Positions 1 to 64,000 of a DNA stretch of 64,000 nt are shown here, one piece after another. Under the pieces are notes generated by a model. That model searched no databases, was not told the DNA's origin, and saw only the letters and a list, made by a program, of their open reading frames with translations. The stretch lies in the NCBI RefSeq assembly GCF_011762095.1, contig NZ_JAASQO010000011.1, forward strand, positions 62,001-126,000, read 5' to 3'. A program made the position numbers and the translations under genes. The stretch comes from Parvibaculum indicum. GTDB taxonomy: Bacteria; Pseudomonadota; Alphaproteobacteria; Parvibaculales; Parvibaculaceae. Position 1 is the first letter of the stretch. Each line of letters opens with the position of its first letter.

Positions 1-777
1 ATTGTCCCAGAATGCGATCGAATTCTTCTGCCAGCGGAACCGGCACTGATATTCCGGGATCGCGGCCTGCGCATAGAGATGCCGCAGCAGCGTATCGGAT
101 TCCTCGCGCTCCATGCCGACAATATACTGCGTGAAGGCGGTGTTGACGTAGAGCCCGCGGCTGCCGGTTTCCGGATGGGTCCGCACGACCGGATGCTCCA
201 CTTCCGGGTATTTGCGGTTCATCTCCTCGATCTCTTCCGTCGTTTTGCCGCGCTTGGCCATCAACTTGCGGAAATGCGCGAAATCATGCACCGCGACCTT
301 GCCCTCGATTTTCTCCTTCACCTCGTCGGACAATCCCTCATAGGCCGCATAGGAATCGGAGAACAGCGTATCGCCGCCGACCGGCGGCACTTCGATGGCG
401 CGCAGGATGGACCCCAGCGACGGGCATTCGCGCCAGGTTACGTCGCTGTGCCACTTGTTCTCGCGTCCCTTGCTGTCGCGGTCGTGAGTGATCGCGAGCA
501 CCTCCGGATGCCCCTCCTTGTGGGGCGCGAAGGGGTGCACTTCCAACTCGCCGAATTGCCGCGCAAAAGCCAGATGCTCTTCCGTCGAGATATCCTGATC
601 GCGGAAAAACAGAACCTTGTACTCCAGCAAGGCTTCCCGTAATGCCGACAACGTCGCTTCGTCCGGAGCGGTGGAAAGGTCGATCCCCTGGACCTCCGCC
701 CCGATTGTCGGTGTCAGAGGTTCCAGCGCGATGCTTTCCTCCACGCCCGGAACCGGCTTTTCCAGAGCTTCCGGCAT
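1..777 (-). CDS. TauD/TfdA-family Fe(II)/2-oxoglutarate dioxygenase, C-terminus outside window
   Basis: The first 259 codons of a TauD-like dioxygenase are visible; the gene runs off the left edge. The ATG at 777 follows a strong GGAGGAGA ribosome-binding site at 781-790. The iron-binding HxD pair is His110/Asp112 in a KWHSDVTW context, and the last residues seen (SIAFWDN) sit just before the expected distal His. The family hydroxylates sulfonates, phenoxyacetates or related small acids with 2-oxoglutarate; the substrate cannot be read from sequence. It is divergent from an MhpR-like IclR regulator, which may control it. Two further members of the family lie at 7.4-9.2 kb. Confidence 0.9.
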   Translation of the reverse strand, partial: MPEALEKPVPGVEESIALEPLTPTIGAEVQGIDLSTAPDEATLSALREALLEYKVLFFRDQDISTEEHLAFARQFGELEVHPFAPHKEGHPEVLAITHDRDSKGRENKWHSDVTWRECPSLGSILRAIEVPPVGGDTLFSDSYAAYEGLSDEVKEKIEGKVAVHDFAHFRKLMAKRGKTTEEIEEMNRKYPEVEHPVVRTHPETGSRGLYVNTAFTQYIVGMEREESDTLLRHLYAQAAIPEYQCRFRWQKNSIAFWDN

Positions 778-855
778 ATCTCTCCTCCGTATTCGGCCCC
801 GTCGGGACCGCCCCCTCTTCATTCCCTCGGCCGGAAGGGTAAGCCCGCTGCGGAC

Positions 856-950
856 AAAAATGCTTCATCGGGTTTTTGAGATTTCGTGTAACGGAATTAG
901 AATGGCGGCAGGAGGAACAAGGCCCTGACCGATAAAAATGCATCATCGGG
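856..950. repeat. 17-nt imperfect direct repeat in the TauD/IclR divergent region
   Basis: Copies lie at 856-872 (AAAAATGCTTCATCGGG) and 934-950 (AAAAATGCATCATCGGG), 78 bp apart. The similarity extends weakly upstream of each copy. Read in the IclR frame both encode DKNASSG, and the three differences (GAC/GAT, GCT/GCA, GGT/GGC) are all synonymous third positions. The second copy is codons 3-9 of the IclR gene; the first is followed directly by a stop. This could be a relic of a duplicated gene start, or a pair of operator sites. Confidence 0.6.
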
Positions 951-1740
951 CGTCCAGCCCGTCATCCGCAGCCTGCGCATATTGGAGGCGCTGAACCGCC
1001 GCGGTTCCGCCTCGCTCGCCGTCCTGCACGAGGCGACGGGGCTGCCCAAACCCACTCTCGTACGCCTGCTCGATACGCTGATCGAAGGCGGCTATGTGGT
1101 GCGCCTGCCGCGACGAGGCGGCTATCAGGTGGCCGAGCGCGTGTTGCGGCTTTCGGGCGGGTTCCGCCATCGCGAGCGCGTGGTGGATGCGGCACGTCCC
1201 TTTCTTTCCGCGCTGACGGCGCAGTACAAATGGTCCTTCGGCATCGCGACGCTCGATCGCAATGCCATGCGCATGCGTTATTCGACGCGGCAGCAAAGCC
1301 CTTTCGACACAGATCCGGACTATACGAACCGCCGGCTGCCCATGCTGATTTCCGCATTGGGACGCGCCTATATCTCTTTCTGCCCGGAGGAAGAGCGCGA
1401 GATGCTGCTCGGCATGCTGCGAGCGAGCAAGAGCCCGGCCAATGCGCCGGCGCGCGACGAGGCGCATGTCGCCGACATCATCAAGAAGACGCGGCAAAAA
1501 GGCTATGCGTCCACGGCGCCGCTTCCCGGCGACCCGGCCATGGGCATGTCGGTGCCGGTGATGAACGGCGACAATGTGATGGCCTGCATCACCATGCGCT
1601 ACATCAACTCCGCCATCGGTGAGCAGGAAGCGGTGAAGCGCTATCTACCCGCCCTGCAACGGGCATCGCGCGCCATTGCCGCGGCGCTGGCCGACGAAGA
1701 ACCGGACCTGCCGCCTATGAGGCTTTCGACCGGAGTGTAA
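925..1740 (+). CDS. IclR-family transcriptional regulator, MhpR-like
   Basis: A 271-aa regulator with an N-terminal winged helix (RSLRILEAL, then LPKPTLVRLLDTL) and a C-terminal effector domain. Overall it resembles E. coli MhpR, including the FCPEEEREMLLGML and KRYLPALQRASR segments. No ATG, GTG or TTG lies between the upstream stop at 898 and a TTG at 982. That TTG would delete helix 1, whereas a CTG at 925 sits 9 nt after an AGGAGGA site (909-915) and yields the typical LTDKNASSGVQPVIRSL N-terminus, so I place the start there. MhpR-type proteins control aromatic-acid catabolism; here the likely target is the divergent dioxygenase. Its 3' end overlaps the convergent glycosidase by 26 bp. 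Confidence 0.85.
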   Translation: MTDKNASSGVQPVIRSLRILEALNRRGSASLAVLHEATGLPKPTLVRLLDTLIEGGYVVRLPRRGGYQVAERVLRLSGGFRHRERVVDAARPFLSALTAQYKWSFGIATLDRNAMRMRYSTRQQSPFDTDPDYTNRRLPMLISALGRAYISFCPEEEREMLLGMLRASKSPANAPARDEAHVADIIKKTRQKGYASTAPLPGDPAMGMSVPVMNGDNVMACITMRYINSAIGEQEAVKRYLPALQRASRAIAAALADEEPDLPPMRLSTGV

Positions 1741-3691
1741 GCGCGGCGTGCCCGCCGCCGGTTGCGCGCAGCCTTACGAGCTGGGCGGCTTCGTCGATCT
1801 CGGCCTCGCAGGCTTCGGTTTCGATATCGAAACCGTTCGGGAACTGGAGCTTCGGCACGAAAACTTCCGCACGCCCCTCTCCCTCCGGATCGTAAACGAA
1901 CCGAAAGCGGCCCTTGTGGCGCCGGAATTCGGTCTTCAGCGGACGGCCTTCCACGCAGCGGGCATAAGGCCGCACAAACCCCTTCAGGGCACGCCCTCCG
2001 CTATCGACATCGCTTTCGTCCACGCGCTGGTCGACGCTGTAAATGGACAGGTCTTCCTGGTTCCAGCCGTCGCCGATCGCCTGGTCGTTGCGGTTGGAGG
2101 CGGTGTAGTTCCATTGCGTGGAATTGATGAGCAGCGTGTCGATGGCGTTGTACATGAGATCGAGCGCCGTCACATGCTTCTCCCAGGGCGCGTCGGTCCG
2201 GTCGCCTGTTTCCCACGCCTTGTAGGCCGCCGCCGCGTCGAGGTCGTAGGGGATGCCGAACTCGCCCAGCAGGAAGGGCGCTCCCGTACCGCCATTCAAG
2301 GTTTCGGACGCCTTTTTCAGCCGGCCGAGCTGGCGCGTATAGGCCCCCTCGATCTCTTCCGGCCCGTCGAGTTCGCGGCCCGTAAACGGGTTCACCCAGA
2401 CCGGGTAGTTGAATGTCTTTGTGCTGAGCGTCACGACATCGTACCAGTGGCTTGCATTTACCGTTCGGTCAGGCGTGTCGTCGGGGAAGCCGTGCTTTGC
2501 GCCGCCTGCCGGATCGAGTTCGGCAAAAAGCAGCCAGTCGTCGTTGACGGCGCGCATCGCCTGCGCGACCCGGGCAAAGAACGGCCCCATGAAATCGCGA
2601 TCCATGTTCCAGTTGCGCCCATGATGGGCCGCGAAGAAATTTTCGTTGAGCACGGCGGCGTTGCCGCCTTCAAGGCGATAGGCGCCTGCCGCCTCGAAGG
2701 GACAAAGCGCATCCGGCCGCCAGATCGATACCCCGTCGGGGTTCACCAGCCGGTCGGCTTGCTTGACCGTTTTGCGCTGCTCCCAGTCGACGCCCATATC
2801 GGGGATCGTGCGGGGCACCCCCCGCGCGACCGCCAGCCCGTCTATGACCGACCACGCAAGGCCGGGCCGGGCGGGCGCCGGGTTCTGCTGGCTCGGCCCC
2901 GTGTGGCGATAGCTCATCAGTTGGCCCACCCAACCCGAGCCCGGTTCGTTCAGCGTGTCGAAGCCGATGACATTGGGCAGGTCCCTCACCCGGGCGGCGA
3001 CGGCTTCCATCGCGCCGATATAGTGGCCCTGCAGATACTCGTCCGCGCTCTGGCCGTCGATTTCGAAGTCGGGGCAGAAGGTGGCGCCTGCGAAGAAGAG
3101 CGTCCACATGATCGCGTTGGCGGGATAACGGTAGTTACTCGACCATGTCATGGTCGGGTAGTTTTCCTCCTGCCGCCCGCCCTTCGCGAAATCATATTTA
3201 TGCTGCATCACATGCGCGGCACCGGCTGCGTGGAATTTCGAGAAATCGAGCCCCACCGCCTCGAAGGTCCAGCCCGGTGCGCCGTCGCCGCCCGTCATGC
3301 GGCTCCACACATCCTGGTGGAAATCGACGAAAACATAGAGGCCGTACTCGTCGGCCATACGGCAAAGCGTGGCGAAATAATCGAGATAGGCCTCGTCATA
3401 TCTGCCGGGGCCTTCATGCTCGACGGCTTCCCAGGTCGTGAGCAGCCTCAGGCAGTTGAAGCCCCATGCTTTCAACCGCGAGAAATGCTCTTCCGCCTCG
3501 CTCAAGGGGAAGGGGCGGCCGACAAATGAGACGGTGCGGTGGTCGGAAAAGTCCGTCGGGATATGGGTGCGCTGGTCCGGCGCATAAGGGACCTTGCAGT
3601 CCCCGCCCAGATTGACACCGCGCAGGATATGCCGCCGCCCCTGCGTATCCCGGAACCATTCGCCCTCGATCGACAGTCGCGGCAAAGCCAT
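1715..3691 (-). CDS. Glycoside hydrolase family 5-like protein (glycosylceramidase-type)
   Basis: A 658-aa protein with a GH5-type TIM barrel. It has an N-terminal ILRGVNLGG strand, an acid/base TLNEPGSGW motif (Glu249) and a candidate nucleophile in LLGEFGIPYD (Glu477). The length, the insertion between the catalytic residues and the extra C-terminal beta domain recall the GH5_12 group, which includes fungal and bacterial beta-glucosylceramidases and sterol-glucosidases. No signal peptide is seen, so it is probably cytoplasmic. The ATG at 3691 follows a GGAGG site. It is divergent from a beta-lactamase-fold hydrolase. The enzyme class is firm; the lipid-glycoside substrate is inference. Confidence 0.8.
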   Translation of the reverse strand: MALPRLSIEGEWFRDTQGRRHILRGVNLGGDCKVPYAPDQRTHIPTDFSDHRTVSFVGRPFPLSEAEEHFSRLKAWGFNCLRLLTTWEAVEHEGPGRYDEAYLDYFATLCRMADEYGLYVFVDFHQDVWSRMTGGDGAPGWTFEAVGLDFSKFHAAGAAHVMQHKYDFAKGGRQEENYPTMTWSSNYRYPANAIMWTLFFAGATFCPDFEIDGQSADEYLQGHYIGAMEAVAARVRDLPNVIGFDTLNEPGSGWVGQLMSYRHTGPSQQNPAPARPGLAWSVIDGLAVARGVPRTIPDMGVDWEQRKTVKQADRLVNPDGVSIWRPDALCPFEAAGAYRLEGGNAAVLNENFFAAHHGRNWNMDRDFMGPFFARVAQAMRAVNDDWLLFAELDPAGGAKHGFPDDTPDRTVNASHWYDVVTLSTKTFNYPVWVNPFTGRELDGPEEIEGAYTRQLGRLKKASETLNGGTGAPFLLGEFGIPYDLDAAAAYKAWETGDRTDAPWEKHVTALDLMYNAIDTLLINSTQWNYTASNRNDQAIGDGWNQEDLSIYSVDQRVDESDVDSGGRALKGFVRPYARCVEGRPLKTEFRRHKGRFRFVYDPEGEGRAEVFVPKLQFPNGFDIETEACEAEIDEAAQLVRLRATGGGHAALTLRSKAS

Positions 3692-3839
3692 TGCATCCTC
3701 CCTCAGACATGTTCTCCCCTTTCAGCATAACCTTCCTTTTGCGGCTCTGCCCAGAACAGACGCCATGGAGAGCCAAGACATTTGCAACCGCGCGCCTGTC
3801 GGGGCACGATCTCGCATCCTTGGAGACCGAAAGAAGAAG

Positions 3840-4889
3840 ATGACCGATCGAGCGCTTCCCGCCCTGCCCCTTCAGAGCCCCGACACGCCATGGCCGACCG
3901 AGGCATGGCCGGAGGGCGAGCTGCCCAAAGGGCTCGACAGAGGGCGGTTCGACGCGCTGATGGAGCATGCCTTCCAGGCAGAGGCCCCGGCGGATCTGGG
4001 CGAAACCCACGCCGCCGTCATTATCCAGCACGGCCGCCTCATTCATGAGCGCTACTGGACCGGTTTCGACAAGGACAGGACCTGCCCTTCATGGTCGATG
4101 GCCAAAAGCATCACCCAGGCGCTGGTCGGCATCCTCGCCGCCGATGGCCGGATCGACATTCACAAACCGGCCTGGGCGCCGGAATGGACGGGCGACGACC
4201 CGCGCCGCGCAATCACGCTCGATCTGCTGCTGCGCATGTCGAGCGGGCTGCGCTTCCGTGAGGATTACGAGCCGGACAACCCCTCAGATGTGATCGAGAT
4301 GCTCTGGGGCGAAGGCAAGGAAGATGTCGGACATTTCGCGGCCTCCTTCCCGCTCGAACATGAGCCGGGCGGTTTCTGGTCCTATTCCAGCGGCACGACG
4401 AATATCGTGGCCCGCGCCGCCGCCCATGCGGCGGATGCATGGGGCGGGGATTTCGAGCATTTCATGCGCGAGCGCCTTTTCGATCCGCTCGGCATGCGCA
4501 GCGCAGCCCCGAAATTCGACAAGAAGGGCACCTTTATCGGGTCGTCCTTCTGCTTCTGCACGCCGCGCGATTTTGCACGTTTCGGTCTGCTCTATCTTCG
4601 CGACGGCTTGTGGGAGGGAAAACGTATCCTGCCGCCGGGCTGGGTGGACTATGCCCGCACCAAAACCTGGCAGCAGCCCAATGACGAAGGCCCCTATGGC
4701 GCGCATTGGTGGCTCGATATGGCGGGACCGGGAAGCTTCTCGGCCAATGGCTATGAAGGGCAATATACGGTCGTGGTGCCGGAGCTCGACATGGTGGTGG
4801 TGCGCAACGGCAAGACCCCGGGCGAACAGAAGCTCGGGCCCCGCCGATGGATTGCCGACATCGTCGATTGCTTCAGGCAGGCGGAGTAG
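3840..4889 (+). CDS. Serine hydrolase, beta-lactamase/penicillin-binding-protein fold
   Basis: A 349-aa protein of the beta-lactamase-related (PF00144) family. The SxxK nucleophile motif is Ser86-Met-Ala-Lys89 and the YxS motif is Tyr182-Ser-Ser in FWSYSSGTTN. No signal peptide is present, arguing for a cytoplasmic esterase or amidase, not a periplasmic beta-lactamase; some PF00144 members act as 6-aminohexanoate-oligomer hydrolases. The open frame extends far upstream, but the ATG at 3840 just after an AGAAGAAG stretch begins the normal N-terminus. It is followed after 4 nt by a small unknown gene and then a second protein of this fold, probably one transcription unit. Confidence 0.88.
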   Translation: MTDRALPALPLQSPDTPWPTEAWPEGELPKGLDRGRFDALMEHAFQAEAPADLGETHAAVIIQHGRLIHERYWTGFDKDRTCPSWSMAKSITQALVGILAADGRIDIHKPAWAPEWTGDDPRRAITLDLLLRMSSGLRFREDYEPDNPSDVIEMLWGEGKEDVGHFAASFPLEHEPGGFWSYSSGTTNIVARAAAHAADAWGGDFEHFMRERLFDPLGMRSAAPKFDKKGTFIGSSFCFCTPRDFARFGLLYLRDGLWEGKRILPPGWVDYARTKTWQQPNDEGPYGAHWWLDMAGPGSFSANGYEGQYTVVVPELDMVVVRNGKTPGEQKLGPRRWIADIVDCFRQAE

Positions 4890-4893
4890 TTCC

Positions 4894-5172
4894 ATGGGCG
4901 AAGTCGTCAGGTTTCCGGGCGATCTCATCACCGAACACGACAAGCGCCGCCTGATGGATGCCGCCGACGCCAGCCCTTTCGATATTTCCTTCCGGAACAA
5001 TGAGAAAGACGAGCCGGTACCCTATCTCACGCGCTGCGGCGAGATGCGCCCCTTTTGGCGGCTGCGCAAGGGAGGCTGCGGCTGGGAGGCGGTGATACTG
5101 ACAGGTGACGAGGCTGGTCAGGTGGGAGGCCGCGGCAGGACCGTGGATGAATTGATGCGCGCGCTCATATAG
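4894..5172 (+). CDS. Small hypothetical protein, 92 aa
   Basis: This gene begins 4 nt after the stop of the upstream serine hydrolase and ends 45 nt before the next one, so it is very likely cotranscribed. The protein is soluble, without a signal peptide or membrane segment. It is rich in charged residues and has two isolated Cys (TRCGEM and GGCGWE). I do not recognise a family. Tight spacing between two related hydrolases suggests a linked role, but nothing in the sequence defines one. The ATG at 4894 is the first start after the preceding stop. Confidence 0.65.
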   Translation: MGEVVRFPGDLITEHDKRRLMDAADASPFDISFRNNEKDEPVPYLTRCGEMRPFWRLRKGGCGWEAVILTGDEAGQVGGRGRTVDELMRALI

Positions 5173-5217
5173 CCGCGCATTCAGGACTGAGAACAGAAAG
5201 ACGGGGGAGGAAACCCA

Positions 5218-6462
5218 ATGGACAGCATGCAGCAACTGACGGCGCGACCGGTCGATGTCGGCCTCGACCCGGATCGGCTTTCCGCCATCCCGAACTTTTT
5301 CGGCTCCTATGTCGATCGCGGCAAGCTCGCAGGCGTTTCCACCCTTGTCGCACGCGACGGCAAGCTCGTTCATTTCGAAACCGTCGGCATGCGCGACACC
5401 GCGCGCGGACTGCCGCTCGAAAAAGATACGATCTTCCGCATCTATTCCATGACCAAGCCGGTCACCTCGCTTGCGCTGATGATGCTCTATGAGGAAGGTC
5501 GCTTTCAGCTCGGCCATGAGGTGTCGCGCTACATTCCCGAATTCAAGGAATTGCGGGTCTGGGACGGCGGTACGCCCGAAAGCTACGAGACCAGGCCGCT
5601 GGCGCGGGAAATGACGATCCGCGACCTGCTCACCCATACCTCCGGCCTCACCTACGATTTCATGCATGCCCATCCGGTGGATTCGATGTACCGCAAGGCC
5701 GGTATCGGCGGTGCGCGAACGCAGGGCCTCACGCTGAAGGGGATGGTGGAAAGGCTGGCGGAAATCCCGCTGCTCTTTTCGCCCGGCGAGCACTGGAACT
5801 ATTCCGTTTCGACCGATGTCTGCGGTTATCTCATCGAAGTCCTGTCGGGACAGTCCCTCGATCAGTTTCTCGCCTCGCGCATCTTCGCGCCGTTGGGCAT
5901 GGACGATACGGGCTTCAGCGTCCCGGTGGAGAAGGCGCATCGCCTCGCCACCAATTACGAGAAGGACCCGAAAACGCGCGAGGTCCGCGTCTGCGACATG
6001 GGGGACGAGACGAGCACCTATGTGCAGCCGAATTCCTTCCTGTCGGGCGGCGGCGGGCTTGTCTCCACGCAGATGGATTATTTCCGCTTCTGCCGCATGC
6101 TGTTCAATGGCGGCGAACTGGACGGGACGCGGCTTGTCAGCCGCAAGACCCTGGAGCTCATGACCATGAACCACCTGCCCGACGACAAGACCATGAAGGA
6201 CATGGACAATTCCGCCTTCTCCGAAACGGGCGTGGACGGACAGGGTTTCGGTCTCGGGTTTTCGATCCTGCTCGATCAGGCCGCCGCGCAAACCATCGGC
6301 TCGCCCGGCATCTATAGCTGGGGCGGTGCAGCCTCGACCTATTTCTGGATCGACCCGGCGGAAGGCCTGATCGCGATTTTGATGACGCAGCTCATGCCGA
6401 GCCGCGCCTATCCGCTGCGGCCTCAATTCCAGCAACTCGTCTATGGTGCCGTCTCCGACTGA
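5218..6462 (+). CDS. Serine hydrolase, beta-lactamase fold (class C / family VIII esterase type)
   Basis: A 414-aa PF00144 protein with the SxxK motif Ser77-Met-Thr-Lys80 (YSMTKP), Tyr195 in NYSVSTD, and a C-terminal YSWGGAASTYFW segment in the place of the KTG triad. This is the pattern of family VIII carboxylesterases such as EstB, which hydrolyse short-chain esters and sometimes beta-lactams. It has no signal peptide. A GGGGAGGAAA ribosome-binding site precedes the ATG at 5218. It is third in a probable operon with the 349-aa hydrolase and the 92-aa protein. Its neighbour downstream is a DMT exporter. Confidence 0.9.
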   Translation: MDSMQQLTARPVDVGLDPDRLSAIPNFFGSYVDRGKLAGVSTLVARDGKLVHFETVGMRDTARGLPLEKDTIFRIYSMTKPVTSLALMMLYEEGRFQLGHEVSRYIPEFKELRVWDGGTPESYETRPLAREMTIRDLLTHTSGLTYDFMHAHPVDSMYRKAGIGGARTQGLTLKGMVERLAEIPLLFSPGEHWNYSVSTDVCGYLIEVLSGQSLDQFLASRIFAPLGMDDTGFSVPVEKAHRLATNYEKDPKTREVRVCDMGDETSTYVQPNSFLSGGGGLVSTQMDYFRFCRMLFNGGELDGTRLVSRKTLELMTMNHLPDDKTMKDMDNSAFSETGVDGQGFGLGFSILLDQAAAQTIGSPGIYSWGGAASTYFWIDPAEGLIAILMTQLMPSRAYPLRPQFQQLVYGAVSD

Positions 6463-6510
6463 ACCGCGGGCCGGGACAAAGACTTTCCGTTGATGTAAGA
6501 GATCGGGATC

Positions 6511-7416
6511 ATGCCGCTCTGGATCCCGATCACCATCGCCGCCGCCTTTCTGCAGAACATGCGCTCGACGCTGCAAAAGCAGTTGTCCGGCGCCATGTCC
6601 GCCTATGGCGCAACCTATGTGCGTTTTTCCTTCGGTCTGCCGGTGGCAGCGCTTTATCTGGCAGGCGTCCTGACGTTCACCGGCGCGCCCCTGCCCTCGC
6701 CCAACATGGCGACGATGGTTTATGCGGTTGTCGGCGGCCTGGCGCAGATCGTGGCGACCGTGCTGCTGGTCGCGCTTTTTGCCTATCGCAATTTCGCGGT
6801 AGGGACCGCCTACTCCAAGACCGAGACCGTGCAGACAGCGATCTTCGGCATCGTGGTGCTGGGCGATCATCTGACATGGGGCGCGGTACTTGCCATTCTG
6901 GTGAGCCTTGCCGGCGTGCTGATGATCTCCATGGCGAAAAGCGACCTGCCGCTCAGGCGTTTCTGGCGCTCGCTCGGCGAAAAACCCGCGCTGATGGGGA
7001 TAGCGTCGGGCGCGCTATACGGCATCTCAGCGGTATCCTACCGCGCGGGCGCGCTGTCGCTGGGGCTTGAGGGTTTCGTGCTGCCGGCAGCCTTCATGCT
7101 TTTCGTGGTGCTGGCCGTTCAAACGGTCACGATGACGGGCTGGCTCTGGCTCTATCGGAGGGACGACCTCAAGGCCGCCTTCCGCCTCTGGCCGCAAAGC
7201 GCCGCCGTCGGGCTTATCGGCGCGCTCGGGTCCATCGGCTGGTTCAGCGCGATGACGCTGCAAAACGCGGCCTATGTGCGGGCGCTCGGCCAGATCGAGC
7301 TTGTCTTCACCTTCATCACCTCGCATCTCGTCTTCCGCGAAAAGACCTCGCGGCTCGAATTTCTCGGCATCGTGCTGGTGGTCGGCGGCTTGCTGCTGCT
7401 CGTACTGGGACGTTAG
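6511..7416 (+). CDS. EamA/DMT-family membrane transporter
   Basis: A 301-aa inner-membrane protein with about ten hydrophobic helices arranged as two EamA halves. Typical features are an N-terminal helix pair with MRSTLQKQLSG and a conserved second half ending VFREKTSRLEFLGIVLVVGGLLLL. Drug/metabolite exporters of this family move amino acids, sugars or small metabolites; the substrate is not deducible. It starts 48 nt after the preceding esterase and may belong to the same operon. It converges with a TauD dioxygenase. Confidence 0.85.
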   Translation: MPLWIPITIAAAFLQNMRSTLQKQLSGAMSAYGATYVRFSFGLPVAALYLAGVLTFTGAPLPSPNMATMVYAVVGGLAQIVATVLLVALFAYRNFAVGTAYSKTETVQTAIFGIVVLGDHLTWGAVLAILVSLAGVLMISMAKSDLPLRRFWRSLGEKPALMGIASGALYGISAVSYRAGALSLGLEGFVLPAAFMLFVVLAVQTVTMTGWLWLYRRDDLKAAFRLWPQSAAVGLIGALGSIGWFSAMTLQNAAYVRALGQIELVFTFITSHLVFREKTSRLEFLGIVLVVGGLLLLVLGR

Positions 7417-7429
7417 ACGCCCGCCCCCC

Positions 7430-8299
7430 CTAGACCGGCCGATCGCCGGCAAAAGTCGTGCGATACATCAGACGTCGATAGCCGTCATACCCGCCTTCTG
7501 CAAAATGCTGCACGCAGCGATTGTCCCACATGAGCAACATGTCGGGCTGCCAGGCATGGCGGTACAGGAACTCTTCCTGAATGCAGCGCGCACATAGCGT
7601 TCCCAGAAGTTTCTTTCCCTCCTCCTCCGGCAGCGCGTCGAGGCCGATGGTATAGACCGGATTGACGAAGAGCGACTTGCGGCCGGTTTCCGGATGCGTG
7701 CGCACCACGGGATGAAGCTGACGCTCCATCGCCTCGTCGGACGGGACGATATTCAGGCTGCGCTTTTCCTTCTCATTGGCATAGAAGCCATGCTTCGAGT
7801 AAGGCAGCTCCGCGCTGTGCACGCCCATCAGCCCTGCAACACGCTCTTTCATGTCGTCATCGAGACTGTCATAGGCGCGACGGCAATCGGCAAAGAAGGT
7901 GCGCCCGCCCCTGGGCGGCACTTCGCGCGACAGGAGGATGGTGCCCGCCGGCGGTGCGACCTGAAACGAATAGTCGGAATGCCAACCCGCGCCGAAATTG
8001 GACGAGGTTTCATCCGCTTCGCGCAGCAGCTCCAGAATATTGGGATGGCCCTTCACCGGCTCGATGAAATCGGTCTTTCCCCAATCGCCCATGTAGAGCG
8101 TAAAGCGCTCCAGCTCTTCCAGGCTCAGCGGCTGGCCGGGAAACCAGACCACGGCATGGTTCAGCCAGGCTTCGCGAATGTCGCGAATGGTTTCGGCGTC
8201 GAGAGGCCGGCGCAGATCGATCCCGGTAATCTCAGCGCCGAATCCATCCGGGTTCGGACGAACGACGATATGGCTGGTCAGCTTCGCCTGTTGCGACAT
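7430..8299 (-). CDS. TauD/TfdA-family dioxygenase
   Basis: A 289-aa complete member of the Fe(II)/2-oxoglutarate TauD family. The metal ligands are His107 and Asp109 (GAGWHSDYS) and the distal His265 (CVQHFA), followed by the 2-oxoglutarate-binding arginines in GYRRLMYRTT. The family inserts oxygen to release sulfite or to cleave ether or ester side chains; the exact substrate is unknown. It lies just downstream of the next TauD gene on the same strand (75 nt gap), so the two are probably cotranscribed. The ATG at 8299 follows a GGGAGGAA site. Confidence 0.92.
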   Translation of the reverse strand: MSQQAKLTSHIVVRPNPDGFGAEITGIDLRRPLDAETIRDIREAWLNHAVVWFPGQPLSLEELERFTLYMGDWGKTDFIEPVKGHPNILELLREADETSSNFGAGWHSDYSFQVAPPAGTILLSREVPPRGGRTFFADCRRAYDSLDDDMKERVAGLMGVHSAELPYSKHGFYANEKEKRSLNIVPSDEAMERQLHPVVRTHPETGRKSLFVNPVYTIGLDALPEEEGKKLLGTLCARCIQEEFLYRHAWQPDMLLMWDNRCVQHFAEGGYDGYRRLMYRTTFAGDRPV

Positions 8300-8374
8300 G
8301 GGTTCCTCCCTCTCCCTTTGCGCATATCTGCGCTTGGGCGAAGTCTGCCATGCCGCGTTTAGAGACGAAAGAAA

Positions 8375-9217
8375 TCAGTTGAGTGCGCTGCCACCGATCG
8401 TGATGCGGTGCATCAAACGCTTCTGCCCGTGATAATCGTTCACGGCATAGTGCCAGGTGCAGCGATTGTCCCAGAAGGCAATGGAACCGGGCCTCCATTC
8501 GAAACGGCAGGTATATTCGGGCCGCGTCGCATGGCGATAGAGATAGGCCAGAAGGCCTTCGCTTTCCTCCGCCGTCCAGCCCTCGAAATGCATGGTGAAA
8601 CCCGGATTGACATAGAGCGCCTTGCGGCCTGTTTCCGGATGCGCCAGCACCACGGGATGGACGGCGCTGCCGACGAGATCCTCGCCCTTGAAGCCGGCCC
8701 CTTGGTCGGTGTTCTTGTAGAAGCCGGCCGCGCCGAACGCCATTTCGTTGGAGTGGACCGCCCGCAGGCCTTCCAGCGTCTTCTTCATGCCGTCGGAAAG
8801 TCCCTCATAGGCGGCATACATATTGGCAAAGAGCGTATCGCCGCCATCCGTCGGCAGCTCGCGCGCCACGAGTATGGAGCCCATGGCGGGCACCTGGTCG
8901 TAGGAGTGATCCGTGTGCCAGCCACCGCCGATATTGGTCTTCTGCTCCTTCTCCTTCCGCACTTCGGCGATCTCCGGATATTTGCCGTTGGCGGGGAAGA
9001 ACTTGTTGATGTCGATCTCGCCCCAGCGCTGCGCGAAGGCGATGTGCTCCTCCGGGGTGATGTCCTGATCGCGGAAAAAGATCACGCCATGCTCGAAATA
9101 GAGGCGGCGGATATCCTCCATCTCGCTGTTGGAGAGGCGGGCGATATCCACGCCGTGGATTTCCAGCCCGCAGCCTGCCGAGACCTTCTTCGCTTCGAGG
9201 GTCGCACTCGTCGTCAT
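8375..9217 (-). CDS. TauD/TfdA-family dioxygenase
   Basis: A 280-aa TauD-family enzyme with ligands His101/Asp103 (GGWHTDHSY) and His256 (CTWHYA), and the terminal arginines in KRLMHRI. It is clearly closer to the truncated protein at the left edge (FFRDQDI, YAAYEGLSD, PEYxCRFxW motifs in both) than to its downstream neighbour. The frame stays open to 9277, but the ATG at 9217 directly follows GGGAGGAAAAC and gives the usual N-terminus. It is divergent from a Crp/Fnr-type regulator, with a perfect inverted repeat between them, so regulation by that protein is likely. Confidence 0.92.
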   Translation of the reverse strand: MTTSATLEAKKVSAGCGLEIHGVDIARLSNSEMEDIRRLYFEHGVIFFRDQDITPEEHIAFAQRWGEIDINKFFPANGKYPEIAEVRKEKEQKTNIGGGWHTDHSYDQVPAMGSILVARELPTDGGDTLFANMYAAYEGLSDGMKKTLEGLRAVHSNEMAFGAAGFYKNTDQGAGFKGEDLVGSAVHPVVLAHPETGRKALYVNPGFTMHFEGWTAEESEGLLAYLYRHATRPEYTCRFEWRPGSIAFWDNRCTWHYAVNDYHGQKRLMHRITIGGSALN

Positions 9218-9301
9218 GTTTTCCTCCCGCGGCCCGTTTGCCGCTCCTGCCGGATTCCCGGCTTTTTCCCATTGCATCGATGATATGCGCCTGAAAAGAA
9301 G

Positions 9302-9325
9302 GTATTGTTACAAAGGTAACAATAC
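9302..9325. promoter_or_regulatory. Perfect inverted repeat, candidate Crp/Fnr-type operator
   Basis: Ten-base arms GTATTGTTAC (9302-9311) and GTAACAATAC (9316-9325) are exact reverse complements around a 4-nt spacer AAAG. The site lies 14 nt upstream of the Crp/Fnr ATG and 84 nt upstream of the divergent dioxygenase. Dyads of this size in a divergent region beside a Crp/Fnr gene are typical operators. Binding by the neighbour is inference. Confidence 0.75.
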
Positions 9326-9339
9326 GGATTTCCGCACAA

Positions 9340-10032
9340 ATGCCCCTTTCCAGGACCGACATCTCGAAAATCCTCGCCCCCGATCCCTGGTTCTCGCGCC
9401 AGCCGGAAAACCTGCAGGCGGCATTGGTCGCGGAAGCGCAGGAGGTACAGGCCGGCGCAGGCCGCTGGATCTACGATGCAGGAGAAAGCGCGAGCGGGCT
9501 CTACGGCACGCTGTCGGGATCCATCGCCATGCATATCGGCATCGAGAACGAGGAGCCCGCGCTGGTCAGCATTATCGGGCCCGGTCATATTTTCGGCTAT
9601 ACGGGCCGTTTTCTGGGCGGACGGCGTATTGCCACGGCGGTGGCGCGCGAACCGACCACGCTGCTCTACCTGCCCGAACGCGGCCTTGAAGCCATTGCGC
9701 AACGCCTACCCGACCTCTGGGTCAGGCTTGCCGAACTCTCCAGCATTCATGTGGTCGCGGGCTTCCGGCTTGCCATTGCCAATACGCGGCCCGCGACCCA
9801 ACGCCTCGCCATCCACCTGCAATTGCTGGCCACGCAATTCAGCCCGTCGCCCCATCTGCCGGTCACGCAGGACGAGCTTTCCGAAATGACCGGCCTTTCC
9901 CGCAAGACGGTGAACCGCGTGCTGGCGGGTTTCGAGAAGGACGGCCTTCTTTCGACCGGCTACAGGAGCCTGGAAATCCTCGATCCCGCCCGGCTAAGGG
10001 CCACAGGGCGACGTAAAGGCGACCGGGACTGA
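9340..10032 (+). CDS. Crp/Fnr-family transcriptional regulator
   Basis: A 230-aa regulator with an N-terminal cyclic-nucleotide-binding-like barrel (ASGLYGTLSGSIAMHI ... GPGHIFGYTG) and a C-terminal winged helix. The HTH is VTQDELSEMTGLSRKTVNRVL, in roughly residues 173-195. There is no N-terminal Cys cluster, so it is not a classic iron-sulfur FNR. The effector is unknown. It is divergent from two TauD dioxygenases and has a perfect dyad just before its own start, suggesting autoregulation and control of the oxygenases. A strong hairpin follows it. Confidence 0.9.
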   Translation: MPLSRTDISKILAPDPWFSRQPENLQAALVAEAQEVQAGAGRWIYDAGESASGLYGTLSGSIAMHIGIENEEPALVSIIGPGHIFGYTGRFLGGRRIATAVAREPTTLLYLPERGLEAIAQRLPDLWVRLAELSSIHVVAGFRLAIANTRPATQRLAIHLQLLATQFSPSPHLPVTQDELSEMTGLSRKTVNRVLAGFEKDGLLSTGYRSLEILDPARLRATGRRKGDRD

Positions 10033-10040
10033 CACAAAAA

Positions 10041-10064
10041 AGGCGCGTTCCGGAGAACGCGCCT
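10041..10064. terminator. Bidirectional hairpin terminator
   Basis: Perfect 10-bp stem AGGCGCGTTC / GAACGCGCCT with a CGGA loop, flanked by CAAAAA on the left and TCGTCCTGTTTT on the right. It sits between the convergent Crp/Fnr and nitronate monooxygenase genes. Confidence 0.8.
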
Positions 10065-10088
10065 TCGTCCTGTTTTCTCGTCCGGGCC

Positions 10089-11285
<1,197 letters not shown>

Positions 11286-11291
11286 TCAGGC

Positions 11292-12197
11292 ATGAACAAC
11301 GAAGCCAGCTGGGACGCCTATCGCATCTTTCTGGCCGTGGCGGAAACGCAAAGCCTTTCCGCCGCCGGTCGGCGTTTGCGCCTCAGCCATGCCACTGTGG
11401 GCCGCCATATCTCGGCGCTCGAAACGCAGCTCGGCACGAAGCTTTTCGTGCGCGAACAGACCGGCTATGCGCTGACCGGCGCGGGCGAGCGCCTGCGCGC
11501 GGAAGTGGAGCCGATGGCGCTGGCCGCCGAGCGCGCCCTTCATGCCGCCAACAGCGCGGATGGCGAGGCGCAAGGGCTCGTCCGGGTCGCCATGCCGCAC
11601 AGCCTCGCCTGCTACTGGTTCATGCCCTATCTCGGCGAACTCGCCGAGCGGCATCCCGGCGTCGAAATCGAACTGGTGAACGAGATCTCCCAGGTATCGG
11701 TCAAGCGGCGCGACGCCGATGTCGTCATCCGTCCCTATGGGCCGGGCCGCGAGAATGTGGTCGGGCGCAAGATCGGCCGCATCGGTGTCGGTTTTTATGC
11801 CAGCAAAGCCTATGCGGAGACGCATGGCCTGCCCTCGCGCCGGGAGGAATGGAAGGACCACCGCATCGTGTCCTTCGGCGGCGTCGCGGCGGAGGTGGAG
11901 CTTGCCAAATGGCTCGCCCATGTCACCGAGGGGGGAACGACCGCGCTGCGCTGCGTGGCCGATGCCGATCTCGTGCAGGCGGTACGCGCCGGCATCGGCA
12001 TATCGACGCTCGTCTGCATCACCGGCGATCATTATGACGACCTCATACGCATCGCCCCGCACAAGCTCGCCAACGGCACCGACATGTGGCTGCTTGCCCA
12101 TCCGGATTTGCGCGACACCGCGCCGGTCCGCGCCGTGCTCGACTTCATCGCGGAAAAGGCCAAGGCCGACAGAGACCGCCTCTCGGGCAAAAGCTGA
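11292..12197 (+). CDS. LysR-family transcriptional regulator
   Basis: A 301-aa LysR protein. The N-terminal HTH covers roughly residues 7-65 (FLAVAETQSLSAAGRRL, ATVGRHISALETQLGTKLF), followed by the two-lobed co-inducer domain (LVRVAMPHSLACYWFMPYL). The start is taken as the ATG at 11292 instead of an upstream TTG. It stands between two nitronate monooxygenase genes, divergent from one and upstream of the other, so it is a plausible regulator of both. It closely resembles the second LysR at 14.6 kb (both have A/PTVGRHI-ALE), suggesting paralogy. Confidence 0.9.
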   Translation: MNNEASWDAYRIFLAVAETQSLSAAGRRLRLSHATVGRHISALETQLGTKLFVREQTGYALTGAGERLRAEVEPMALAAERALHAANSADGEAQGLVRVAMPHSLACYWFMPYLGELAERHPGVEIELVNEISQVSVKRRDADVVIRPYGPGRENVVGRKIGRIGVGFYASKAYAETHGLPSRREEWKDHRIVSFGGVAAEVELAKWLAHVTEGGTTALRCVADADLVQAVRAGIGISTLVCITGDHYDDLIRIAPHKLANGTDMWLLAHPDLRDTAPVRAVLDFIAEKAKADRDRLSGKS

Positions 12198-12313
12198 CGC
12201 TGCGGCAGCTCCATCTGTTCAAAATCTGACCGACAGCTCTTCACCTGAGAACAAGCGCGAGACGGAAATCCGGTCCATAGTCTCCGCCAACAAATTCACA
12301 CGCGGAGGAAAAC

Positions 12314-13321
12314 ATGGCCCTGCCCGATACGCTCAAAGGCCGGCTGGAACTGCCGGTCATCGGTTCGCCGCTCTTTATCGTTTCCGGCCCGGAACTCGTC
12401 ATCGCCCAGTGCAAGGCGGGGATCGTGGGCTCGTTCCCGGCGCTCAATGCGCGCCCGGCCCATGTGCTGGAAGAGTGGCTTATCCGTATCAAGAACGAAC
12501 TGGCGGAATACCAGGCCGCCAATCCGGACAAGAAGGTGGCCCCCTTCGCGGTGAACCAGATCTGCCATGCCTCGAACGATCGCCTCGAACACGACATGGA
12601 AATGTGCGTGAAGCATGAAGTGCCGATCATCATCACCTCGCTCCGCCCGCCGGAAGAGGTGGTGAAAGGCGCGCATTCCTATGGCGGCAAGGTCTTTCAT
12701 GACGTCATCAACGTGAAACATGCCCGAAAGGCCGCCGAACAGGGCGTGGACGGTCTTATTCTCGTCTGTGCGGGCGCGGGCGGTCATGCGGGCACGCTTT
12801 CGCCCTTCGCGCTGGTGCGCGAGGTGAAGCAGTGGTTCGACGGCACGGTGATCCTGTCGGGCGCGATGTCCGACGGCTGGAGCATCGCCGGTGCGCTCGC
12901 CATGGGCGCGGACCTTGCCTATCTCGGCACGCGCTTCGTCGCCACGCAGGAAGCGAACGCAGAGGCCGCCTACAAGCAGAACCTCATCGAACACAGCGCC
13001 GAGGACATCGTCTATTCGAACCTCTTTACGGGCGTGCATGGCAACTACCTTGCCCCTTCCATTGCCGCGGCCGGTCTCGATCCCAACAACCTGCCCGAGG
13101 CCGACAAGTCGAAGATGAATTTCGGCTCCGGCGGCAACATGAAGCAGAAGGCCTGGAAGGATATCTGGGGCTCCGGCCAGGGTATCGGCCAGATCAAGGA
13201 CGCGCCGCCTGTGGGCGAGCTGGTCGACCGGCTGAAAAGCGAATATGTGCAGGCCTGCCGCGAATTCGCCGAGCGCATGCCGGCGGAAGCGCTTCAGGGC
13301 CTGAAGGCCGCGGCGGAGTAA
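12314..13321 (+). CDS. Nitronate monooxygenase-family flavoprotein
   Basis: A 335-aa FMN TIM-barrel protein of the 2-nitropropane dioxygenase family. Diagnostic segments are LPVIGSPLFIVSGPELV, CAGAGGHAGTLSPFAL and SGAMSDGWSIAGALAMGADLAYLGTRF. It differs clearly from the 332-aa paralogue at 10.1 kb and resembles the longer class with an alpha-helical C-terminus (LVDRLKSEYVQACREF). A GCGGAGGAAAAC site precedes the ATG. It lies 116 nt downstream of a LysR gene on the same strand and ends at a strong terminator. The physiological substrate is not evident. Confidence 0.9.
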   Translation: MALPDTLKGRLELPVIGSPLFIVSGPELVIAQCKAGIVGSFPALNARPAHVLEEWLIRIKNELAEYQAANPDKKVAPFAVNQICHASNDRLEHDMEMCVKHEVPIIITSLRPPEEVVKGAHSYGGKVFHDVINVKHARKAAEQGVDGLILVCAGAGGHAGTLSPFALVREVKQWFDGTVILSGAMSDGWSIAGALAMGADLAYLGTRFVATQEANAEAAYKQNLIEHSAEDIVYSNLFTGVHGNYLAPSIAAAGLDPNNLPEADKSKMNFGSGGNMKQKAWKDIWGSGQGIGQIKDAPPVGELVDRLKSEYVQACREFAERMPAEALQGLKAAAE

Positions 13322-13336
13322 CACCCTCGCAAAAAC

Positions 13337-13369
13337 ATGTCGTCCCGGAAATTGCATCCGGGACGACAT
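13337..13369. terminator. Hairpin terminator
   Basis: A perfect 12-bp stem ATGTCGTCCCGG / CCGGGACGACAT with a 9-nt loop, followed by TTATTT; the other side has AAAAAC. It serves the nitronate monooxygenase and, on the other strand, the small peptide gene starting at 13490. Confidence 0.8.
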
Positions 13370-13379
13370 TTATTTCCCG

Positions 13380-13490
13380 TCACGCCAGATAGGGGCCGAC
13401 GCCGAATATGGCGAGCGTGAAGACATAGGTCCAGAAGACCGCGACGGCCATCAGATAGACGATCTCTTCGGCTTTCCTGAAGGGGTTCAT
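13380..13490 (-). CDS. 36-aa single-span membrane peptide
   Basis: A short frame with a strong GGAGAGAAGGAA ribosome-binding site immediately before the ATG at 13490 and a TGA at 13380-13382. It begins with a charged stretch MNPFRKAEE, followed by a hydrophobic segment rich in Val, Ala, Phe and Tyr (about residues 10-35), ending in PYLA. This is the layout of an inner-membrane small protein with its N-terminus in the cytoplasm. It lies directly downstream of the epimerase-like gene on the same strand (31 nt) and before a terminator. No family is recognised; it could be a subunit or modulator of a neighbouring membrane enzyme. Confidence 0.6.
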   Translation of the reverse strand: MNPFRKAEEIVYLMAVAVFWTYVFTLAIFGVGPYLA

Positions 13491-13521
13491 TTCCTTCTCT
13501 CCATAGCGATGAATTGAACGG

Positions 13522-14547
13522 CTACGCAGTGGCCGCGTTTTTTCGCGAGGCGGCGATCGCTTTGACTGTCGGGGGCTTCATGCAACCGAGTTCGATCAGA
13601 CAATCGCGCAATGCGATCTCGACAGGCGTGCGGGGTTCCTCGCCGAGGAATGCGACGAGCTTTGCGTTGTCGAGATGGAGAGGCTTCCGCCAGAGGTAGT
13701 GCATCTCCAGCATCTCGCGGAAGGTCTCCACGAAAGGCGACGCCAGGCGGATCAGCCACCAGGGGAAGCGGCGGATCGGCAGCTTTTCATTGCCCGCGGC
13801 ACGGCACGTTGCTTCGGCGAGTTCGATGCCGCGCCGAAACCAGTAACCTTCGAAATGAAACCGCTCGAAGGCGCCCAACTCGTCCCTCCGCTCGACAAGC
13901 TGCGCGAAGGTGTCGGCAAGGTCGGGCAGATACGCCCAGTCATGACCGACCTGCGGAACGCCCGGATAGACGACGCGGCGGAGCTTCCGGCCCGGCTTCA
14001 CGATGGCGGCCGCGAACCAGTTATTAGCCGAGAGCCCGCCGAGGAAGTCGCCCGCACGAAGGATCAAAACCTGCGTGCCTTCTTGCGCGGTTTCACGCAG
14101 CCGGTTCTCCATCTCGACGCGGATGCCGCCCTTTCGGGTTTTCGGGTTCTGCGGCGCCTCCTCATTCACGAAGACGCCGGCATCCGGACCGAAATTATAG
14201 ACGGTGCCGGGAAAGGCGATCATCGCCCCGCTGGCTTTCGCCGCCGCGATGGTGCTTTCGAGCATGGGGAGCGCCAGCCCCTTCCAGTTGCGATAGCCGG
14301 GCGGGTTCGCGCCGTGAAAGATGAGGCTCACGCCCTCCGCCGCCCTGATGACGTCGGCAGGGTTCATGGCATCGCCCTTCACCCATTCGACGGGCCCGAG
14401 CGCGGCATGGGTCCTGGCGGCGGCTTCCGGCTTGCGGTTGAGGGCGCGGATCGTCCAGCCGCGCGCGGCCAGCGCCCTCGTAACGGCACCGCCGATACCG
14501 CCTGTGGCACCGATGATGAGAACTGTCTTCCGAGATTTGTCGGTCAT
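13522..14547 (-). CDS. NAD(P)-binding epimerase/dehydratase-like protein (atypical SDR)
   Basis: A 341-aa Rossmann-fold protein with the nucleotide motif LIIGATGGIGGAV near residue 11, and the extended-SDR segment FPGTVYNFGPDAG in place of a YxxxK site. It resembles the NAD-dependent epimerase/dehydratase family with NmrA-like character. The ATG at 14547 lies 9 nt after GGAGG; an in-frame GTG at 14556 is less well placed. It is divergent from a LysR regulator, which probably controls it. The reaction is unknown. Confidence 0.85.
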   Translation of the reverse strand: MTDKSRKTVLIIGATGGIGGAVTRALAARGWTIRALNRKPEAAARTHAALGPVEWVKGDAMNPADVIRAAEGVSLIFHGANPPGYRNWKGLALPMLESTIAAAKASGAMIAFPGTVYNFGPDAGVFVNEEAPQNPKTRKGGIRVEMENRLRETAQEGTQVLILRAGDFLGGLSANNWFAAAIVKPGRKLRRVVYPGVPQVGHDWAYLPDLADTFAQLVERRDELGAFERFHFEGYWFRRGIELAEATCRAAGNEKLPIRRFPWWLIRLASPFVETFREMLEMHYLWRKPLHLDNAKLVAFLGEEPRTPVEIALRDCLIELGCMKPPTVKAIAASRKNAATA

Positions 14548-14584
14548 TGGGATCACCTCCGTTATCGATGAGGTGAAGGTGATC

Positions 14585-14600
14585 TATTCACTGACGAATA
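14585..14600. promoter_or_regulatory. Candidate LysR operator (inverted repeat)
   Basis: TATTC (14585-14589) and GAATA (14596-14600) form a dyad with a 6-nt spacer in the AT-rich divergent region between the epimerase-like and LysR genes. A second dyad of the same geometry, TTCAT/ATGAA at 14629-14644, overlaps the LysR start codon. Confidence 0.4.
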
Positions 14601-14639
14601 TAAATTGCCTGAATTTCTCTATCTGATATTCATTTATGT

Positions 14640-15545
14640 ATGAACAAGACGGAACCGGGCTGGGAATTCTATCGCTCCTTCCTCGCAGTGATGCGGGAGG
14701 GAAGCCTGTCGGGCGCCGCGCGCCTGTTGGGGCTGACCCAACCGACGGTGGGCCGCCATATCGACGCGCTCGAAGACGAGCTGGGCGTCAGTCTTTTCAC
14801 CCGCTCGCAAAACGGGCTCTCCCCGACCGACAGCGCACTCTCGCTGATGCCTCATGCAGAGGCCATGGCAAGCGCCGCTGACGCGCTGCGGCGCGCGGCC
14901 ACGGGGGCGGCGGATGAGGATCGCGGCACGGTGCGCCTCACTGCCAGCGAGATCATCGGCACCGAGGTGCTGCCCCCCATGCTCACCTCGTTCAGGGAAA
15001 AGCACCCGATGATCGCTGTCGAAATGGTGATCTCCAACCGGAATACCGACCTTCTCAGGCGCGAGGCCGATATCGCGATCCGCATGGCCCAGCCGACGCA
15101 AAGCGCGCTGGTGGCCAGGAAGGTGGGCACGGTTCACCTCGGCTTTCATGCCCACCCCGCCTATATCGAAAAACACGGCCTCCCCTCCACCATGGAGGAG
15201 CTGAGCGAGCACCCGGTGATCGGCTATGACCGGAATGCCTCCATCCGGCGGCTCGACCAGGTGAGTGTCGAACTGACGCGGGATTTCTTCACCTATAGAT
15301 GCGACAGCGATGTCGCCCAATACGGCATGCTGAAAGCCGGTTTCGGCATCGGTGTCTGCCAATACCCGCTCGGCAAGCGGGACGGGCTCGTCTCCTTCAT
15401 GCCGGAAGCCTTCGATTTCCCGCTCGATATCTGGATCGTCATGCATGAGGATCTGCGCGGAAACCGCCGGATGCGGCTGATGTTCGACCATCTGGCCGAG
15501 ACATTGGGCTCCTATGCCCGGTCCGCCGGACACCCGGTGGCCTGA
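14640..15545 (+). CDS. LysR-family transcriptional regulator
   Basis: A 301-aa LysR protein with an N-terminal HTH (REGSLSGAARLLGLTQPTVGRHIDALEDELG) and a periplasmic-binding-like effector domain. It is paralogous in style to the LysR at 11.3 kb. It is divergent from the epimerase-like gene, with AT-rich DNA and two inverted repeats between them, one overlapping its own ATG, pointing to autoregulation. The nearest downstream gene is gcdH, after a 99-nt gap. Confidence 0.9.
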   Translation: MNKTEPGWEFYRSFLAVMREGSLSGAARLLGLTQPTVGRHIDALEDELGVSLFTRSQNGLSPTDSALSLMPHAEAMASAADALRRAATGAADEDRGTVRLTASEIIGTEVLPPMLTSFREKHPMIAVEMVISNRNTDLLRREADIAIRMAQPTQSALVARKVGTVHLGFHAHPAYIEKHGLPSTMEELSEHPVIGYDRNASIRRLDQVSVELTRDFFTYRCDSDVAQYGMLKAGFGIGVCQYPLGKRDGLVSFMPEAFDFPLDIWIVMHEDLRGNRRMRLMFDHLAETLGSYARSAGHPVA

Positions 15546-15644
15546 CGCAACGTCTTCCTTTTCTTCCTCCGGCCTCGCCCTCGCCGCCTCCGGCTGCTAT
15601 ATCACTGCCAAATCTCTCGAATTTCAGCTTGAGGACCCTGTTCC

Positions 15645-16880
15645 ATGTCGCAAGCCGCCAAGAGCGCTTCCGCGCCCGCCGGAAACCCCAATCCCCCGCT
15701 CGCTTCCTTCAACTGGGAGGATCCGCTGCTGCTCGATGAGCAGCTCACCGAGGAAGAGCGAATGGTGCGCGACAGCGCGCGCGCTTATGCGGACGAAAAG
15801 CTGATGACCCGCGTGAAGGAGGCCAACCGCAACGAGGTCTTCCATCGCGAGATCATGAACGAGATGGGCGCGCAGGGCATGCTGGGCTGCACCCTGCCGG
15901 AAGATTATGGCTGCGCCGGTCTTTCCTATGTCTGCTACGGGCTCGTCGCCCGCGAAGTCGAGCGCGTCGACAGCGGCTATCGCTCGGCGATGAGCGTGCA
16001 GTCTTCCCTCGTCATGCACCCGATCAACGCCTATGGCACGGAAGAGCAGAAGCAGAAATTCCTGCCCAAGCTCGCGAGCGGCGAATATGTCGGCTGCTTC
16101 GGCCTCACCGAGCCCGACCACGGCTCCGATCCCGGCTCCATGAAGACCCGCGCGAAGAAGGTCGATGGCGGCTACATCCTCAACGGCGCGAAGATGTGGA
16201 TCACCAATTCGCCCATCGCGGATATCGCGGTCGTCTGGGCAAAGCTCGAGGAAGACGGCAAGGACAATATTCGCGGCTTCATCGTGGAGCGTGGCATGAA
16301 GGGGTTCGAGACGCCGAAGATCGAGGGCAAGTTCTCGCTCCGCGCCTCCATTACCGGCGAGATTTCGCTATCGGACGTGTTCGTGCCGGACGAGAACTTC
16401 CTGCCGCATGTACGCGGGCTCGCCGGTCCCTTCGGCTGCCTCAACCGGGCGCGCTACGGCATTGCCTGGGGCGCAATGGGCGCGGCGGAATTCTGCTGGC
16501 ATGCGGCGCGGCAGTACACGCTCGACCGGACCCAGTTCGGCCGTCCGCTGGCCGCGAACCAGCTCGTCCAGAAGAAGCTGGCCGACATGCAGACCGAAAT
16601 CACGCTGGGCCTCCAGGGCTGCCTGCAGCTCGGTCGTCTCTTCGACGAGAACAAGGCGGCACCCGCCGCCATCTCGCTCATGAAGCGGAACAATTGCGGC
16701 AAGGCGCTCGACATCGCCCGCGTCGCGCGCGACATGCATGGCGGCAATGGCGTCTCCGACGAATATCACGTCATCCGCCACGTCATGAATCTCGAAGCGG
16801 TGAACACCTATGAGGGCACGCATGACGTTCATACGCTGATCCTCGGCCGCGAGCAGACGGGTATCCAGGCGTTCGCATGA
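15645..16880 (+). CDS. gcdH: Glutaryl-CoA dehydrogenase
   Basis: A 411-aa acyl-CoA dehydrogenase that closely matches the glutaryl-CoA dehydrogenase subfamily: [17 protein letters not shown] at the N-terminus, [36 protein letters not shown] and a C-terminal [11 protein letters not shown] with catalytic Glu390. It oxidises and decarboxylates glutaryl-CoA to crotonyl-CoA with FAD, passing electrons to ETF, in lysine, tryptophan and benzoyl-CoA breakdown. The start lies after a weak site (GAGGACCCTGTTCC). It appears monocistronic, followed by a 13-bp hairpin. Confidence 0.95.
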
Positions 16881-16886
16881 CCTGCA

Positions 16887-16917
16887 AACCGCGACCGCCA
16901 TGCAGGCGGTCGCGGTT
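16887..16917. terminator. Hairpin between convergent genes
   Basis: A perfect 13-bp stem AACCGCGACCGCC / GGCGGTCGCGGTT with a 5-nt loop ATGCA directly after gcdH. There is no long T-run, so termination efficiency is uncertain. Confidence 0.6.
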
Positions 16918-16937
16918 CGCTCATCGGCAAGAGGCCT

Positions 16938-17354
16938 CTAGCGAGGCTCGCCTTCGCCCATCATGGCGCCGGTCGTGGCGTCCATGGTTACCGATACATC
17001 CTGGCCGTCGGGACCTGTCGCGTTGAAGACGATTTCGTCTTCATTCTCCGTATCGACCCGTTCGATGTCGGTATAGCCCTTGGCGGCCAGGCGTTCCTCC
17101 ATCCCGGCAATGGTGGTCATGCCGTCCTGCATCGGCTTCGACGCATCGGGCGTTTCTTCCGGCACGGCGGCATCGGAAGGACCGCCATTCATCGGGGTTT
17201 CAGCACCCGATTCCATGCCGGAATCGGCCGTCACGCCTCCCGAGGCATCCACACCCGAACCCTCGGGCGTAGTGCTGACCGGGTCGGCAAGAGCGGGCGC
17301 CGACACCAGAGCCAACGCCGTACCGGCGACAAGAATTTTCCTGAGCGAACGCAT
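16938..17354 (-). CDS. Exported PepSY-like domain protein
   Basis: A 138-aa protein with a clear signal peptide (MRSLRKILVAGTALALVSAPALA) and a low-complexity linker rich in Gly, Ser, Pro and acidic residues (about residues 24-85). A C-terminal PepSY/YkoI-like module follows (MEERLAAKGYTDIERVD ... VTMDATTGAMMG). Such domains are proposed to inhibit proteases or sense the envelope environment. The frame is open to 17453, but the ATG at 17354 follows GAGGAGAG and starts the signal peptide. It converges with gcdH and its target is unknown. Confidence 0.75.
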   Translation of the reverse strand: MRSLRKILVAGTALALVSAPALADPVSTTPEGSGVDASGGVTADSGMESGAETPMNGGPSDAAVPEETPDASKPMQDGMTTIAGMEERLAAKGYTDIERVDTENEDEIVFNATGPDGQDVSVTMDATTGAMMGEGEPR

Positions 17355-17557
17355 ATCGACTCTCCTCATGATCGTTTCTGCGTTTCCTGCGGAAGCGCTT
17401 GAGACCAGAAGGTGGTTGTCGATCGGGACGAAAATCCGGCGAGGATCGGGCAATGCCGCGACGATTTGATGCCCGCGCCCCCGTAACTTTTTCCGAAATA
17501 CAGACCGGGCGGTGCATGTCGCGCGGCGTCGGCTTTCCGGTCGTCCTGCCCTAAAGG

Positions 17558-18193
17558 TCAGACGTGGCGCGCCGCGCCCCAGCGCCGTACCGGTCCGATA
17601 TCGATATGCACGAAATCGGACCGCGGATAATAGCCGACGCCGCCGACGCGCAAATCCATGGCCGCGTCGTAGACCTTGCCCACATTGCGGTTCGGCACGC
17701 GGATATCCACCGCCATGCCTTTCATATGGTAGGAGCGCTTCGCGACGCCGTTGCTCTTGGCGCGCAGTGCCGCATTCGTCCGCGGCGAGCGGTACCCCGA
17801 AATGATGTTGAGTTCCTCGCTGGTGTCGAGCTTCAGCTGCATCGCATACATCAGATCCAGCAGGTCCGGCGCCATCCGGTAGGCTTCATCGGCACGATGG
17901 TCCCGCAGGATATGATCGATCGCCGCCATCGCCTCCGGCTCGTATTTGCCTTCGGCCCAATAGGTGATCTTGGCGTGCTCGCCGGTATGCGTATTGAAGA
18001 GACGAAGTGTGCGCGCATCGCCGGCCGCGGCAAGCAGATCGGCTTCGGGTGCCGGTTTCGGCGACGACGCTCCCAGACCGGACGGCCGCGCCATCGGCAG
18101 ACGCAACGCAGCGCTTGCCGGTTCCACCGCCGCCATGGTCGACAACGCAGCTATACCGCCTAGAAGCCCGCGGCGGGAAATCTGTACTGACAC
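17558..18193 (-). CDS. DUF882 / YcbK-type peptidase M15 family protein, Tat-exported
   Basis: A 211-aa protein of the DUF882 (peptidase M15-like) family. It has a Tat signal (SRRGLLGGIAAL), the family segment ITYWAEGKYEPEAMAAIDHILRDHR, then the metal-site motifs SGYRSPRTNAALR, SYHMKGMAVDIR and FVHIDIGPVRRW. The family has a D-Ala-D-Ala carboxypeptidase-like fold and is implicated in cell-wall metabolism. The GTG at 18193 follows GAGAGG. It is followed upstream by an L,D-transpeptidase on the same strand, supporting a peptidoglycan role. Confidence 0.9.
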   Translation of the reverse strand: MSVQISRRGLLGGIAALSTMAAVEPASAALRLPMARPSGLGASSPKPAPEADLLAAAGDARTLRLFNTHTGEHAKITYWAEGKYEPEAMAAIDHILRDHRADEAYRMAPDLLDLMYAMQLKLDTSEELNIISGYRSPRTNAALRAKSNGVAKRSYHMKGMAVDIRVPNRNVGKVYDAAMDLRVGGVGYYPRSDFVHIDIGPVRRWGAARHV

Positions 18194-18294
18194 TTCTGAC
18201 CTCTCGACTGATTGCCCCCAGCCGCGATCAATCTACCCTGTCCCGAGGTTTTGCCAATATGATTTGGATCATAAGGTCGCCGGACACCGAAGGC

Positions 18295-19836
18295 CTACAT
18301 ACCGCATGCTTCCACGGGCAGAACGGTCATGTCCGAACCGCCGGCACCCCGGAGCGCGGCTTTCAGCCGGTCATCCCGTCCGTAGACGTCATTACGGAAA
18401 TTCATTTCCCCGTCTTCGCCGACGAAGGCCGTCCAGTAGACGACTGCGACAGGCAGTTGCTCCGCGACGGGCACACGCACCGTCTCTTCCTCGTCGATCA
18501 ACCGGTCGATCTCCGCCCGGGCGTCGCCGCCCCCCAGGAGCACGGCTGCCAGTTCCCGCGGTTTCTGAAGGCGGATACAGCCATGGCTGAGCCAGCGATA
18601 GTCGCGAGCGAAGAGCGAGCGCGCATTGGTGTCGTGCATATAGACGGCATAGCGGCTCGGGAAATCGATCTTCAGCCGCCCCAGGGAATTATGCTCTCCG
18701 GGCGACTGGACGATGCGGCCGTCCACCCATTCCATATGCTTGCGATCCATATAGGTGTCGTCCCTGGCGATCTTCGGCAGAAGCTCGTTCTTCGTGATGG
18801 AGGACGGCACGTTCCAGGGCGGATTGGCGATAACCGCCTGAGCCCGGCTGACGATGATCGGGGTCCGGGTTTTCTTCGCGCCGACGATCGCGCGCATGGA
18901 AAGTTCCGTCCGCCCCTCCCGGATCAGGCTTAACTGCGCCGCCGCCGCATTGACCTCGATACGGGTGGGCGGCAATGCGTGTGCAAGCACGCGCCAACGC
19001 TCCAGATTGAGGGCGATCTGCTCGACACGCCGGGCAGGCGGGGTGTTGAGCTGGGCCAGCGTATTGCGTCCCACCACGCCATCGACCTCCAGCCCGTGCC
19101 GTGCCTGATAATGGCGCACCGCGGCTTCTATTTCCGGAGTGTAAAGCGTACCGGCGGGCAGACCATCGGCATCTCCGGCCGATGCAAGCCGGGCGGCCAG
19201 CCGCGGCACCACGGGAGAACGGTCGCCCGGATGCAGCGCCCGCACCCCCTCCAGCGACAGCGGATGGAATAGGTCCGAGGCCTTTGCTCGATAGGCTTCA
19301 TAGGCGAAGCGCAGCCGGTTATAGGCCGGGTCGCGCGGCGGCAGTTTTTCGAGCCATGACGCAAAGTCCGGCGTATGGAGCCCCGCGGCCAACGCCCCCG
19401 CCGCATCCATTTTCACAGGCGATATCGATACTTCTTCCGCCAGCGCGCCGGGCGGTACGCGACCCGCCGTCATCACGCGCACATAGCGCAGCGCGGCATC
19501 GCTCAGCAGCAGTTCCGACGTGTCGCCGCCGGGCGTGAGCTGTTCCAGGGTGTCCAGATGAAACAATGAAGGCGACAGGCCATGGCTCCACACCCGACCG
19601 AGTGCCTCCAGCAGGATATTCCGCCGGGATATGCCCCAGACGCAATCGCCATTCTCGAGCGCATAGAAATCCCGCACCCGAAGGAAATCGATCTCGACGC
19701 CCTCCGGCAGGCGAGCGGCGACTTCCTCGATACGCTCCGGCGTCATGACGCAGCGGCTTCCCGCGGCGTGAAGCTCTCCCGCCCCTGCCAGCCACACAAT
19801 GAAAAGTGCACCGAAAATCGTGCCTTGCCGGATCAT
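18295..19836 (-). CDS. L,D-transpeptidase (YcbB/LdtD type) with peptidoglycan-binding domain
   Basis: A 513-aa protein with an N-terminal signal or anchor (MIRQGTIFGALFIVWLAGAG). A scaffold domain and a PG_binding_1 repeat follow (IEAAVRHYQARHGLEVDGVVG), then the YkuD catalytic domain with SHGCIRL (catalytic Cys420). Such enzymes make 3-3 crosslinks in peptidoglycan. A GTG at 19869 is an alternative start, but ATG 19836 has the better ribosome-binding site (GGAAGCAGG) and begins the signal peptide. It lies upstream of the DUF882 gene on the same strand. Confidence 0.9.
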   Translation of the reverse strand: MIRQGTIFGALFIVWLAGAGELHAAGSRCVMTPERIEEVAARLPEGVEIDFLRVRDFYALENGDCVWGISRRNILLEALGRVWSHGLSPSLFHLDTLEQLTPGGDTSELLLSDAALRYVRVMTAGRVPPGALAEEVSISPVKMDAAGALAAGLHTPDFASWLEKLPPRDPAYNRLRFAYEAYRAKASDLFHPLSLEGVRALHPGDRSPVVPRLAARLASAGDADGLPAGTLYTPEIEAAVRHYQARHGLEVDGVVGRNTLAQLNTPPARRVEQIALNLERWRVLAHALPPTRIEVNAAAAQLSLIREGRTELSMRAIVGAKKTRTPIIVSRAQAVIANPPWNVPSSITKNELLPKIARDDTYMDRKHMEWVDGRIVQSPGEHNSLGRLKIDFPSRYAVYMHDTNARSLFARDYRWLSHGCIRLQKPRELAAVLLGGGDARAEIDRLIDEEETVRVPVAEQLPVAVVYWTAFVGEDGEMNFRNDVYGRDDRLKAALRGAGGSDMTVLPVEACGM

Positions 19837-19931
19837 CAGCCTGCTTCCAAGGTTGCCGTTCACCGACACTTAGCACAAGCAAGCCGGGTTTCGCTGGCGC
19901 AAACCGTCGCGCCACACACTACGAGGAACGC

Positions 19932-20609
19932 TCAGTCGCGGGCGAAGTCCAGAACGGCGTACCACGCATAGCCCCGGTGCAGCCGCTCGAAGCGCAGCGT
20001 GGCGCCATGCCACGCGGCGATATCGCCCAGATACATCTCCAGTTCGGCACGCGGGCTCACATGAAAGGCCGAGAGCCAGCGGTGCAGCCCCGCCCGGAAG
20101 ACGCGCGGCAGGCGCTCCTGCTGGCCGAAATCGACAATGTGGAGCCGGCCGCCCGGTGCCACCAGCGTCGCGGCATGGGCAATCGCGTCTTCCCAGACCG
20201 GGATCATGGAGATGGTGTAGGACATGAACACCCGGTCGAATTGCGGTACCCCGAAAGCCCCGCGGGGATCGAAGTCGGCCGCATCGCCCTGCGCGAATGT
20301 CAGATCGCCACCAGGCCCGGCGCGGCGAGCGGAGTGACGGGCCTGGTCCAGCATCTCGCTCGAAATATCGAAACCGTAATACCGCGCCTGCGGGTGCGCG
20401 TCCCGCGCCAGAATGAGATTGCGGCCCGTTCCACACCCTACTTCGAGCACGGAACCGCCCCGGGGCGGCGCAAGGTCTGCAATCAGCCGGTCGCGCCCGA
20501 GAAGATAGTAGCGCCGGGTGGCGTCGTAGAAATGCCGCTGACGCCGATAGACGCTGTCCATCAGGGCGTCATGCGGCACGCCTCCATCGTGAAGCGACAG
20601 GCCGGCCAT
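19932..20609 (-). CDS. btaB: Betaine-lipid synthesis N-methyltransferase BtaB
   Basis: A 225-aa class I SAM methyltransferase with motif VLEVGCGTGRN at about residues 54-64, then YYGFDISSEMLDQAR. It has the N-terminal MDSVYRRQRHFYDATRRYYLLGRDRLI segment typical of BtaB. BtaB trimethylates diacylglyceryl-homoserine to diacylglyceryl-trimethylhomoserine (DGTS). It begins 3 nt after the stop of btaA, so the two are translationally linked. In Rhodobacter sphaeroides and Sinorhizobium the pair replaces phospholipids under phosphate limitation. Confidence 0.9.
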   Translation of the reverse strand: MAGLSLHDGGVPHDALMDSVYRRQRHFYDATRRYYLLGRDRLIADLAPPRGGSVLEVGCGTGRNLILARDAHPQARYYGFDISSEMLDQARHSARRAGPGGDLTFAQGDAADFDPRGAFGVPQFDRVFMSYTISMIPVWEDAIAHAATLVAPGGRLHIVDFGQQERLPRVFRAGLHRWLSAFHVSPRAELEMYLGDIAAWHGATLRFERLHRGYAWYAVLDFARD

Positions 20610-20612
20610 GGT

Positions 20613-21854
20613 TCAGCTCTCCAGCTCGTAAAGATGGAACCCGCCATAGATCGAGGACCGGTCCTGCCGCGTGAAACGGGCCGACTCCGCCTCGCGGTAG
20701 TTCCAGCGGGACAGAATGTCGTCGGCAACGCGGCCCGGCAGCAGCGTCGGTTCGGCGGCGGTACGGAAAATCACGCGCGCGCCCGGTCGGGCGGTGCGCG
20801 TAATCTGTTCCCAGAGATCGTTGAGTTGCTCGTCGGTCATCCAGTCCTGCGCATCCAGCAGCACATAGCGGTCGGCGCTGGCATCCGGTTCGGCGCGAAG
20901 GAACTCGGTGAAGGACTTGTTCAGGACCTCCACGCGCTCGGCGCGCGCCTGCAGGGCGGAGAAATTTTCCCGCTTGAGGTAAGGCGGCAGGGAACCGGCG
21001 CTATCGGGACCGTAGTGCCGCGCGAAAGCCTGCCAGGCAAAATAATTGTCGGCGATGGGGAAATCGCAGGTAAGCGTTTCAAGGCGCTCGCGAAGGACCT
21101 CGCGCATTTCGCGCCCGCCGGCCAATGCCTCATATTGCGAGGGCGGAATGCCGAGACCGTAAAGCGAGGCGGGCTTGGAGGTGATCCAGGCGACGAGCTT
21201 GCGGTCGAAAAGCGGCGCGAGCTTTTCGTCGAAATAGCGGCGCTGCTCTTCCATCGACTTCAGGTCGAGGATTTCGGCAAGTTTGACGCCGTAGAATTTC
21301 GCGGCGAGGTGGGCGGCGCCGATAAAGGAGCCCAGAAGCCCGTGCCGGTAGAACCCGCGTGCAAAAAGCGAAATCCGGCGGCGGCCCGAGATCGAGCGTT
21401 TTTCCCAATAACGCCTCGTCTCCGGATCGAGATTGTCGCGCAGGAAGGTTTCGTAGAACTCGATATTCTGCGCGCTGTCGGCATCGCCGAAAAAGCGGCG
21501 GAAATGCTCATAGCTCGGCAGGCGCCGCGCGGCCTCGCGTTTCAACTTGTTGAGCGCGATATGGGCCGGATTGAGGTCGAGCGCGGTGATGCGCCCGGGA
21601 TCCGCCGCCAGATAGGACATCACATTGCAGCCCCCCGACGCGATCGCGACGACATGCTGGCCGGGTTCGATCGCCATCGCTTCCATGTCCACTTCCGGGT
21701 CTTCCCAGATCTGGGGATAGACCAGTCCAGTGAAGAGAAGCGTGAAGAGCCGTTCGGTCAAACCTTCGCGCGACACGGGCTTGTGGCGATGCACGGCATG
21801 GCCCAGCCGTTCTTTGGGATTGCGGTATTCGACGACGACAGCAGGATCTGACAC
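20613..21854 (-). CDS. btaA: SAM:diacylglycerol 3-amino-3-carboxypropyltransferase BtaA
   Basis: A 413-aa DUF3419 protein, the usual BtaA length. It transfers the aminocarboxypropyl group of SAM to diacylglycerol, making diacylglyceryl-homoserine, the first step of betaine lipid synthesis. Hallmarks are LFTGLVYPQIWEDPEVD, the SAM-binding VVAIASGGCNVMSYL, ITALDLNPAHI and the C-terminal VIFRTAAEPTLLPG. The frame is open to 21983, but the GTG at 21854, 9 nt after AAAGGAA, gives the canonical N-terminus. A Pho-box-like sequence lies 67 nt upstream, consistent with induction by phosphate starvation. Confidence 0.92.
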   Translation of the reverse strand: MSDPAVVVEYRNPKERLGHAVHRHKPVSREGLTERLFTLLFTGLVYPQIWEDPEVDMEAMAIEPGQHVVAIASGGCNVMSYLAADPGRITALDLNPAHIALNKLKREAARRLPSYEHFRRFFGDADSAQNIEFYETFLRDNLDPETRRYWEKRSISGRRRISLFARGFYRHGLLGSFIGAAHLAAKFYGVKLAEILDLKSMEEQRRYFDEKLAPLFDRKLVAWITSKPASLYGLGIPPSQYEALAGGREMREVLRERLETLTCDFPIADNYFAWQAFARHYGPDSAGSLPPYLKRENFSALQARAERVEVLNKSFTEFLRAEPDASADRYVLLDAQDWMTDEQLNDLWEQITRTARPGARVIFRTAAEPTLLPGRVADDILSRWNYREAESARFTRQDRSSIYGGFHLYELES

Positions 21855-21920
21855 GGCAGCCGGTTCCTTTCGGACTGTGGAATCAGGTGAGTGCACCTTT
21901 CCTGCTAGTACCGGCAAACG

Positions 21921-21938
21921 ATGAAAGTGATGTGACGC
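21921..21938 (-). promoter_or_regulatory. Candidate Pho box upstream of btaA
   Basis: On the minus strand the sequence reads GCGTCAC-ATCA-CTTTCAT, compared with the PhoB consensus CTGTCAT-N4-CTGTCAT. The halves match at about 5 of 7 and 6 of 7 positions with the correct 11-bp period, 67 nt before the btaA start. Confidence 0.45.
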
Positions 21939-22055
21939 TTCAGCGACGGCAAAGTCCCGCCACTTTTTCCGTTCATCCTCCAAAACCGGTCGTGACGATC
22001 GGTAGTTCGCGGTTGCGACAGGGGCACGGGGCGAACGAACCCAGGGAGGAACCCC

Positions 22056-22580
22056 ATGAGACCCGAAACGATCCCCATCCGCTCACGGCAAAAATTTTTA
22101 TGGCGCAGTGCCGTCACCGTTTCTTTGGTCAGCGCCTTTCTCTGCACGGCGGCACTGGCCGCGATCGACGCCAGGGGGCCGGTCGGTAAATGGCGAACGA
22201 TAGACGACGACAGCGGCAAGCCCCGCGCTATCGTCGAAATCGACAGCTCGGATGGAGAGTTGCACGGCAAGATCGTGAAACTTCTCAATCAGCCTGCGGA
22301 TGCTCCGCCCCCCGTCTGCGATGAATGCGAAGGGCCAAGGCATGGCAAGCCGGTCCTTGGCATGACCGTATTATGGGGTCTTGCCAAAGACGGCGACGAA
22401 TGGACCGACGGCAAGATTCTCGATCCGGAATCGGGCGACGTCTACGATGCGTCGATCCAGCTCAGTGAGGACGGACAGACATTGAAGGTCCGCGGCTATC
22501 TGGGCATCAGCCTGCTGGGCCGCACGCAGACATGGCAGCGCGTATCCACAACGCAAGGGGAAGACGAGCGGCAAGGCTGA
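22056..22580 (+). CDS. DUF2147 exported protein
   Basis: A 174-aa protein with an N-terminal signal sequence (roughly residues 12-36, ending TAALAAIDA) and the DUF2147 domain. Its hallmarks are GPVGKWRTIDDDSGKPRAIVEI, LHGKIVKL, CDECEGPRHGKPVLGMTVLWGL, GKILDPESGDVYDA and LKVRGYLGISLLGRTQTW. The family is periplasmic or outer-membrane-associated with no firm function; a ligand-binding beta-barrel is likely. GGGAGGAACCCC precedes the ATG. It is divergent from btaA. Confidence 0.9.
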   Translation: MRPETIPIRSRQKFLWRSAVTVSLVSAFLCTAALAAIDARGPVGKWRTIDDDSGKPRAIVEIDSSDGELHGKIVKLLNQPADAPPPVCDECEGPRHGKPVLGMTVLWGLAKDGDEWTDGKILDPESGDVYDASIQLSEDGQTLKVRGYLGISLLGRTQTWQRVSTTQGEDERQG

Positions 22581-22613
22581 GGCGGCGCATTCCCGTTTTG
22601 CCGAACCAAATCG

Positions 22614-22647
22614 GCCCCGGCGCGATCATACATACGCGCCGGGGCCT
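22614..22647. terminator. Hairpin terminator
   Basis: A perfect 12-bp stem GGCCCCGGCGCG / CGCGCCGGGGCC with a 10-nt loop, followed by TCGTTT. It lies between the convergent DUF2147 and DUF1329 genes. Confidence 0.7.
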
Positions 22648-22711
22648 CGTTTCCGGTGCCGGTGGAGGTCCCGCCGGAGCGGGCGGCCCGGATAGCGTTT
22701 TCCGGAACTGC

Positions 22712-24073
22712 CTAGCGCGAGCCCATCCGGCGAATGGCGCTTGGCGTATACTCATCCGCCCTCAATTCGTCGGCGAAGAAGTTGATCGCCGGCTCCTCAT
22801 TGTTGAGCGCCTGGGCCAGGTAGCGGCTGCCTTTGAGGTCGTAGTCCATCTGGGCGACATAGCCGCATAGCGGCACGTTATAGGCCGTTACGCCCTGCAA
22901 CTCCTCGACACGCCAGAGATCGCCGCGGCCGTCATACATTTCGGCCGACGCGATCTGCCAGGAATCCTCGTCGATATGGAAGACGCGGCGTTGATAGACA
23001 TGACGCGTGTCGGATTTCAGATCCGCCTGAATCTCCCAGAGACGGCGCTTTTCATAGCGCAGGAAGTCCTGATTGAGATGGCGCGCCTGAATGAGGTTTT
23101 CATATTTGGCGAGCCCCATCGCGTAGTTGTTCCCGGCGGCGAAACGCTCGTTCTTGCCGAGCACGGTCCAGGTATAGCGTTCCAGCGACCCGTTGAAGCC
23201 GTCGAAACTGTCTGCGGTGGAAAGACCGTCCGTGTTTACGCCCGGATTGTCGAAAGCGATATTCGGCGCGCGGCGCACACGGCGGGTGCCCGGGCTGTAC
23301 TGCCATGCCTGGCGCGGCTTCTTCGCGGAGTTCATTGCTTCGTGAACCAGCACGATATTGCCGGCTGCGCGGGCCGGCGCAAGCGTGCGGGCGATATAGT
23401 AGATGGACGTGTTATCCAGCTCCTCCGCGCTCCGCTTCGAGGGGTCGGACCACCATAGAATAGCCTGGTCCTGCACGATGATCGGCGTATAGCTGCCACC
23501 GCTGGTCACCGGCATGGCCGCGAACTGACGGATCAGTTTGAAAGAGCGATAGCGCAGTGTGTGGTTCCAGATAATCTCATAGGCATTGTTCGGTATGGGA
23601 AACGGGAAGCCCATGATCCCCTTGGCGACACCATTCCCGTTGCCGACCAGCTGAGACACCTTGGCGTTGCGCTTTGTCGCGGCATACACATTGTCCGGCA
23701 CCGCGCAGGTGCGGCGGGATTTATAGACCTTCAGCTTGTAGTCGTCGTACTGCTTCAGCATCGCCGCCTGACCGGGCGTAAGATACTCCTTGTACTGACC
23801 CATGTTCTGGCCGGTGACGGTGTAAAGCACCTTGTCGTCCGGGAACGGGTTCTTCAGATGATCGCCATCCTTGTAGTCGACATTGGACGGAATGGTCTGA
23901 AGGCCGCCGGTCCAGGCCGGTATGTCTCCGCCATTACCTGCCTTTTCGGCGCCGACCGGCGTCAGATCGCCGCCAAGCCGGTCTACCTGGGCCTGCGGAA
24001 CATCGGCATGAGCCACGGCAACGCCTAACGACAACGCGATAACCGACGCGACTGCGCCGTTGAGATACTTCAT
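22712..24073 (-). CDS. DUF1329 exported protein
   Basis: A 453-aa DUF1329 protein. It has a signal peptide (MKYLNGAVASVIALSLGVAVAHA), then VDRLGGDLTPVGAEKAGNGGDIPAWTGGL, IMGFPFPIPNNAYEIIWNHTLRYR and the long C-terminal domain ending DLKGSRYLAQALNNEEP. These proteins have a LolB/LolA-like lipid-carrier fold and often accompany DUF1302 proteins and RND lipid exporters; neither partner is adjacent here. The frame is open upstream, but the ATG at 24073 follows GGGGAGGTCCC. It is likely involved in moving hydrophobic molecules in the envelope, by family inference. Confidence 0.88.
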   Translation of the reverse strand: MKYLNGAVASVIALSLGVAVAHADVPQAQVDRLGGDLTPVGAEKAGNGGDIPAWTGGLQTIPSNVDYKDGDHLKNPFPDDKVLYTVTGQNMGQYKEYLTPGQAAMLKQYDDYKLKVYKSRRTCAVPDNVYAATKRNAKVSQLVGNGNGVAKGIMGFPFPIPNNAYEIIWNHTLRYRSFKLIRQFAAMPVTSGGSYTPIIVQDQAILWWSDPSKRSAEELDNTSIYYIARTLAPARAAGNIVLVHEAMNSAKKPRQAWQYSPGTRRVRRAPNIAFDNPGVNTDGLSTADSFDGFNGSLERYTWTVLGKNERFAAGNNYAMGLAKYENLIQARHLNQDFLRYEKRRLWEIQADLKSDTRHVYQRRVFHIDEDSWQIASAEMYDGRGDLWRVEELQGVTAYNVPLCGYVAQMDYDLKGSRYLAQALNNEEPAINFFADELRADEYTPSAIRRMGSR

Positions 24074-24245
24074 TACGGGACCTCCCCTTACTGTTTTTCG
24101 ATCCTCCGCCCGCCACATGCAGGCGCCACCGGCATGCGTCATGTCATAAGGCCGCCTCCCGCAGCCTCATCCCCCCGGTCGCCATGACGCGTTCCAATTC
24201 AGGATCCCTGTCTTGGACCTTAGGCAGTGCAGTGAGGAGGTGAAG

Positions 24246-24353
24246 ATGAAATGCCCGTTCGATTACAAAGCTCTTTCACGTCAACTCACCCTTCCCGTAA
24301 CCTTCCTGCATTCGGGTTACATTGCTCGACATTCGGCAACTCAGAACGCTTAA
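24246..24353 (+). CDS. Possible 35-aa small ORF with a perfect Shine-Dalgarno
   Basis: An ATG at 24246 is preceded, 5 nt away, by AGGAGG within AGGAGGTGA, which is complementary to the 16S tail. The frame stops with TAA at 24351. The peptide starts MKCPFDYKALSRQLTLPV and has no membrane segment or known motif. It stands alone between the DUF1329 gene and the ABC exporter operon, 361 nt before the latter. It could be a leader peptide or chance; only the ribosome-binding site argues for it. Confidence 0.3.
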   Translation: MKCPFDYKALSRQLTLPVTFLHSGYIARHSATQNA

Positions 24354-24714
24354 TCCGTAGCCAGACTACGCAATCGCCCAGGCCCGGGCGTCGCGCCATG
24401 CGTATTTTATTCTGTCTACTGACGACCGACCCCGGAATGAAAGACTGCGACCGGGAGGTCGCCGTCTCCCGCCCGCCCTCTCATCTCCCGTCCCGACGGC
24501 GGAATATCGGCTTTCCCCCGGCCTGCGTCCGATGCGCCCCTATCTTCCGAATCACACAAAGCCCCCCTAGAGTGAGGCCGACGCTGCGGGAAGGGAGGAG
24601 GAGGCACCTTCCGGCAGGCGGACCGTTTCCCGTCTTCCCGGCTTCTGCCGGGGCCCCGGTGCCGACCGGGGGCGGGGTTTTCCGTGCCTTCCCAGCCGAA
24701 CCCGGTCCGTATTC
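24354..24714. other. Intergenic region ahead of the ABC exporter
   Basis: This 361-nt stretch holds no gene I can support. A 7-bp hairpin CCCCGGT/ACCGGGG (24654-24671) followed by GCGGGGTTTT lies 35 nt before the exporter start and could act as an attenuator. There is also a weak hairpin GCGACC/GGTCGC at 24447-24462. Confidence 0.4.
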
Positions 24715-26457
24715 ATGGCCTTATCCGCGACATCCAAAGACCCCGAAAAAGCGGCCGCGCCGGCGCCGGAAGAAACGGCACCGGGCACGCACCCTCTCCG
24801 GCGGCTTATCCCCTTTGTGCAGCGCCACAAATGGCGCTTCTGGGGCGGCATGTCCCTTATCAATACGGGCCGGCTTCTCGAAGCCTTCATGCCGCTCTTC
24901 CTGAAGGAGGGGATCGACCGGATCGCGGCGGGGAGCTATGCCCTCGCCCTGCCCGCGCTCGCGATATTGGGGCTGATGGTGCTTCGCTATATCGCGTTCA
25001 GCTTCGGACGGCGTTTCGTGCGGGAGGTCGGGGTCGAGGTCGCCTATGAGCTGCGCCAGCGGCTTTACTGGCATCTGGAACTTCAGGGACCGCGCTTCTT
25101 CTCGCGTTTCACCACGGGCGACCTGATGGCTCGGGCCATCAACGACATCACCCTCATTCGGCAGATGGTGGGGCTCGGCACCCGGCTTCTCTTCGTGCTG
25201 GGTTTTTCCGGGATCATCGCCTTTGCCTTCATGTTCCACCAGTCGGCCATGCTGACGCTGCTGATGGTGCCGGCGCTGCCCGTTTTCGGCATAGCGGGCT
25301 GGTTGATCGCGCGGCGGATCTTCAATCAGTCCATGCTGGTCCAGGAAGGCTTCTCCATCCTCTCCGCCCAGGTGCAGGAGAATCTGAACGGCATCCGCAC
25401 CATCCAGACCCACGCCCAGGAAGACCGCGAGATCGACCGTTTCGAGAAGACGTCGGATGCCTATGCGCGGGATTACTACCGGTTGATGTTCCTCAACTCC
25501 GCGCTCACCTCGACCATGCTTATCGCCACCGGCTTCACCACGCTGGCCGTGGTCGGCTATGGCGGCTATCTGGTCACCTCGGGCGGCATCAGCATCGGCA
25601 CCTTCACCGCCTTCATCTTCTACCTCGCCATGATGCTGGCGCCGATCAAGGAAGGCGGCATCATGGTCACGCTCTTCCAGCGCGGCGGATCGGCGGCCGC
25701 CCGGATTTTCGAGGTGCTCGACCATCGCCCGGAAATCCGCGACGAGCCCGATGCGGCACCGCTCGACCGGATCGGGGGAAGCCTCACCGTCAAGGGGCTT
25801 TCCTACCGGCACCCCTCGTCTTCGAGCGAAGCGCCGGAGGGCTGGCCCGCGCTCAACGATGTCTCTCTCGACATCGAGGCGGGCGAGATGATCGCGATAC
25901 TGGGACGCGTGGGATCGGGCAAGTCCACCCTGCTGCGCTGTCTCGTTCGTCTGCTCGACCCGCCGCCCGGCACGATCTACCTCGACGGGCGCGATATCCG
26001 CATGTTGCCGCTGACCCAGTTGCGCAGCCAGATCGCGCTTGTGCCGCAGGACCCGTTCCTCTTCGCCGCGCATCTGCAGCAGAACATTTCCTACGACAAT
26101 CCCTCGCGCGAGGCGGAAGCGGTATGGGGCGCGGCAGAGGCGGCGGACCTCGAAACCACGATCAAGCGGTTCCCCGAGCGGCTCGAAACCATGGTCGGCG
26201 AGCGCGGCGTCACGCTGTCCGGCGGACAAAAGCAACGCGCGAGCCTGGCCCGCGGCCTGATCCGCGAAACGCCGGTACTGCTGCTCGACGATTGCTTCTC
26301 CTCGGTGGATACCGAGACGGAAGAGTTCATCCTGTCCCGCCTGAAGACGCTCAGAAAGGGCCGCACCACGCTGATGGTGTCGCACCGCGTTTCCACCGCG
26401 CGGCATGCGGACCGGATCGTCGTGCTGGAGGATGGTCGCGGAGACCGGCACGCATAG
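24715..26457 (+). CDS. ABC exporter subunit (MdlA-like half-transporter), C-terminal frameshift
   Basis: A 580-aa type IV ABC exporter half: six membrane helices in the first ~310 residues, then an ATPase with Walker A LGRVGSGKST, signature LSGGQKQR, Walker B VLLLDDCFSSVD and H-loop SHRVSTARHADRIV. Asp replaces the catalytic Glu after Walker B, as in the degenerate site of heterodimeric exporters; the partner follows immediately. The frame ends abruptly after VLEDGRGDRHA. The next frame carries the expected tail VAETGTHSELLARNGLYAAL to 26566, where its stop overlaps the partner's ATG. A net frameshift near 26434 is therefore present. The ATPase core is complete, so function may survive. No clear ribosome-binding site precedes the ATG. 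Confidence 0.85.
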   Translation: MALSATSKDPEKAAAPAPEETAPGTHPLRRLIPFVQRHKWRFWGGMSLINTGRLLEAFMPLFLKEGIDRIAAGSYALALPALAILGLMVLRYIAFSFGRRFVREVGVEVAYELRQRLYWHLELQGPRFFSRFTTGDLMARAINDITLIRQMVGLGTRLLFVLGFSGIIAFAFMFHQSAMLTLLMVPALPVFGIAGWLIARRIFNQSMLVQEGFSILSAQVQENLNGIRTIQTHAQEDREIDRFEKTSDAYARDYYRLMFLNSALTSTMLIATGFTTLAVVGYGGYLVTSGGISIGTFTAFIFYLAMMLAPIKEGGIMVTLFQRGGSAAARIFEVLDHRPEIRDEPDAAPLDRIGGSLTVKGLSYRHPSSSSEAPEGWPALNDVSLDIEAGEMIAILGRVGSGKSTLLRCLVRLLDPPPGTIYLDGRDIRMLPLTQLRSQIALVPQDPFLFAAHLQQNISYDNPSREAEAVWGAAEAADLETTIKRFPERLETMVGERGVTLSGGQKQRASLARGLIRETPVLLLDDCFSSVDTETEEFILSRLKTLRKGRTTLMVSHRVSTARHADRIVVLEDGRGDRHA

Positions 26458-26566
26458 CGAACTTCTGGCCCGCAACGGTCTTTATGCCGCGCTCGAACGC
26501 GCGCAGGGGCAACGCGCCTCGCTGGAAGACGATCTGGGTCGTCAGGAAGGGGAGGAACCGGCATGA
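26435..26566 (+). pseudogene. Out-of-frame C-terminal tail of the upstream ABC exporter subunit
   Basis: Forty-three codons starting VAETGTHSELLARNGLYAAL, the normal end of an exporter ATPase domain, lie in the frame next to the preceding gene and end with a TGA overlapping the next ATG (ATGA at 26563-26566). Inserting five bases after GAGGATGG would rebuild the usual EDGRVAETGTH. This may be a real mutation or a sequence error. Confidence 0.75.
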
Positions 26567-28458
26567 GTACGGCCGAGCGGATGACGCCGGAACAGGAAAA
26601 GCCGAAGCGCGACTATTCCGTTTTCGAAGACGACATCGAAACGACCGGTGTCGACTTCGCGCTGCTGGGACGGCTTTTCAGCTGGATGAAGCCCTATAAG
26701 AGGCAAGGCTTCATCGCTATCGGGCTGGTGCTGCTGTCGGCAAGCGCTGCGGTGCTGGCGCCCGTCGTCATCAGCCGTGTCGTGGTGGACGGTATCCTGC
26801 TGCCGGAATCCGGCACGGTCGCCCCCGATTTCGGCCAGAAGGCGTTGAACGGATTCCTCGCTTCATCGCTCTCCCTGCACCCGCTCATAACCGCCTGCCT
26901 GCTCTTTGCCTTGTGGACGGTCTGCTGGGCGGCGTTCAGCCATGGCTTCCGGATCATGCTGGCGCGTACCGTGCTCCACGCGCTGCGCGACCTTCGGCGC
27001 GATCTTTTCGCGCATCTGGAGCGGCTACCCTCGAGCTTCTACGACCGCGTCGCCGTGGGACGGGTGATGACCCGCCTGACCAACGACATCGAAACCCTTT
27101 TCGAATTGCTGGCGGGGTTCGGCGTGCTTCTGGGCGAATTCGTGCCCTTCTTCGTCGCCGTCACGGTCATGCTCGCGCTCGATCCGGTACTCACCGGCGA
27201 ATTGATGGTACTGCTGCCCATTGCCGCCATCGCCACCTATATCTTCCGGGTTGCGTCGCGACGGGTCTACCGGGCGATCCGCAGCTCGCTCTCGCGCCTC
27301 AACGAAAACCTTCAGGAAAACCTTTCCGGTATCGAAGTCGTACAGCTCTACGGGCGCGAGCGGCTCAACTACGATCACTATACGTCCATCAACCGCGACA
27401 ACCGGGCGCAGGAAAACCGCGCCATCCTGATCGAGAGCTTCTACGGCCCCACCATGGACAGCATGGCCTTTCTCGCCATGTCGATGATCGTCTGGTTCGG
27501 CGGCCATCACGTGCTGGGCGGCGCGGCCACGCTGGGCAGCGTCGTCCTCTTCGCGCAATTTGCCGACATGATGTTCCGTCCCATCGTCGCCATGGGCGAA
27601 CAATGGAACGTACTCTTCCGGGCCATGGCAAGTTCGGAGCGTATCTTTCAGGCGCTGGACTGGGACGAGGCGCTGGCCGAGCCCGCCCGGCCGATACCTC
27701 TGCCGGAAAAGCTCGAAGGGCGCGTCACCTTCGATCGCCTCACTTTCGGATATTCGCCGGGCAATACGATCCTGCGCAATGTCAGCTTCACCATCGAGCC
27801 GGGCGAAAAGGTTGCGATCGTCGGTCCCACGGGCTCCGGCAAGACGAGCCTCATCCGGCTTCTCTGCCGTTTCTACGACGTGCCCCCGGGATCGATCCTG
27901 ATCGACGGGGTCGACATCATGCAGGTTCTGCCCGCCGAAATTCGCACGCGGATCGGCGTCGTATTGCAGGATTTCCACATCTTCTCCGGTAGCGTCTACG
28001 AGAATATCGCGCTCGGAAATCCGGCCATTACGCGGGACGCAGCGGAGCGCGCGGCGCGTATGGTCCATGCCGATCCCTTCATTCGCGCATTGCCGCAAGG
28101 CTATGACACGGTACTAACGGAGCGCGGGCGCAATCTCAGCCATGGACAGCGTCAGCTTCTGGCTTTCGCGCGCGTCCTGGCGATGAACCCCGAAATCCTG
28201 ATCCTCGACGAAGCAACCGCCAGCATCGACACGGAAACCGAAATCGTCATTCAGGATGCATTGCGCGAACTCACGCGCGGGCGTACCTCCATCATTATCG
28301 CGCATCGCCTGCAGACGATCCGGGAGGCCGACAAGATTGTCGTGCTGACGCATGGCGAAGTGCGCGAGATCGGCAGCCATGAAGACCTCATGGCGCTCGG
28401 CGGCCTTTACAAGACGCTATACGAACTTCAGGTACAGGATGTCAGCGGCGAAGCATGA
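26563..28458 (+). CDS. ABC exporter subunit (MdlB-like half-transporter)
   Basis: A 631-aa ABC exporter half with six helices and an ATPase domain: Walker A GPTGSGKTS near residue 420, an unusual signature LSHGQRQ near 524, Walker B ILILDEATASID with the catalytic Glu present, and H-loop AHRLQT. It complements the upstream subunit: the active ATP site would combine this Walker B with that subunit's LSGGQ, and the degenerate site would combine LSHGQ with the other's Asp. This asymmetry is the hallmark of BmrCD/TM287-288/MdlAB-type heterodimers, which export drugs or lipids. A GGGGAGGAACCGGC site precedes the ATG. Confidence 0.92.
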   Translation: MSTAERMTPEQEKPKRDYSVFEDDIETTGVDFALLGRLFSWMKPYKRQGFIAIGLVLLSASAAVLAPVVISRVVVDGILLPESGTVAPDFGQKALNGFLASSLSLHPLITACLLFALWTVCWAAFSHGFRIMLARTVLHALRDLRRDLFAHLERLPSSFYDRVAVGRVMTRLTNDIETLFELLAGFGVLLGEFVPFFVAVTVMLALDPVLTGELMVLLPIAAIATYIFRVASRRVYRAIRSSLSRLNENLQENLSGIEVVQLYGRERLNYDHYTSINRDNRAQENRAILIESFYGPTMDSMAFLAMSMIVWFGGHHVLGGAATLGSVVLFAQFADMMFRPIVAMGEQWNVLFRAMASSERIFQALDWDEALAEPARPIPLPEKLEGRVTFDRLTFGYSPGNTILRNVSFTIEPGEKVAIVGPTGSGKTSLIRLLCRFYDVPPGSILIDGVDIMQVLPAEIRTRIGVVLQDFHIFSGSVYENIALGNPAITRDAAERAARMVHADPFIRALPQGYDTVLTERGRNLSHGQRQLLAFARVLAMNPEILILDEATASIDTETEIVIQDALRELTRGRTSIIIAHRLQTIREADKIVVLTHGEVREIGSHEDLMALGGLYKTLYELQVQDVSGEA

Positions 28459-28480
28459 GATAGAAGAACGGCGCCGCGGT

Positions 28481-29350
28481 TCAGAACGCACCCTTTTCGA
28501 TGCGCATGACATCCGGGCTCTGCGGGTCGAGAACGTATGAAAGCCGCAGAATATATGCCTTCTTCCCTCCGCCCTGTTTGCCGGCGCCATTGCCGATCAT
28601 TGCCGGTTCGCCGGTTTCGTCTTCCCCGCTTCCCGCAGCCGATCCGGCATCGCCCTTCTTGCCATCGTCTGCGCCCGGGCGGTTTTTGATATCCGCTTCT
28701 CGATAGACGACTTGCACCAGGCGGTTCTCCGCGTCGGACGCGCGGAACACCAGAACGCCGCCATTGCGCAGACGGCGGTCGGCCACCTTCCGCTCGGGAT
28801 CGAAGCCGAGTTTCGAGAAATAGGATTTCAGCATCACCGCGGTTCGGGCGACCTGCACGCCGGTCGTCTCGCCGGAAACGGGCGTTCCCCAGACGATATT
28901 CACCTGGGTGAGCCCTTTGGACTTATAGCCGATAATGTAGCCGATCCGGGCCGCGCCGGTATCCGGCATCAGGTTTTCGGTGCGGACCACAAGCGCTCTT
29001 GTGCCGGTGGCGAGGTTGTCCCGCACGGCGATCCCGTCCTTGCCGATCCCGAAATCTTTCTCGATTGCAGCCCGGATCGCCTTCTCGTCATCGCCGAATT
29101 CAGCGGAGCGAAAGCCATAGACGGTTGCGGTTGGCGCGGACCGTGCCTGCTGCCCTTTTCCCGCCGCCGCCGTCATCGCGAAAGCGTTGCCACGGCCGGG
29201 CACCTGCCGGTCGTCGGCCGAATTGTATCCAACGAACGCCGCCGCACCGACCACCGCGACCGCAGCCAGCGCAACGATACCGATCAACTTCGGCTTCACA
29301 CGTCCGGATTTCTTCCGCTGGCGGATCGTTTTGGGTTTTGTGTCTTGCAC
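28481..29350 (-). CDS. Hypothetical single-span membrane-anchored protein
   Basis: A 289-aa protein with a basic cytoplasmic N-terminus (KPKTIRQRKKSGRVKPK), one membrane helix at about residues 22-43 (LIGIVALAAVAVVGAAAFVGY) and a presumably periplasmic domain. The latter contains a Gly/Asp-rich low-complexity insert (around residues 228-258). I recognise no family. The GTG at 29350 has an in-frame stop two codons upstream, so it is the only plausible start; the ribosome-binding site is weak. It converges with the ABC exporter operon and lies downstream of the MarR gene on the same strand (123 nt). Confidence 0.7.
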   Translation of the reverse strand: MQDTKPKTIRQRKKSGRVKPKLIGIVALAAVAVVGAAAFVGYNSADDRQVPGRGNAFAMTAAAGKGQQARSAPTATVYGFRSAEFGDDEKAIRAAIEKDFGIGKDGIAVRDNLATGTRALVVRTENLMPDTGAARIGYIIGYKSKGLTQVNIVWGTPVSGETTGVQVARTAVMLKSYFSKLGFDPERKVADRRLRNGGVLVFRASDAENRLVQVVYREADIKNRPGADDGKKGDAGSAAGSGEDETGEPAMIGNGAGKQGGGKKAYILRLSYVLDPQSPDVMRIEKGAF

Positions 29351-29473
29351 CTGTCAAGCCGCTCCCGTCGCCCTGGTTCCTCTATCGCGACAGGTCTATC
29401 ATGCAGGCCTTCGCCCGCTCATGCGGAATGTGCCGTTATGGGGCGGGAAATTGATCCGGAACCGATGAAATCG

Positions 29474-30010
29474 TCACCCATCCGAAGATTCCATTTTGGA
29501 CAGCATGGACCTCAATGCGTCGTCCAGCTTCCTGATCTGCTTTTCGCCCGCACCGGCCTGCTCCCACAGCTTGCCCTGACTCTCCAGGACCGCGTGGATC
29601 AGGTCCTCGCTCATTGCCTTGCCTTTTTCCGTCAGACGGATGTTCTTGCTTCGCTTGTCCTCGACATCCGGCATGAGCTGGATCAACCCTTTTTCCGAAA
29701 GGGATTTGAGGGCCCGCGTCATGCCGCCCGACGTGACCAGAAGGTGACGAGACAAAACGGACGGCCGAATTGGCTCGTCCGGGGACATCTTGCGCAATGT
29801 CACCAGCGCGTCGACCTCGACGCCGGAAAGGTCGAACTTGCGAATCTGGGTATTGGCAGCCTGCCGCATCAGGCCTTGCAGCCTCAAAAGCCGGATCACC
29901 AGCCTGTGCGCCGGCGTGTCGACTTCGGGCCAGTTCAAGGCCTGCTGCCCCAGCAGGGTTTCCGTATCTTCTTTTTTTTCTTTCACGCCCCCTCTTGCAC
30001 TCCTTCTCAT
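29474..30010 (-). CDS. MarR-family transcriptional regulator
   Basis: A 178-aa regulator. The winged helix includes IRPSVLSRHLLVTSGGMTRALKSLSEKGLI followed by the wing DVEDKRSKNIRLTEKGKAM, classic MarR. The start is taken at the ATG 30010; an in-frame GTG eight codons later (after GAGGGGGC) is an alternative. It is divergent from an RND efflux operon, with a perfect 24-nt palindrome 16 nt before its start, the typical layout of a MarR repressor controlling itself and a pump. Ligand unknown. Confidence 0.92.
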   Translation of the reverse strand: MRRSARGGVKEKKEDTETLLGQQALNWPEVDTPAHRLVIRLLRLQGLMRQAANTQIRKFDLSGVEVDALVTLRKMSPDEPIRPSVLSRHLLVTSGGMTRALKSLSEKGLIQLMPDVEDKRSKNIRLTEKGKAMSEDLIHAVLESQGKLWEQAGAGEKQIRKLDDALRSMLSKMESSDG

Positions 30011-30025
30011 CTCACTTAAATTTCA

Positions 30026-30049
30026 CTTGCAAGAAAGCTTTCTTGCAAG
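30026..30049. promoter_or_regulatory. Perfect 24-nt palindrome, probable MarR operator
   Basis: CTTGCAAGAAAG (30026-30037) is followed without spacer by its exact reverse complement CTTTCTTGCAAG (30038-30049). It lies 15 nt upstream of the MarR start and 163 nt before the RND adaptor gene. Assignment to MarR is inference from position and family habit. Confidence 0.8.
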
Positions 30050-30212
30050 CATTTTTAGGCCGAATTGAGGACAGGCAAAAGCCCTCTCTAACCGGCCATT
30101 CGCCGCACCCCCAGTTTCTGCGGCTTCCAGCCTGCGGGCGCGCCTGTCCGCCGTTCTGCATTGAGGCGGAATTCGGTCCGCCCAAGCAGCGCCCTGAGCC
30201 AAGGAAAACTAT

Positions 30213-31331
30213 ATGCGTCACTTCCCCACCGCTGCACTCATCCTCTGCGCCGTAGGGGTTGCCGTCGCGTCACCCGCGCTTTCCCAGCAGATGCCGGGCG
30301 GTGGTCCGCCCGCCGTCGAGGTCGTCTCGGTGCAACAACACAGTGTGCGGAACCAGCAAAAATTCAATGGCCGAATCGAAGCAACCGAAAAAGTCGATAT
30401 TCGCGCCCGCGTGGAAGGCTATCTCGGCCCGCTTCAGTATGAAGAGGGCAACCGGGTCAAGCAGGGCGATCTGCTCTTCGTGATCGAGAAGGATCGCTAT
30501 CAGGCCGACCTGAAAGAAGCCGAAGCCAACCTTGCCAGCGCCAAGGCGGAAGCACGGCTCGCCACGACGAGTTACGAGCGCGCGCGCAAACTCGTGGCCC
30601 GCAAGGCGGTGGCGCAATCGCAGCTCGACGATGCGACGGCCAATCTGCAAAAGGCGAAAGCCGCCGTTCAGGCGCAGGAGGCCGCCGTCTCGCTTGCCCA
30701 GCTCAATCTCGACTATACGGACATCAAGGCGCCCATAGACGGCCGCATCGGCAAGGCCTCCTTTTCCAAGGGTGCCTATATCAGCCCCTCTTCCGGATCG
30801 CTGGCGCTTCTCGTCGCGCAGGATCCGATCGACGTCACCTGGCCCGTTCCCTCGCGCCTCTATACGGAGATGGTGAAGGGCGGCGCGAAGAAAGAGAATG
30901 TCACGGTAAAGCTCCTGCTGCCGGACGGTTCGGCGTACGGGCCTGAGGGCACCATTCTCTATACCGAGCCCAGCGCAAATGAATCCACCAACACCATCAC
31001 GGTGCGCGCCGCCTTCCCCAATCCCGATCTGCTCCTCGTCGATCAGCAGCTCGTGACGGTCGTCATCGAGAGCCGCAAAGGCGAGCCGCGCATCACCGTG
31101 CCGCAAGCCTCGTTGCAGATCGACCAGCAGGGCGCCTATGTGCTGGTGGTCGACAAGGACAGCAAGGCCGAAATCCGCAGGATCGAAACGGGCGAGCAGA
31201 CCGGCAAGGACATCGTTGTGGTCAAGGGTCTTGCCGAAGGCGACCGGGTGATCACGGTCGGCCAGCAGAAGGTGCAGCCCGGCATGACGGTCTCCGCCCA
31301 TGAAGCCAATGAGGCGGAGGCGCAGCAGTGA
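30213..31331 (+). CDS. RND efflux periplasmic adaptor (membrane fusion protein)
   Basis: A 372-aa AcrA/MexA-type adaptor. It has a signal peptide (residues 1-24, ending SPALSQ, no lipobox Cys), a split lipoyl domain (VDIRARVEGYLGPLQYEEGNRVKQGDLLF and LDYTDIKAPIDGRIG) and a coiled-coil hairpin at about residues 95-165. Beta-barrel and membrane-proximal domains follow. It links the inner-membrane RND pump to an outer-membrane channel; no TolC gene is in this operon. Its stop overlaps the pump's GTG by 4 nt. AAGGAAA precedes the ATG. Expression is probably repressed by the divergent MarR. Confidence 0.93.
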   Translation: MRHFPTAALILCAVGVAVASPALSQQMPGGGPPAVEVVSVQQHSVRNQQKFNGRIEATEKVDIRARVEGYLGPLQYEEGNRVKQGDLLFVIEKDRYQADLKEAEANLASAKAEARLATTSYERARKLVARKAVAQSQLDDATANLQKAKAAVQAQEAAVSLAQLNLDYTDIKAPIDGRIGKASFSKGAYISPSSGSLALLVAQDPIDVTWPVPSRLYTEMVKGGAKKENVTVKLLLPDGSAYGPEGTILYTEPSANESTNTITVRAAFPNPDLLLVDQQLVTVVIESRKGEPRITVPQASLQIDQQGAYVLVVDKDSKAEIRRIETGEQTGKDIVVVKGLAEGDRVITVGQQKVQPGMTVSAHEANEAEAQQ

Positions 31332-34300
31332 TCTACGACCTCTTCATCAGGCGTCCGCGCCTTGCCATGGTGATTTCCATCGTGGTGACGCTGGCGGGCA
31401 TTCTCTCGCTGCAGGTATTGCCCGTCTCGCAATATCCCGACATCGCCCCGCCCACCGTTTCCGTCAGCGCGAGCTATCCCGGCGCCGATGCGCAAGTGGT
31501 GGAAGAGAGCGTCGCCCAGCCGGTGGAAGATGCGATCAACGGCGTCGACAACATGATCTACATGAAGTCGGCCTCCAACGCGGACGGTTCCTACTCGCTT
31601 ACCGTTTCCTTCGCTGTCGGAACCGATCCCGACCTTGCGACCATGAATACCCAGACGCGCGCCGCACAGGCGGAAGCGAGCCTTCCGGAAGATGTGCAGC
31701 GGACCGGCGTCACCGTCAGGAAGCAGTCCGGCGACATCCTGCAGCTCTATGGTTTCTATACGACCGACGACAAGTTCGACCGGCTGTTCCTGTCCAACTA
31801 TCTGACGCTGAACGTGCTGAACGAGCTGAAGCGCGTCGACGGCGTGGGCAATGCGCAGATTTTCGGCGCCGCCGATTATTCGATGCGTATATGGATCGAC
31901 AATCCGCAATTGCTCGCCAATCTGGGGCTCACCAACCGGGATCTCATCAGGGCAATCCAGAACCAGAACGTCCAGGCGCCCGCGGGTACGCTGGGCGCCG
32001 CGCCGCTTTTCGACGACCAGTCGCTTCAGTTGACGGTGCGGACCAAGGGACGCCTCAAGACGGCGGAGGAATTCGGCAATATCGTCGTCCGGGCCGAGCC
32101 CGACGGTTCGTTCGTCAGGCTCAAGGACGTCGCGCGCGTCGAACTCAGCTCCAAGTCTTTCGGCGAGAACGCAACCCTCGACGGCAAGCCCTCGGCGGCG
32201 CTCGCCGTCAATCTGGCGCCCGGCGCCAATGCCGTGACGACGGCCGAGGCCGTGCAGGCGCGGCTGGAAGAACTTGCCCAGCGCTTCCCGGAAGGCCTCG
32301 GCTACACGAAAATGATCGACGGCGCCGACTTCGTGAACGAGATGATCGCCAAGGTCGCCGAGACGCTTCTGGAAGCCTTTGCGCTTGTCGCCATTGTGGT
32401 CTTCGTCTTTCTGGGCCGGTTCCGCCCCACCGTCATCCCGCTGCTCGCAGTGCCCGTCGCGATCATCGGCGCCTTTACCGTTCTTCTCGTCTTCGGATAT
32501 TCGGCGAATACGATTTCGCTGCTTGCACTGGTGCTCGCCATCGGCATCGTCGTCGACGATGCGATCATCGTGGTGGAAAATGTCGAGCGCGTAATGGAGG
32601 AGGAACCGGACCTCACGCCCTCCCAGGCGGCGCACAAGGCGATGGGCGAAATTGCCGGCTCCATCATTGCGATCACGCTTGTGCTGCTTGCCGTGTTCGT
32701 CCCTGTGGCCGTGCTGCCGGGCTCGTCGGGTGTGCTCTTCCGTCAGTTCGCCGTCGCGATTTCAGCCGCCATGGTGATCTCGGGCATCAATGCGCTGACG
32801 CTCACGCCTGCGCTCTGCGCGATGTTCCTGCGGCCCGGCGAACCGGCGGGCTTCATGCGTCCGATCTCCTCTTTCATCCACAATGCCGCGGGAAAATACG
32901 CCGCCTTTATCGGCCGTTTCGTCCGCGTGGCGATCGCCTCGCTCGGCGCCGTGGTCGTGGTCGCGATCGTCGCCTTCCTGGCCATCCGCTACACACCGGC
33001 CGGTTTCGTGCCCGACGAGGACAAGGGTTATGTCATCGCCATCTATCAGCTTCCGGCAGGCGCATCGCTCAACCGCACCATAGCCATCGGCGACAAGGCC
33101 GTTGAGGTTATCCGCAAGGACGAAGCGGTCGACAATGTGGTGCGCGTGGCGGGGATCGACATTCTGGGCGGCGGTTCCGCACCCAATGCCGGCGTCATGT
33201 TCGTCAAGCTGAAGGATTATGCGGAACGCCGCTCGGCCGATCTCTATGCGCCGGCCGTTCTCCGCCGCCTGACGCCGCAACTCATGGCCATTCCCGGCGC
33301 GAATTTCATCCCGCTGAACCCGCCGGCCATCAACGGCCTGGGCCGGGCCGGCGGCTTCGAGTACATTCTGGAAGCGCTCCAGGGTCAGGCTCCGACGGAC
33401 ATGGCCGCCGTCTCCCGTGCTCTCATGGTCGCCGGCAACCAGCAGCCCAAGATCGGGGCGCTCTTCTCCACATATGACGCCTCCACACCGCAGGTGCGCC
33501 TCGATATCGACCGCGACAAGGCGCAAACCCTCGGCATCACCATCAGCGATGTCTTCACCGAACTGCAGTCGCAGCTGGGCGGGTACTACGTCAACGACTT
33601 CAACCTGTTCGGCCGCACCTGGACGGTCTATCTGCAGGCCGCAAAGGAATACCGGTCTCGGATCGACGACATCTACGCCATCCAGGTACGCAACGGCGAG
33701 GGCCAGATGGTGCCGATATCGAGTTTCGCCACGGCGCATCTCGATTCCGGTCCGCGTCAGATCACGCGCTACAACAACTACCGCGCGGTCTCACTGAACG
33801 GCTCCGCAGCACCGGGATACGGTCTCGGCGAAGCCATGAATGCAATGGAGGAGATCAGCCCCGAGACGCTGCCTTCCGGCTATGCCTATGAATGGACGGG
33901 CCTTGCCAAGCAGCAGCAGGAAGCAGCCGGCCAGACGGGCCTGGTGTTGGGTCTCGCCTTCGTTTTCGCCTATCTCTTCCTCGTCGCCCTTTACGAAAGC
34001 TGGGTGGTTCCTGCCGCCGTGCTGTCGTCGGTGGTGGTCGCAGTCCTCGGTGCCATGTTCGGCATCTGGATCGCCGGGCTCAGCTTCGATCTCTACGCCC
34101 AGATCGGCATCGTGGTGCTGGTGGCGCTGGCGGCGAAGAACGCCATTCTCGTCAACACCTTCGCGCTGGAGCAGCGATCGTCCGGCGCCGATCTCGACCA
34201 TGCGACCACGCATGGCGCAGAGATGCGATTCCGCCCGGTGATGATGACGAGCTTCGCTTTCATCATGGGGCTTGTGCCGCTTGCCACCGCATCCGGGCCC

Positions 34301-34477
34301 GGCGCGGGCGCCATGGTGGCGGTCGGCGTGCCGGTTCTCTTCGGCATGCTCTTCGCGTCGAGCTTCGGCATGCTTCTCATCCCGCTTCTCTTCCACACTT
34401 TCCAGCAATGGCGCGAGAAATTCGGCGGCTGGAAGCCCGGAATGGAAACGGTGCCGGGTGCCGAACCCGATATCTGA
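31328..34477 (+). CDS. RND multidrug efflux transporter, AcrB/MexB type (HAE1)
   Basis: A 1049-aa inner-membrane pump of normal family length. It shows the N-terminal FIRRPRLAMVISIVVTLAG, the TM4 proton-relay motif GIVVDDAIIVVENVERVM, the duplicated half with GIVVLVALAAKNAILVNTFA in TM10, and large porter loops. HAE1 pumps use the proton gradient to extrude drugs, bile acids, dyes and solvents through a tripartite channel. GTG start in a GTGA overlap with the adaptor gene. A long-armed hairpin follows its stop. Confidence 0.95.
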   Translation: MIYDLFIRRPRLAMVISIVVTLAGILSLQVLPVSQYPDIAPPTVSVSASYPGADAQVVEESVAQPVEDAINGVDNMIYMKSASNADGSYSLTVSFAVGTDPDLATMNTQTRAAQAEASLPEDVQRTGVTVRKQSGDILQLYGFYTTDDKFDRLFLSNYLTLNVLNELKRVDGVGNAQIFGAADYSMRIWIDNPQLLANLGLTNRDLIRAIQNQNVQAPAGTLGAAPLFDDQSLQLTVRTKGRLKTAEEFGNIVVRAEPDGSFVRLKDVARVELSSKSFGENATLDGKPSAALAVNLAPGANAVTTAEAVQARLEELAQRFPEGLGYTKMIDGADFVNEMIAKVAETLLEAFALVAIVVFVFLGRFRPTVIPLLAVPVAIIGAFTVLLVFGYSANTISLLALVLAIGIVVDDAIIVVENVERVMEEEPDLTPSQAAHKAMGEIAGSIIAITLVLLAVFVPVAVLPGSSGVLFRQFAVAISAAMVISGINALTLTPALCAMFLRPGEPAGFMRPISSFIHNAAGKYAAFIGRFVRVAIASLGAVVVVAIVAFLAIRYTPAGFVPDEDKGYVIAIYQLPAGASLNRTIAIGDKAVEVIRKDEAVDNVVRVAGIDILGGGSAPNAGVMFVKLKDYAERRSADLYAPAVLRRLTPQLMAIPGANFIPLNPPAINGLGRAGGFEYILEALQGQAPTDMAAVSRALMVAGNQQPKIGALFSTYDASTPQVRLDIDRDKAQTLGITISDVFTELQSQLGGYYVNDFNLFGRTWTVYLQAAKEYRSRIDDIYAIQVRNGEGQMVPISSFATAHLDSGPRQITRYNNYRAVSLNGSAAPGYGLGEAMNAMEEISPETLPSGYAYEWTGLAKQQQEAAGQTGLVLGLAFVFAYLFLVALYESWVVPAAVLSSVVVAVLGAMFGIWIAGLSFDLYAQIGIVVLVALAAKNAILVNTFALEQRSSGADLDHATTHGAEMRFRPVMMTSFAFIMGLVPLATASGPGAGAMVAVGVPVLFGMLFASSFGMLLIPLLFHTFQQWREKFGGWKPGMETVPGAEPDI

Positions 34478-34502
34478 ATTGCTCCGCTCCCTCGCGGGGC
34501 AT

Positions 34503-34549
34503 GAGCGGACGGATCCCCCCTCTCCCCCTTTTGCGGGGTCCGTCCGCTC
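34503..34549. terminator. Hairpin after the RND operon
   Basis: Eleven-base arms GAGCGGACGGA (34503-34513) and TCCGTCCGCTC (34539-34549) are exact reverse complements around a 25-nt pyrimidine-rich loop. No T-run follows, so it may only shield the 3' end. Confidence 0.45.
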
Positions 34550-34608
34550 GATCCCTTCCATCGCTCCTCTCCCAGCGCCATACTGGCGACGAGGGGAAGG
34601 AGCGACGC

Positions 34609-35067
34609 ATGACAAGAATGACGGGCCGCGCCGCGGCCGTGCTGATCGCGGCCCTTGCGATATTTTCCTCTCCCGCCCATGCCGAAAAGCCCGGCGTTCC
34701 CGTCACGCTGAGCGGCTATAGCGCCATCGACGGCGACGATCTCGTCATCGGCGGTGAAACATCGGCCCCGGACGGAACGTGGCTCATCTTCGCAACCTAT
34801 TCGGTCGAGACGCCACGCATCCGCAAGAGAAGCTACATGCTCGTGAAGAACGGACGCTTTTCCGCGCGGGTGAACGTTTACGGCTGGCCGTCCGGGGAGA
34901 TCGAAACCGACATCCATTTCCAGACCATGCTGCCCGAGCGCGAGCAGCCGGCCATCGTATTCCGGAAATACGGCGCCAAGGGGGAGCGGATGACCGGCAA
35001 GACCGTTGTGCAGCAAGGCGAGTCCTACCGGGCCGCCGTCATAGAACTACGCACCCGTAAACCCTGA
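34609..35067 (+). CDS. Exported hypothetical protein, 152 aa
   Basis: A protein with a signal peptide (MTRMTGRAAAVLIAALAIFSSPAHA) and a probable all-beta domain (VPVTLSGYSAIDGDDLVIGGETSAPDG, RSYMLVKNGRFSARVNVYGWP) resembling an Ig-like or transthyretin-like sandwich. No family is recognised. A GGGGAAGGAG site precedes the ATG at 34609. It lies between the RND operon and the convergent end of the heme operon, and is probably a single gene. Confidence 0.7.
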   Translation: MTRMTGRAAAVLIAALAIFSSPAHAEKPGVPVTLSGYSAIDGDDLVIGGETSAPDGTWLIFATYSVETPRIRKRSYMLVKNGRFSARVNVYGWPSGEIETDIHFQTMLPEREQPAIVFRKYGAKGERMTGKTVVQQGESYRAAVIELRTRKP

Positions 35068-35071
35068 TACG

Positions 35072-35854
35072 TCAGGCCACGAAGATTTGCGGACAGCCGC
35101 GCTCGGGATGCTCGACCACGCGCAGATCGATGCCGTAAAGCGAGCTGAGCCTGGCTTCCGTCAGCACCTCATGCGGCTTTCCCTCCGCGACGAGACGCCC
35201 CCGGTCCAGGATCGCGACGCGATCGGCGTAAAAAGCCGCGAGGTTGGGCTCGTGTAAAATGGCGAAGACCGACGTCCCCTCCGCATTCATGGTCTTGGCG
35301 CGGGCAAGAATGTGGTGTTGATGCGTGAGATCTAGATTGTTCGTCGGCTCGTCCAACAACAGATAACGGGTTTGCCCGCCGCCCTGGGCCGACCAGATCT
35401 GCGCCAGCACCCGGGCAAGCTGCACGCGCTGCCTCTCGCCGCCGGAGAGCGTCGTATATTGCCGGTCGCGCAGATGCTCGATCCCGGCGGCTATCAGGGC
35501 CTCATGCGCGATATGGGCGTCTTCTTCCCTGTCCGTGATGCCGAAATGGGGGCTCCGCCCCATCAGCACGACATCCATCACGTCGAAACCGAATGTCAGT
35601 TCCGATTGCTGCGGCAGGACGGCGCGGCGGCGCGCGAGAGCCGTGGCGTCATGCGCGGCAATCGGCACATCGTCGAGCAGGACCTCGCCCCGGTCGGGCG
35701 ACAGCGTGCCGGCGAGCGCGGAGATCAATGTAGATTTACCCGCGCCGTTCGGTCCGATCACGGCCAGGAACTCGCCCGGACGCATGGCGATCGACACATC
35801 GTCGAGAATGGTCTTGCCGCCCCGCCTCACCGACAGGTCACGAGCTTCCAGCAT
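35072..35854 (-). CDS. hmuV: Hemin ABC transporter ATP-binding protein
   Basis: A 260-aa ATPase with Walker A GPNGAGKST, signature LSGGERQRVQ, Walker B LLLDEPTNNLD and H-loop His in AILHEPNLAAFYADRV. The strongest FecCD-partner resemblance is to HmuV/BhuV. It powers heme import through HmuU. It is last in the hmu operon: its ATG overlaps the hmuU stop by one base. Confidence 0.93.
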   Translation of the reverse strand: MLEARDLSVRRGGKTILDDVSIAMRPGEFLAVIGPNGAGKSTLISALAGTLSPDRGEVLLDDVPIAAHDATALARRRAVLPQQSELTFGFDVMDVVLMGRSPHFGITDREEDAHIAHEALIAAGIEHLRDRQYTTLSGGERQRVQLARVLAQIWSAQGGGQTRYLLLDEPTNNLDLTHQHHILARAKTMNAEGTSVFAILHEPNLAAFYADRVAILDRGRLVAEGKPHEVLTEARLSSLYGIDLRVVEHPERGCPQIFVA

Positions 35855-36945
35855 CAGAGTCCTCCCCTGCCCTGCTGGCGCAGCAAGAGCCAGATGAAGA
35901 AGGGGCCACCGATGGCGCTGGTAATGACGCCGATGGGAAGTTCAGCCGGCAGGACGACAAGCCGGGCGGCAAGGTCTGCCACCAGCAGCAGCGACGCGCC
36001 GCACAGCGCGGCAAGCGGCAGGAGCTGGCGATTATCGGGGCCGAGCGTCAGCCGGATCATGTGCGGCACGACGAGACCCACAAAGGCAATGATCCCCGTA
36101 AAGGCGACGGTACCGCCCGTGGCGAGCGCGGCGCAGACCAGGATGAACCGTTTGGCACGTTCGACATCGAAGCCCAGATGCTTCGCTTCGGCTTCGCCGA
36201 GCAGCAGCGCATTGAGGCTGCGCGCGAGAACGAGGAAGACGAGGGTCGGCGCGATGACGCAGGGCGCGGCGAACAGCACGGCCTCCCATGTTGCCGAGGC
36301 GAGGCTCCCCAACATCCAGAAATTAAGGTCGCGCAGCTGCTCGTCGCTGGCGACGAAAACGGAAAGTCCGATGGCCGCACCCGCCATCGCATTAATGGCG
36401 ATGCCTGCGAGGAGCATCGTCACCACATTGATCCGTCCACCCACGGCCCCGATCCTGTATACGAGCAGAACCGTCACCGCAGCGCCGGCAAAGGCAGCAA
36501 TCGGCACGAGCCAGGCCATGAGAAAATGCGGCAACACGGCGCCGAGTGCCGAGGCAAAGAGGATCACGCCGATGACGCCTATGGCCGCGCCGCTGGACAC
36601 GCCGATCAGACCGGGATCGGCCAGCGGGTTGCGGAAGAGGCCTTGAAGGGCGGCGCCGGACATGGCCAGCGCCGCACCGCTCAGCACGGTAAGGATGGCG
36701 CGCGGCAGGCGGATCGCCAGAAAGACGCTCGCTTCCGTCGGCGTGACATCGACGAGCCCCGGCAGCCCGACCGCATGGAGCAGGATGGTGACGATCTTGA
36801 GCGGTCCGAGAGGAACCGCCCCCTGTCCCGCCGCGATGAGAAATGTCGCGACGAGCAGCACCGTACAGAGGATGAGAGAGAAGCGTTGTCGCCGTTTCCT
36901 CCCCTCCAGCCAGTCTCCGATATGCGCTGCCGCCGCGAGTGCCAT
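35854..36945 (-). CDS. hmuU: Hemin ABC transporter permease
   Basis: A 363-aa FecCD/BtuC-type permease with about nine to ten helices. It has the conserved RLPRAILTVLSGAALAMSGAALQGLFRNPLADPGLIGVSSGA and the GxIxFVGLxxPHxxR loop (GIIAFVGLVVPHMIRLTLG). It forms the inner-membrane channel for heme. It starts 3 nt after the hmuT stop and ends overlapping hmuV. Confidence 0.94.
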   Translation of the reverse strand: MALAAAAHIGDWLEGRKRRQRFSLILCTVLLVATFLIAAGQGAVPLGPLKIVTILLHAVGLPGLVDVTPTEASVFLAIRLPRAILTVLSGAALAMSGAALQGLFRNPLADPGLIGVSSGAAIGVIGVILFASALGAVLPHFLMAWLVPIAAFAGAAVTVLLVYRIGAVGGRINVVTMLLAGIAINAMAGAAIGLSVFVASDEQLRDLNFWMLGSLASATWEAVLFAAPCVIAPTLVFLVLARSLNALLLGEAEAKHLGFDVERAKRFILVCAALATGGTVAFTGIIAFVGLVVPHMIRLTLGPDNRQLLPLAALCGASLLLVADLAARLVVLPAELPIGVITSAIGGPFFIWLLLRQQGRGGL

Positions 36946-36948
36946 GCC

Positions 36949-37860
36949 TCAGTGCTCCATCAGGGGCGAAAGTTCGGGAATATCCCGGTCCGGATGGAGA
37001 AGGGCGGCCAGTTTCGCGGCCGCCTCCGGCGTGCGCGGGCCGAATCCCAGGAGCAGGAGGGAATCCATGGTCAGCACATGCCCGTTCTTCACCGCCGGCG
37101 TTTCCGCAAAGCCCGGCATGGAGACCAGCCCCTCCGCACCGCCCATCGCCTCGGCGACATGGCTCGGCAGAATGATGAAATCGGGCGCGGCCTGCACCAC
37201 CGCCTCCGGCGATACGGGCTTGTAGCCTGTGTATGTGGTCATCACGTTCTCACCGCCCGACATGGCGACAATGGCGTCGCCCGCCGTTTCGCGGCCGGCC
37301 GCCATGGGTGCGCCGCGACCGGCGGAGAGGAGAAGCATGACGCGCGGTCGGTCGATACCTTCGAGCGCCTTGTCGAGCTGACCGAAATCCGCCTCCATCT
37401 TCCCGATAAGCTCATCGCCGCGCTCTTCGCGGCCCAGCGCCCCGGCAACGACGCGGACCTTGTCCACCACGCCTTCCGCGGAATGGGTTTCGGGCACATG
37501 GACGACTTTCACGCCCGTGCTTCGGATCTGCTCGAGCGCCGTGTCCGGCCCCGCGCCGTCCGCCGCCAGAATGAGATCGGGGGTCATCGCAATGATGGGC
37601 TCCGCCGACAATTGTCTGTAATAGCCGACGCTTGGCAGATCCTTGCCCGCGGGCAGCGGCTTGCTCGTCAGATCGACCGCCACCAGCTTGTCCGCGGCGC
37701 CGAGCGCGGCGACCGTTTCAGTTACCGCGCCGCCCAGCGACAGGATACGCTCCGGTTCGGCGGCCCGGGCCGCCTGAAAGGCCAGAAGGCTCGCCAGCAC
37801 CGCGGTCAGGATAGCCGTGCCGGCCAACCTCGCATCGAAGGAAAGACGCCCCGCCCTCAT
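36949..37860 (-). CDS. hmuT: Periplasmic hemin-binding protein
   Basis: A 303-aa class III solute-binding protein with a signal peptide (ending AFQAARAAEPERI) and the hallmark RILSLGGAVTETVAALGAADKLVAVD. A VGYYRQLSAEPIIAMTPDLIL segment carries the Tyr pair expected of HmuT/ShuT heme ligands. It passes heme from the outer-membrane receptor to HmuUV. Its start overlaps the hmuS stop by 4 nt. Confidence 0.92.
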   Translation of the reverse strand: MRAGRLSFDARLAGTAILTAVLASLLAFQAARAAEPERILSLGGAVTETVAALGAADKLVAVDLTSKPLPAGKDLPSVGYYRQLSAEPIIAMTPDLILAADGAGPDTALEQIRSTGVKVVHVPETHSAEGVVDKVRVVAGALGREERGDELIGKMEADFGQLDKALEGIDRPRVMLLLSAGRGAPMAAGRETAGDAIVAMSGGENVMTTYTGYKPVSPEAVVQAAPDFIILPSHVAEAMGGAEGLVSMPGFAETPAVKNGHVLTMDSLLLLGFGPRTPEAAAKLAALLHPDRDIPELSPLMEH

Positions 37861-38939
37861 GATGCCCTCGCAGCATTACCGGAGAGCGACAGGGCGAGTT
37901 CGCGCCATTCTTCGAGTTCCGGTTTGCCGGGTTTGCGCTCGCCGAACATCCAGGCGATCTGGTTGCCGTCCGCGTCGAAGATTTCGAGCGCCGTGACCGG
38001 CCCGTCCTCGGTGGGCTTGGTCACGACCCAGCTTTCCGCAATCGCGTCCATGCGCAGATGCAGGTTGAAACGGGGATCGAGTACGTTGAACCAGGGGCCC
38101 ATCTCCTTCAGGCTTTCCACCGGACCGGTATGGATCTGGATGACGCCGGGATTGGGCACGAAGACCATGATCGGCAGTTTCGCCGCCGCGGCCTTTTCCA
38201 GTCCCGTCTTGAAGGCATCGACCGGTGCGCGTTCGGTCCATGTCCCTTCTGCCAGCCTCAGCGCCTGAAGGCGGCCACTCTTCAATGCCTTGAGCATGGG
38301 GAAGAAGTCATGCGTGTCCTTCAGGGCGCCCCAGCGTTCCAGCAATCCGTCACGGTCGATTTCCTCGTCGGGAAGATCCGCCGCTTTCGGTTCGGTCGGA
38401 CGCAGCGCCAGGTCGGGCGACTGCTCGTCCGCGCGATATTTTTCGATCAATGCGTTGAAGGCGTCCATATCGGTCGCCTCCACCGCATAGACCTTGTGCG
38501 TCGCGGTTCCGTCCGTGTCGAAAATCTGGATCGAGTGACGAAGCCCCGAGCGGACCTCTTCGCTCACGGCAAAAGCGACATGCCAATGCGCGAAGAAGAT
38601 CCGCAGGTCGATATCGGGGCCGAGTACGACGCCCCCCTTCTCCGACAGATGAATGCCTTCGAAGGTTCCCTTGCGCTCATGTACGCAATGTTCGTTGCGG
38701 GTGAGGCACATCACGTCGCCCACGCCGGCCAGATCTTCCACCAGCTGTTTCGGGCGAAGATCGAGGCGGGTCACGCCGTCTCCCAGCCGGGCGGCCAGAA
38801 GTTCAGCTTCTGAGACCCCCAGGGTCGTCGCCGCATCGCGCGCACGCATATTGGGCGAGTTCTCCTTGAGGGCCGCCAGACGCCGGGCGATTTCCGCCGG
38901 GCTTCTCGCGCCGTCCTCACCTGCAACGTTCATGGACAT
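37857..38939 (-). CDS. hmuS: Hemin-degrading/heme-trafficking factor
   Basis: A 360-aa duplicated-domain protein of the HemS/ChuS/HmuS family. It has an N-terminal IARRLAALKENSPNMRARDAATTLGVSEAELLA and two repeats of the beta-sheet domain (VMCLTRNEHCVHERKG and PIMVFVNPGVIQIHTGPVE-like segments). It binds heme in the cytoplasm, and members degrade it to release iron. The ATG at 38939 is 7 nt from GGAG; a second ATG two codons on is possible. It lies between the receptor and the ABC genes. Confidence 0.92.
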   Translation of the reverse strand: MSMNVAGEDGARSPAEIARRLAALKENSPNMRARDAATTLGVSEAELLAARLGDGVTRLDLRPKQLVEDLAGVGDVMCLTRNEHCVHERKGTFEGIHLSEKGGVVLGPDIDLRIFFAHWHVAFAVSEEVRSGLRHSIQIFDTDGTATHKVYAVEATDMDAFNALIEKYRADEQSPDLALRPTEPKAADLPDEEIDRDGLLERWGALKDTHDFFPMLKALKSGRLQALRLAEGTWTERAPVDAFKTGLEKAAAAKLPIMVFVPNPGVIQIHTGPVESLKEMGPWFNVLDPRFNLHLRMDAIAESWVVTKPTEDGPVTALEIFDADGNQIAWMFGERKPGKPELEEWRELALSLSGNAARAS

Positions 38940-38950
38940 CGCTTTTCTCC

Positions 38951-41071
38951 TTACCAGTTCACCGTGTAACGGATACCGCCCTTGAAGTTGCGGCCCGTTT
39001 CGTAAGAGGACGCGTAAGCACGCGCATAAGCCTTGTCGAAAATATTGTCGACACCGAGGTCGAGACGGAAGCCGTCCAACGGACCTTCGCTTGCCGTCCA
39101 GGCGAAATAGACGCCATGCACGACATAACCGTCCCGTTCATCCGCCGCGCTGTCAACTTTGTCGAAATTGTCGGCCGCCATTACGCGCCACCCGATTATC
39201 GAGTGGGTTTCGGGCAGCTTGATCGCCGCGTCGAGTGTGCCCATAGCCGGCGTCAGCACACCGAGCTTTTCACCTGTCGCCTTGTTTCTGCCATCGACAT
39301 TGGAGAAGCCGACCTTCACGCGAATACGGTCATTTTCGTAATGGGCTTCGGCTTCGACACCGTCAAGCTCGGCATCGGCAATGTTGACGCTGCTCGTGGT
39401 GCCATCGCAAGCGCCCGGCACGAAGGGACTGCAATCCGCATAAGGCGCAGGCTGGTTCACCTGCAGGTCGATGAAGTTCTCTCCCTGGGTGAAATAACGG
39501 GACGCCTTCACCTGAAGGCTGTCGTTCGGCTCGAACAAATCGTCGAAATTGATACCCGCGCCGAATTCAAACGTGTCTGTCTTCTGGGCTTTCAGATTCG
39601 GGTTCGGCGTAAAACGGTTGGTATGGCCGGCCGACCCCGGGCCAAGATCTCCCGGAGCGAACGCAAAGTGCACACCCGAGCTGTAGAGCTCATCCATCGT
39701 CGGCGCCCGGAAAGCCTCCGAATAACTGCCGAAGAGGTTCAGCCATTTGACGGGCATGTAGCTCCCGCCGATGCGCGGCGACCAGGCGCTGTCCTGATTG
39801 TCCACGCCTGCCTGAGAGGATTCGCTCTCGAAGGCGTCATAGCGAAGGCCCGGGATGACATAGAGGTCGCCCGGCAGCACACCGAAAGGTTTTGCCCAGT
39901 TGAACTCGGCCTGCACGAACCCGCCGATGAAGCTGTCTTCCGCATCGGGCACACCGCCGCGCGTGCCGCCACCCGCGGCGCCTTCCTGCTCGTCGCGGTA
40001 TCCTTCAGCACCGATTGTCAGTGTCGTGAAGATATCCTCGGTGAGAGAGAAGCGGCTGCGATTGTCGATACGGAATCCGTAAGTGTCGACATCGCGCTTC
40101 AGCAGCTCGCCCGCGGGGCCCACGCCATTATTGTCGAGACGCAATTCGTCGGCCGTGAAGCTCTGATAGTAAGCGATCGACTTCAGGTCCACCCAGGTAC
40201 TGGCCGGATTGAAGTCGTATCCCAGGCGATACGTATCCGAGACGAGATTCTTGTCGACATAGTCGTTACCGGGAGCCTGGCCGTTATTCGGCTCGATGGC
40301 GTCATTGTCGAAACGCAGGAAACTTGCCGTGAACTTGTGCCCGCCGCCCGCGTCGTATGAGCCCTTGAGAAAGCCGGACAGGATGTCGTCATCCGATTCG
40401 AGTTCCGAGCCGCTGCCGAGTTCGATGGAACCGGACTCACGCTTCGTCAGGCTACCGACAACGCCCAGACCGTCCAGAGGACGCGAAATGGCGGTTGCCG
40501 TGGCATGATATTCCCGGTTGGCAGTCTGTCCCCCTAGGCCGACCGTGGTTTGCGTCTCACCCGTGGCGAGCGCCTCCAGAGGATCGATTGTCCGGAATTC
40601 GATCACGCCGCCCATGCCGCCGCTGCCATAGAGCGACGACGACGGACCGCGCAGCACTTCGGCGCTGTTCACCACGGAGGGATCGATGAAGAAGCGGCCG
40701 TCATGTCCGGAACTGAAGTTCTGGCGCACGCCGTCGATCAGGATCACCACATCGGCGCCTGAGAAGCCGCGAATGGACGGCACTTCGCCGGTGCGGCGCG
40801 GGCCGCCGGTGAACATCACGCCCGGTACGTCGCGCAGAATGTCGTCCGGCGTGGAGGCCTGTTTGAGGTCGATCTCTTCCTTGTCGATGACCGTCACCAT
40901 GCCCGGATATTCATAGGCCGTGATGCCGCTGCCCGTCGCCGTCACGGTGATCGGCGCGGTGATGGCGTCCTCCGCCATGGCGGGCGCGGCGAGCCCCATC
41001 GCCGCGACGCTGCAAAGCGCTGTGCTTGCTGCAAGTTTCTTCAGAAATTCTGCCGGACTGCTGCCAGACAT
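38951..41071 (-). CDS. hmuR: TonB-dependent heme/hemoglobin receptor
   Basis: A 706-aa outer-membrane receptor with a signal peptide ending APAMAEDAI. The plug domain contains VTVIDKEEIDLKQASTPDD, IRGFSGADVVILIDGVRQN and LRGPSSSLYGSGGMGGVIEF; a 22-strand-type barrel ends in GGIRYTVNW. The FRAPTMDELYSSG ... NPNLKAQK block is the heme-receptor FRAP/NPNL signature, with candidate His ligands nearby. Energy comes from TonB-ExbBD, not encoded in this window. It starts after AAGGGGG and lies second in the hmu operon. Confidence 0.94.
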   Translation of the reverse strand: MSGSSPAEFLKKLAASTALCSVAAMGLAAPAMAEDAITAPITVTATGSGITAYEYPGMVTVIDKEEIDLKQASTPDDILRDVPGVMFTGGPRRTGEVPSIRGFSGADVVILIDGVRQNFSSGHDGRFFIDPSVVNSAEVLRGPSSSLYGSGGMGGVIEFRTIDPLEALATGETQTTVGLGGQTANREYHATATAISRPLDGLGVVGSLTKRESGSIELGSGSELESDDDILSGFLKGSYDAGGGHKFTASFLRFDNDAIEPNNGQAPGNDYVDKNLVSDTYRLGYDFNPASTWVDLKSIAYYQSFTADELRLDNNGVGPAGELLKRDVDTYGFRIDNRSRFSLTEDIFTTLTIGAEGYRDEQEGAAGGGTRGGVPDAEDSFIGGFVQAEFNWAKPFGVLPGDLYVIPGLRYDAFESESSQAGVDNQDSAWSPRIGGSYMPVKWLNLFGSYSEAFRAPTMDELYSSGVHFAFAPGDLGPGSAGHTNRFTPNPNLKAQKTDTFEFGAGINFDDLFEPNDSLQVKASRYFTQGENFIDLQVNQPAPYADCSPFVPGACDGTTSSVNIADAELDGVEAEAHYENDRIRVKVGFSNVDGRNKATGEKLGVLTPAMGTLDAAIKLPETHSIIGWRVMAADNFDKVDSAADERDGYVVHGVYFAWTASEGPLDGFRLDLGVDNIFDKAYARAYASSYETGRNFKGGIRYTVNW

Positions 41072-41208
41072 GGATTGCCCCCTTCACTGGTGGAAAGGTC
41101 CTGGCTGGCTAAGCACATCTGTCGCATGAGGCGACCGGCAGTGGCTGGCTCGGACGAGATACTGTCGATTGATGAAGCGCCATCCGGAACACGGAAGGCG
41201 CCGGTTCC

Positions 41209-41379
41209 TTATTTGGTCAGGATGAGTTTGCCCTTGGATGTTTCACGCAAGAGATAGCGCTCGCCGCGATGTTCGATCACGGCTTCCTTGCGCGCCGAAA
41301 GCAGGGTTTCGGAGCGGATGACGGGCGTTGCCATCCGGTCTTGCCGGTCCACCGGTCCTGCTCCTTCAGTCTTGTCCAT
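41209..41379 (-). CDS. hemP: Hemin uptake protein HemP
   Basis: A 56-aa protein whose C-terminal half shows the HemP signature: SETLLSARKEAVIEHRGERYLLRETSKGKLILTK. HemP proteins precede heme-receptor genes and are needed for full heme use or for hmu expression in some rhizobia and Burkholderia. The ATG at 41379 (after AGGGG) is taken; a GTG at 41391 is an alternative. It leads the hmu operon, 137 nt before hmuR. Confidence 0.88.
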   Translation of the reverse strand: MDKTEGAGPVDRQDRMATPVIRSETLLSARKEAVIEHRGERYLLRETSKGKLILTK

Positions 41380-41463
41380 CAGCCCCTGCACTATTCGCGT
41401 GGATCCCGGAATCCGGAAATCGGCCCAATCCCCGACGACTTCGCAATTGCCGATCTTGTATCG

Positions 41464-41483
41464 TTACTGCGAGTCATTTGCAA
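41464..41483 (-). promoter_or_regulatory. Candidate Fur-type site upstream of hemP
   Basis: On the minus strand the site reads TTGCAAATGACTCGCAGTAA, with near-symmetric TTGCAA / GCAGTAA halves resembling alphaproteobacterial Fur/Mur operators (TGCAAAT..). It lies 84 nt before the hemP start. The rest of 41392-41671 shows nothing else. Confidence 0.4.
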
Positions 41484-41671
41484 TAGCATCTTCAATGTAG
41501 GGGATCCGCTCGTGCAAGGCCATGGGCAGGCCGCTTTCGGAGCGGTGAAATGGATGTTCAGGTCGATGGATACAGTCCGCGCCGCAGGCCCGGAAAACCG
41601 CCGATTAGCGGCAATTTGAGCCTTCTTGCGGCCCATCCGGGTGTGCCTCGGGTAAGAACGCTTCTAAGTTT

Positions 41672-42991
41672 TCAGCGTTCCGTCAGCGACCCGTCCTTCA
41701 GCTTGAGGACCGGTTTCAGCAGATAGTCGAGCACCGTCCTGTCGCCTGTTATGACGCTCACTTCCGAGATCATGCCCGGAATGATGGGCAGGTTCGCCTG
41801 ACGGCCTTCCAGGGCCGCATGGTCGACACTGACGGTCACGGGGAAGTAATGCGCGCCTTCCTGGGTCACCAGCGTATCCGCGCCGACGCGCTCCACGACG
41901 CCGGGCAGCGCCCCGTATATCGAGAAATCATAGGCGGTGATCCGGACCTTGGCCTCCTGCCCCGGATGCACGAAGGCTATGTCCGAAGGTTTCATGCGTG
42001 CTTCGATGAAGAGCGTATCGTCGAGAGGCACGATCTCCATGATCGTGCCGCCCGGCTCGATGACCGCCCCCTCCGTCAAGGTCGCAACACGCTTCACGAT
42101 GCCGTTCGCGGGCGCGCGCACCTCGCGACGGCCGATACGATCCCGGTGGGCGACGAGACGCGCGGAGAGAGCGGCCAGCTCCGCGCTGGATTTGCTCAGT
42201 TCCTGACGTGTGTCGCTGACAAAGGTCGACCGACGCTCGTCGATCCGGGAAGCGAGTTCATCCAGTTCTATTTCCGAGGCCCGTATATCGGCGCGTGCCA
42301 TGGAGAGCGCCTCGTCGGTTTCGGCGAGCATGCGCTCCAGCTTCAGCTTTTCGACCACGGACATGAGCCCGTCGCGCACCTGGCGCGAAACGAGACCGTG
42401 TTCGGCGGCGAGCGAGCGGCGCTTGTCTTCCAGATGGCCGATCCGTTCCTTCGCCTCGGAAATCGTCTGGCGGGCCTGCTCCTCCTGACGCCCGAAAACG
42501 GCGACGGCATCGGAAAGGCCGCGCGCGCGGCTCTCATAGAGCGCCGTCTCGGCGGCTATCAGCGCCGGGCCTTCATCCGAAGCGCCGAGGTCGGCGGGAA
42601 AATCCAGCGGTTTGCCCGATGCCTCGGCGGAGAGGCGCGCCGTCGTCGCCTGCAATGCGCGATAGGTGCTGAGATCTTCACGGTAGGAAGAGAGCGCGCC
42701 GGTATTGTCAATCTGTGCGACGACATCGCCCTTGTTCACACGATCGCCCTCACGCACCAGCACCTTGCGCAATATGCCGCCTTCCAGATTCTGCACGACC
42801 TGGATGTGGCTCGACGGCACGACGGACCCTTCGCCTTTCGCCGTCACGTCGATATGGGCGAAGGCCGACCAGACGATCAGAAAGAAAAGAATGCCCGAGA
42901 CGAGCGAAAGCAGAACGATCACGCCGCGCTCCGGCCCCCGGACGGGATCGAGAATGGCGGGGCCGGCATTCATGAGGATGCGCGTGTTCAT
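41672..42991 (-). CDS. Type I secretion HlyD-family periplasmic adaptor
   Basis: A 439-aa membrane fusion protein with one N-terminal membrane helix (VIVLLSLVSGILFFLIVWSAFA, about residues 25-46). A lipoyl segment split in two follows (VVQNLEGGILRKVLVREGDRVNKGDVVAQID and RREVRAPANGIVKRVATLTEGA), with a long coiled coil between (about residues 100-285) and the HlyD C-terminal domain (VRITAYDFSIYGALPGVVERV). It bridges the ABC exporter and the TolC-like protein of this locus. Its ATG overlaps the exporter stop by 4 nt. It is the last gene of the operon. Confidence 0.94.
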   Translation of the reverse strand: MNTRILMNAGPAILDPVRGPERGVIVLLSLVSGILFFLIVWSAFAHIDVTAKGEGSVVPSSHIQVVQNLEGGILRKVLVREGDRVNKGDVVAQIDNTGALSSYREDLSTYRALQATTARLSAEASGKPLDFPADLGASDEGPALIAAETALYESRARGLSDAVAVFGRQEEQARQTISEAKERIGHLEDKRRSLAAEHGLVSRQVRDGLMSVVEKLKLERMLAETDEALSMARADIRASEIELDELASRIDERRSTFVSDTRQELSKSSAELAALSARLVAHRDRIGRREVRAPANGIVKRVATLTEGAVIEPGGTIMEIVPLDDTLFIEARMKPSDIAFVHPGQEAKVRITAYDFSIYGALPGVVERVGADTLVTQEGAHYFPVTVSVDHAALEGRQANLPIIPGMISEVSVITGDRTVLDYLLKPVLKLKDGSLTER

Positions 42992-45147
42992 TCCTTCACG
43001 CCTCCCGTGACCACATTGAGCGCACCGCGCGGCTCCTTGCCCGTCAATGCCGCGAGCACCTTGTCGCGCGGGCCGTCCATCGCGACGCGACCGCGGTCCA
43101 GCACGACCACGCGCGAGACGAGAGGAAGCAGCGCCGGCTTGTGCGTGACGATGACGGTGGTAAGCCCCGCGCGTTCCCGCGCCAGCCCGGCGATCACGCG
43201 TTGTTCGGTGGTGTTGTCCATCGCCGAAGTCGGTTCGTCGAGCAAAAGCACGGGCGGACGCCCGGCAATCGCCCTTGCAAGGGACACTGCCTGACGCTCC
43301 CCTCCCGAAAGCCTTGCACCGCCCTCGCCCACCTGCGTTTGCACGCCGAGGACGGAGCGCGACAAAAGCGCGTCGAGGCCCGCTGCGTGGACGACTTCGA
43401 GGAGGCGTTCGTCATCGAGACCCGGATGAGCGGCAAGAATGTTGTCGCGGATCGTGCCGTGAAAAAGCACCGCCTCCTGTCCCGCATAGCCGATGGCCGT
43501 GCGAAGCGCGGCCGGGTGGATCTGGCGAACATCCACCCCGTCCAGCAGCACATGCCCCCCATCCGGTGCGTTGAGATTGAGAGCCAGGCGAAGCGCGGTG
43601 CTCTTGCCGGAGCCGACCCGGCCCAGAATGGCGACGGAGGTACCGGGTTCGATATGAATGTCGATACCGTCAAGCGCTGTGACGGGCGGGATGTCTTCCG
43701 CCGTCGAGGGATAGGAGAAGCGTACCTCCCGAAAGGTGAGCGCGCCTTTCGCCTGTACCTTCTGTATCTGGCCCGGCATTTCTTCCACCGGGGCCTGCAT
43801 GAAACGGTCGAGGCCCGAAACGGCGAGTTTCGTCTGCTGCCAGCGTGCCATCAGGTTCGCCACCTGCGCGAAGGGCGAGACAGCACGGCTCGACAGAATG
43901 ACGGAGGCGATGAGCGCGCCGGAGGTGATATCGCCCGCGCCGACGAGGAGCGCGCCGAACACCACGATGAAGATGGTGACGAAGCTCGCCGTCCCCGCCG
44001 TGAGGGAGCTTGAAAGGCTCGACCATTGTCGGGAGGCGATAGCGGTTTCCGCGTTCTGCGCGATCATCGCCTCCCAGTGGCGGCGCGCCCAGGCCTGCGC
44101 GTTCACGGCTTTCAGCGTGTCGATCCCGGCCATGGTTTCGTGCAGAAAGGCCGATTTATGCGCGGCCTCGCGATGCGCGCGCGAGACGGCCCGCGAGATC
44201 GGTTTCTGAAGCAGAAGGCCCGTGCCCACGACAAGCGCGATACCGCCTAGCGGCACGAGAACGAGAATGCCGCCGACCCACCAGATGATGGCAAGGAATA
44301 TGACAACGAAGGGAAGATCGCCGAGACCGACCAGCGTCGCGGAGGTGAAGAAGTCGCGCACCGTTTCGAATTCGCGGACCGTGTTTGCGAGCGTGCCTGC
44401 GCTTTGCGGCCGCGCCGTCCCGCGCAGGGCGAGGAGCTGGCGGAAAATCCGCGCGCCGACCGAGACATCGAAACGCCTTCCCGCGCTGTCCACGAGATAA
44501 CCGCGAACGATGCGCATGAAGACGTCGACCAGCACCACCACGCCGATACCGATGGCGAGTGCCGCGAGACTCGCCGTTGCATTGTTCGGGATCACGCGGT
44601 CATAGACCGACATCGTGAAAAGCGAAATGGCGATCGCCGCGAGATTGACGAAGAGGCCCGCAAGGATGGCAAATCCATAGAGCCGCCGGTTCGCCAGGAG
44701 AGCGCCCTTGAACCAGTCTTTCTCCGGCTCGATATCGAGCAGATTGCTGCGCTGGTCGAAATAGAAGGCGGGGCGGAGCTGCCAGATCGCCGTTCCCGCT
44801 TCGAGTTCGTGATCCGGCACCCATACGGGCTCGCCATCTCCCTGCGCCGCCATGAAGCCCGAGCCGCGGCGCATGAGGAGCGCAACCGGTCCCTCCACGA
44901 CCGAAACCGCGAGCGCGGGCATTTCGGTGCGGGTGAGGTCGCCGGCGGGCTTCGTCGCCGCGACGGCGATGATTTCGGCGCGGGAGGCCGCTTCCACAAC
45001 ATGATCCGCGCCGAGGCATCCGTTCTTCAGGGGAAGCCCGGCAAGCAGCGCCTCCCGGTCCATGCGCTTGCCGAAATAGCGCAGCGCCGCCTCAAGCGCG
45101 GGGAGATAGTCGGTGTCTTCCGCCTCCGATGTCTGCGCAGCATCCAT
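42988..45147 (-). CDS. Type I secretion permease/ATPase (LapB-like)
   Basis: A 719-aa type I exporter. The N-terminal ~130 residues form a C39-like domain with Tyr at the catalytic Cys position (DYLPALEAALRYFG), so it is non-peptidase, as for adhesin and RTX exporters. Six helices follow (about 150-440), then the ATPase with Walker A LGRVGSGKST, signature LSGGERQ and Walker B VLLLDEPTSAMD. It starts 11 nt after the adhesin stop and so almost certainly exports it. Confidence 0.94.
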   Translation of the reverse strand: MDAAQTSEAEDTDYLPALEAALRYFGKRMDREALLAGLPLKNGCLGADHVVEAASRAEIIAVAATKPAGDLTRTEMPALAVSVVEGPVALLMRRGSGFMAAQGDGEPVWVPDHELEAGTAIWQLRPAFYFDQRSNLLDIEPEKDWFKGALLANRRLYGFAILAGLFVNLAAIAISLFTMSVYDRVIPNNATASLAALAIGIGVVVLVDVFMRIVRGYLVDSAGRRFDVSVGARIFRQLLALRGTARPQSAGTLANTVREFETVRDFFTSATLVGLGDLPFVVIFLAIIWWVGGILVLVPLGGIALVVGTGLLLQKPISRAVSRAHREAAHKSAFLHETMAGIDTLKAVNAQAWARRHWEAMIAQNAETAIASRQWSSLSSSLTAGTASFVTIFIVVFGALLVGAGDITSGALIASVILSSRAVSPFAQVANLMARWQQTKLAVSGLDRFMQAPVEEMPGQIQKVQAKGALTFREVRFSYPSTAEDIPPVTALDGIDIHIEPGTSVAILGRVGSGKSTALRLALNLNAPDGGHVLLDGVDVRQIHPAALRTAIGYAGQEAVLFHGTIRDNILAAHPGLDDERLLEVVHAAGLDALLSRSVLGVQTQVGEGGARLSGGERQAVSLARAIAGRPPVLLLDEPTSAMDNTTEQRVIAGLARERAGLTTVIVTHKPALLPLVSRVVVLDRGRVAMDGPRDKVLAALTGKEPRGALNVVTGGVKE

Positions 45148-45158
45148 CTCCGCGCTCC

Positions 45159-48100
45159 TCAGGCGACCGCCGGCAGGGAGCCGTTATCGCTGGCCGGGTC
45201 CTGCACCAACAGATGCTGCGTGCCGTTGTCGAAGTAAGGGAAAGCCGCGCCGTCTCCGACACCGGCAACAGCGCCGGTTCCGGTATCTCCGTTGTCGGAA
45301 AGACCCGGAATCTCACCCGACATATCGAGGACGCTTGCAGCATCGGGCATCACGCTCATGGACATCGCGGAGAAGGCGGAAACCTCGTCGCGCCCTGCGA
45401 CTTCGATGTGGACAGTGGCGCTCTCCCCACCGTCAATCGTGTAGGTAAAGCTGTCTGTCGCCGTTTGTCCGTCACCGAGTGCCTGTATGGAGCTGGCGGC
45501 GGTCGGATCATAGGTGACCTCGCCGGTGCCTGAATTGTAGGTCAGGCTTGCACCCATCGTACTTGTCGCCGAGACGGAGGAAATTGCTGCACCATCGCCA
45601 TCGTTCTGCAAAAGGATACTGCTGGAGAAGGTGTAGGGCGCGTCCTCGTTCACATTGTCCGCGTAGTTCTGACCATTGCCGCCGATCTCGGCCACCGTAC
45701 GGGCAGTGGAATAGGTGTCATAGGAGAATGAATCGTTCCACTGCGCACTGGAATTTCGGATCAGGTAATCTTCATCCCCGCCATACGGATCAACGCCGCT
45801 CGGCTGACCGGTCGCCCAATTGGTATAGGCACCGTCGACCGCACTACCCGTGTAGTCGCCTACCCAGAATGTCGTGCCCGACTCGGGACCGCCTTGCCAG
45901 ACCCAGTTGCCCTCCGAGGCAACGTCCGTGGCATTCAGCCATAAACGACCGGAATTGATTGTCGTGGCGAAATCGTTTTCTTCCGCGCTTGTAATGGTGA
46001 GGAGATAGCTGTCTCCAGGCAGTGCCGACGCAGCCGCGCTCTGGGCATAGGTCCAGTAATTGTCGGCCCCGATCAGGGAATAGGCATGGCCGTTCCCCTC
46101 GAAAACCGACCAGCCGTCCGGCACGGAGCTTATCGTATCGTCCAGTGCCGCAATGGGCGGCACTGTCTGTACGGTGATGTCGAGGGCGCTGGAGGCTGCG
46201 CTTTCATTGCCCGCGCCGTCGAGCGCCACCACGGTGAAGCTGTGGTCGCCATCCGGCAGGACGCTCGTGGTGTAGCTCCATGAGGTTCCCGTCATCGGCA
46301 CTGTCCCAAGCAGGACGCCATTGTCGTAGATATTGACGAGGGTCGCCCCGGGCCGGGTGCCCGTGAGCGTAATGGTGTCGTCATCCGTAATACCGTCGCC
46401 GACCGTGCCCGTGTCCGTGCTCCAGCTGTCGATGGTTGCCGCCGCGGGCGGTGTCGTATCGACCCAGACAACCTGAATGCCCGACGCGTCGCCCTGGTTG
46501 CCCGCCTCGTCCACGGCCCTCGCCGTCAGATAGTGATAGCCTTCCGGCAGGGTGGATGTCGTGACCGACCAGTCGCCATTGCCGTCCGCCGTCGTCACCG
46601 CGATCTGGCTGCCCTGGAAGAAGATCCGGACTTCTTCGCCCGCCCCCGCCGTGCCGGTAAGCGTCGGCGTGGTGTCGGAGGTCTGACCGTTGGCAATGCC
46701 GGTGTCGTCGACAAAGCCGGTGATGACGGGCGTGGCGGGGCCGATATTGTCGAGCGTGATCGTGCTCGTCGCCGCCGAAGACTGGTTGCCCGCGCTGTCC
46801 ACCGCATAGGCGCTGACAGTGATGTCCCCGTTCTCCAGACCGGAGATATTCGCGCCCGAGAGCATCCAGGACGATCCGTTCGCCACCGCTGTTCCGCTGA
46901 CCGTGGCGCCCAGACTGTCCGTGAAGGTGACATGGACGGACTGGGCTCCGCCCGCAACGGTGCCGGACACATTGAAGTAGTTGTCTTCGTTGCCGTTCAC
47001 GATGTTGTCGGTCGCAATCGGCGCAGAGAGAGAGACGGTCGGCGCGGAGGTATCGATGTTCACGAGACGCGTCGGGCTCCCGGTGCTCTGGTTGCCGGCC
47101 TCATCGACCTGCCGCGCAGTGAAGTAGTGGTAGCCGTCCGAGAGTGCGCCGGTGGTAAAGGACCAGTTTCCGGCTCCATCCGCCGTGGCCTCCCCCAGAT
47201 AGCCTCCGCCATCATAGATGCGAACGGTGGCGTCCGCTTCCGCCGTGCCGCTGAGCGTCGGCGTCGTGTCGCTCGTCTGGTTGTCCGAGCCGGAGCTGCC
47301 CGTGTCGTCCGACAGGCCGGTGATGCTCGGCGCCGCGGGCGCGACATTGTCCAGCGTGATGGTGCTTGTCACCGGGGAAGACTGGTTGCCCGCGCCGTCG
47401 ACCGCATAAGCGCTGACGGTGATCTCGCCATTCTCGAGGCCGGAGATATTAGCGCCCGAGAGCATCCAGGACGATCCGTTCACCGTTGCCGTCCCGCCGG
47501 CGGTGGCGCCCAGGCTGTCCGTAAAGGTGACATGGACCGTCTGGGCAGCGCCCGAAACGGTGCCGGACACATTGAAGTAATTGTCTTCGTTGCCGTTCAC
47601 GATGTCGTCGCTCGCGATCGGCGTCGAGATGGCGACGGTCGGCGCCGTCGTATCGATGCGCACGATATGCGTCGCGCTGTCCGCGCTCCGGTTGCCCGCG
47701 GCATCGGCCTGCCGGGCGGTGAGATAGTGATAGGCGTCGGAGAGCGCGCCTGTCGTGAAGCTCCAGTTCCCGGCCCCGTCCGCCGTGGTCTGTCCGATAA
47801 GACCGCCGCCGTCATAGATGTAAACGGTGGCGTCCGCATCGGCCGTGCCGGTGAGGGTCGGCGTATTGTCGCTCGTGTAATTGTCGGACGAAGAGCTGCC
47901 GGTATCGTCCGACATGCCGGTGATTGCAGGCGTCCCCGGAGGCGTCGTGTCGATCGTCACGTCAAGAGCGGCTGATGGATCGCTCGCCGAGGCCCCGCCC
48001 TGCGCCGTCGCAACGGCCGTGAATTCGTGATCGCCCTCTGCCAGCGTTCCGGTAGCGAAGCTCCAGTTGCCCGAGCCGTTCGCCCAGGTCACGCCGAGCG

Positions 48101-51100
48101 AAACCCCGCCATCGAATATCTCGATAGCGGCATAGGCAACCGCCGTCCCGGTGATCGTGAGCGTCGTATCGCTCGTAGCGCCGTCGCCGGCAACACCCGT
48201 GTCGCCTGAATAGGAGGAAATCACCGGCGCCGCCGTTTCGAGCGGCGGCGCGCTGCCGATGACGATGTCGAGCGCGGTCGATTCATCGCTGACATTCCCG
48301 GCACTGTCCGTTGCCTTCGCCGTAAAGCTGTAGCTCGCCTCGGAAAGTTCGGCGGTCGTAAAGCTCCAGTTTCCTGATCCGTTTGCCGTCACCGTGCCGA
48401 GCGAGAGCCCGTTTGCGAAAATCTCGACGCTGCTGTTCGCTTCCGCCGTCCCCGAGAGCGTCGGCGTCGTATCGCTCGTATAGCCGTCTCCCGTGGGCGG
48501 GCTGTCGTCGCTGAAGCCCGTGATGACCGGCGCATTGGGCGCCGTCGTATCGATAACGACGAATTGCACGTCGCCATAGGCGCTGTCCCGGCCTGCCAGA
48601 TCGGTCGCCTTGACCGTGATCGTGTGGACGCCTTCGGAGAACGTGCCCGTCGTATAGGACCAGTTGCCGTCGCTATCCGCGAGCGCCGTGCCGAGTACGG
48701 TTGCGCCGTCGCGGATCGTGACGGTCGCGTTCGCTTCGGCCGTGCCCGAAAGCGTCGGCGTCGTATCCGAGGTGCGGAAGTCGCCCGTCGCGCCGGTATC
48801 GTCCGACAGGCCGGTGAGCGTGGGAATGGCCGGCGGCGTCTGGTCGACGGTGAACAGGACCGCGTCGCTCTCGCCGCTCTCATTGCCGACATAGTCGCGC
48901 CCCGCGGCGGTGAACTCATGCGTGCCCTGCGGAAGCGCGGAGACGAGCAGCGTCCAGCTCCCGCCGCTGACATAGGCCGTGCCGACCTCGACGCCGCCGT
49001 CATAGACGACGACCTGTGTCGTGCCCGCCGCGGCCGTGCCCGAAAGCTGCGTCCAGTTGTAGGAGCTGATGCCGTCATCCGGCGCCGTACCGTTATCGTT
49101 GGTGAAGCCGGTGATCTCGGGCGCATCCGGCGGGGTCGTGTCGATATTGACGGTGACGTTGCCGGTCTGTGCGGAGCGGTTCCCCGCCGCATCGACCGCG
49201 CGCGCATAGAAATAGGTCCAGCCGTCCGGCATGGTTCCGGTCGACGCGGTCCAGTTACCGTCGCCATCCGCGACGCCGGTCGCGACGATATTGACGCCGA
49301 CATAGATGTTGACCGTCGCATTCGCCTCGGCCGTGCCGGTGAAGATCAGCGTATTGTCGGTGGTCTGGTTGTCGGCATTGCCGGTATCGTCGGAAAAGCC
49401 CGTGATGACGGGGACCGCGGGTGCCGTCGCATCGATGGTGAGGTCGAGGGAAGCGGTTTCGCCGCTTTCATTGCCGGCCCCGTCGCGCGCCACCGCCGTG
49501 AAGCTGTGATCGCCGCCGCCGAGAGTGCCCGTCGTAAAGGACCAGGTCCCGCCGCCCGTGACATAGGTCGTGCCGATCTCGACGCCGCCATCCATGATGA
49601 CGACAATCGAGCCCGCCTGCCCCGTGCCCGTCAGCGTCGGGGTCCTGTCGTTGGTCAGGCCGTCGCCGGCCGCCCCGCTATCGCTCGAGAAGCCGGTAAT
49701 CGCCGGCATGGCGGGCGCGGTCGTGTCGACGTTGATCACGACCGGGTCGGACCAGCCGCTGCTGTTCCCGGCCTCGTCGGTCGCACGGGCCTCGAATGCC
49801 GCGTAGCCTTCCCCGATTTCGCCCGTCGTCATGGTCCAGTTGCCCGCGCCGTCGGCCGTCGTCGTGGCGACGAGCCCGCCGCCCCGGAAAATCTGCACCG
49901 TCGCATTGGCTTCCGCCGTGCCGGTGAAGGTAAGCGTCGTGTCCGACGTCGAGCCGTCGGCAGCGCCCGTATCGTCGGACCAGTCGGTGATGACGGGTTT
50001 CGCGGACGCGGTTCCGTCGAACTCGAAATCATGCGTTGCCGTCAACGAGCGGTTGCCCGCCGCGTCCGTCGTATAGGCTTCGACGGTGATCGTCCCCTCG
50101 GCAAGACCGGAAATATCGGTGCCCGTCAGTACCCAATTGCCGACGCCGTCGATTGCCGCGCTGCCCGTAACGGTTGCGTTCAGGCCGTCGCGGAACGTGA
50201 TCTCGACGATCTGGCCCTCCGTCGCCGTCCCGGATACATCGAGAGCCGCCGCGCCTGTCATGCCGACGAGATCGTCGCCGTCGACGGGATCTGCGATCGT
50301 GACCGTCGGCGCGGTCGTATCCACGGTGACGTTGAATGTGGCGGAAGCCGGGCTCTGGCCGCTCGCAGGCGCCGTTGCGACCGCGGTGAAGGCATGCGCG
50401 CCCTCGCCAAGTTCTCCGGTATCGAAGCTCCAGTCTCCCGCCCCGTCCGCCGTCGCCGTGCCGAGCGATACGCCGTTCCGGAAGATTTCCACCGTGGCAT
50501 CTGCCGCGCTGGTGCCCGACAGCGTCAGGTTCGTATCGCCGGTGCGGAAGTCGCCAACCGTGCCGGTATCGTCGGTAAAGCCCGTGATGGCGGGTGCCGG
50601 CGTCGCCGGGACAGTGACGGTCACCTCAAAAGCATCGCTCGGATCCGAGACGTTGCCCGCCGCATCGGTCGCACGGGCGGTAAAGCTGTGGATCGCCTGC
50701 GCGAGTTCGCCCGTATCGAAGCTCCAGTAGCCTGCGCCGTCCGCCGTCACGGTGCCGAGGAGAGAGCCCTGGTCGAAGATGGCGATCCGCGCATCGGCCT
50801 CCGCCGTACCGGAGAGGGTCAACGTCGTGTCGGCGGTCATGCCGTCTCCCGCCGCTCCCGTATCGTCGCTGAAGCCTGTAATGACGGGCGCATCCGGCGC
50901 CGCGGTGTCGATGGTAACGTCGAGCGCCGCTGTCTTGCCGCTTTCATTGCCTGCGGCATCGCGCGCCGCCACGGTGAAACTGTGATCGCCGTCGCCGAGG
51001 TCCCCAGTGGCGAAATCCCAGCTTCCGCCGGCCGGGATCGCCGTTCCGATTTCCACGCCATTGTCGTAGATCGCGATGCGCGCGGCATCCGCGGGCGCGG

Positions 51101-54100
51101 TACCGGAAAGGGTGAGGTTCGCATCCGAAGTCACGTCGTCCGCCGCGCCCGTATCCTGCGAATAGCCGGTAATCGTCGGCACGTCCGGCGCCGCGGTGTC
51201 GATGATGACGATATAGGGATCGGAACTGCCGCTTCGGTTGCCCGCCTCGTCCGTGGCCCGCGCCGTGAAGCTCGCATAACCGTCGGTGATCGCGCTCGTC
51301 GTCGCGCTCCAGTTGCCGTCGCCATCCGCGACGCCCGTCGCCACGATGTTGCCTGCAAAATAGACGTTCACCGTCGCATTCGCTTCCGCCGTGCCGGTGA
51401 AGGTAAGCGTGTTGTCGCCCGTCTGCTGGTCGCCCGGCGTGCCCGTATCGGCGGAGAACCCGGCGATGACGGGCGCGGCCGGCGCGGCGTTGTCGAGCGT
51501 AACCGCCGCGTCCACCGTGCCGGAGCGGTTACCGGCCTGGTCCACCGCATAGGCCTCGACCGTGACACCGCCGTTCTGAAGTCCGGAGAGGTCGATCCCC
51601 GTTGCCGTCCACGTGCCCGCGCCGGTAACGACCGCCTCCCCGGTCGCGGTTGCCCCGCCTTCATCGGTAAAGGTGAGGAAGACGCGCTGGCCGCCCGCCG
51701 CCGTGCCGGACACGGAAAGCGAGCCGTCTTCCGCGGCATTGACAATGTTATCCACCGCGATTGGCGTCGTGATAACGATACCCGGCGGGGTGGTGTCGAC
51801 GGACAGCGTCATGTTTGCGGAGGGACCGCGATTGCCTGCCTCGTCTACCACGCGCACGGTCAGGCTGTGAGATCCCTCCGCCAGGGTACCTGTCGTAAAA
51901 CTCCAATTGCCGCTCCCGTCGACATTCGCCGTGCCAAGCAGCACCGCGCCATCGCGGATTTCCACCGTCCCGTTCGCCTCCGCCGTGCCGGCAAGCGTGG
52001 GCGTGGTGTCGCTGGTGCGGTTATCGCCGGGATTACCCGTATCGTCGGTAAAGCCTGTAATGACGGGTGCCGCGGGCATGACGTTGTCGAGCGTGACGGT
52101 CTCGTTGACCGTGCCCGACCGGTTGCCCGCCTGATCGACCGCATAGGCCTCGATCGTGATACCGCCGTTCTGAAGACCGGAAATATCGATCCCGTTCAGG
52201 GTCCATGTCCCCGTGCCCGAAACGGCCGCCTGTCCGGAAACGAAACCGCCCGCCCCGTCGGTCAGGGTCACGAAGACGCGCTGGCCGCCATCCGCCGTTC
52301 CGGAGAGGGTGAGCACATTGTCTTCACTCGCATTCACGAAGCCGTCGCCCGAAACCGGCGAGGCAAGCGTGACGCCCGGCGCAAGGGTGTCGACCTCGAC
52401 ATTATAGGAGAGGGAAGAAGGGCTCTTGTTGCCGGCCGCATCCTCCGCCCGTGCGGTAAAGGTGTGACTGCCGTCCGCGAGAGGCTGTGTCTCGAAGCTC
52501 CAGTTTCCGGCCCCATCCGCCGTCGCCGTCCCCAGAGAGGTCGCGCCGTCGAAGATCTCGACCGTCATGTTCGCTTCGGCCGTACCGGTGAGGGTCAGCG
52601 TGTCGTCGCTGGTATGGCCATCGTCCGGGGCACCGGTGTCGTCCGAGAAACCGGTGATCGCAGGCGTTCCGGGAGCAAGGCTGTCATGCGTGAAACTCGC
52701 GGTCGCCGTGCCGGAACGATTGCCTGCCTGGTCTTCCGCATAGGCCTCGACCGAGATCGTGCCTTCGTCGAGCCCGGACACGTCGACATGCTGCAGCAGC
52801 CAGTTGCCTGCGCCGTCCACGAAGGCAATGCCGTCGACTTCCGCGCCGCTGCCATCCGTAAACGTCACGAAGACGCGCTGACCGCCCGCCGCCGTGCCGG
52901 ACACCGAAAGCGAACCGTCTTCCGAGGCATTGACGGCTCCATCGCCGGACAAGGGTGTCGAGATCGCGATGCCGGGGGCTTCCGTGTCGATGGTGAGCGC
53001 GAACGACGAAGAGGACGCGCTCTCGTTGCTCGCCGCGTCCCGCGCCGTGGCGGTCAGGCTGTGCAATCCGTCGGAGAGCGCGGCCGTCGTGAAGCTCCAG
53101 TCGCCGTTCCCGTCCGCCATTGCCGTTCCGAGAAGGGTATTGCCGTCATAAATCTCGATTTCGGCGCCCGCCTCTGCCGTGCCTGAGAGCGTGGGCGTCG
53201 CATCCGCGGTCAGACGGTCGGCCGGTCGGCCTGTGTCGTCCGCATAATCCGTAATGACGGGTGCCGCGGGCGCCACGTTGTCGAGTTCGAATGTTTCCGA
53301 CGTTGTCGCCGAGCTGTTTCCCGCCGCATCGACGGCATAGGCCTCGACGGTGATCGTCCCGTTTTCAAGGCCCGAGATGTCGGCTCCCGAGATCGTCCAG
53401 TTGCCGTTGCCGTCGACATGCCCGCTCTCCGAGACGGTCGCACCGCTCCCGTCGCGAAAGGTCACGAAAACTTCGCTGCCGCCCGAAGACGTGCCGGAAA
53501 GCGTCAACGCCGCGTCGTCGGCACCGCTGACGATACCGTCGCCGAAGAGCGGCATCGCAATCGCGATGTCAGGGGCCTCCGTATCGACCGTGACATCGAC
53601 CGGGCCGGAGGACGTCCCGGCGCCGCCTTCATTCTCCGCCGTCGCGGTAAAGCTGTGCGCTCCATCCGCGAGCGCGCCGGTGGTGAAACTCCAGTCTCCA
53701 TTGGCATCCGCGGTCGCCGTACCGAGCCGTATAGCATCACCGTAAATCGTAACGGTTGCGCCTGCTTCCGCCGTTCCGGTCAGCGTGATCGTGTTGTCGG
53801 CGGTAATCCCGTCGCCCGGAAGCCCCGTATCGTCCGAGAAGGAGGAAATCGAGGGCGCATCGGGGGCGGACGCCAGGGAATCGTTCGAGCTGTCTAGCGG
53901 CGGCGGCGTATCGTCGGCGGCGGGCGAAGATTTTTGATGGCCGGTATCGCCGAAGGCGTTTCCGTTCGTACCGCCCTCGTCCGATGTGTCGGTCCAGCCG
54001 AAAAACCGAGCGAAACCCGCCGGCAGCGGCCCGTCGATCCCGATGCCGTCGATCGATGCCGCTTCGGCAAGGAAGTCGGCCCCGAACCCCGCAATGCGGA

Positions 54101-54278
54101 TCGTTCCGCCGGAACCGCTCAGAACGAGTTCACCCGCCTCCACATGAAGATCCTTCACGCCGTCCAGCGAGACGATCTCCGCCGTCACACCATCGGGTAT
54201 CGTGAAATTCTTCCCGGCCTCGACCGTGACAAGTTCCACGTTTCCGCCGACGCTCGTCAATTGAAGGACGATCTTCAT
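45159..54278 (-). CDS. Giant type I-secreted adhesin with Ig-like repeats and a lectin-like domain
   Basis: A 3039-aa protein. Residues 1-140 form a beta-rich prefix (MKIVLQLTSVGGNVELVTVE...) of the BapA type with an acidic, Pro/Ser-rich linker. I count 26 Ig-like modules of ~97-102 aa: 19 of an ITGFSDDTG...TPTLSGTAEA type and 7 of an SxPIxxDxIVNxxEDxxLxVSGT type. A C-type-lectin-like domain, a cadherin/VCBS-like module (VNEDAPYTFSSSILLQND) and a ~60-aa C-terminal tail follow. There are no RTX nonapeptides. The abundant DxDG/DDTG segments suggest calcium binding between modules. GGAGTAACAAGCG precedes the ATG. The locus order (TolC, adhesin, ABC, HlyD) indicates a self-contained secretion system for a surface adhesin in attachment or biofilm. 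Confidence 0.93.
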   Translation of the reverse strand: MKIVLQLTSVGGNVELVTVEAGKNFTIPDGVTAEIVSLDGVKDLHVEAGELVLSGSGGTIRIAGFGADFLAEAASIDGIGIDGPLPAGFARFFGWTDTSDEGGTNGNAFGDTGHQKSSPAADDTPPPLDSSNDSLASAPDAPSISSFSDDTGLPGDGITADNTITLTGTAEAGATVTIYGDAIRLGTATADANGDWSFTTGALADGAHSFTATAENEGGAGTSSGPVDVTVDTEAPDIAIAMPLFGDGIVSGADDAALTLSGTSSGGSEVFVTFRDGSGATVSESGHVDGNGNWTISGADISGLENGTITVEAYAVDAAGNSSATTSETFELDNVAPAAPVITDYADDTGRPADRLTADATPTLSGTAEAGAEIEIYDGNTLLGTAMADGNGDWSFTTAALSDGLHSLTATARDAASNESASSSSFALTIDTEAPGIAISTPLSGDGAVNASEDGSLSVSGTAAGGQRVFVTFTDGSGAEVDGIAFVDGAGNWLLQHVDVSGLDEGTISVEAYAEDQAGNRSGTATASFTHDSLAPGTPAITGFSDDTGAPDDGHTSDDTLTLTGTAEANMTVEIFDGATSLGTATADGAGNWSFETQPLADGSHTFTARAEDAAGNKSPSSLSYNVEVDTLAPGVTLASPVSGDGFVNASEDNVLTLSGTADGGQRVFVTLTDGAGGFVSGQAAVSGTGTWTLNGIDISGLQNGGITIEAYAVDQAGNRSGTVNETVTLDNVMPAAPVITGFTDDTGNPGDNRTSDTTPTLAGTAEANGTVEIRDGAVLLGTANVDGSGNWSFTTGTLAEGSHSLTVRVVDEAGNRGPSANMTLSVDTTPPGIVITTPIAVDNIVNAAEDGSLSVSGTAAGGQRVFLTFTDEGGATATGEAVVTGAGTWTATGIDLSGLQNGGVTVEAYAVDQAGNRSGTVDAAVTLDNAAPAAPVIAGFSADTGTPGDQQTGDNTLTFTGTAEANATVNVYFAGNIVATGVADGDGNWSATTSAITDGYASFTARATDEAGNRSGSSDPYIVIIDTAAPDVPTITGYSQDTGAADDVTSDANLTLSGTAPADAARIAIYDNGVEIGTAIPAGGSWDFATGDLGDGDHSFTVAARDAAGNESGKTAALDVTIDTAAPDAPVITGFSDDTGAAGDGMTADTTLTLSGTAEADARIAIFDQGSLLGTVTADGAGYWSFDTGELAQAIHSFTARATDAAGNVSDPSDAFEVTVTVPATPAPAITGFTDDTGTVGDFRTGDTNLTLSGTSAADATVEIFRNGVSLGTATADGAGDWSFDTGELGEGAHAFTAVATAPASGQSPASATFNVTVDTTAPTVTIADPVDGDDLVGMTGAAALDVSGTATEGQIVEITFRDGLNATVTGSAAIDGVGNWVLTGTDISGLAEGTITVEAYTTDAAGNRSLTATHDFEFDGTASAKPVITDWSDDTGAADGSTSDTTLTFTGTAEANATVQIFRGGGLVATTTADGAGNWTMTTGEIGEGYAAFEARATDEAGNSSGWSDPVVINVDTTAPAMPAITGFSSDSGAAGDGLTNDRTPTLTGTGQAGSIVVIMDGGVEIGTTYVTGGGTWSFTTGTLGGGDHSFTAVARDGAGNESGETASLDLTIDATAPAVPVITGFSDDTGNADNQTTDNTLIFTGTAEANATVNIYVGVNIVATGVADGDGNWTASTGTMPDGWTYFYARAVDAAGNRSAQTGNVTVNIDTTPPDAPEITGFTNDNGTAPDDGISSYNWTQLSGTAAAGTTQVVVYDGGVEVGTAYVSGGSWTLLVSALPQGTHEFTAAGRDYVGNESGESDAVLFTVDQTPPAIPTLTGLSDDTGATGDFRTSDTTPTLSGTAEANATVTIRDGATVLGTALADSDGNWSYTTGTFSEGVHTITVKATDLAGRDSAYGDVQFVVIDTTAPNAPVITGFSDDSPPTGDGYTSDTTPTLSGTAEANSSVEIFANGLSLGTVTANGSGNWSFTTAELSEASYSFTAKATDSAGNVSDESTALDIVIGSAPPLETAAPVISSYSGDTGVAGDGATSDTTLTITGTAVAYAAIEIFDGGVSLGVTWANGSGNWSFATGTLAEGDHEFTAVATAQGGASASDPSAALDVTIDTTPPGTPAITGMSDDTGSSSSDNYTSDNTPTLTGTADADATVYIYDGGGLIGQTTADGAGNWSFTTGALSDAYHYLTARQADAAGNRSADSATHIVRIDTTAPTVAISTPIASDDIVNGNEDNYFNVSGTVSGAAQTVHVTFTDSLGATAGGTATVNGSSWMLSGANISGLENGEITVSAYAVDGAGNQSSPVTSTITLDNVAPAAPSITGLSDDTGSSGSDNQTSDTTPTLSGTAEADATVRIYDGGGYLGEATADGAGNWSFTTGALSDGYHYFTARQVDEAGNQSTGSPTRLVNIDTSAPTVSLSAPIATDNIVNGNEDNYFNVSGTVAGGAQSVHVTFTDSLGATVSGTAVANGSSWMLSGANISGLENGDITVSAYAVDSAGNQSSAATSTITLDNIGPATPVITGFVDDTGIANGQTSDTTPTLTGTAGAGEEVRIFFQGSQIAVTTADGNGDWSVTTSTLPEGYHYLTARAVDEAGNQGDASGIQVVWVDTTPPAAATIDSWSTDTGTVGDGITDDDTITLTGTRPGATLVNIYDNGVLLGTVPMTGTSWSYTTSVLPDGDHSFTVVALDGAGNESAASSALDITVQTVPPIAALDDTISSVPDGWSVFEGNGHAYSLIGADNYWTYAQSAAASALPGDSYLLTITSAEENDFATTINSGRLWLNATDVASEGNWVWQGGPESGTTFWVGDYTGSAVDGAYTNWATGQPSGVDPYGGDEDYLIRNSSAQWNDSFSYDTYSTARTVAEIGGNGQNYADNVNEDAPYTFSSSILLQNDGDGAAISSVSATSTMGASLTYNSGTGEVTYDPTAASSIQALGDGQTATDSFTYTIDGGESATVHIEVAGRDEVSAFSAMSMSVMPDAASVLDMSGEIPGLSDNGDTGTGAVAGVGDGAAFPYFDNGTQHLLVQDPASDNGSLPAVA
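45690..46135 (-). other. C-type-lectin-like domain within the adhesin
   Basis: This segment encodes GNGHAYSLIGADNYWTYAQ ... SYLLTITSAEENDFATT ... GRLWLNATDVASEGNWVWQ ... YTNWATGQPSG ... EDYLIRNSSAQWND. This is the WIG/WND-type fold signature of C-type lectins (tryptophan-rich core, QPSG near the EPN/QPD sugar-binding position, final WND). It sits near the C-terminal, outermost end of the adhesin and is the likely ligand-binding tip. Confidence 0.8.
46150..53870 (-). repeat. Array of about 26 Ig-like modules in the adhesin gene
   Basis: Tandem ~290-310-bp units, by my reading 19 of one type and 7 of a second type, the latter sandwiched between the former in parts of the array. Modules begin near (P)xITGFxDDTG and end near VxIDTTAP. 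Confidence 0.85.
46741..47940 (-). repeat. Recent 600-bp tandem duplication inside the Ig array
   Basis: Two adjacent units, 46741-47340 and 47341-47940, each hold one module of each type and are nearly the same (for example ATTGTCGAGCGTGATCGTGC at 46746 and ATTGTCCAGCGTGATGGTGC at 47346, exactly 600 bp apart). Divergence is much lower than between other modules. Confidence 0.8.
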
Positions 54279-54348
54279 CGCTTGTTACTCCGGTTGAGCC
54301 TTTTGCGCGTTCATCGGGCAGTTCTGGCGGGGGGCGGTCGAATTTCGG

Positions 54349-55674
54349 TCAATCGTCTCCGCTTGCGGCGGCGGGGGCGAGTTCGCCCATCGCCGCGACG
54401 ACGCCGTAAGCGGATCGCAGTTTGTCGAAGCGTGCGTCGAGTTCGGCGCGGTTCGCCGCGCGTTCCTCGTTCAACACGAAGAAAAGGTCGAGAAGGTCTC
54501 GCTGGCCGCCGATGAACTGCGCGTCGTAAACACGAACGAGTTCGCTCGCCGCGGCCTTGCGGCGCAGCAGCACCTGATACGTATCCCGGGCGGAACGATA
54601 GTTTTCCAGCGCCTTCAGAACGCCGAGCCGCACGTCGCGCGCGACATCGTGAATGCGGATCGACGCCGCCTGCTCGCGATAACGGGCAGCACTCGCATCG
54701 TAGAAAGCAGCCCCGCCCGTCGCGAAATTGTAGGTCAGCCGGAGACCGACATAATAGTCGTCGTCGGGCCCGGAAATGCCTTCGATATTGCGCCCGTTCC
54801 GCGCCCGCGCCTCGGCATCCAGGCGAGGGTAGAAGCTGGCTTTGGCAGCGTCGTGCGAACCGTCCGCCGCCAGCGCGCGGGCGCGCGCCGCGGCGAGCGC
54901 CGGGTGATGCCGCTCCGCCCCGGCCACGGCTTCGTCGGGTGTCAGATCCACGATCTCCACAGGCTCCACCGGCGGTTCGAGCGCGTCCGGCGCCGCGCCG
55001 ATCAGCTCTCGGTAGCGCGTTTCCGCTAGGACGAGTTCGCGTTCGGCGTTCATGACGAGATAGCGCGCTTCTTCCGTCTGGCTGCTGCCGACGACGGTGA
55101 GCGAACGAAGCCCCGGGTCCGCCTTCGCACGGCGCTCGATACGGTCGGCGATATTTCGCGCGCGTTTCTCATGATCTTTCAGTAGGGCCAGCCTCTGCCG
55201 CGCCTCGAGAACGGAGAGATAGGCATCCGCCGCGTCGAACGCGACATCGTTGAGCTTCGACTGGGCGGTGAGGGTCTCGGCCTCCGCATCCGCCTTCGCG
55301 GCGGAAACGCGAGCGGGCGTCCGCATACCGTCGAAAATCGGCTGCGTCACGGTCAGCGAATATTCCTTGGCCGTCAGGGTGCGCTCGAAGGTCGGACGAT
55401 CCGTGTTCTCCCGCCGGATGGATCCGTCGAGCGAAACCGTGGGGAAATAGCCGGAACGCGCGGCCCCGACCTCCCGCTCCGCCGCCTTCGCCTCGAGCCG
55501 TGCCGCCTTGGCGCCCGGATGGTCGCTGATGGCAAGGCCCATCGCGTCATCGATTGTGAATGCCTGCCCGTTCGACGCGAAGACTGCCGTCGTACACAGC
55601 GTAACGATCATCCCGAGACCGGGGAGCGCACCGGCCCGCCGGCTGCCCCGCCGGACACATCTTCCACTCTTCAT
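54349..55674 (-). CDS. TolC-family outer-membrane channel for type I secretion
   Basis: A 441-aa TolC/AggA-type outer-membrane efflux protein. It has a signal region (LGMIVTLCTTAVFASNGQAFTID), then two long coiled-coil repeats typified by DAMGLAISDHPGAKAARLEAKAAEREVGAARSGYFPTV and HHPALAAARARALAADGSHDAAKASFYPRL. The AggA-like SLDGSIRRE and VGLRLTYNFATGGA strands are present. The frame is open to 55743; the ATG at 55674 after AAAGGGA is chosen. First gene of the adhesin secretion operon. It could also serve the RND pump, which lacks its own channel gene. Confidence 0.92.
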   Translation of the reverse strand: MKSGRCVRRGSRRAGALPGLGMIVTLCTTAVFASNGQAFTIDDAMGLAISDHPGAKAARLEAKAAEREVGAARSGYFPTVSLDGSIRRENTDRPTFERTLTAKEYSLTVTQPIFDGMRTPARVSAAKADAEAETLTAQSKLNDVAFDAADAYLSVLEARQRLALLKDHEKRARNIADRIERRAKADPGLRSLTVVGSSQTEEARYLVMNAERELVLAETRYRELIGAAPDALEPPVEPVEIVDLTPDEAVAGAERHHPALAAARARALAADGSHDAAKASFYPRLDAEARARNGRNIEGISGPDDDYYVGLRLTYNFATGGAAFYDASAARYREQAASIRIHDVARDVRLGVLKALENYRSARDTYQVLLRRKAAASELVRVYDAQFIGGQRDLLDLFFVLNEERAANRAELDARFDKLRSAYGVVAAMGELAPAAASGDD

Positions 55675-55978
55675 TTCGGGATTCCCTTTCAGCCGCCCTG
55701 TCTGCAAGAGCTGCATCAAAATGAGAATCCCCCCGATATTCAACGATTTTTATTGATAATGATTAATAAACGAGACTCAATTCATCGGGTTGATAACAAA
55801 ATCATGGCAATAGATATTATATTCAATTTATGAATACTTACAATTCATGCCATGAATGAACCCATACTTTCGGTCTACCCGGACCAAAATGAAAAATGCA
55901 TGCAAGATGCGGTTTTTGAGGTCGCGATTTTATGTATGGTGACCGCTGTTTGATGCGAGGCTTCGGGAGCTACGACGC
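55675..55978. promoter_or_regulatory. AT-rich control region between the secretion operon and LysR
   Basis: The 304-nt gap is strikingly AT-rich from about 55740 to 55870 against a GC-rich background. It contains an imperfect dyad TTTATT...AATAAA (55749-55770) enclosing GATAATGATT, which resembles a Fur-type site, and a perfect LysR-like dyad at 55843-55857. It presumably holds both divergent promoters. Confidence 0.6.
55843..55857. promoter_or_regulatory. Candidate LysR operator
   Basis: Perfect dyad ATTCATG-C-CATGAAT containing a T-N11-A core, 122 nt before the LysR GTG start and 169 nt before the TolC-family gene start. Confidence 0.6.
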
Positions 55979-56929
55979 GTGAATATCCGTGAACTGGATC
56001 TGAACCTGCTGCTCGTTTTCGATGCGATCTATATTGAGCGAAGCATCAGCAAGGCCGCGGCCAAACTGGGCATGTCTCAGCCCGCCGTCAGCAATGCGCT
56101 GCGGCGCCTCCGCCACTTCACAGGCGACACCCTGTTCTACAAGGCAGGAACCGGCGTCGCCCCCACCCGCACCGCCATGACACTGGCCGTCCCCATCGGC
56201 CACGCGCTCGACACCGTGGAGCGCGGGTTGTCGTCGGTGCGCAGTTTCGATCCGGCCACCTCGACACGCACGTTCCGCATCGGCGTGAACGATGTCGTTC
56301 ACAATACGCTGGTGCCGGCCCTGGTGGGGCTTACGCGCCGGGAAGCCCCGCATATCATGCTCGAATTCGTGTTGCAGGACAGCGACCGCGCGGCCGATTC
56401 CCTGAAGGGCGGCGAACTCGATATCGCGCTGCTTCCCGGCTTCGTCATCGGCAACGACCTCGCCTCGCAGAAAGTGTGGGAAGAGAGATTCGCCATCATC
56501 ATGTCCCGCTCCCACCCTTTCGCCAATCGGGACCGGCTCACCAAGGACGATCTGCGCGAATTGAATTTCGTGGCGACGACGCATGTCAAACGCCTGCGCG
56601 GCTTCCTCGACGAGGTGTTCCGGCAGAACGGTGTCGAACGGACGGTCGCCTGCGCCGTTGCCGACACGCAGAACCTTTATCCCCTGGTCGCCGTATCGGA
56701 TCTCGTCGCGTTGGTCGGCGTCTATTTCGCGGAGCAATACAACACGGATGGCAGCCTAGTGATGTTCGATACGCCCTTCCCGGTTCCGAATATCGACGCC
56801 CATATCGCCTGGACCAGCGAGGCGGATGCCGATGAAGGGCATAAGTGGATCCGCGACCATGTCATCGACATCCTCATCACCGGCTCCAGAATGCGCGACA
56901 GGGCAAGGCCGGCCGACCTCCTCGGGTAG
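55979..56929 (+). CDS. LysR-family transcriptional regulator (NodD/NahR-like branch)
   Basis: A 316-aa LysR protein. The N-terminus MNIRELDLNLLLVFDAIYIERSISKAAAKLGMSQPAVSNALRRLR is that of the NodD/NahR/PcpR branch, and the effector domain has FRIGVNDVVHNTLVPAL. GTG start at 55979 after GGGAGC. It is divergent from the type I secretion/adhesin operon, with a perfect LysR-type dyad between them, so it is the best candidate regulator of adhesin export. It is followed by a tRNA-Gln on the other strand. Confidence 0.92.
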   Translation: MNIRELDLNLLLVFDAIYIERSISKAAAKLGMSQPAVSNALRRLRHFTGDTLFYKAGTGVAPTRTAMTLAVPIGHALDTVERGLSSVRSFDPATSTRTFRIGVNDVVHNTLVPALVGLTRREAPHIMLEFVLQDSDRAADSLKGGELDIALLPGFVIGNDLASQKVWEERFAIIMSRSHPFANRDRLTKDDLRELNFVATTHVKRLRGFLDEVFRQNGVERTVACAVADTQNLYPLVAVSDLVALVGVYFAEQYNTDGSLVMFDTPFPVPNIDAHIAWTSEADADEGHKWIRDHVIDILITGSRMRDRARPADLLG

Positions 56930-57098
56930 CTCCCGTAAACGCGCGCCAACGCATATGTGAAGCAGGCGCCGCCCCAACCCGAAAATCCGAGTAAATTACT
57001 GCGACTATCTGCGAGCGGCCCTTTCCGCCGACGGGAAAGCCCCCGAAGCGGCTGCTTTCTGCCGAACGGGACGGGCATATCGAATGAAGGAAAGGGAT

Positions 57099-57173
57099 TG
57101 GCTGGGGCGGCAGGATTCGAACCTGCGCATGACGGGATCAAAACCCGTTGCCTTACCACTTGGCTACGCCCCA
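57099..57173 (-). tRNA. tRNA-Gln (anticodon TTG)
   Basis: A 75-nt cloverleaf on the minus strand: acceptor TGGGGCG pairs with CGCCCCA, anticodon loop TTTTGAT with TTG, T-loop GGTTCGAATCC, and a genomically encoded CCA at 57101-57099. Confidence 0.95.
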
Positions 57174-57307
57174 AAAAGAGGGCCGGAACATAGCCTCATG
57201 GCATCGGCCGCGCAAGCGGCGGCGCGCCGCCCGAGGCGCGGAAAAGCTCGGAATCCGGCCTTGCAGCGCGCGCGCGCAGGCGATATAACCCCGCCTCCAG
57301 AGAACGT

Positions 57308-57384
57308 CGGAGTGTAGCGCAGCCTGGTAGCGCACCTCGTTCGGGACGAGGGGGTCGGAGGTTCGAATCCTCTCACTCCGACCA
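57308..57384 (+). tRNA. tRNA-Pro (anticodon CGG)
   Basis: A 77-nt cloverleaf: acceptor CGGAGTG pairs with CACTCCG, anticodon stem CCTCG/CGAGG with loop TTCGGGA (CGG), T-loop GGTTCGAATCC, and encoded CCA at 57382-57384. It is divergent from the tRNA-Gln. Confidence 0.95.
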
Positions 57385-57520
57385 TTCTCTGATTTCCCCC
57401 TCTCCCTGCCTGAAATTTGCCTGCCCCCTCGCGCAGATGTGTCTTTGCATCCCCTGCCGCGATGTGGATCATGTCGCCCATGGCAATCCGCGCAAACAAG
57501 CGGCCTTCAGGGAGAACATC

Positions 57521-58156
57521 ATGAAACCCGTCCTTTACGACTACACCGCCGCGCCGAGCCCGCGCCGGGCGCGCATCCTGCTGGCGGAAAAAGGCATCGA
57601 GCACGAAAACGTTCAGGTGGACCTTGCCAGGGGCGAACAGCTTTCCGACGACTACAAGAAGATCAATCCGGCCTGTACCGTCCCGGCGCTGAAGCTCGAA
57701 AGCGGGACGATTCTCACCGAAAATCTCGGCATCGCGGCCTGGGCGGAGGCGGTGAAGCCCGAGCCCCCGCTTCTGGGCACCACGCCGGAGGAAAAAGGCC
57801 TGGTGCTGGGCTGGAATGCGCGGATCGAGTTCGAAGGCTTCATGCCCATCGCCGAGGTGCTGCGCAACACCTCCAAGGGCATGGCGGACCGCGCCCTTCC
57901 CGGCCCCGTCAATCTTGCGCAGATTCCCGAACTGGCAGAGCGCGGCGCGGTGCGCCTCACCCGGTTCTTCGACGTTTTGAACGAGCGCCTGAAAGGCCGG
58001 AACTATATCGCCATCGACGGCTATTCCCTCGCCGACATCACGGCGCTTGTCTGTGTGGATTTCGCCAAATGGGTGAAGCACGAGCCGAAACCCGAGCATG
58101 AAGACCTCAAGCGCTGGCACGCAGCGGTTTCGGCCCGGCCCAGCGCCAGGGCATAA
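57521..58156 (+). CDS. Glutathione S-transferase family protein
   Basis: A 211-aa GST with an N-terminal thioredoxin-like domain (VLYDYTAAPSPRRARILLAEKGIEHENVQVDL, with Ser in the catalytic-site region, and TVPALKLESGTILTENLGIA) and an all-helical C-terminal domain (NYIAIDGYSLADITALVCVDFAKW). The class is unclear. The frame is open upstream, but the ATG at 57521 after AGGGAGAAC is preferred. It follows tRNA-Pro. Confidence 0.9.
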   Translation: MKPVLYDYTAAPSPRRARILLAEKGIEHENVQVDLARGEQLSDDYKKINPACTVPALKLESGTILTENLGIAAWAEAVKPEPPLLGTTPEEKGLVLGWNARIEFEGFMPIAEVLRNTSKGMADRALPGPVNLAQIPELAERGAVRLTRFFDVLNERLKGRNYIAIDGYSLADITALVCVDFAKWVKHEPKPEHEDLKRWHAAVSARPSARA

Positions 58157-58188
58157 TCGTCGGCCTCAAACGAGCGTGTACCGTCGCG

Positions 58189-58722
58189 ATGATCGAAACA
58201 GCCCGGACAAGACTTAGGCAGTGGCGAGAATCGGACCGGGACGCGTTCGCCGCCCTCAACGCTCATCCGGAGGTCATGCGGGATCTGGGCGGCCCTATCG
58301 GCAGGCGTTCGAGCGATGAAAAGTTTGATCGCTATGCCGAGGCCTATGAAACGCACGGCTTCACCCGCTGGGCGATTGAAACCTTCACGGGAAAGTTTCT
58401 CGGTTATGCGGGCATCATGCCGTCGCGTCCCGGACACCCTCTCGGCCCGCATACCGAGATCGGCTGGCGGTTGCGGCGCGAGGCATGGGGGCACGGATAT
58501 GCCACGGAAGCCGCCGCTGCCGCGCTTGTGGACGGCTTTGAACGCTGCGGGCTGACGAAAATATTCGCCTATACCGCTCCCGACAATGTGCGGTCGCAGG
58601 CGGTGATGGACCGGCTCGGCCTCGTTCGCTCCGTCTCGCTCGACTATGAGGAACCCCATAATGGCGGCTTGTGGCGGGGGCTTGTGTGGGTCGCCGAGCA
58701 CCGGCCCTCAATTGACACCTAG
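58189..58722 (+). CDS. GNAT-family N-acetyltransferase (RimJ/RimL type)
   Basis: A 177-aa acetyltransferase: TARTRLRQWRESDRDAFAALNAHPEVMRDLGG, IGWRLRREAWGHGYATEAAAAALVDGF (acetyl-CoA-binding loop) and VRSQAVMDRLGL. It most resembles the Acetyltransf_3 group that modifies ribosomal proteins or small molecules; substrate unknown. It starts 32 nt after the GST and may be cotranscribed with it. Confidence 0.88.
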   Translation: MIETARTRLRQWRESDRDAFAALNAHPEVMRDLGGPIGRRSSDEKFDRYAEAYETHGFTRWAIETFTGKFLGYAGIMPSRPGHPLGPHTEIGWRLRREAWGHGYATEAAAAALVDGFERCGLTKIFAYTAPDNVRSQAVMDRLGLVRSVSLDYEEPHNGGLWRGLVWVAEHRPSIDT

Positions 58723-58749
58723 AACCGCGCCCCTATAGTGCCGCTCGCT

Positions 58750-58970
58750 TTTATGGTTCTTCCCGTATGTCGGAAACGGCAAGGAAGAGGCAAGAGGGAA
58801 CAGGGTGCGGCGCGCCGAAGCGCGTCAAGTCCCTGGCTGCCCCCGCAACTGTGAGCGGCGAGGCCGCGTTTCATGACATGCCACTGGCCGTTGGTCCGGA
58901 TTTCCGGATCGGCCGGGAAGGCGAGACGCCGCCGACGACCCGCAAGCCAGGAGACCTGCCAGAAAGCGCG
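58750..58970 (+). promoter_or_regulatory. Cobalamin riboswitch
   Basis: Conserved elements appear in order: GGGAACAGGGTGCGGC near 58796, CTGCCCCCGCAACTGTGAGC near 58836, GCCACTGG at 58880, and the B12 box GCAAGCCAGGAGACCTGCC at 58942-58960. It lies upstream of a btuB-type receptor and should shut it down when cobalamin is plentiful. A 210-nt leader follows the aptamer, with GC-rich hairpins that could form the expression platform. End points are approximate. Confidence 0.9.
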
Positions 58971-59182
58971 TCATCTGCCGGTGGCCGGGGTGTGCCAGCG
59001 GGGCGGTGATTTCCGCTGATGGTGACGCGTCGGGTCGATGCGCGTCGCCGGAGCCTTTTCCCGGCAGACCATTGCCTGCCGCGTTTCCCGACAAGCGGCA
59101 CTCTCTCGCTTCCCGTATATGCGCCTCCCCGCCGGTTCCTGCGGCCCGGGGTTTGCCGCGATCATGTTACGGGGGTTCACCC

Positions 59183-61135
59183 ATGTTGAAATTCGAGCGG
59201 CGTTCCATCGCCCTTCTCGCCGTCGCAGCCTGTGCCGCGACAACGACCGCCACCTACGCCCATGCCGAAACGGACGCGATTTCCGACGGCATCCTGATTA
59301 CCGGCGGCCTCGAACCGCTTCCCACGAAGGAAGTCACTTCGAGCTATACGATCATCACTGCGAAAGACATTGAAGAGCATCAGTACCGCACAGTAACGGA
59401 AGCTCTGCGCGCGGTGCCCGGTATCCATGCCGTACAGCAGGGTGGCCAGGGCACCATCACCAGTGCCTTCCTGCGCGGCGCCAATTCCAACTAAACGCTT
59501 GTGATGATCAACGGCCAGCCGGTCAACGATCCTTCATCGCCGACCAACGCTTTCAATTTCGCCGACCTCACGACGGAGAATGTCGAGCGCATCGAAATTA
59601 TGCGCGGTCCGCAGTCTGCTCTTTACGGCAGCCAGGCCATGGGTGGTGTCATCAACATCATCACCAAGAAAGGCGCTGCTGCGCCAGGCGGAAGCCTCCG
59701 CCTCGAAGCGGGTACGCGCGGCCGCTTCAATGCGGCGGGCACGAGCGGCGGCAGCTTCGGAAGCCTGTCCTATTTCGCCTCTCTGTCCCGCCAATACACG
59801 CATGGCACCGACATAACGCCCGGCAAATACCGTTTCGGCGTACCGCGTGAGCGCGACGGCTATGAAAACATTACCGGCTCGCTACGCCTCGACAACAGGT
59901 TCGGCGAAAACCTGAGGGGCACGCTCTTCACGCAGTTCAGCGACACCGATACCGATCTCGACAATTTCGGCGAGGATATCAACTACAGGGGACGGACATG
60001 GCAGTTCACCAGCAATGGTTCGCTGTCAGGTTCCTATTTCGGCGGCAAGGTGCGCCCCACCCTGTCGGCCTCCTTCATGCAGATACGCCGCAATGACGAG
60101 AACCCGCCGGACACGTATGCGCCGACGACCAATGTGAACACCACCTATTTCGGACGACGCTATACGGCCAGCATCGACACTGCGATCGACCTGCTCGAAT
60201 GGAACACGTTGGTCGTCGGCGCCAAATGGTCCCGGGACGAACTCGACTCCACCGGCTTTTCCAATAGCTCCTGGTCGTCCGCAGTGCAGAATTCCCACGC
60301 ACGCGAAAATGCCACAGCCGTCTACGCCACCGAAAATCTGAATTTCGGCGAGCGCGTCTTCGCACTTCTGAGTGTGCGTTACGACATGCCGGAGAAATTC
60401 GACAATCAGGCCACGTTCACCATCGCGCCCGGCTACTACCACCCGGAAACGGACACACGCATCACGCTGAGCTACGGCACGGGCTTCAAAACACCGTCTC
60501 TCTATCAGCGTTTCGGATTCACGCCGGATTCTCTCACGAGCGGCGCATTCACCGGCAACCCGAACCTTTCTCCAGAGCGGAGCCAGGGATGGGAAGTCTC
60601 CGTCGATCAGGGCCTGTTTGCCGAACGGGTCCGCGTCGGCGTCACTTATTTCATGAACCGGGTCAAGGATCCGATCATCACCCAGTACGATACCTTCTAT
60701 ATCAACTCGACATCCGTGAACGGACCCGACTTCCGCAGCCATGGAATCGAGAGCGAAGTCGATGCCCAGATCCTCGACAATCTGTCGGCGACCCTCTCCT
60801 ATACCTTCACGGTGATGGAGCCGGGCAACACCAATGCCACATCCCGTCGGCCGCGCCACAAGCTCTCCTTCTCGGCGAACTGGGCACCGGACGAGCGCAC
60901 CACGGTTGCGACGGATGTCAATTTTGTCGATGTCTATGCCGATCCGGGGTTTTATGGCGGCATTGTCAATCCGACACCCTATACAACGGTCGACGTCGCC
61001 GTGACGCGCAAACTCACCGACATGATTTCAGTGTCCGGCAAGGTGTCGAACCTGCTTGACCGCACCTACTACCCCGCCGACGGCTATGAGGCCCCCGGCT
61101 TCGAAGCACTCGCGGGCGTGACCGTCTCGTTCTGA
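59183..61135 (+). pseudogene. btuB: TonB-dependent vitamin B12 receptor (BtuB type) with an in-frame stop
   Basis: The intact length would be 650 codons: signal peptide (residues 1-28, ending TYAHA), plug domain (SSYTIITAKDIEEHQYRTVTEAL, RGANSN, IEIMRGPQSALYGSQAMGGVINIITKKG) and a barrel ending GFEALAGVTVSF. Codon 104 (59492-59494) is TAA where BtuB-type plugs read RGANSN-x-TLVMING; a single C-to-T change from CAA (Gln) would explain it. The remaining frame is uninterrupted and well conserved, so the lesion is recent, a sequence error, or read through. The upstream cobalamin riboswitch supports a B12-uptake role. The start is placed at ATG 59183 after GGGGGT. Confidence 0.88.
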
Positions 61136-61158
61136 CGGCACGCGCGGTAAAACGTAAG

Positions 61159-61192
61159 ATGCCCGCTCCTTCCGGGGAGCGGGCATTTTTTT
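61159..61192 (+). terminator. Rho-independent terminator of the btuB unit
   Basis: An 11-bp stem ATGCCCGCTCC / GGAGCGGGCAT closely followed by TTTTTT, 23 nt after the btuB stop. Confidence 0.9.
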
Positions 61193-61212
61193 GCGCGTCG
61201 ACCGCTTCTTCC

Positions 61213-62058
61213 TCAGCGGCCGGTGAAGTTCGCCGCGCGCTTTTCCACGAAATGCGCGACGCCTTCCTTGAAGTCCTCGCTCGCAAAACTCTTCTGCATC
61301 TCATCGTCGCCGATGGCGAGCGCTGTGTTGAAGTCCTGGAACATCGCCTTCCAGACCTGCCGCTTCATCACCGTCATGGAACGCGGCGACACGCTTGTGG
61401 CCAGCATGCGGGCATAATCCATCACATTGTCCATGAAATGCTCGGCGTCGAAGCTGCGATTGACGAGACCGATACGCTCGGCCTCGCGCCCGTCGAATTT
61501 GCGCGCCGACATCAGCAGGTCCATCGCGTGGGCGGGCCCCACCAGATGCGGCAACAACCATGAAACGCCATGCTCGGCCACGAGCCCGCGGCTCGCAAAG
61601 GCGGTGGTGAATTTCGCATCCGTCGCGGCGAAACGCATATCGGCATAAAGCGCCACGACAAGGCCGAGCCCGGCGGCGGGTCCGTTGATCGCGGCGATGA
61701 CGGGCTTGGGCACGTCCATCAGGAAGCCGAAGCGCCCGCCATAGGCGCCTTCGAGATCGGGGCCGGCGGCGGCCCTGAACGCGGCCTCCGCATTTTTTTC
61801 GTCGGACACTTCGCGCTTTTCGCCGCCCTCCGCCTCGATCTTCTGGAGAAGGTCCATATCGGCACCGGCGCAGAAACCGCGCCCGGCTCCGGTCAGCACG
61901 ATCACGCGCACTTTCTCGTCGGCGCTGGCCTCGGCCATGGCGGCCTTTACGCTCTTCTCCATCGCGCCGGTCCAGGCATTCAGCTTGTCCGGCCGGTTGA
62001 GCGTGACCACGGCCACGCTGTCCTCCACCGCATAGAGGACATCCTCATAAGCGCTCAT
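61213..62058 (-). CDS. Enoyl-CoA hydratase/isomerase family protein
   Basis: A 281-aa crotonase-fold protein with AWTGAMEKSVKAAM, the oxyanion-hole motifs GAGRGFCAGADMD and INGPAAGLGLVVALYADMRFA, and Glu in GLVAEHGVSWLLPHLVG. These hydrate or isomerise acyl-CoA double bonds in beta-oxidation-like pathways. The start follows GAGGGAGGAACGACA. It is on the opposite strand to btuB and stands alone. Confidence 0.92.
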   Translation of the reverse strand: MSAYEDVLYAVEDSVAVVTLNRPDKLNAWTGAMEKSVKAAMAEASADEKVRVIVLTGAGRGFCAGADMDLLQKIEAEGGEKREVSDEKNAEAAFRAAAGPDLEGAYGGRFGFLMDVPKPVIAAINGPAAGLGLVVALYADMRFAATDAKFTTAFASRGLVAEHGVSWLLPHLVGPAHAMDLLMSARKFDGREAERIGLVNRSFDAEHFMDNVMDYARMLATSVSPRSMTVMKRQVWKAMFQDFNTALAIGDDEMQKSFASEDFKEGVAHFVEKRAANFTGR

Positions 62059-62142
62059 TGTCGTTCCTCCCTCGTCCCGTTCCAGTAAGGAGGACTATAG
62101 CGCTCAAGGCGGGGGCCCGCGAAAGGGGCTTTCGGGCGCGGA

Positions 62143-62439
62143 TTATTCGGCGTCGGTTTGCGCGGCAGGCGCCTTGTCGTTTTGCTGCCGGCGCACCTGC
62201 CAGGCATCCTTCAGCGCAGCGCGGCAAGGTTCGGAAAACTGCGAAGCGTTGTCGCGCACGCAGTTGCGCATCTTCTCTTTTCCGCCGCCGATCGCGGACT
62301 GGCAATATTGCTGAATGTCCTGACCGCAACTCTGGCGGACCTGGGCGCGCGTGTCGGCCTTGCCGGCGCTCACGGCGGCCAGCACCAAAAAGAAACCGGC
62401 TATTACGGATATCGTGGATTTGCTGAGCAGGGATGTCAT
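62143..62439 (-). CDS. Small exported Cys-rich repeat protein
   Basis: A 98-aa protein with a signal peptide (MTSLLSKSTISVIAGFFLVLAAVSAGKA) and one Cys-rich GLG1-type repeat (CGQDIQQYC ... KMRNCVRDNASQFSEPC) with four Cys spaced for two disulfides. It has a charged, disordered tail. Such periplasmic proteins are common in alphaproteobacteria with no fixed function. ATG at 62439 after GGGG. Confidence 0.75.
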   Translation of the reverse strand: MTSLLSKSTISVIAGFFLVLAAVSAGKADTRAQVRQSCGQDIQQYCQSAIGGGKEKMRNCVRDNASQFSEPCRAALKDAWQVRRQQNDKAPAAQTDAE

Positions 62440-62708
62440 CGCCGTACCCCGAAAATGGTTGCCGTGCCTGTGTCTGCTACGGCCGGAGAGGGTGTTTCCG
62501 TCGCACCGTCCTATCTCTTTGCGCGTCGGACAGCGTCCTGTTTGAGCGCCAATCGCGGCAAAAGGCGGGCGGGTCCAAGGCCATTCCGGGGAAATCCGGG
62601 AAGCGCGCGCCAGGAATGTGAACCATATTCACGCTTTTGTTGCCGCATGCGCCGCCCGCCCTCATAATCGGCGCGAACAAAATCCTGAATACAGAGGGGA
62701 ACTGGGAC

Positions 62709-63941
62709 ATGCGAATGCCCGAACATGGAACCGCCTGGGACGTGCTGCGCCAGGAGATGCTGGAGCGCGGCAGGAACGACGTGAAATGGCGCGAGGGCAA
62801 GACCGCGGTCTATGTGTTCAATGCCGGCGAGGACGTGGCGCAGGTCCAGAAGGAGGCCTACACCATGTATATGTCGGAGAACGGCCTCGGCCCGCTCGCC
62901 TTTCCCAGCCTGAAGCAGATGGAAGACGAAGTCATCGCCATGGGGCTCGGCCTGCTGCACGGGCCGGACGGCGCGGTCGGCAACATCACCTCGGGCGGCA
63001 CCGACAGCATCAACATGGCGGTCAAGGCGGCGCGCGACTATGGCCGCCAGGTGAAGGGCATGACCGGCACCCTGAACATCGTCGCCCCCTGGTCGGCGCA
63101 TCCCGCCTTCGACAAGGCGGCGAAGATGATGGAACTGGAAATCCGCCGCGTGCCGGTCGGCGACGACCTCAAGGCCGATGTGGCGGCCATGGCCGAAAAG
63201 ATCGACGGCAGCACCATCATGCTCGTCGGTTCCGCTCCCTGCTTCCCCTACGGCCTCATCGACCCCATCGAGGCGCTCGGCAAGCTCGCCGAGGAAAAGG
63301 ATGTCTGGATGCATGTCGATGCCTGTGTCGGCGGCTATATCGCACCTTTCGTGCGCATGAATGGCGGCGACGTCCCGCCTTTCGACTTCGAGGTGCCGGG
63401 CGTCAAATCCATGTCGGCGGATCTGCACAAATACGGCTATTGCGCCAAGGGCGCCTCGACCGTTCTTTACCGCTCCGAAGAGCTGCGGTCCTACATGATC
63501 TTCGACTGCGACAACTGGCCGGGCGGGCGCATGGTCACGCCCACGCTGGCCGGCACCCGGCCCGGCGGCGCCATCGCGGCGGCCTGGGCCGTGATGAATT
63601 TCCTCGGCGTCGAGGGCTACCGCGCCAAGCACAAGCTCGTCACCGATGCACGCAAGAAGATCGAAGCGGGCGTGAAGAAGCTCGGCTTCCATATTCTCGG
63701 GCACCCCCAGCTCGGCATCGTCGCCTTCGGCCATGACGAGGTCGACCCGATGGCCGTCTGGGGCAAGATGTTCGAGCGCGGCTGGTTCACTTCCGTGTCG
63801 ACCAAGCCCGCTGGCCTTCACCTGATGCTCTCTCCCTTCCATGCGCAGGTGGCCGACACCTATCTTGCGGACATCGAATGGGCGCTCGGCGAGGTAAAAA
63901 CCGGCAATAAGGGCGAAAAGCGCGAAGCCCGCTACAGCTGA
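62709..63941 (+). CDS. PLP-dependent decarboxylase/lyase, sphingosine-1-phosphate lyase-like
   Basis: A 410-aa group II PLP-dependent decarboxylase-family enzyme. It has GNITSGGTDSINMAVKAAR (cofactor phosphate site), a VHVDACVGGYIAPF-type segment (Asp204) and the Schiff-base lysine Lys241 in SADLHKYGYCAKG. This lysine context is that of sphingosine-1-phosphate lyase (DPL1) and not of glutamate or tyrosine decarboxylases. It may cleave a long-chain base phosphate or a similar amino alcohol; the true substrate is unproven. The frame is open to 62637, but the ATG at 62709 after GAGGGGA is preferred. Confidence 0.85.
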   Translation: MRMPEHGTAWDVLRQEMLERGRNDVKWREGKTAVYVFNAGEDVAQVQKEAYTMYMSENGLGPLAFPSLKQMEDEVIAMGLGLLHGPDGAVGNITSGGTDSINMAVKAARDYGRQVKGMTGTLNIVAPWSAHPAFDKAAKMMELEIRRVPVGDDLKADVAAMAEKIDGSTIMLVGSAPCFPYGLIDPIEALGKLAEEKDVWMHVDACVGGYIAPFVRMNGGDVPPFDFEVPGVKSMSADLHKYGYCAKGASTVLYRSEELRSYMIFDCDNWPGGRMVTPTLAGTRPGGAIAAAWAVMNFLGVEGYRAKHKLVTDARKKIEAGVKKLGFHILGHPQLGIVAFGHDEVDPMAVWGKMFERGWFTSVSTKPAGLHLMLSPFHAQVADTYLADIEWALGEVKTGNKGEKREARYS

Positions 63942-64000
63942 CCCTGCGGCACCCCCTTTTCGGCATTCTTCCGCCTGCTACACTCCTCCCAAAGACATAA

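What the first reader, a model, noticed from the sequence alone, without database searches (positions are those of the whole stretch)
59183..61135. Riboswitch-controlled btuB interrupted by a single in-frame TAA
Codon 104 (59492-59494) is TAA within the otherwise conserved RGANSN-x-TLVMING plug motif. The 546 codons downstream are open and conserved, so a single CAA-to-TAA change is the simplest explanation. With a functional-looking riboswitch and terminator intact, the gene may be a very young pseudogene, a phase-like variant, subject to readthrough, or a sequence error.
Basis: partly seen in the sequence, partly recalled or inferred. Interest (0 to 1): 0.6.

Follow-up and report, generated by a model that had tools for sequence, protein, structure and literature searches.

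The report
Stop codon in a vitamin-B12 receptor gene
A vitamin B12 outer-membrane receptor gene in a Parvibaculum bacterium is cut short by one stop codon; most of it differs sharply from the sister species as if swapped in from elsewhere, and the genome carries a second, intact receptor of this type, so this looks like an ordinary young pseudogene or a sequence error.

Summary
Observation confirmed: the 651-codon btuB-type frame 59183-61135 has one in-frame TAA (59492-59494, codon 104) behind an intact cobalamin riboswitch. All 30 homologues compared have a sense codon there. Genus: Parvibaculum (inferred).

Best reading: a young loss-of-function allele. There is no frameshift and little sign of decay. 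Recoding and phase variation found no support: none of 43 tRNAs reads UAA, TAA ends a neighbouring gene, no repeat tract lies at the site. A sequence error stays possible; no reads or sister strains were available.

Riboswitch and codons 1-63 match the sister genome G015; from codon 64 to the gene end it is far more diverged, and the barrel is closest to G021 (67% aa). The stop lies in this differing part. (2) The genome has a second, intact, riboswitch-preceded BtuB-type receptor near transporter and cob genes, not found in 26 other genus genomes, so loss may be tolerable.

'CAA to TAA' is plausible but undecided: G015 has CAA there, the nearest barrel relative CAC. Interest is low.

The parts
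58712..58739 (+). sigma-70-like promoter (TTGACA-16-TATAGT) just before the riboswitch
   Evidence: 11 of 12 consensus matches; 2 such sites found in the region against a mean of 0.7 in shuffles; a consensus match only
58736..58977 (+). cobalamin riboswitch aptamer (RF00174)
   Evidence: 110.5 bits, full model 1-189; sister genome G015 has the same element at 106.3 bits in front of its unbroken gene
59183..59371 (+). codons 1-63: signal-peptide and TonB-box region, the segment shared with the sister genome
   Evidence: DNA 77-97% identical to G015 in 30-base bins; a tree of codons 1-64 (63 columns) joins window and G015 at 100/98, grouping with G021 rejected, p-AU 5.9e-08
59372..61135 (+). codons 64-650: rest of plug and beta-barrel, sharply different from the sister genome; downstream junction between 61135 and 61231
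   Evidence: DNA 38-75% (median 59%) identical to G015 in the 18 bins of 59401-61200, against 82-96% at 57401-59400 and 88-93% at 61301-62000; tree of codons 76-651 joins window with G021 at 100/100, rejects window+G015, p-AU 5.4e-101. For codons 64-111 the nearest row varies
59492..59494 (+). in-frame TAA, codon 104, in the middle of the Plug domain
   Evidence: sense codon in 30 of 30 homologues
59501..61135 (+). downstream open frame (544 codons from GTG, 543 from the ATG at 59504); a re-initiation product would lack signal peptide and TonB box
   Evidence: half Plug + barrel
61156..61192 (+). intrinsic-terminator-like hairpin with U run behind the gene
   Evidence: -26.3 kcal/mol, z -4.35. 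The pattern scan (2 terminator-like sites found, 2.4 expected) listed this stem on the minus strand only; the run of 7 T on the plus strand is read

Best explanation
A btuB-type TonB-dependent receptor gene of a Parvibaculum species whose plug-and-barrel part differs from its sister species through recombination with a diverged allele, and which carries a nonsense codon (TAA, codon 104) that ends translation inside the plug. Transcription and riboswitch control are probably intact, but the product is a 103-residue stub and, if ribosomes re-initiate at GTG/ATG 59501/59504, a barrel without signal peptide; neither should transport B12. The cell probably keeps B12 uptake through a second, intact BtuB-type receptor on contig C8. 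Shown: the stop, the sense codon in all homologues compared, the mosaic, the second receptor gene. Inferred: that the stop is real rather than an error, that the protein is absent, that the second receptor carries B12 and made the loss tolerable, and that this genome rather than G015 received the foreign segment.
For: Single TAA in an otherwise open frame; 0 of 30 homologues have a stop there. Little sign of wider decay: 2 of 100 columns invariant in the other rows deviate, against 0-8 in each of the 26 other rows; against the nearest barrel there is no gap on the window side and one on the other over 587 columns; dN 0.26 and dS 1.0 against G021, dS near saturation. Redundancy: C8:68218-70119 encodes an intact 633-aa receptor (TIGR01779 best hit, 259 bits, also below cut-off) with its own riboswitch (120 bits), two BtuC-type permeases and a substrate-binding-protein-like gene around it and cob genes upstream; in the 26 other genus genomes the best match to its central 512 residues is 31% identical. 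Mosaic. The genus uses B12 (MetH match in 27 of 27, over cut-off in 23), and no genome passes the CobI cut-off (0 of 27).
Against: No reads, no second strain of the species, no expression or uptake data: one substitution error in a 37-contig draft would look the same, and absence of other decay is what an error predicts too. At columns conserved in at least 24 of 26 rows, 19 of 172 deviate in the window gene (1 of 27 before the stop, 18 of 145 behind it); no control was made at that level, so mild relaxation before or since the stop is not excluded. The redundancy argument is circumstantial: the second receptor is known by sequence only and may take another ligand.
Confidence: 0.66

Rival explanations
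1. Sequencing or assembly error: the real gene has a sense codon and makes an ordinary, recombinant BtuB-type receptor.
For: Isolated single change, no frameshift; draft assembly of 37 contigs; a codon that is sense in all 30 homologues compared.
Against: Where looked at, the assembly shows no internal stops: none in the 9 own-genome receptor matches (one of them is the window gene's own downstream part, several are short), the 5 permease matches, CobN or MetH. This is a small sample. Substitution errors are rare in good drafts (general knowledge).
Confidence: 0.26
2. Strain-level polymorphism under phage or bacteriocin selection: the TAA is a segregating receptor-null allele. This overlaps with the best explanation and adds a cause to it.
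For: In Salmonella, resistance to BtuB-targeting phages comes through btuB mutations (passages of PMC13196588); the barrel at this locus differs between sister genomes as if exchanged.
Against: I looked for no phage or bacteriocin of Parvibaculum and have no population data.
Confidence: 0.15
3. Programmed readthrough or recoding of UAA gives a full-length receptor.
For: Only that the downstream frame is open and conserved.
Against: 43 tRNAs found, none with an anticodon for UAA, although the list is incomplete (it lacks a GAU-anticodon Ile tRNA and a UGC-anticodon Ala tRNA); TAA ends the GST gene where its homologues also end; 0 of 30 homologues have the stop; no local structure beyond shuffles (z -0.12).
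Confidence: 0.02
4. Two-piece receptor: stub and re-initiated barrel assemble in the outer membrane.
For: GTG and ATG begin 7 and 10 bases after the last base of the TAA.
Against: The barrel piece would have no signal peptide, and the break lies inside the Plug domain.
Confidence: 0.01

Closest known systems
BtuB, TonB-dependent vitamin B12 receptor (TIGR01779) under a cobalamin riboswitch (RF00174)
   Same: Plug and barrel domains, best NCBIfam hit, riboswitch leader, TonB-box-like DGILITG after the signal peptide (motif recalled, from no call)
   Different: Interrupted at codon 104; below the family's curated cut-off (so is the intact C8 paralogue)
Gonococcal hmbR, a TonB-dependent haemoglobin receptor gene with a premature stop codon (PMC3068627, passages seen)
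   Same: A TonB-dependent receptor gene silenced by a premature stop in one lineage and intact in a relative; the same paper reports recombination in meningococcal hmbR
   Different: Haemoglobin receptor; the recombination passages seen concern shorter stretches, here nearly the whole plug and barrel differ
btuB mutants selected by BtuB-targeting phages in Salmonella (PMC13196588, passages seen)
   Same: Change of btuB as a simple escape route
   Different: Laboratory selection; no phage of this Parvibaculum was looked for

Membership tests
BtuB / TonB-dependent B12 receptor | Plug plus TonB-dependent barrel domains | tested here: met
   Pfam PF07715 in two halves and PF00593, above gathering
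BtuB / TonB-dependent B12 receptor | TIGR01779 score above curated cut-off | tested here: not met
   51.5 and 179.1 bits in two pieces, cut-off 599.7; the unbroken C8 paralogue also falls short with 259.1. It is the best family hit; therefore I call it btuB-type, not BtuB proper
BtuB / TonB-dependent B12 receptor | Cobalamin riboswitch leader | tested here: met
   RF00174 at 58736-58977, 110.5 bits; also before the orthologous genes of the 4 genomes looked at, G015, G021, G014, G017
BtuB / TonB-dependent B12 receptor | Transports B12 | not testable with these tools
   needs an uptake assay
Nonsense pseudogene | In-frame stop absent from homologues | tested here: met
   0 of 30 homologues have a stop there
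Nonsense pseudogene | Further decay of the frame | tested here: inconclusive
   No frameshift; 2 of 100 invariant columns deviate, other rows 0-8; but 19 of 172 at the looser level, without a control
Nonsense pseudogene | Stop present in reads or in a second strain | not testable with these tools
   no reads, no second strain held
Stop-codon recoding / suppression | tRNA reading UAA or reassigned code | tested here: not met
   43 tRNAs found, none with the anticodon; list not complete; TAA terminates GST
Stop-codon recoding / suppression | Stop conserved among relatives | tested here: not met
   0 of 30
Phase variation by slippage | Repeat tract at the lesion | tested here: not met
   two short two-copy direct families and two short inverted pairs in 59350-59650, none spanning the stop

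The most novel reading that the evidence does not exclude
The btuB locus of Parvibaculum is an exchange site at which the surface-exposed barrel is swapped between lineages while riboswitch, signal peptide and TonB box stay native, probably under phage or bacteriocin pressure; this genome then silenced the swapped receptor after a second riboswitch-controlled receptor system arrived. G021's gene looks recombinant too: its first 75 residues are 90% identical to G012's gene, its barrel at most 49% to any row of the alignment but the window's.
Probability: 0.3. Interest if true: 0.4.

Novelty: new member of a known kind. Interest (0 to 1): 0.2.

Why it matters
As it stands, a small annotation point: the locus should be marked as an interrupted btuB-type gene, and the C8 receptor considered as the working one. 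If the barrel exchange holds up in more genomes, Parvibaculum btuB would be a clear case of receptor-barrel swapping behind a conserved regulatory and energy-coupling front end.

Tried and rejected
Phase variation: no repeat spans the stop. Suppressor tRNA or changed code: not supported. A structured element behind the stop: fold no better than shuffles. Rapid divergence instead of recombination: disfavoured by the sharp drop in identity to G015 between two conserved flanks and by the trees; a second, shallower dip (51-80%) at 62101-62700 around a small hypothetical gene and intergenic DNA shows that not every dip need be an import. De novo B12 synthesis as the reason for the loss: the C8 cluster has CobN, CobQ, CobT, CobD, but no CobI passes its cut-off in any of 27 genomes, so I do not claim full synthesis. 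Named record of this genome: the scan of genome contigs gave only Parvibaculum sp. DS1.004 (67%; a contig of 19,854 bases like G021:C34, so presumably G021) and one unrelated short match. Papers: 'Parvibaculum' with 'cobalamin' listed 5 papers, none about its btuB by title and abstract start; some searches were searched for analogues. Only listings were seen, except the passages; PMC6118388 was of little use. On re-checking I ran, which weakened my first view that the CAA route was unlikely.

Full report
OBSERVATION. The window is G000:C11:62001-126000 of a 4.02 Mb, 37-contig genome. The nearest named relative of the receptor is Parvibaculum sp. DS1.004, a MAG, on a contig of 19,854 bases, the same length as G021:C34, which holds the best same-genus match; so the genus is taken to be Parvibaculum. 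With G000, 27 genomes of the genus are held, 19 of them at least 90% complete and at most 5% contaminated. The frame 59183-61135 has 651 codons with one internal stop, TAA at 59492-59494, codon 104. The two pieces match complementary halves of the Plug domain, followed by the TonB-dependent barrel, with the B12 receptor family as best NCBIfam hit for both, below its cut-off. The leader holds a full cobalamin riboswitch at 58736-58977 (110.5 bits), preceded by a promoter-like site at 58712-58739 (11 of 12 matches); behind the gene is a strong hairpin with a T run. The downstream open frame is not chance: 0 of 2000 shuffles have no stop.

RELATIVES. I compared 30 homologues: 24 of the 26 other genus genomes (G013 and G020 gave no good match), 3 from other genera of the family, 2 from other families, and the own-genome paralogue. 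One (L034) is cut at a contig end. All 30 have a sense codon at the stop's column: 23 Gln, 6 His, 1 Tyr. G021, nearest over the barrel, has CAC; CAA occurs in 3 of 30, among them the sister genome G015. Over codons 100-111, a conserved motif, several Gln-coding rows are closest in DNA (G017 31 of 33 bases, G014 30, G015 29). At 100 columns invariant in the other rows the window gene deviates in 2, each of the 26 other rows in 0-8; at columns conserved in at least 24 of 26 rows it deviates in 19 of 172, 18 of them behind the stop, without a control. There is no frameshift. dN 0.255 and dS 1.02 against G021 speak of past constraint, not of the time since the stop.

MOSAIC. The sister genome is G015: the decarboxylase-like protein downstream is 95% identical there and at most 82% in the 21 other genus genomes matched. 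GST, GNAT and the enoyl-CoA-hydratase-like protein are 92, 86 and 94% identical to G015's. In 100-base bins DNA identity to G015 is 82-96% at 57401-59400, which includes riboswitch, leader and codons 1-63, falls to 38-75% (median 59%) in the 18 bins of 59401-61200, and is back at 88-93% at 61301-62000; the fine bins drop at 59371 and recover at 61231. There is a second dip to 51-80% at 62101-62700. Over codons 76-651 the window groups with G021 (67% amino-acid identity, 100/100), and grouping with G015 is rejected (p-AU 5.4e-101, 30 rows, L034 left out). Over codons 1-64 it groups with G015 (100/98), and grouping with G021 is rejected (p-AU 5.9e-08, 31 rows, 63 columns). These trees used the simpler LG+G4 model, long branches were flagged, and I chose the two groups after seeing the identities. 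For codons 64-111 the nearest row varies: at 64-99 G004 (69%) and G021 (68%) are about equal, so the fine structure of the junction is open. G021's gene looks recombinant as well: its first 75 residues are 90% identical to G012's, its barrel at most 49% to any row other than the window. The stop thus lies about 40 codons inside the stretch that differs from the sister genome. Which of G000 and G015 received foreign DNA is inferred, not shown.

SECOND RECEPTOR. The same genome has six cobalamin riboswitches; the other 26 genus genomes showed 0-3 each, with only 63 first-look candidates scored per genome. One, at C8:67857-68053, precedes an intact 633-aa BtuB-type receptor at C8:68218-70119, between two BtuC-type permeases, with a substrate-binding-protein-like gene behind it and CobN, CobQ, CobT and CobD upstream. 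In the 26 other genus genomes the best match to its central 512 residues is 31% identical; 8 of the 27 genomes miss the completeness or contamination limit. G021 and G025 do hold another receptor-like gene (29-30%) next to a distant CobN-like protein (29-35%); one search lists no riboswitch on G021:C1, and on G025:C7 only ones far from that gene. Permeases of this family are common in the genus (25 of 27 genomes). The genus relies on B12 (MetH match in 27 of 27, over cut-off in 23) and no genome passes the CobI cut-off (0 of 27; sub-threshold matches in 25), so uptake probably matters. This genome also has the B12-independent MetE, second gene behind another riboswitch. That the second receptor makes the loss tolerable is inference.

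ALTERNATIVES. Readthrough or recoding: 43 tRNAs found, none reading UAA; the list is incomplete, since it lacks a GAU-anticodon Ile tRNA and a UGC-anticodon Ala tRNA, so an odd tRNA could have been missed. TAA ends GST in the same window at the place where its homologues in G015, G017 and G021 end; the stop is in none of the 30 homologues; no special fold. Phase variation: no repeat spans the stop. Error: cannot be excluded without reads; other genes of this assembly that were matched carry no internal stops, a small sample.

VERDICT. Observation right; interpretation partly right. Most likely an ordinary young nonsense allele of a recombinant receptor gene, probably made redundant by a second system, with sequence error as the main rival. 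TonB-dependent receptors that recombine, and ones silenced by a premature stop, are known: Neisseria hmbR shows both (PMC3068627, passages seen), and btuB mutation is a known route to phage resistance in Salmonella (PMC13196588, passages seen).

Noticed in passing
L050 (G021:C34), gene at 5.9-8.0 kb: G021's btuB-type gene also looks recombinant: front 90% identical to G012's gene, barrel 67% to the window's and at most 49% to other rows.
   Followed up: partly
G000:C8:50001-82000 (L046, L047): Cobalamin cluster with three riboswitches, intact BtuB-type receptor, two BtuC-type permeases, CobN, CobQ, CobT, CobD; other genus genomes have at best a 29-35% CobN-like match (2 of 26). A urease-like gene with an Rfam 5' ureB RNA match (RF02514, 110.8 bits) follows.
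   Followed up: partly
G000:C8:53299-53432: Weak cobalamin riboswitch match (33.0 bits, just over the gathering score of 31.5) in front of cobT.
   Followed up: no
G000:C4:56674-60354: MetH lies in one open frame of 1322 codons here (G008 and G023 similar, G026 with stops counted), while most other genus genomes list its two parts with separate open frames.
   Followed up: no
G013 (same genus, 98% complete): No good match to the btuB-type locus (best E 8e-5; none at 1e-10), whereas 24 of the 26 other genus genomes have one; it is a draft of about 400 contigs.
   Followed up: no
window 62101-62700: Second dip in identity to sister genome G015 (51-80%) around a small hypothetical gene (62143-62439) and intergenic DNA.
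   Followed up: no
window 45159-54278, minus strand: 3039-codon frame of many Ig-like repeats with a TolC-like gene (54349-55743) beside it, in the style of a large secreted adhesin; read from the translation only.
   Followed up: no
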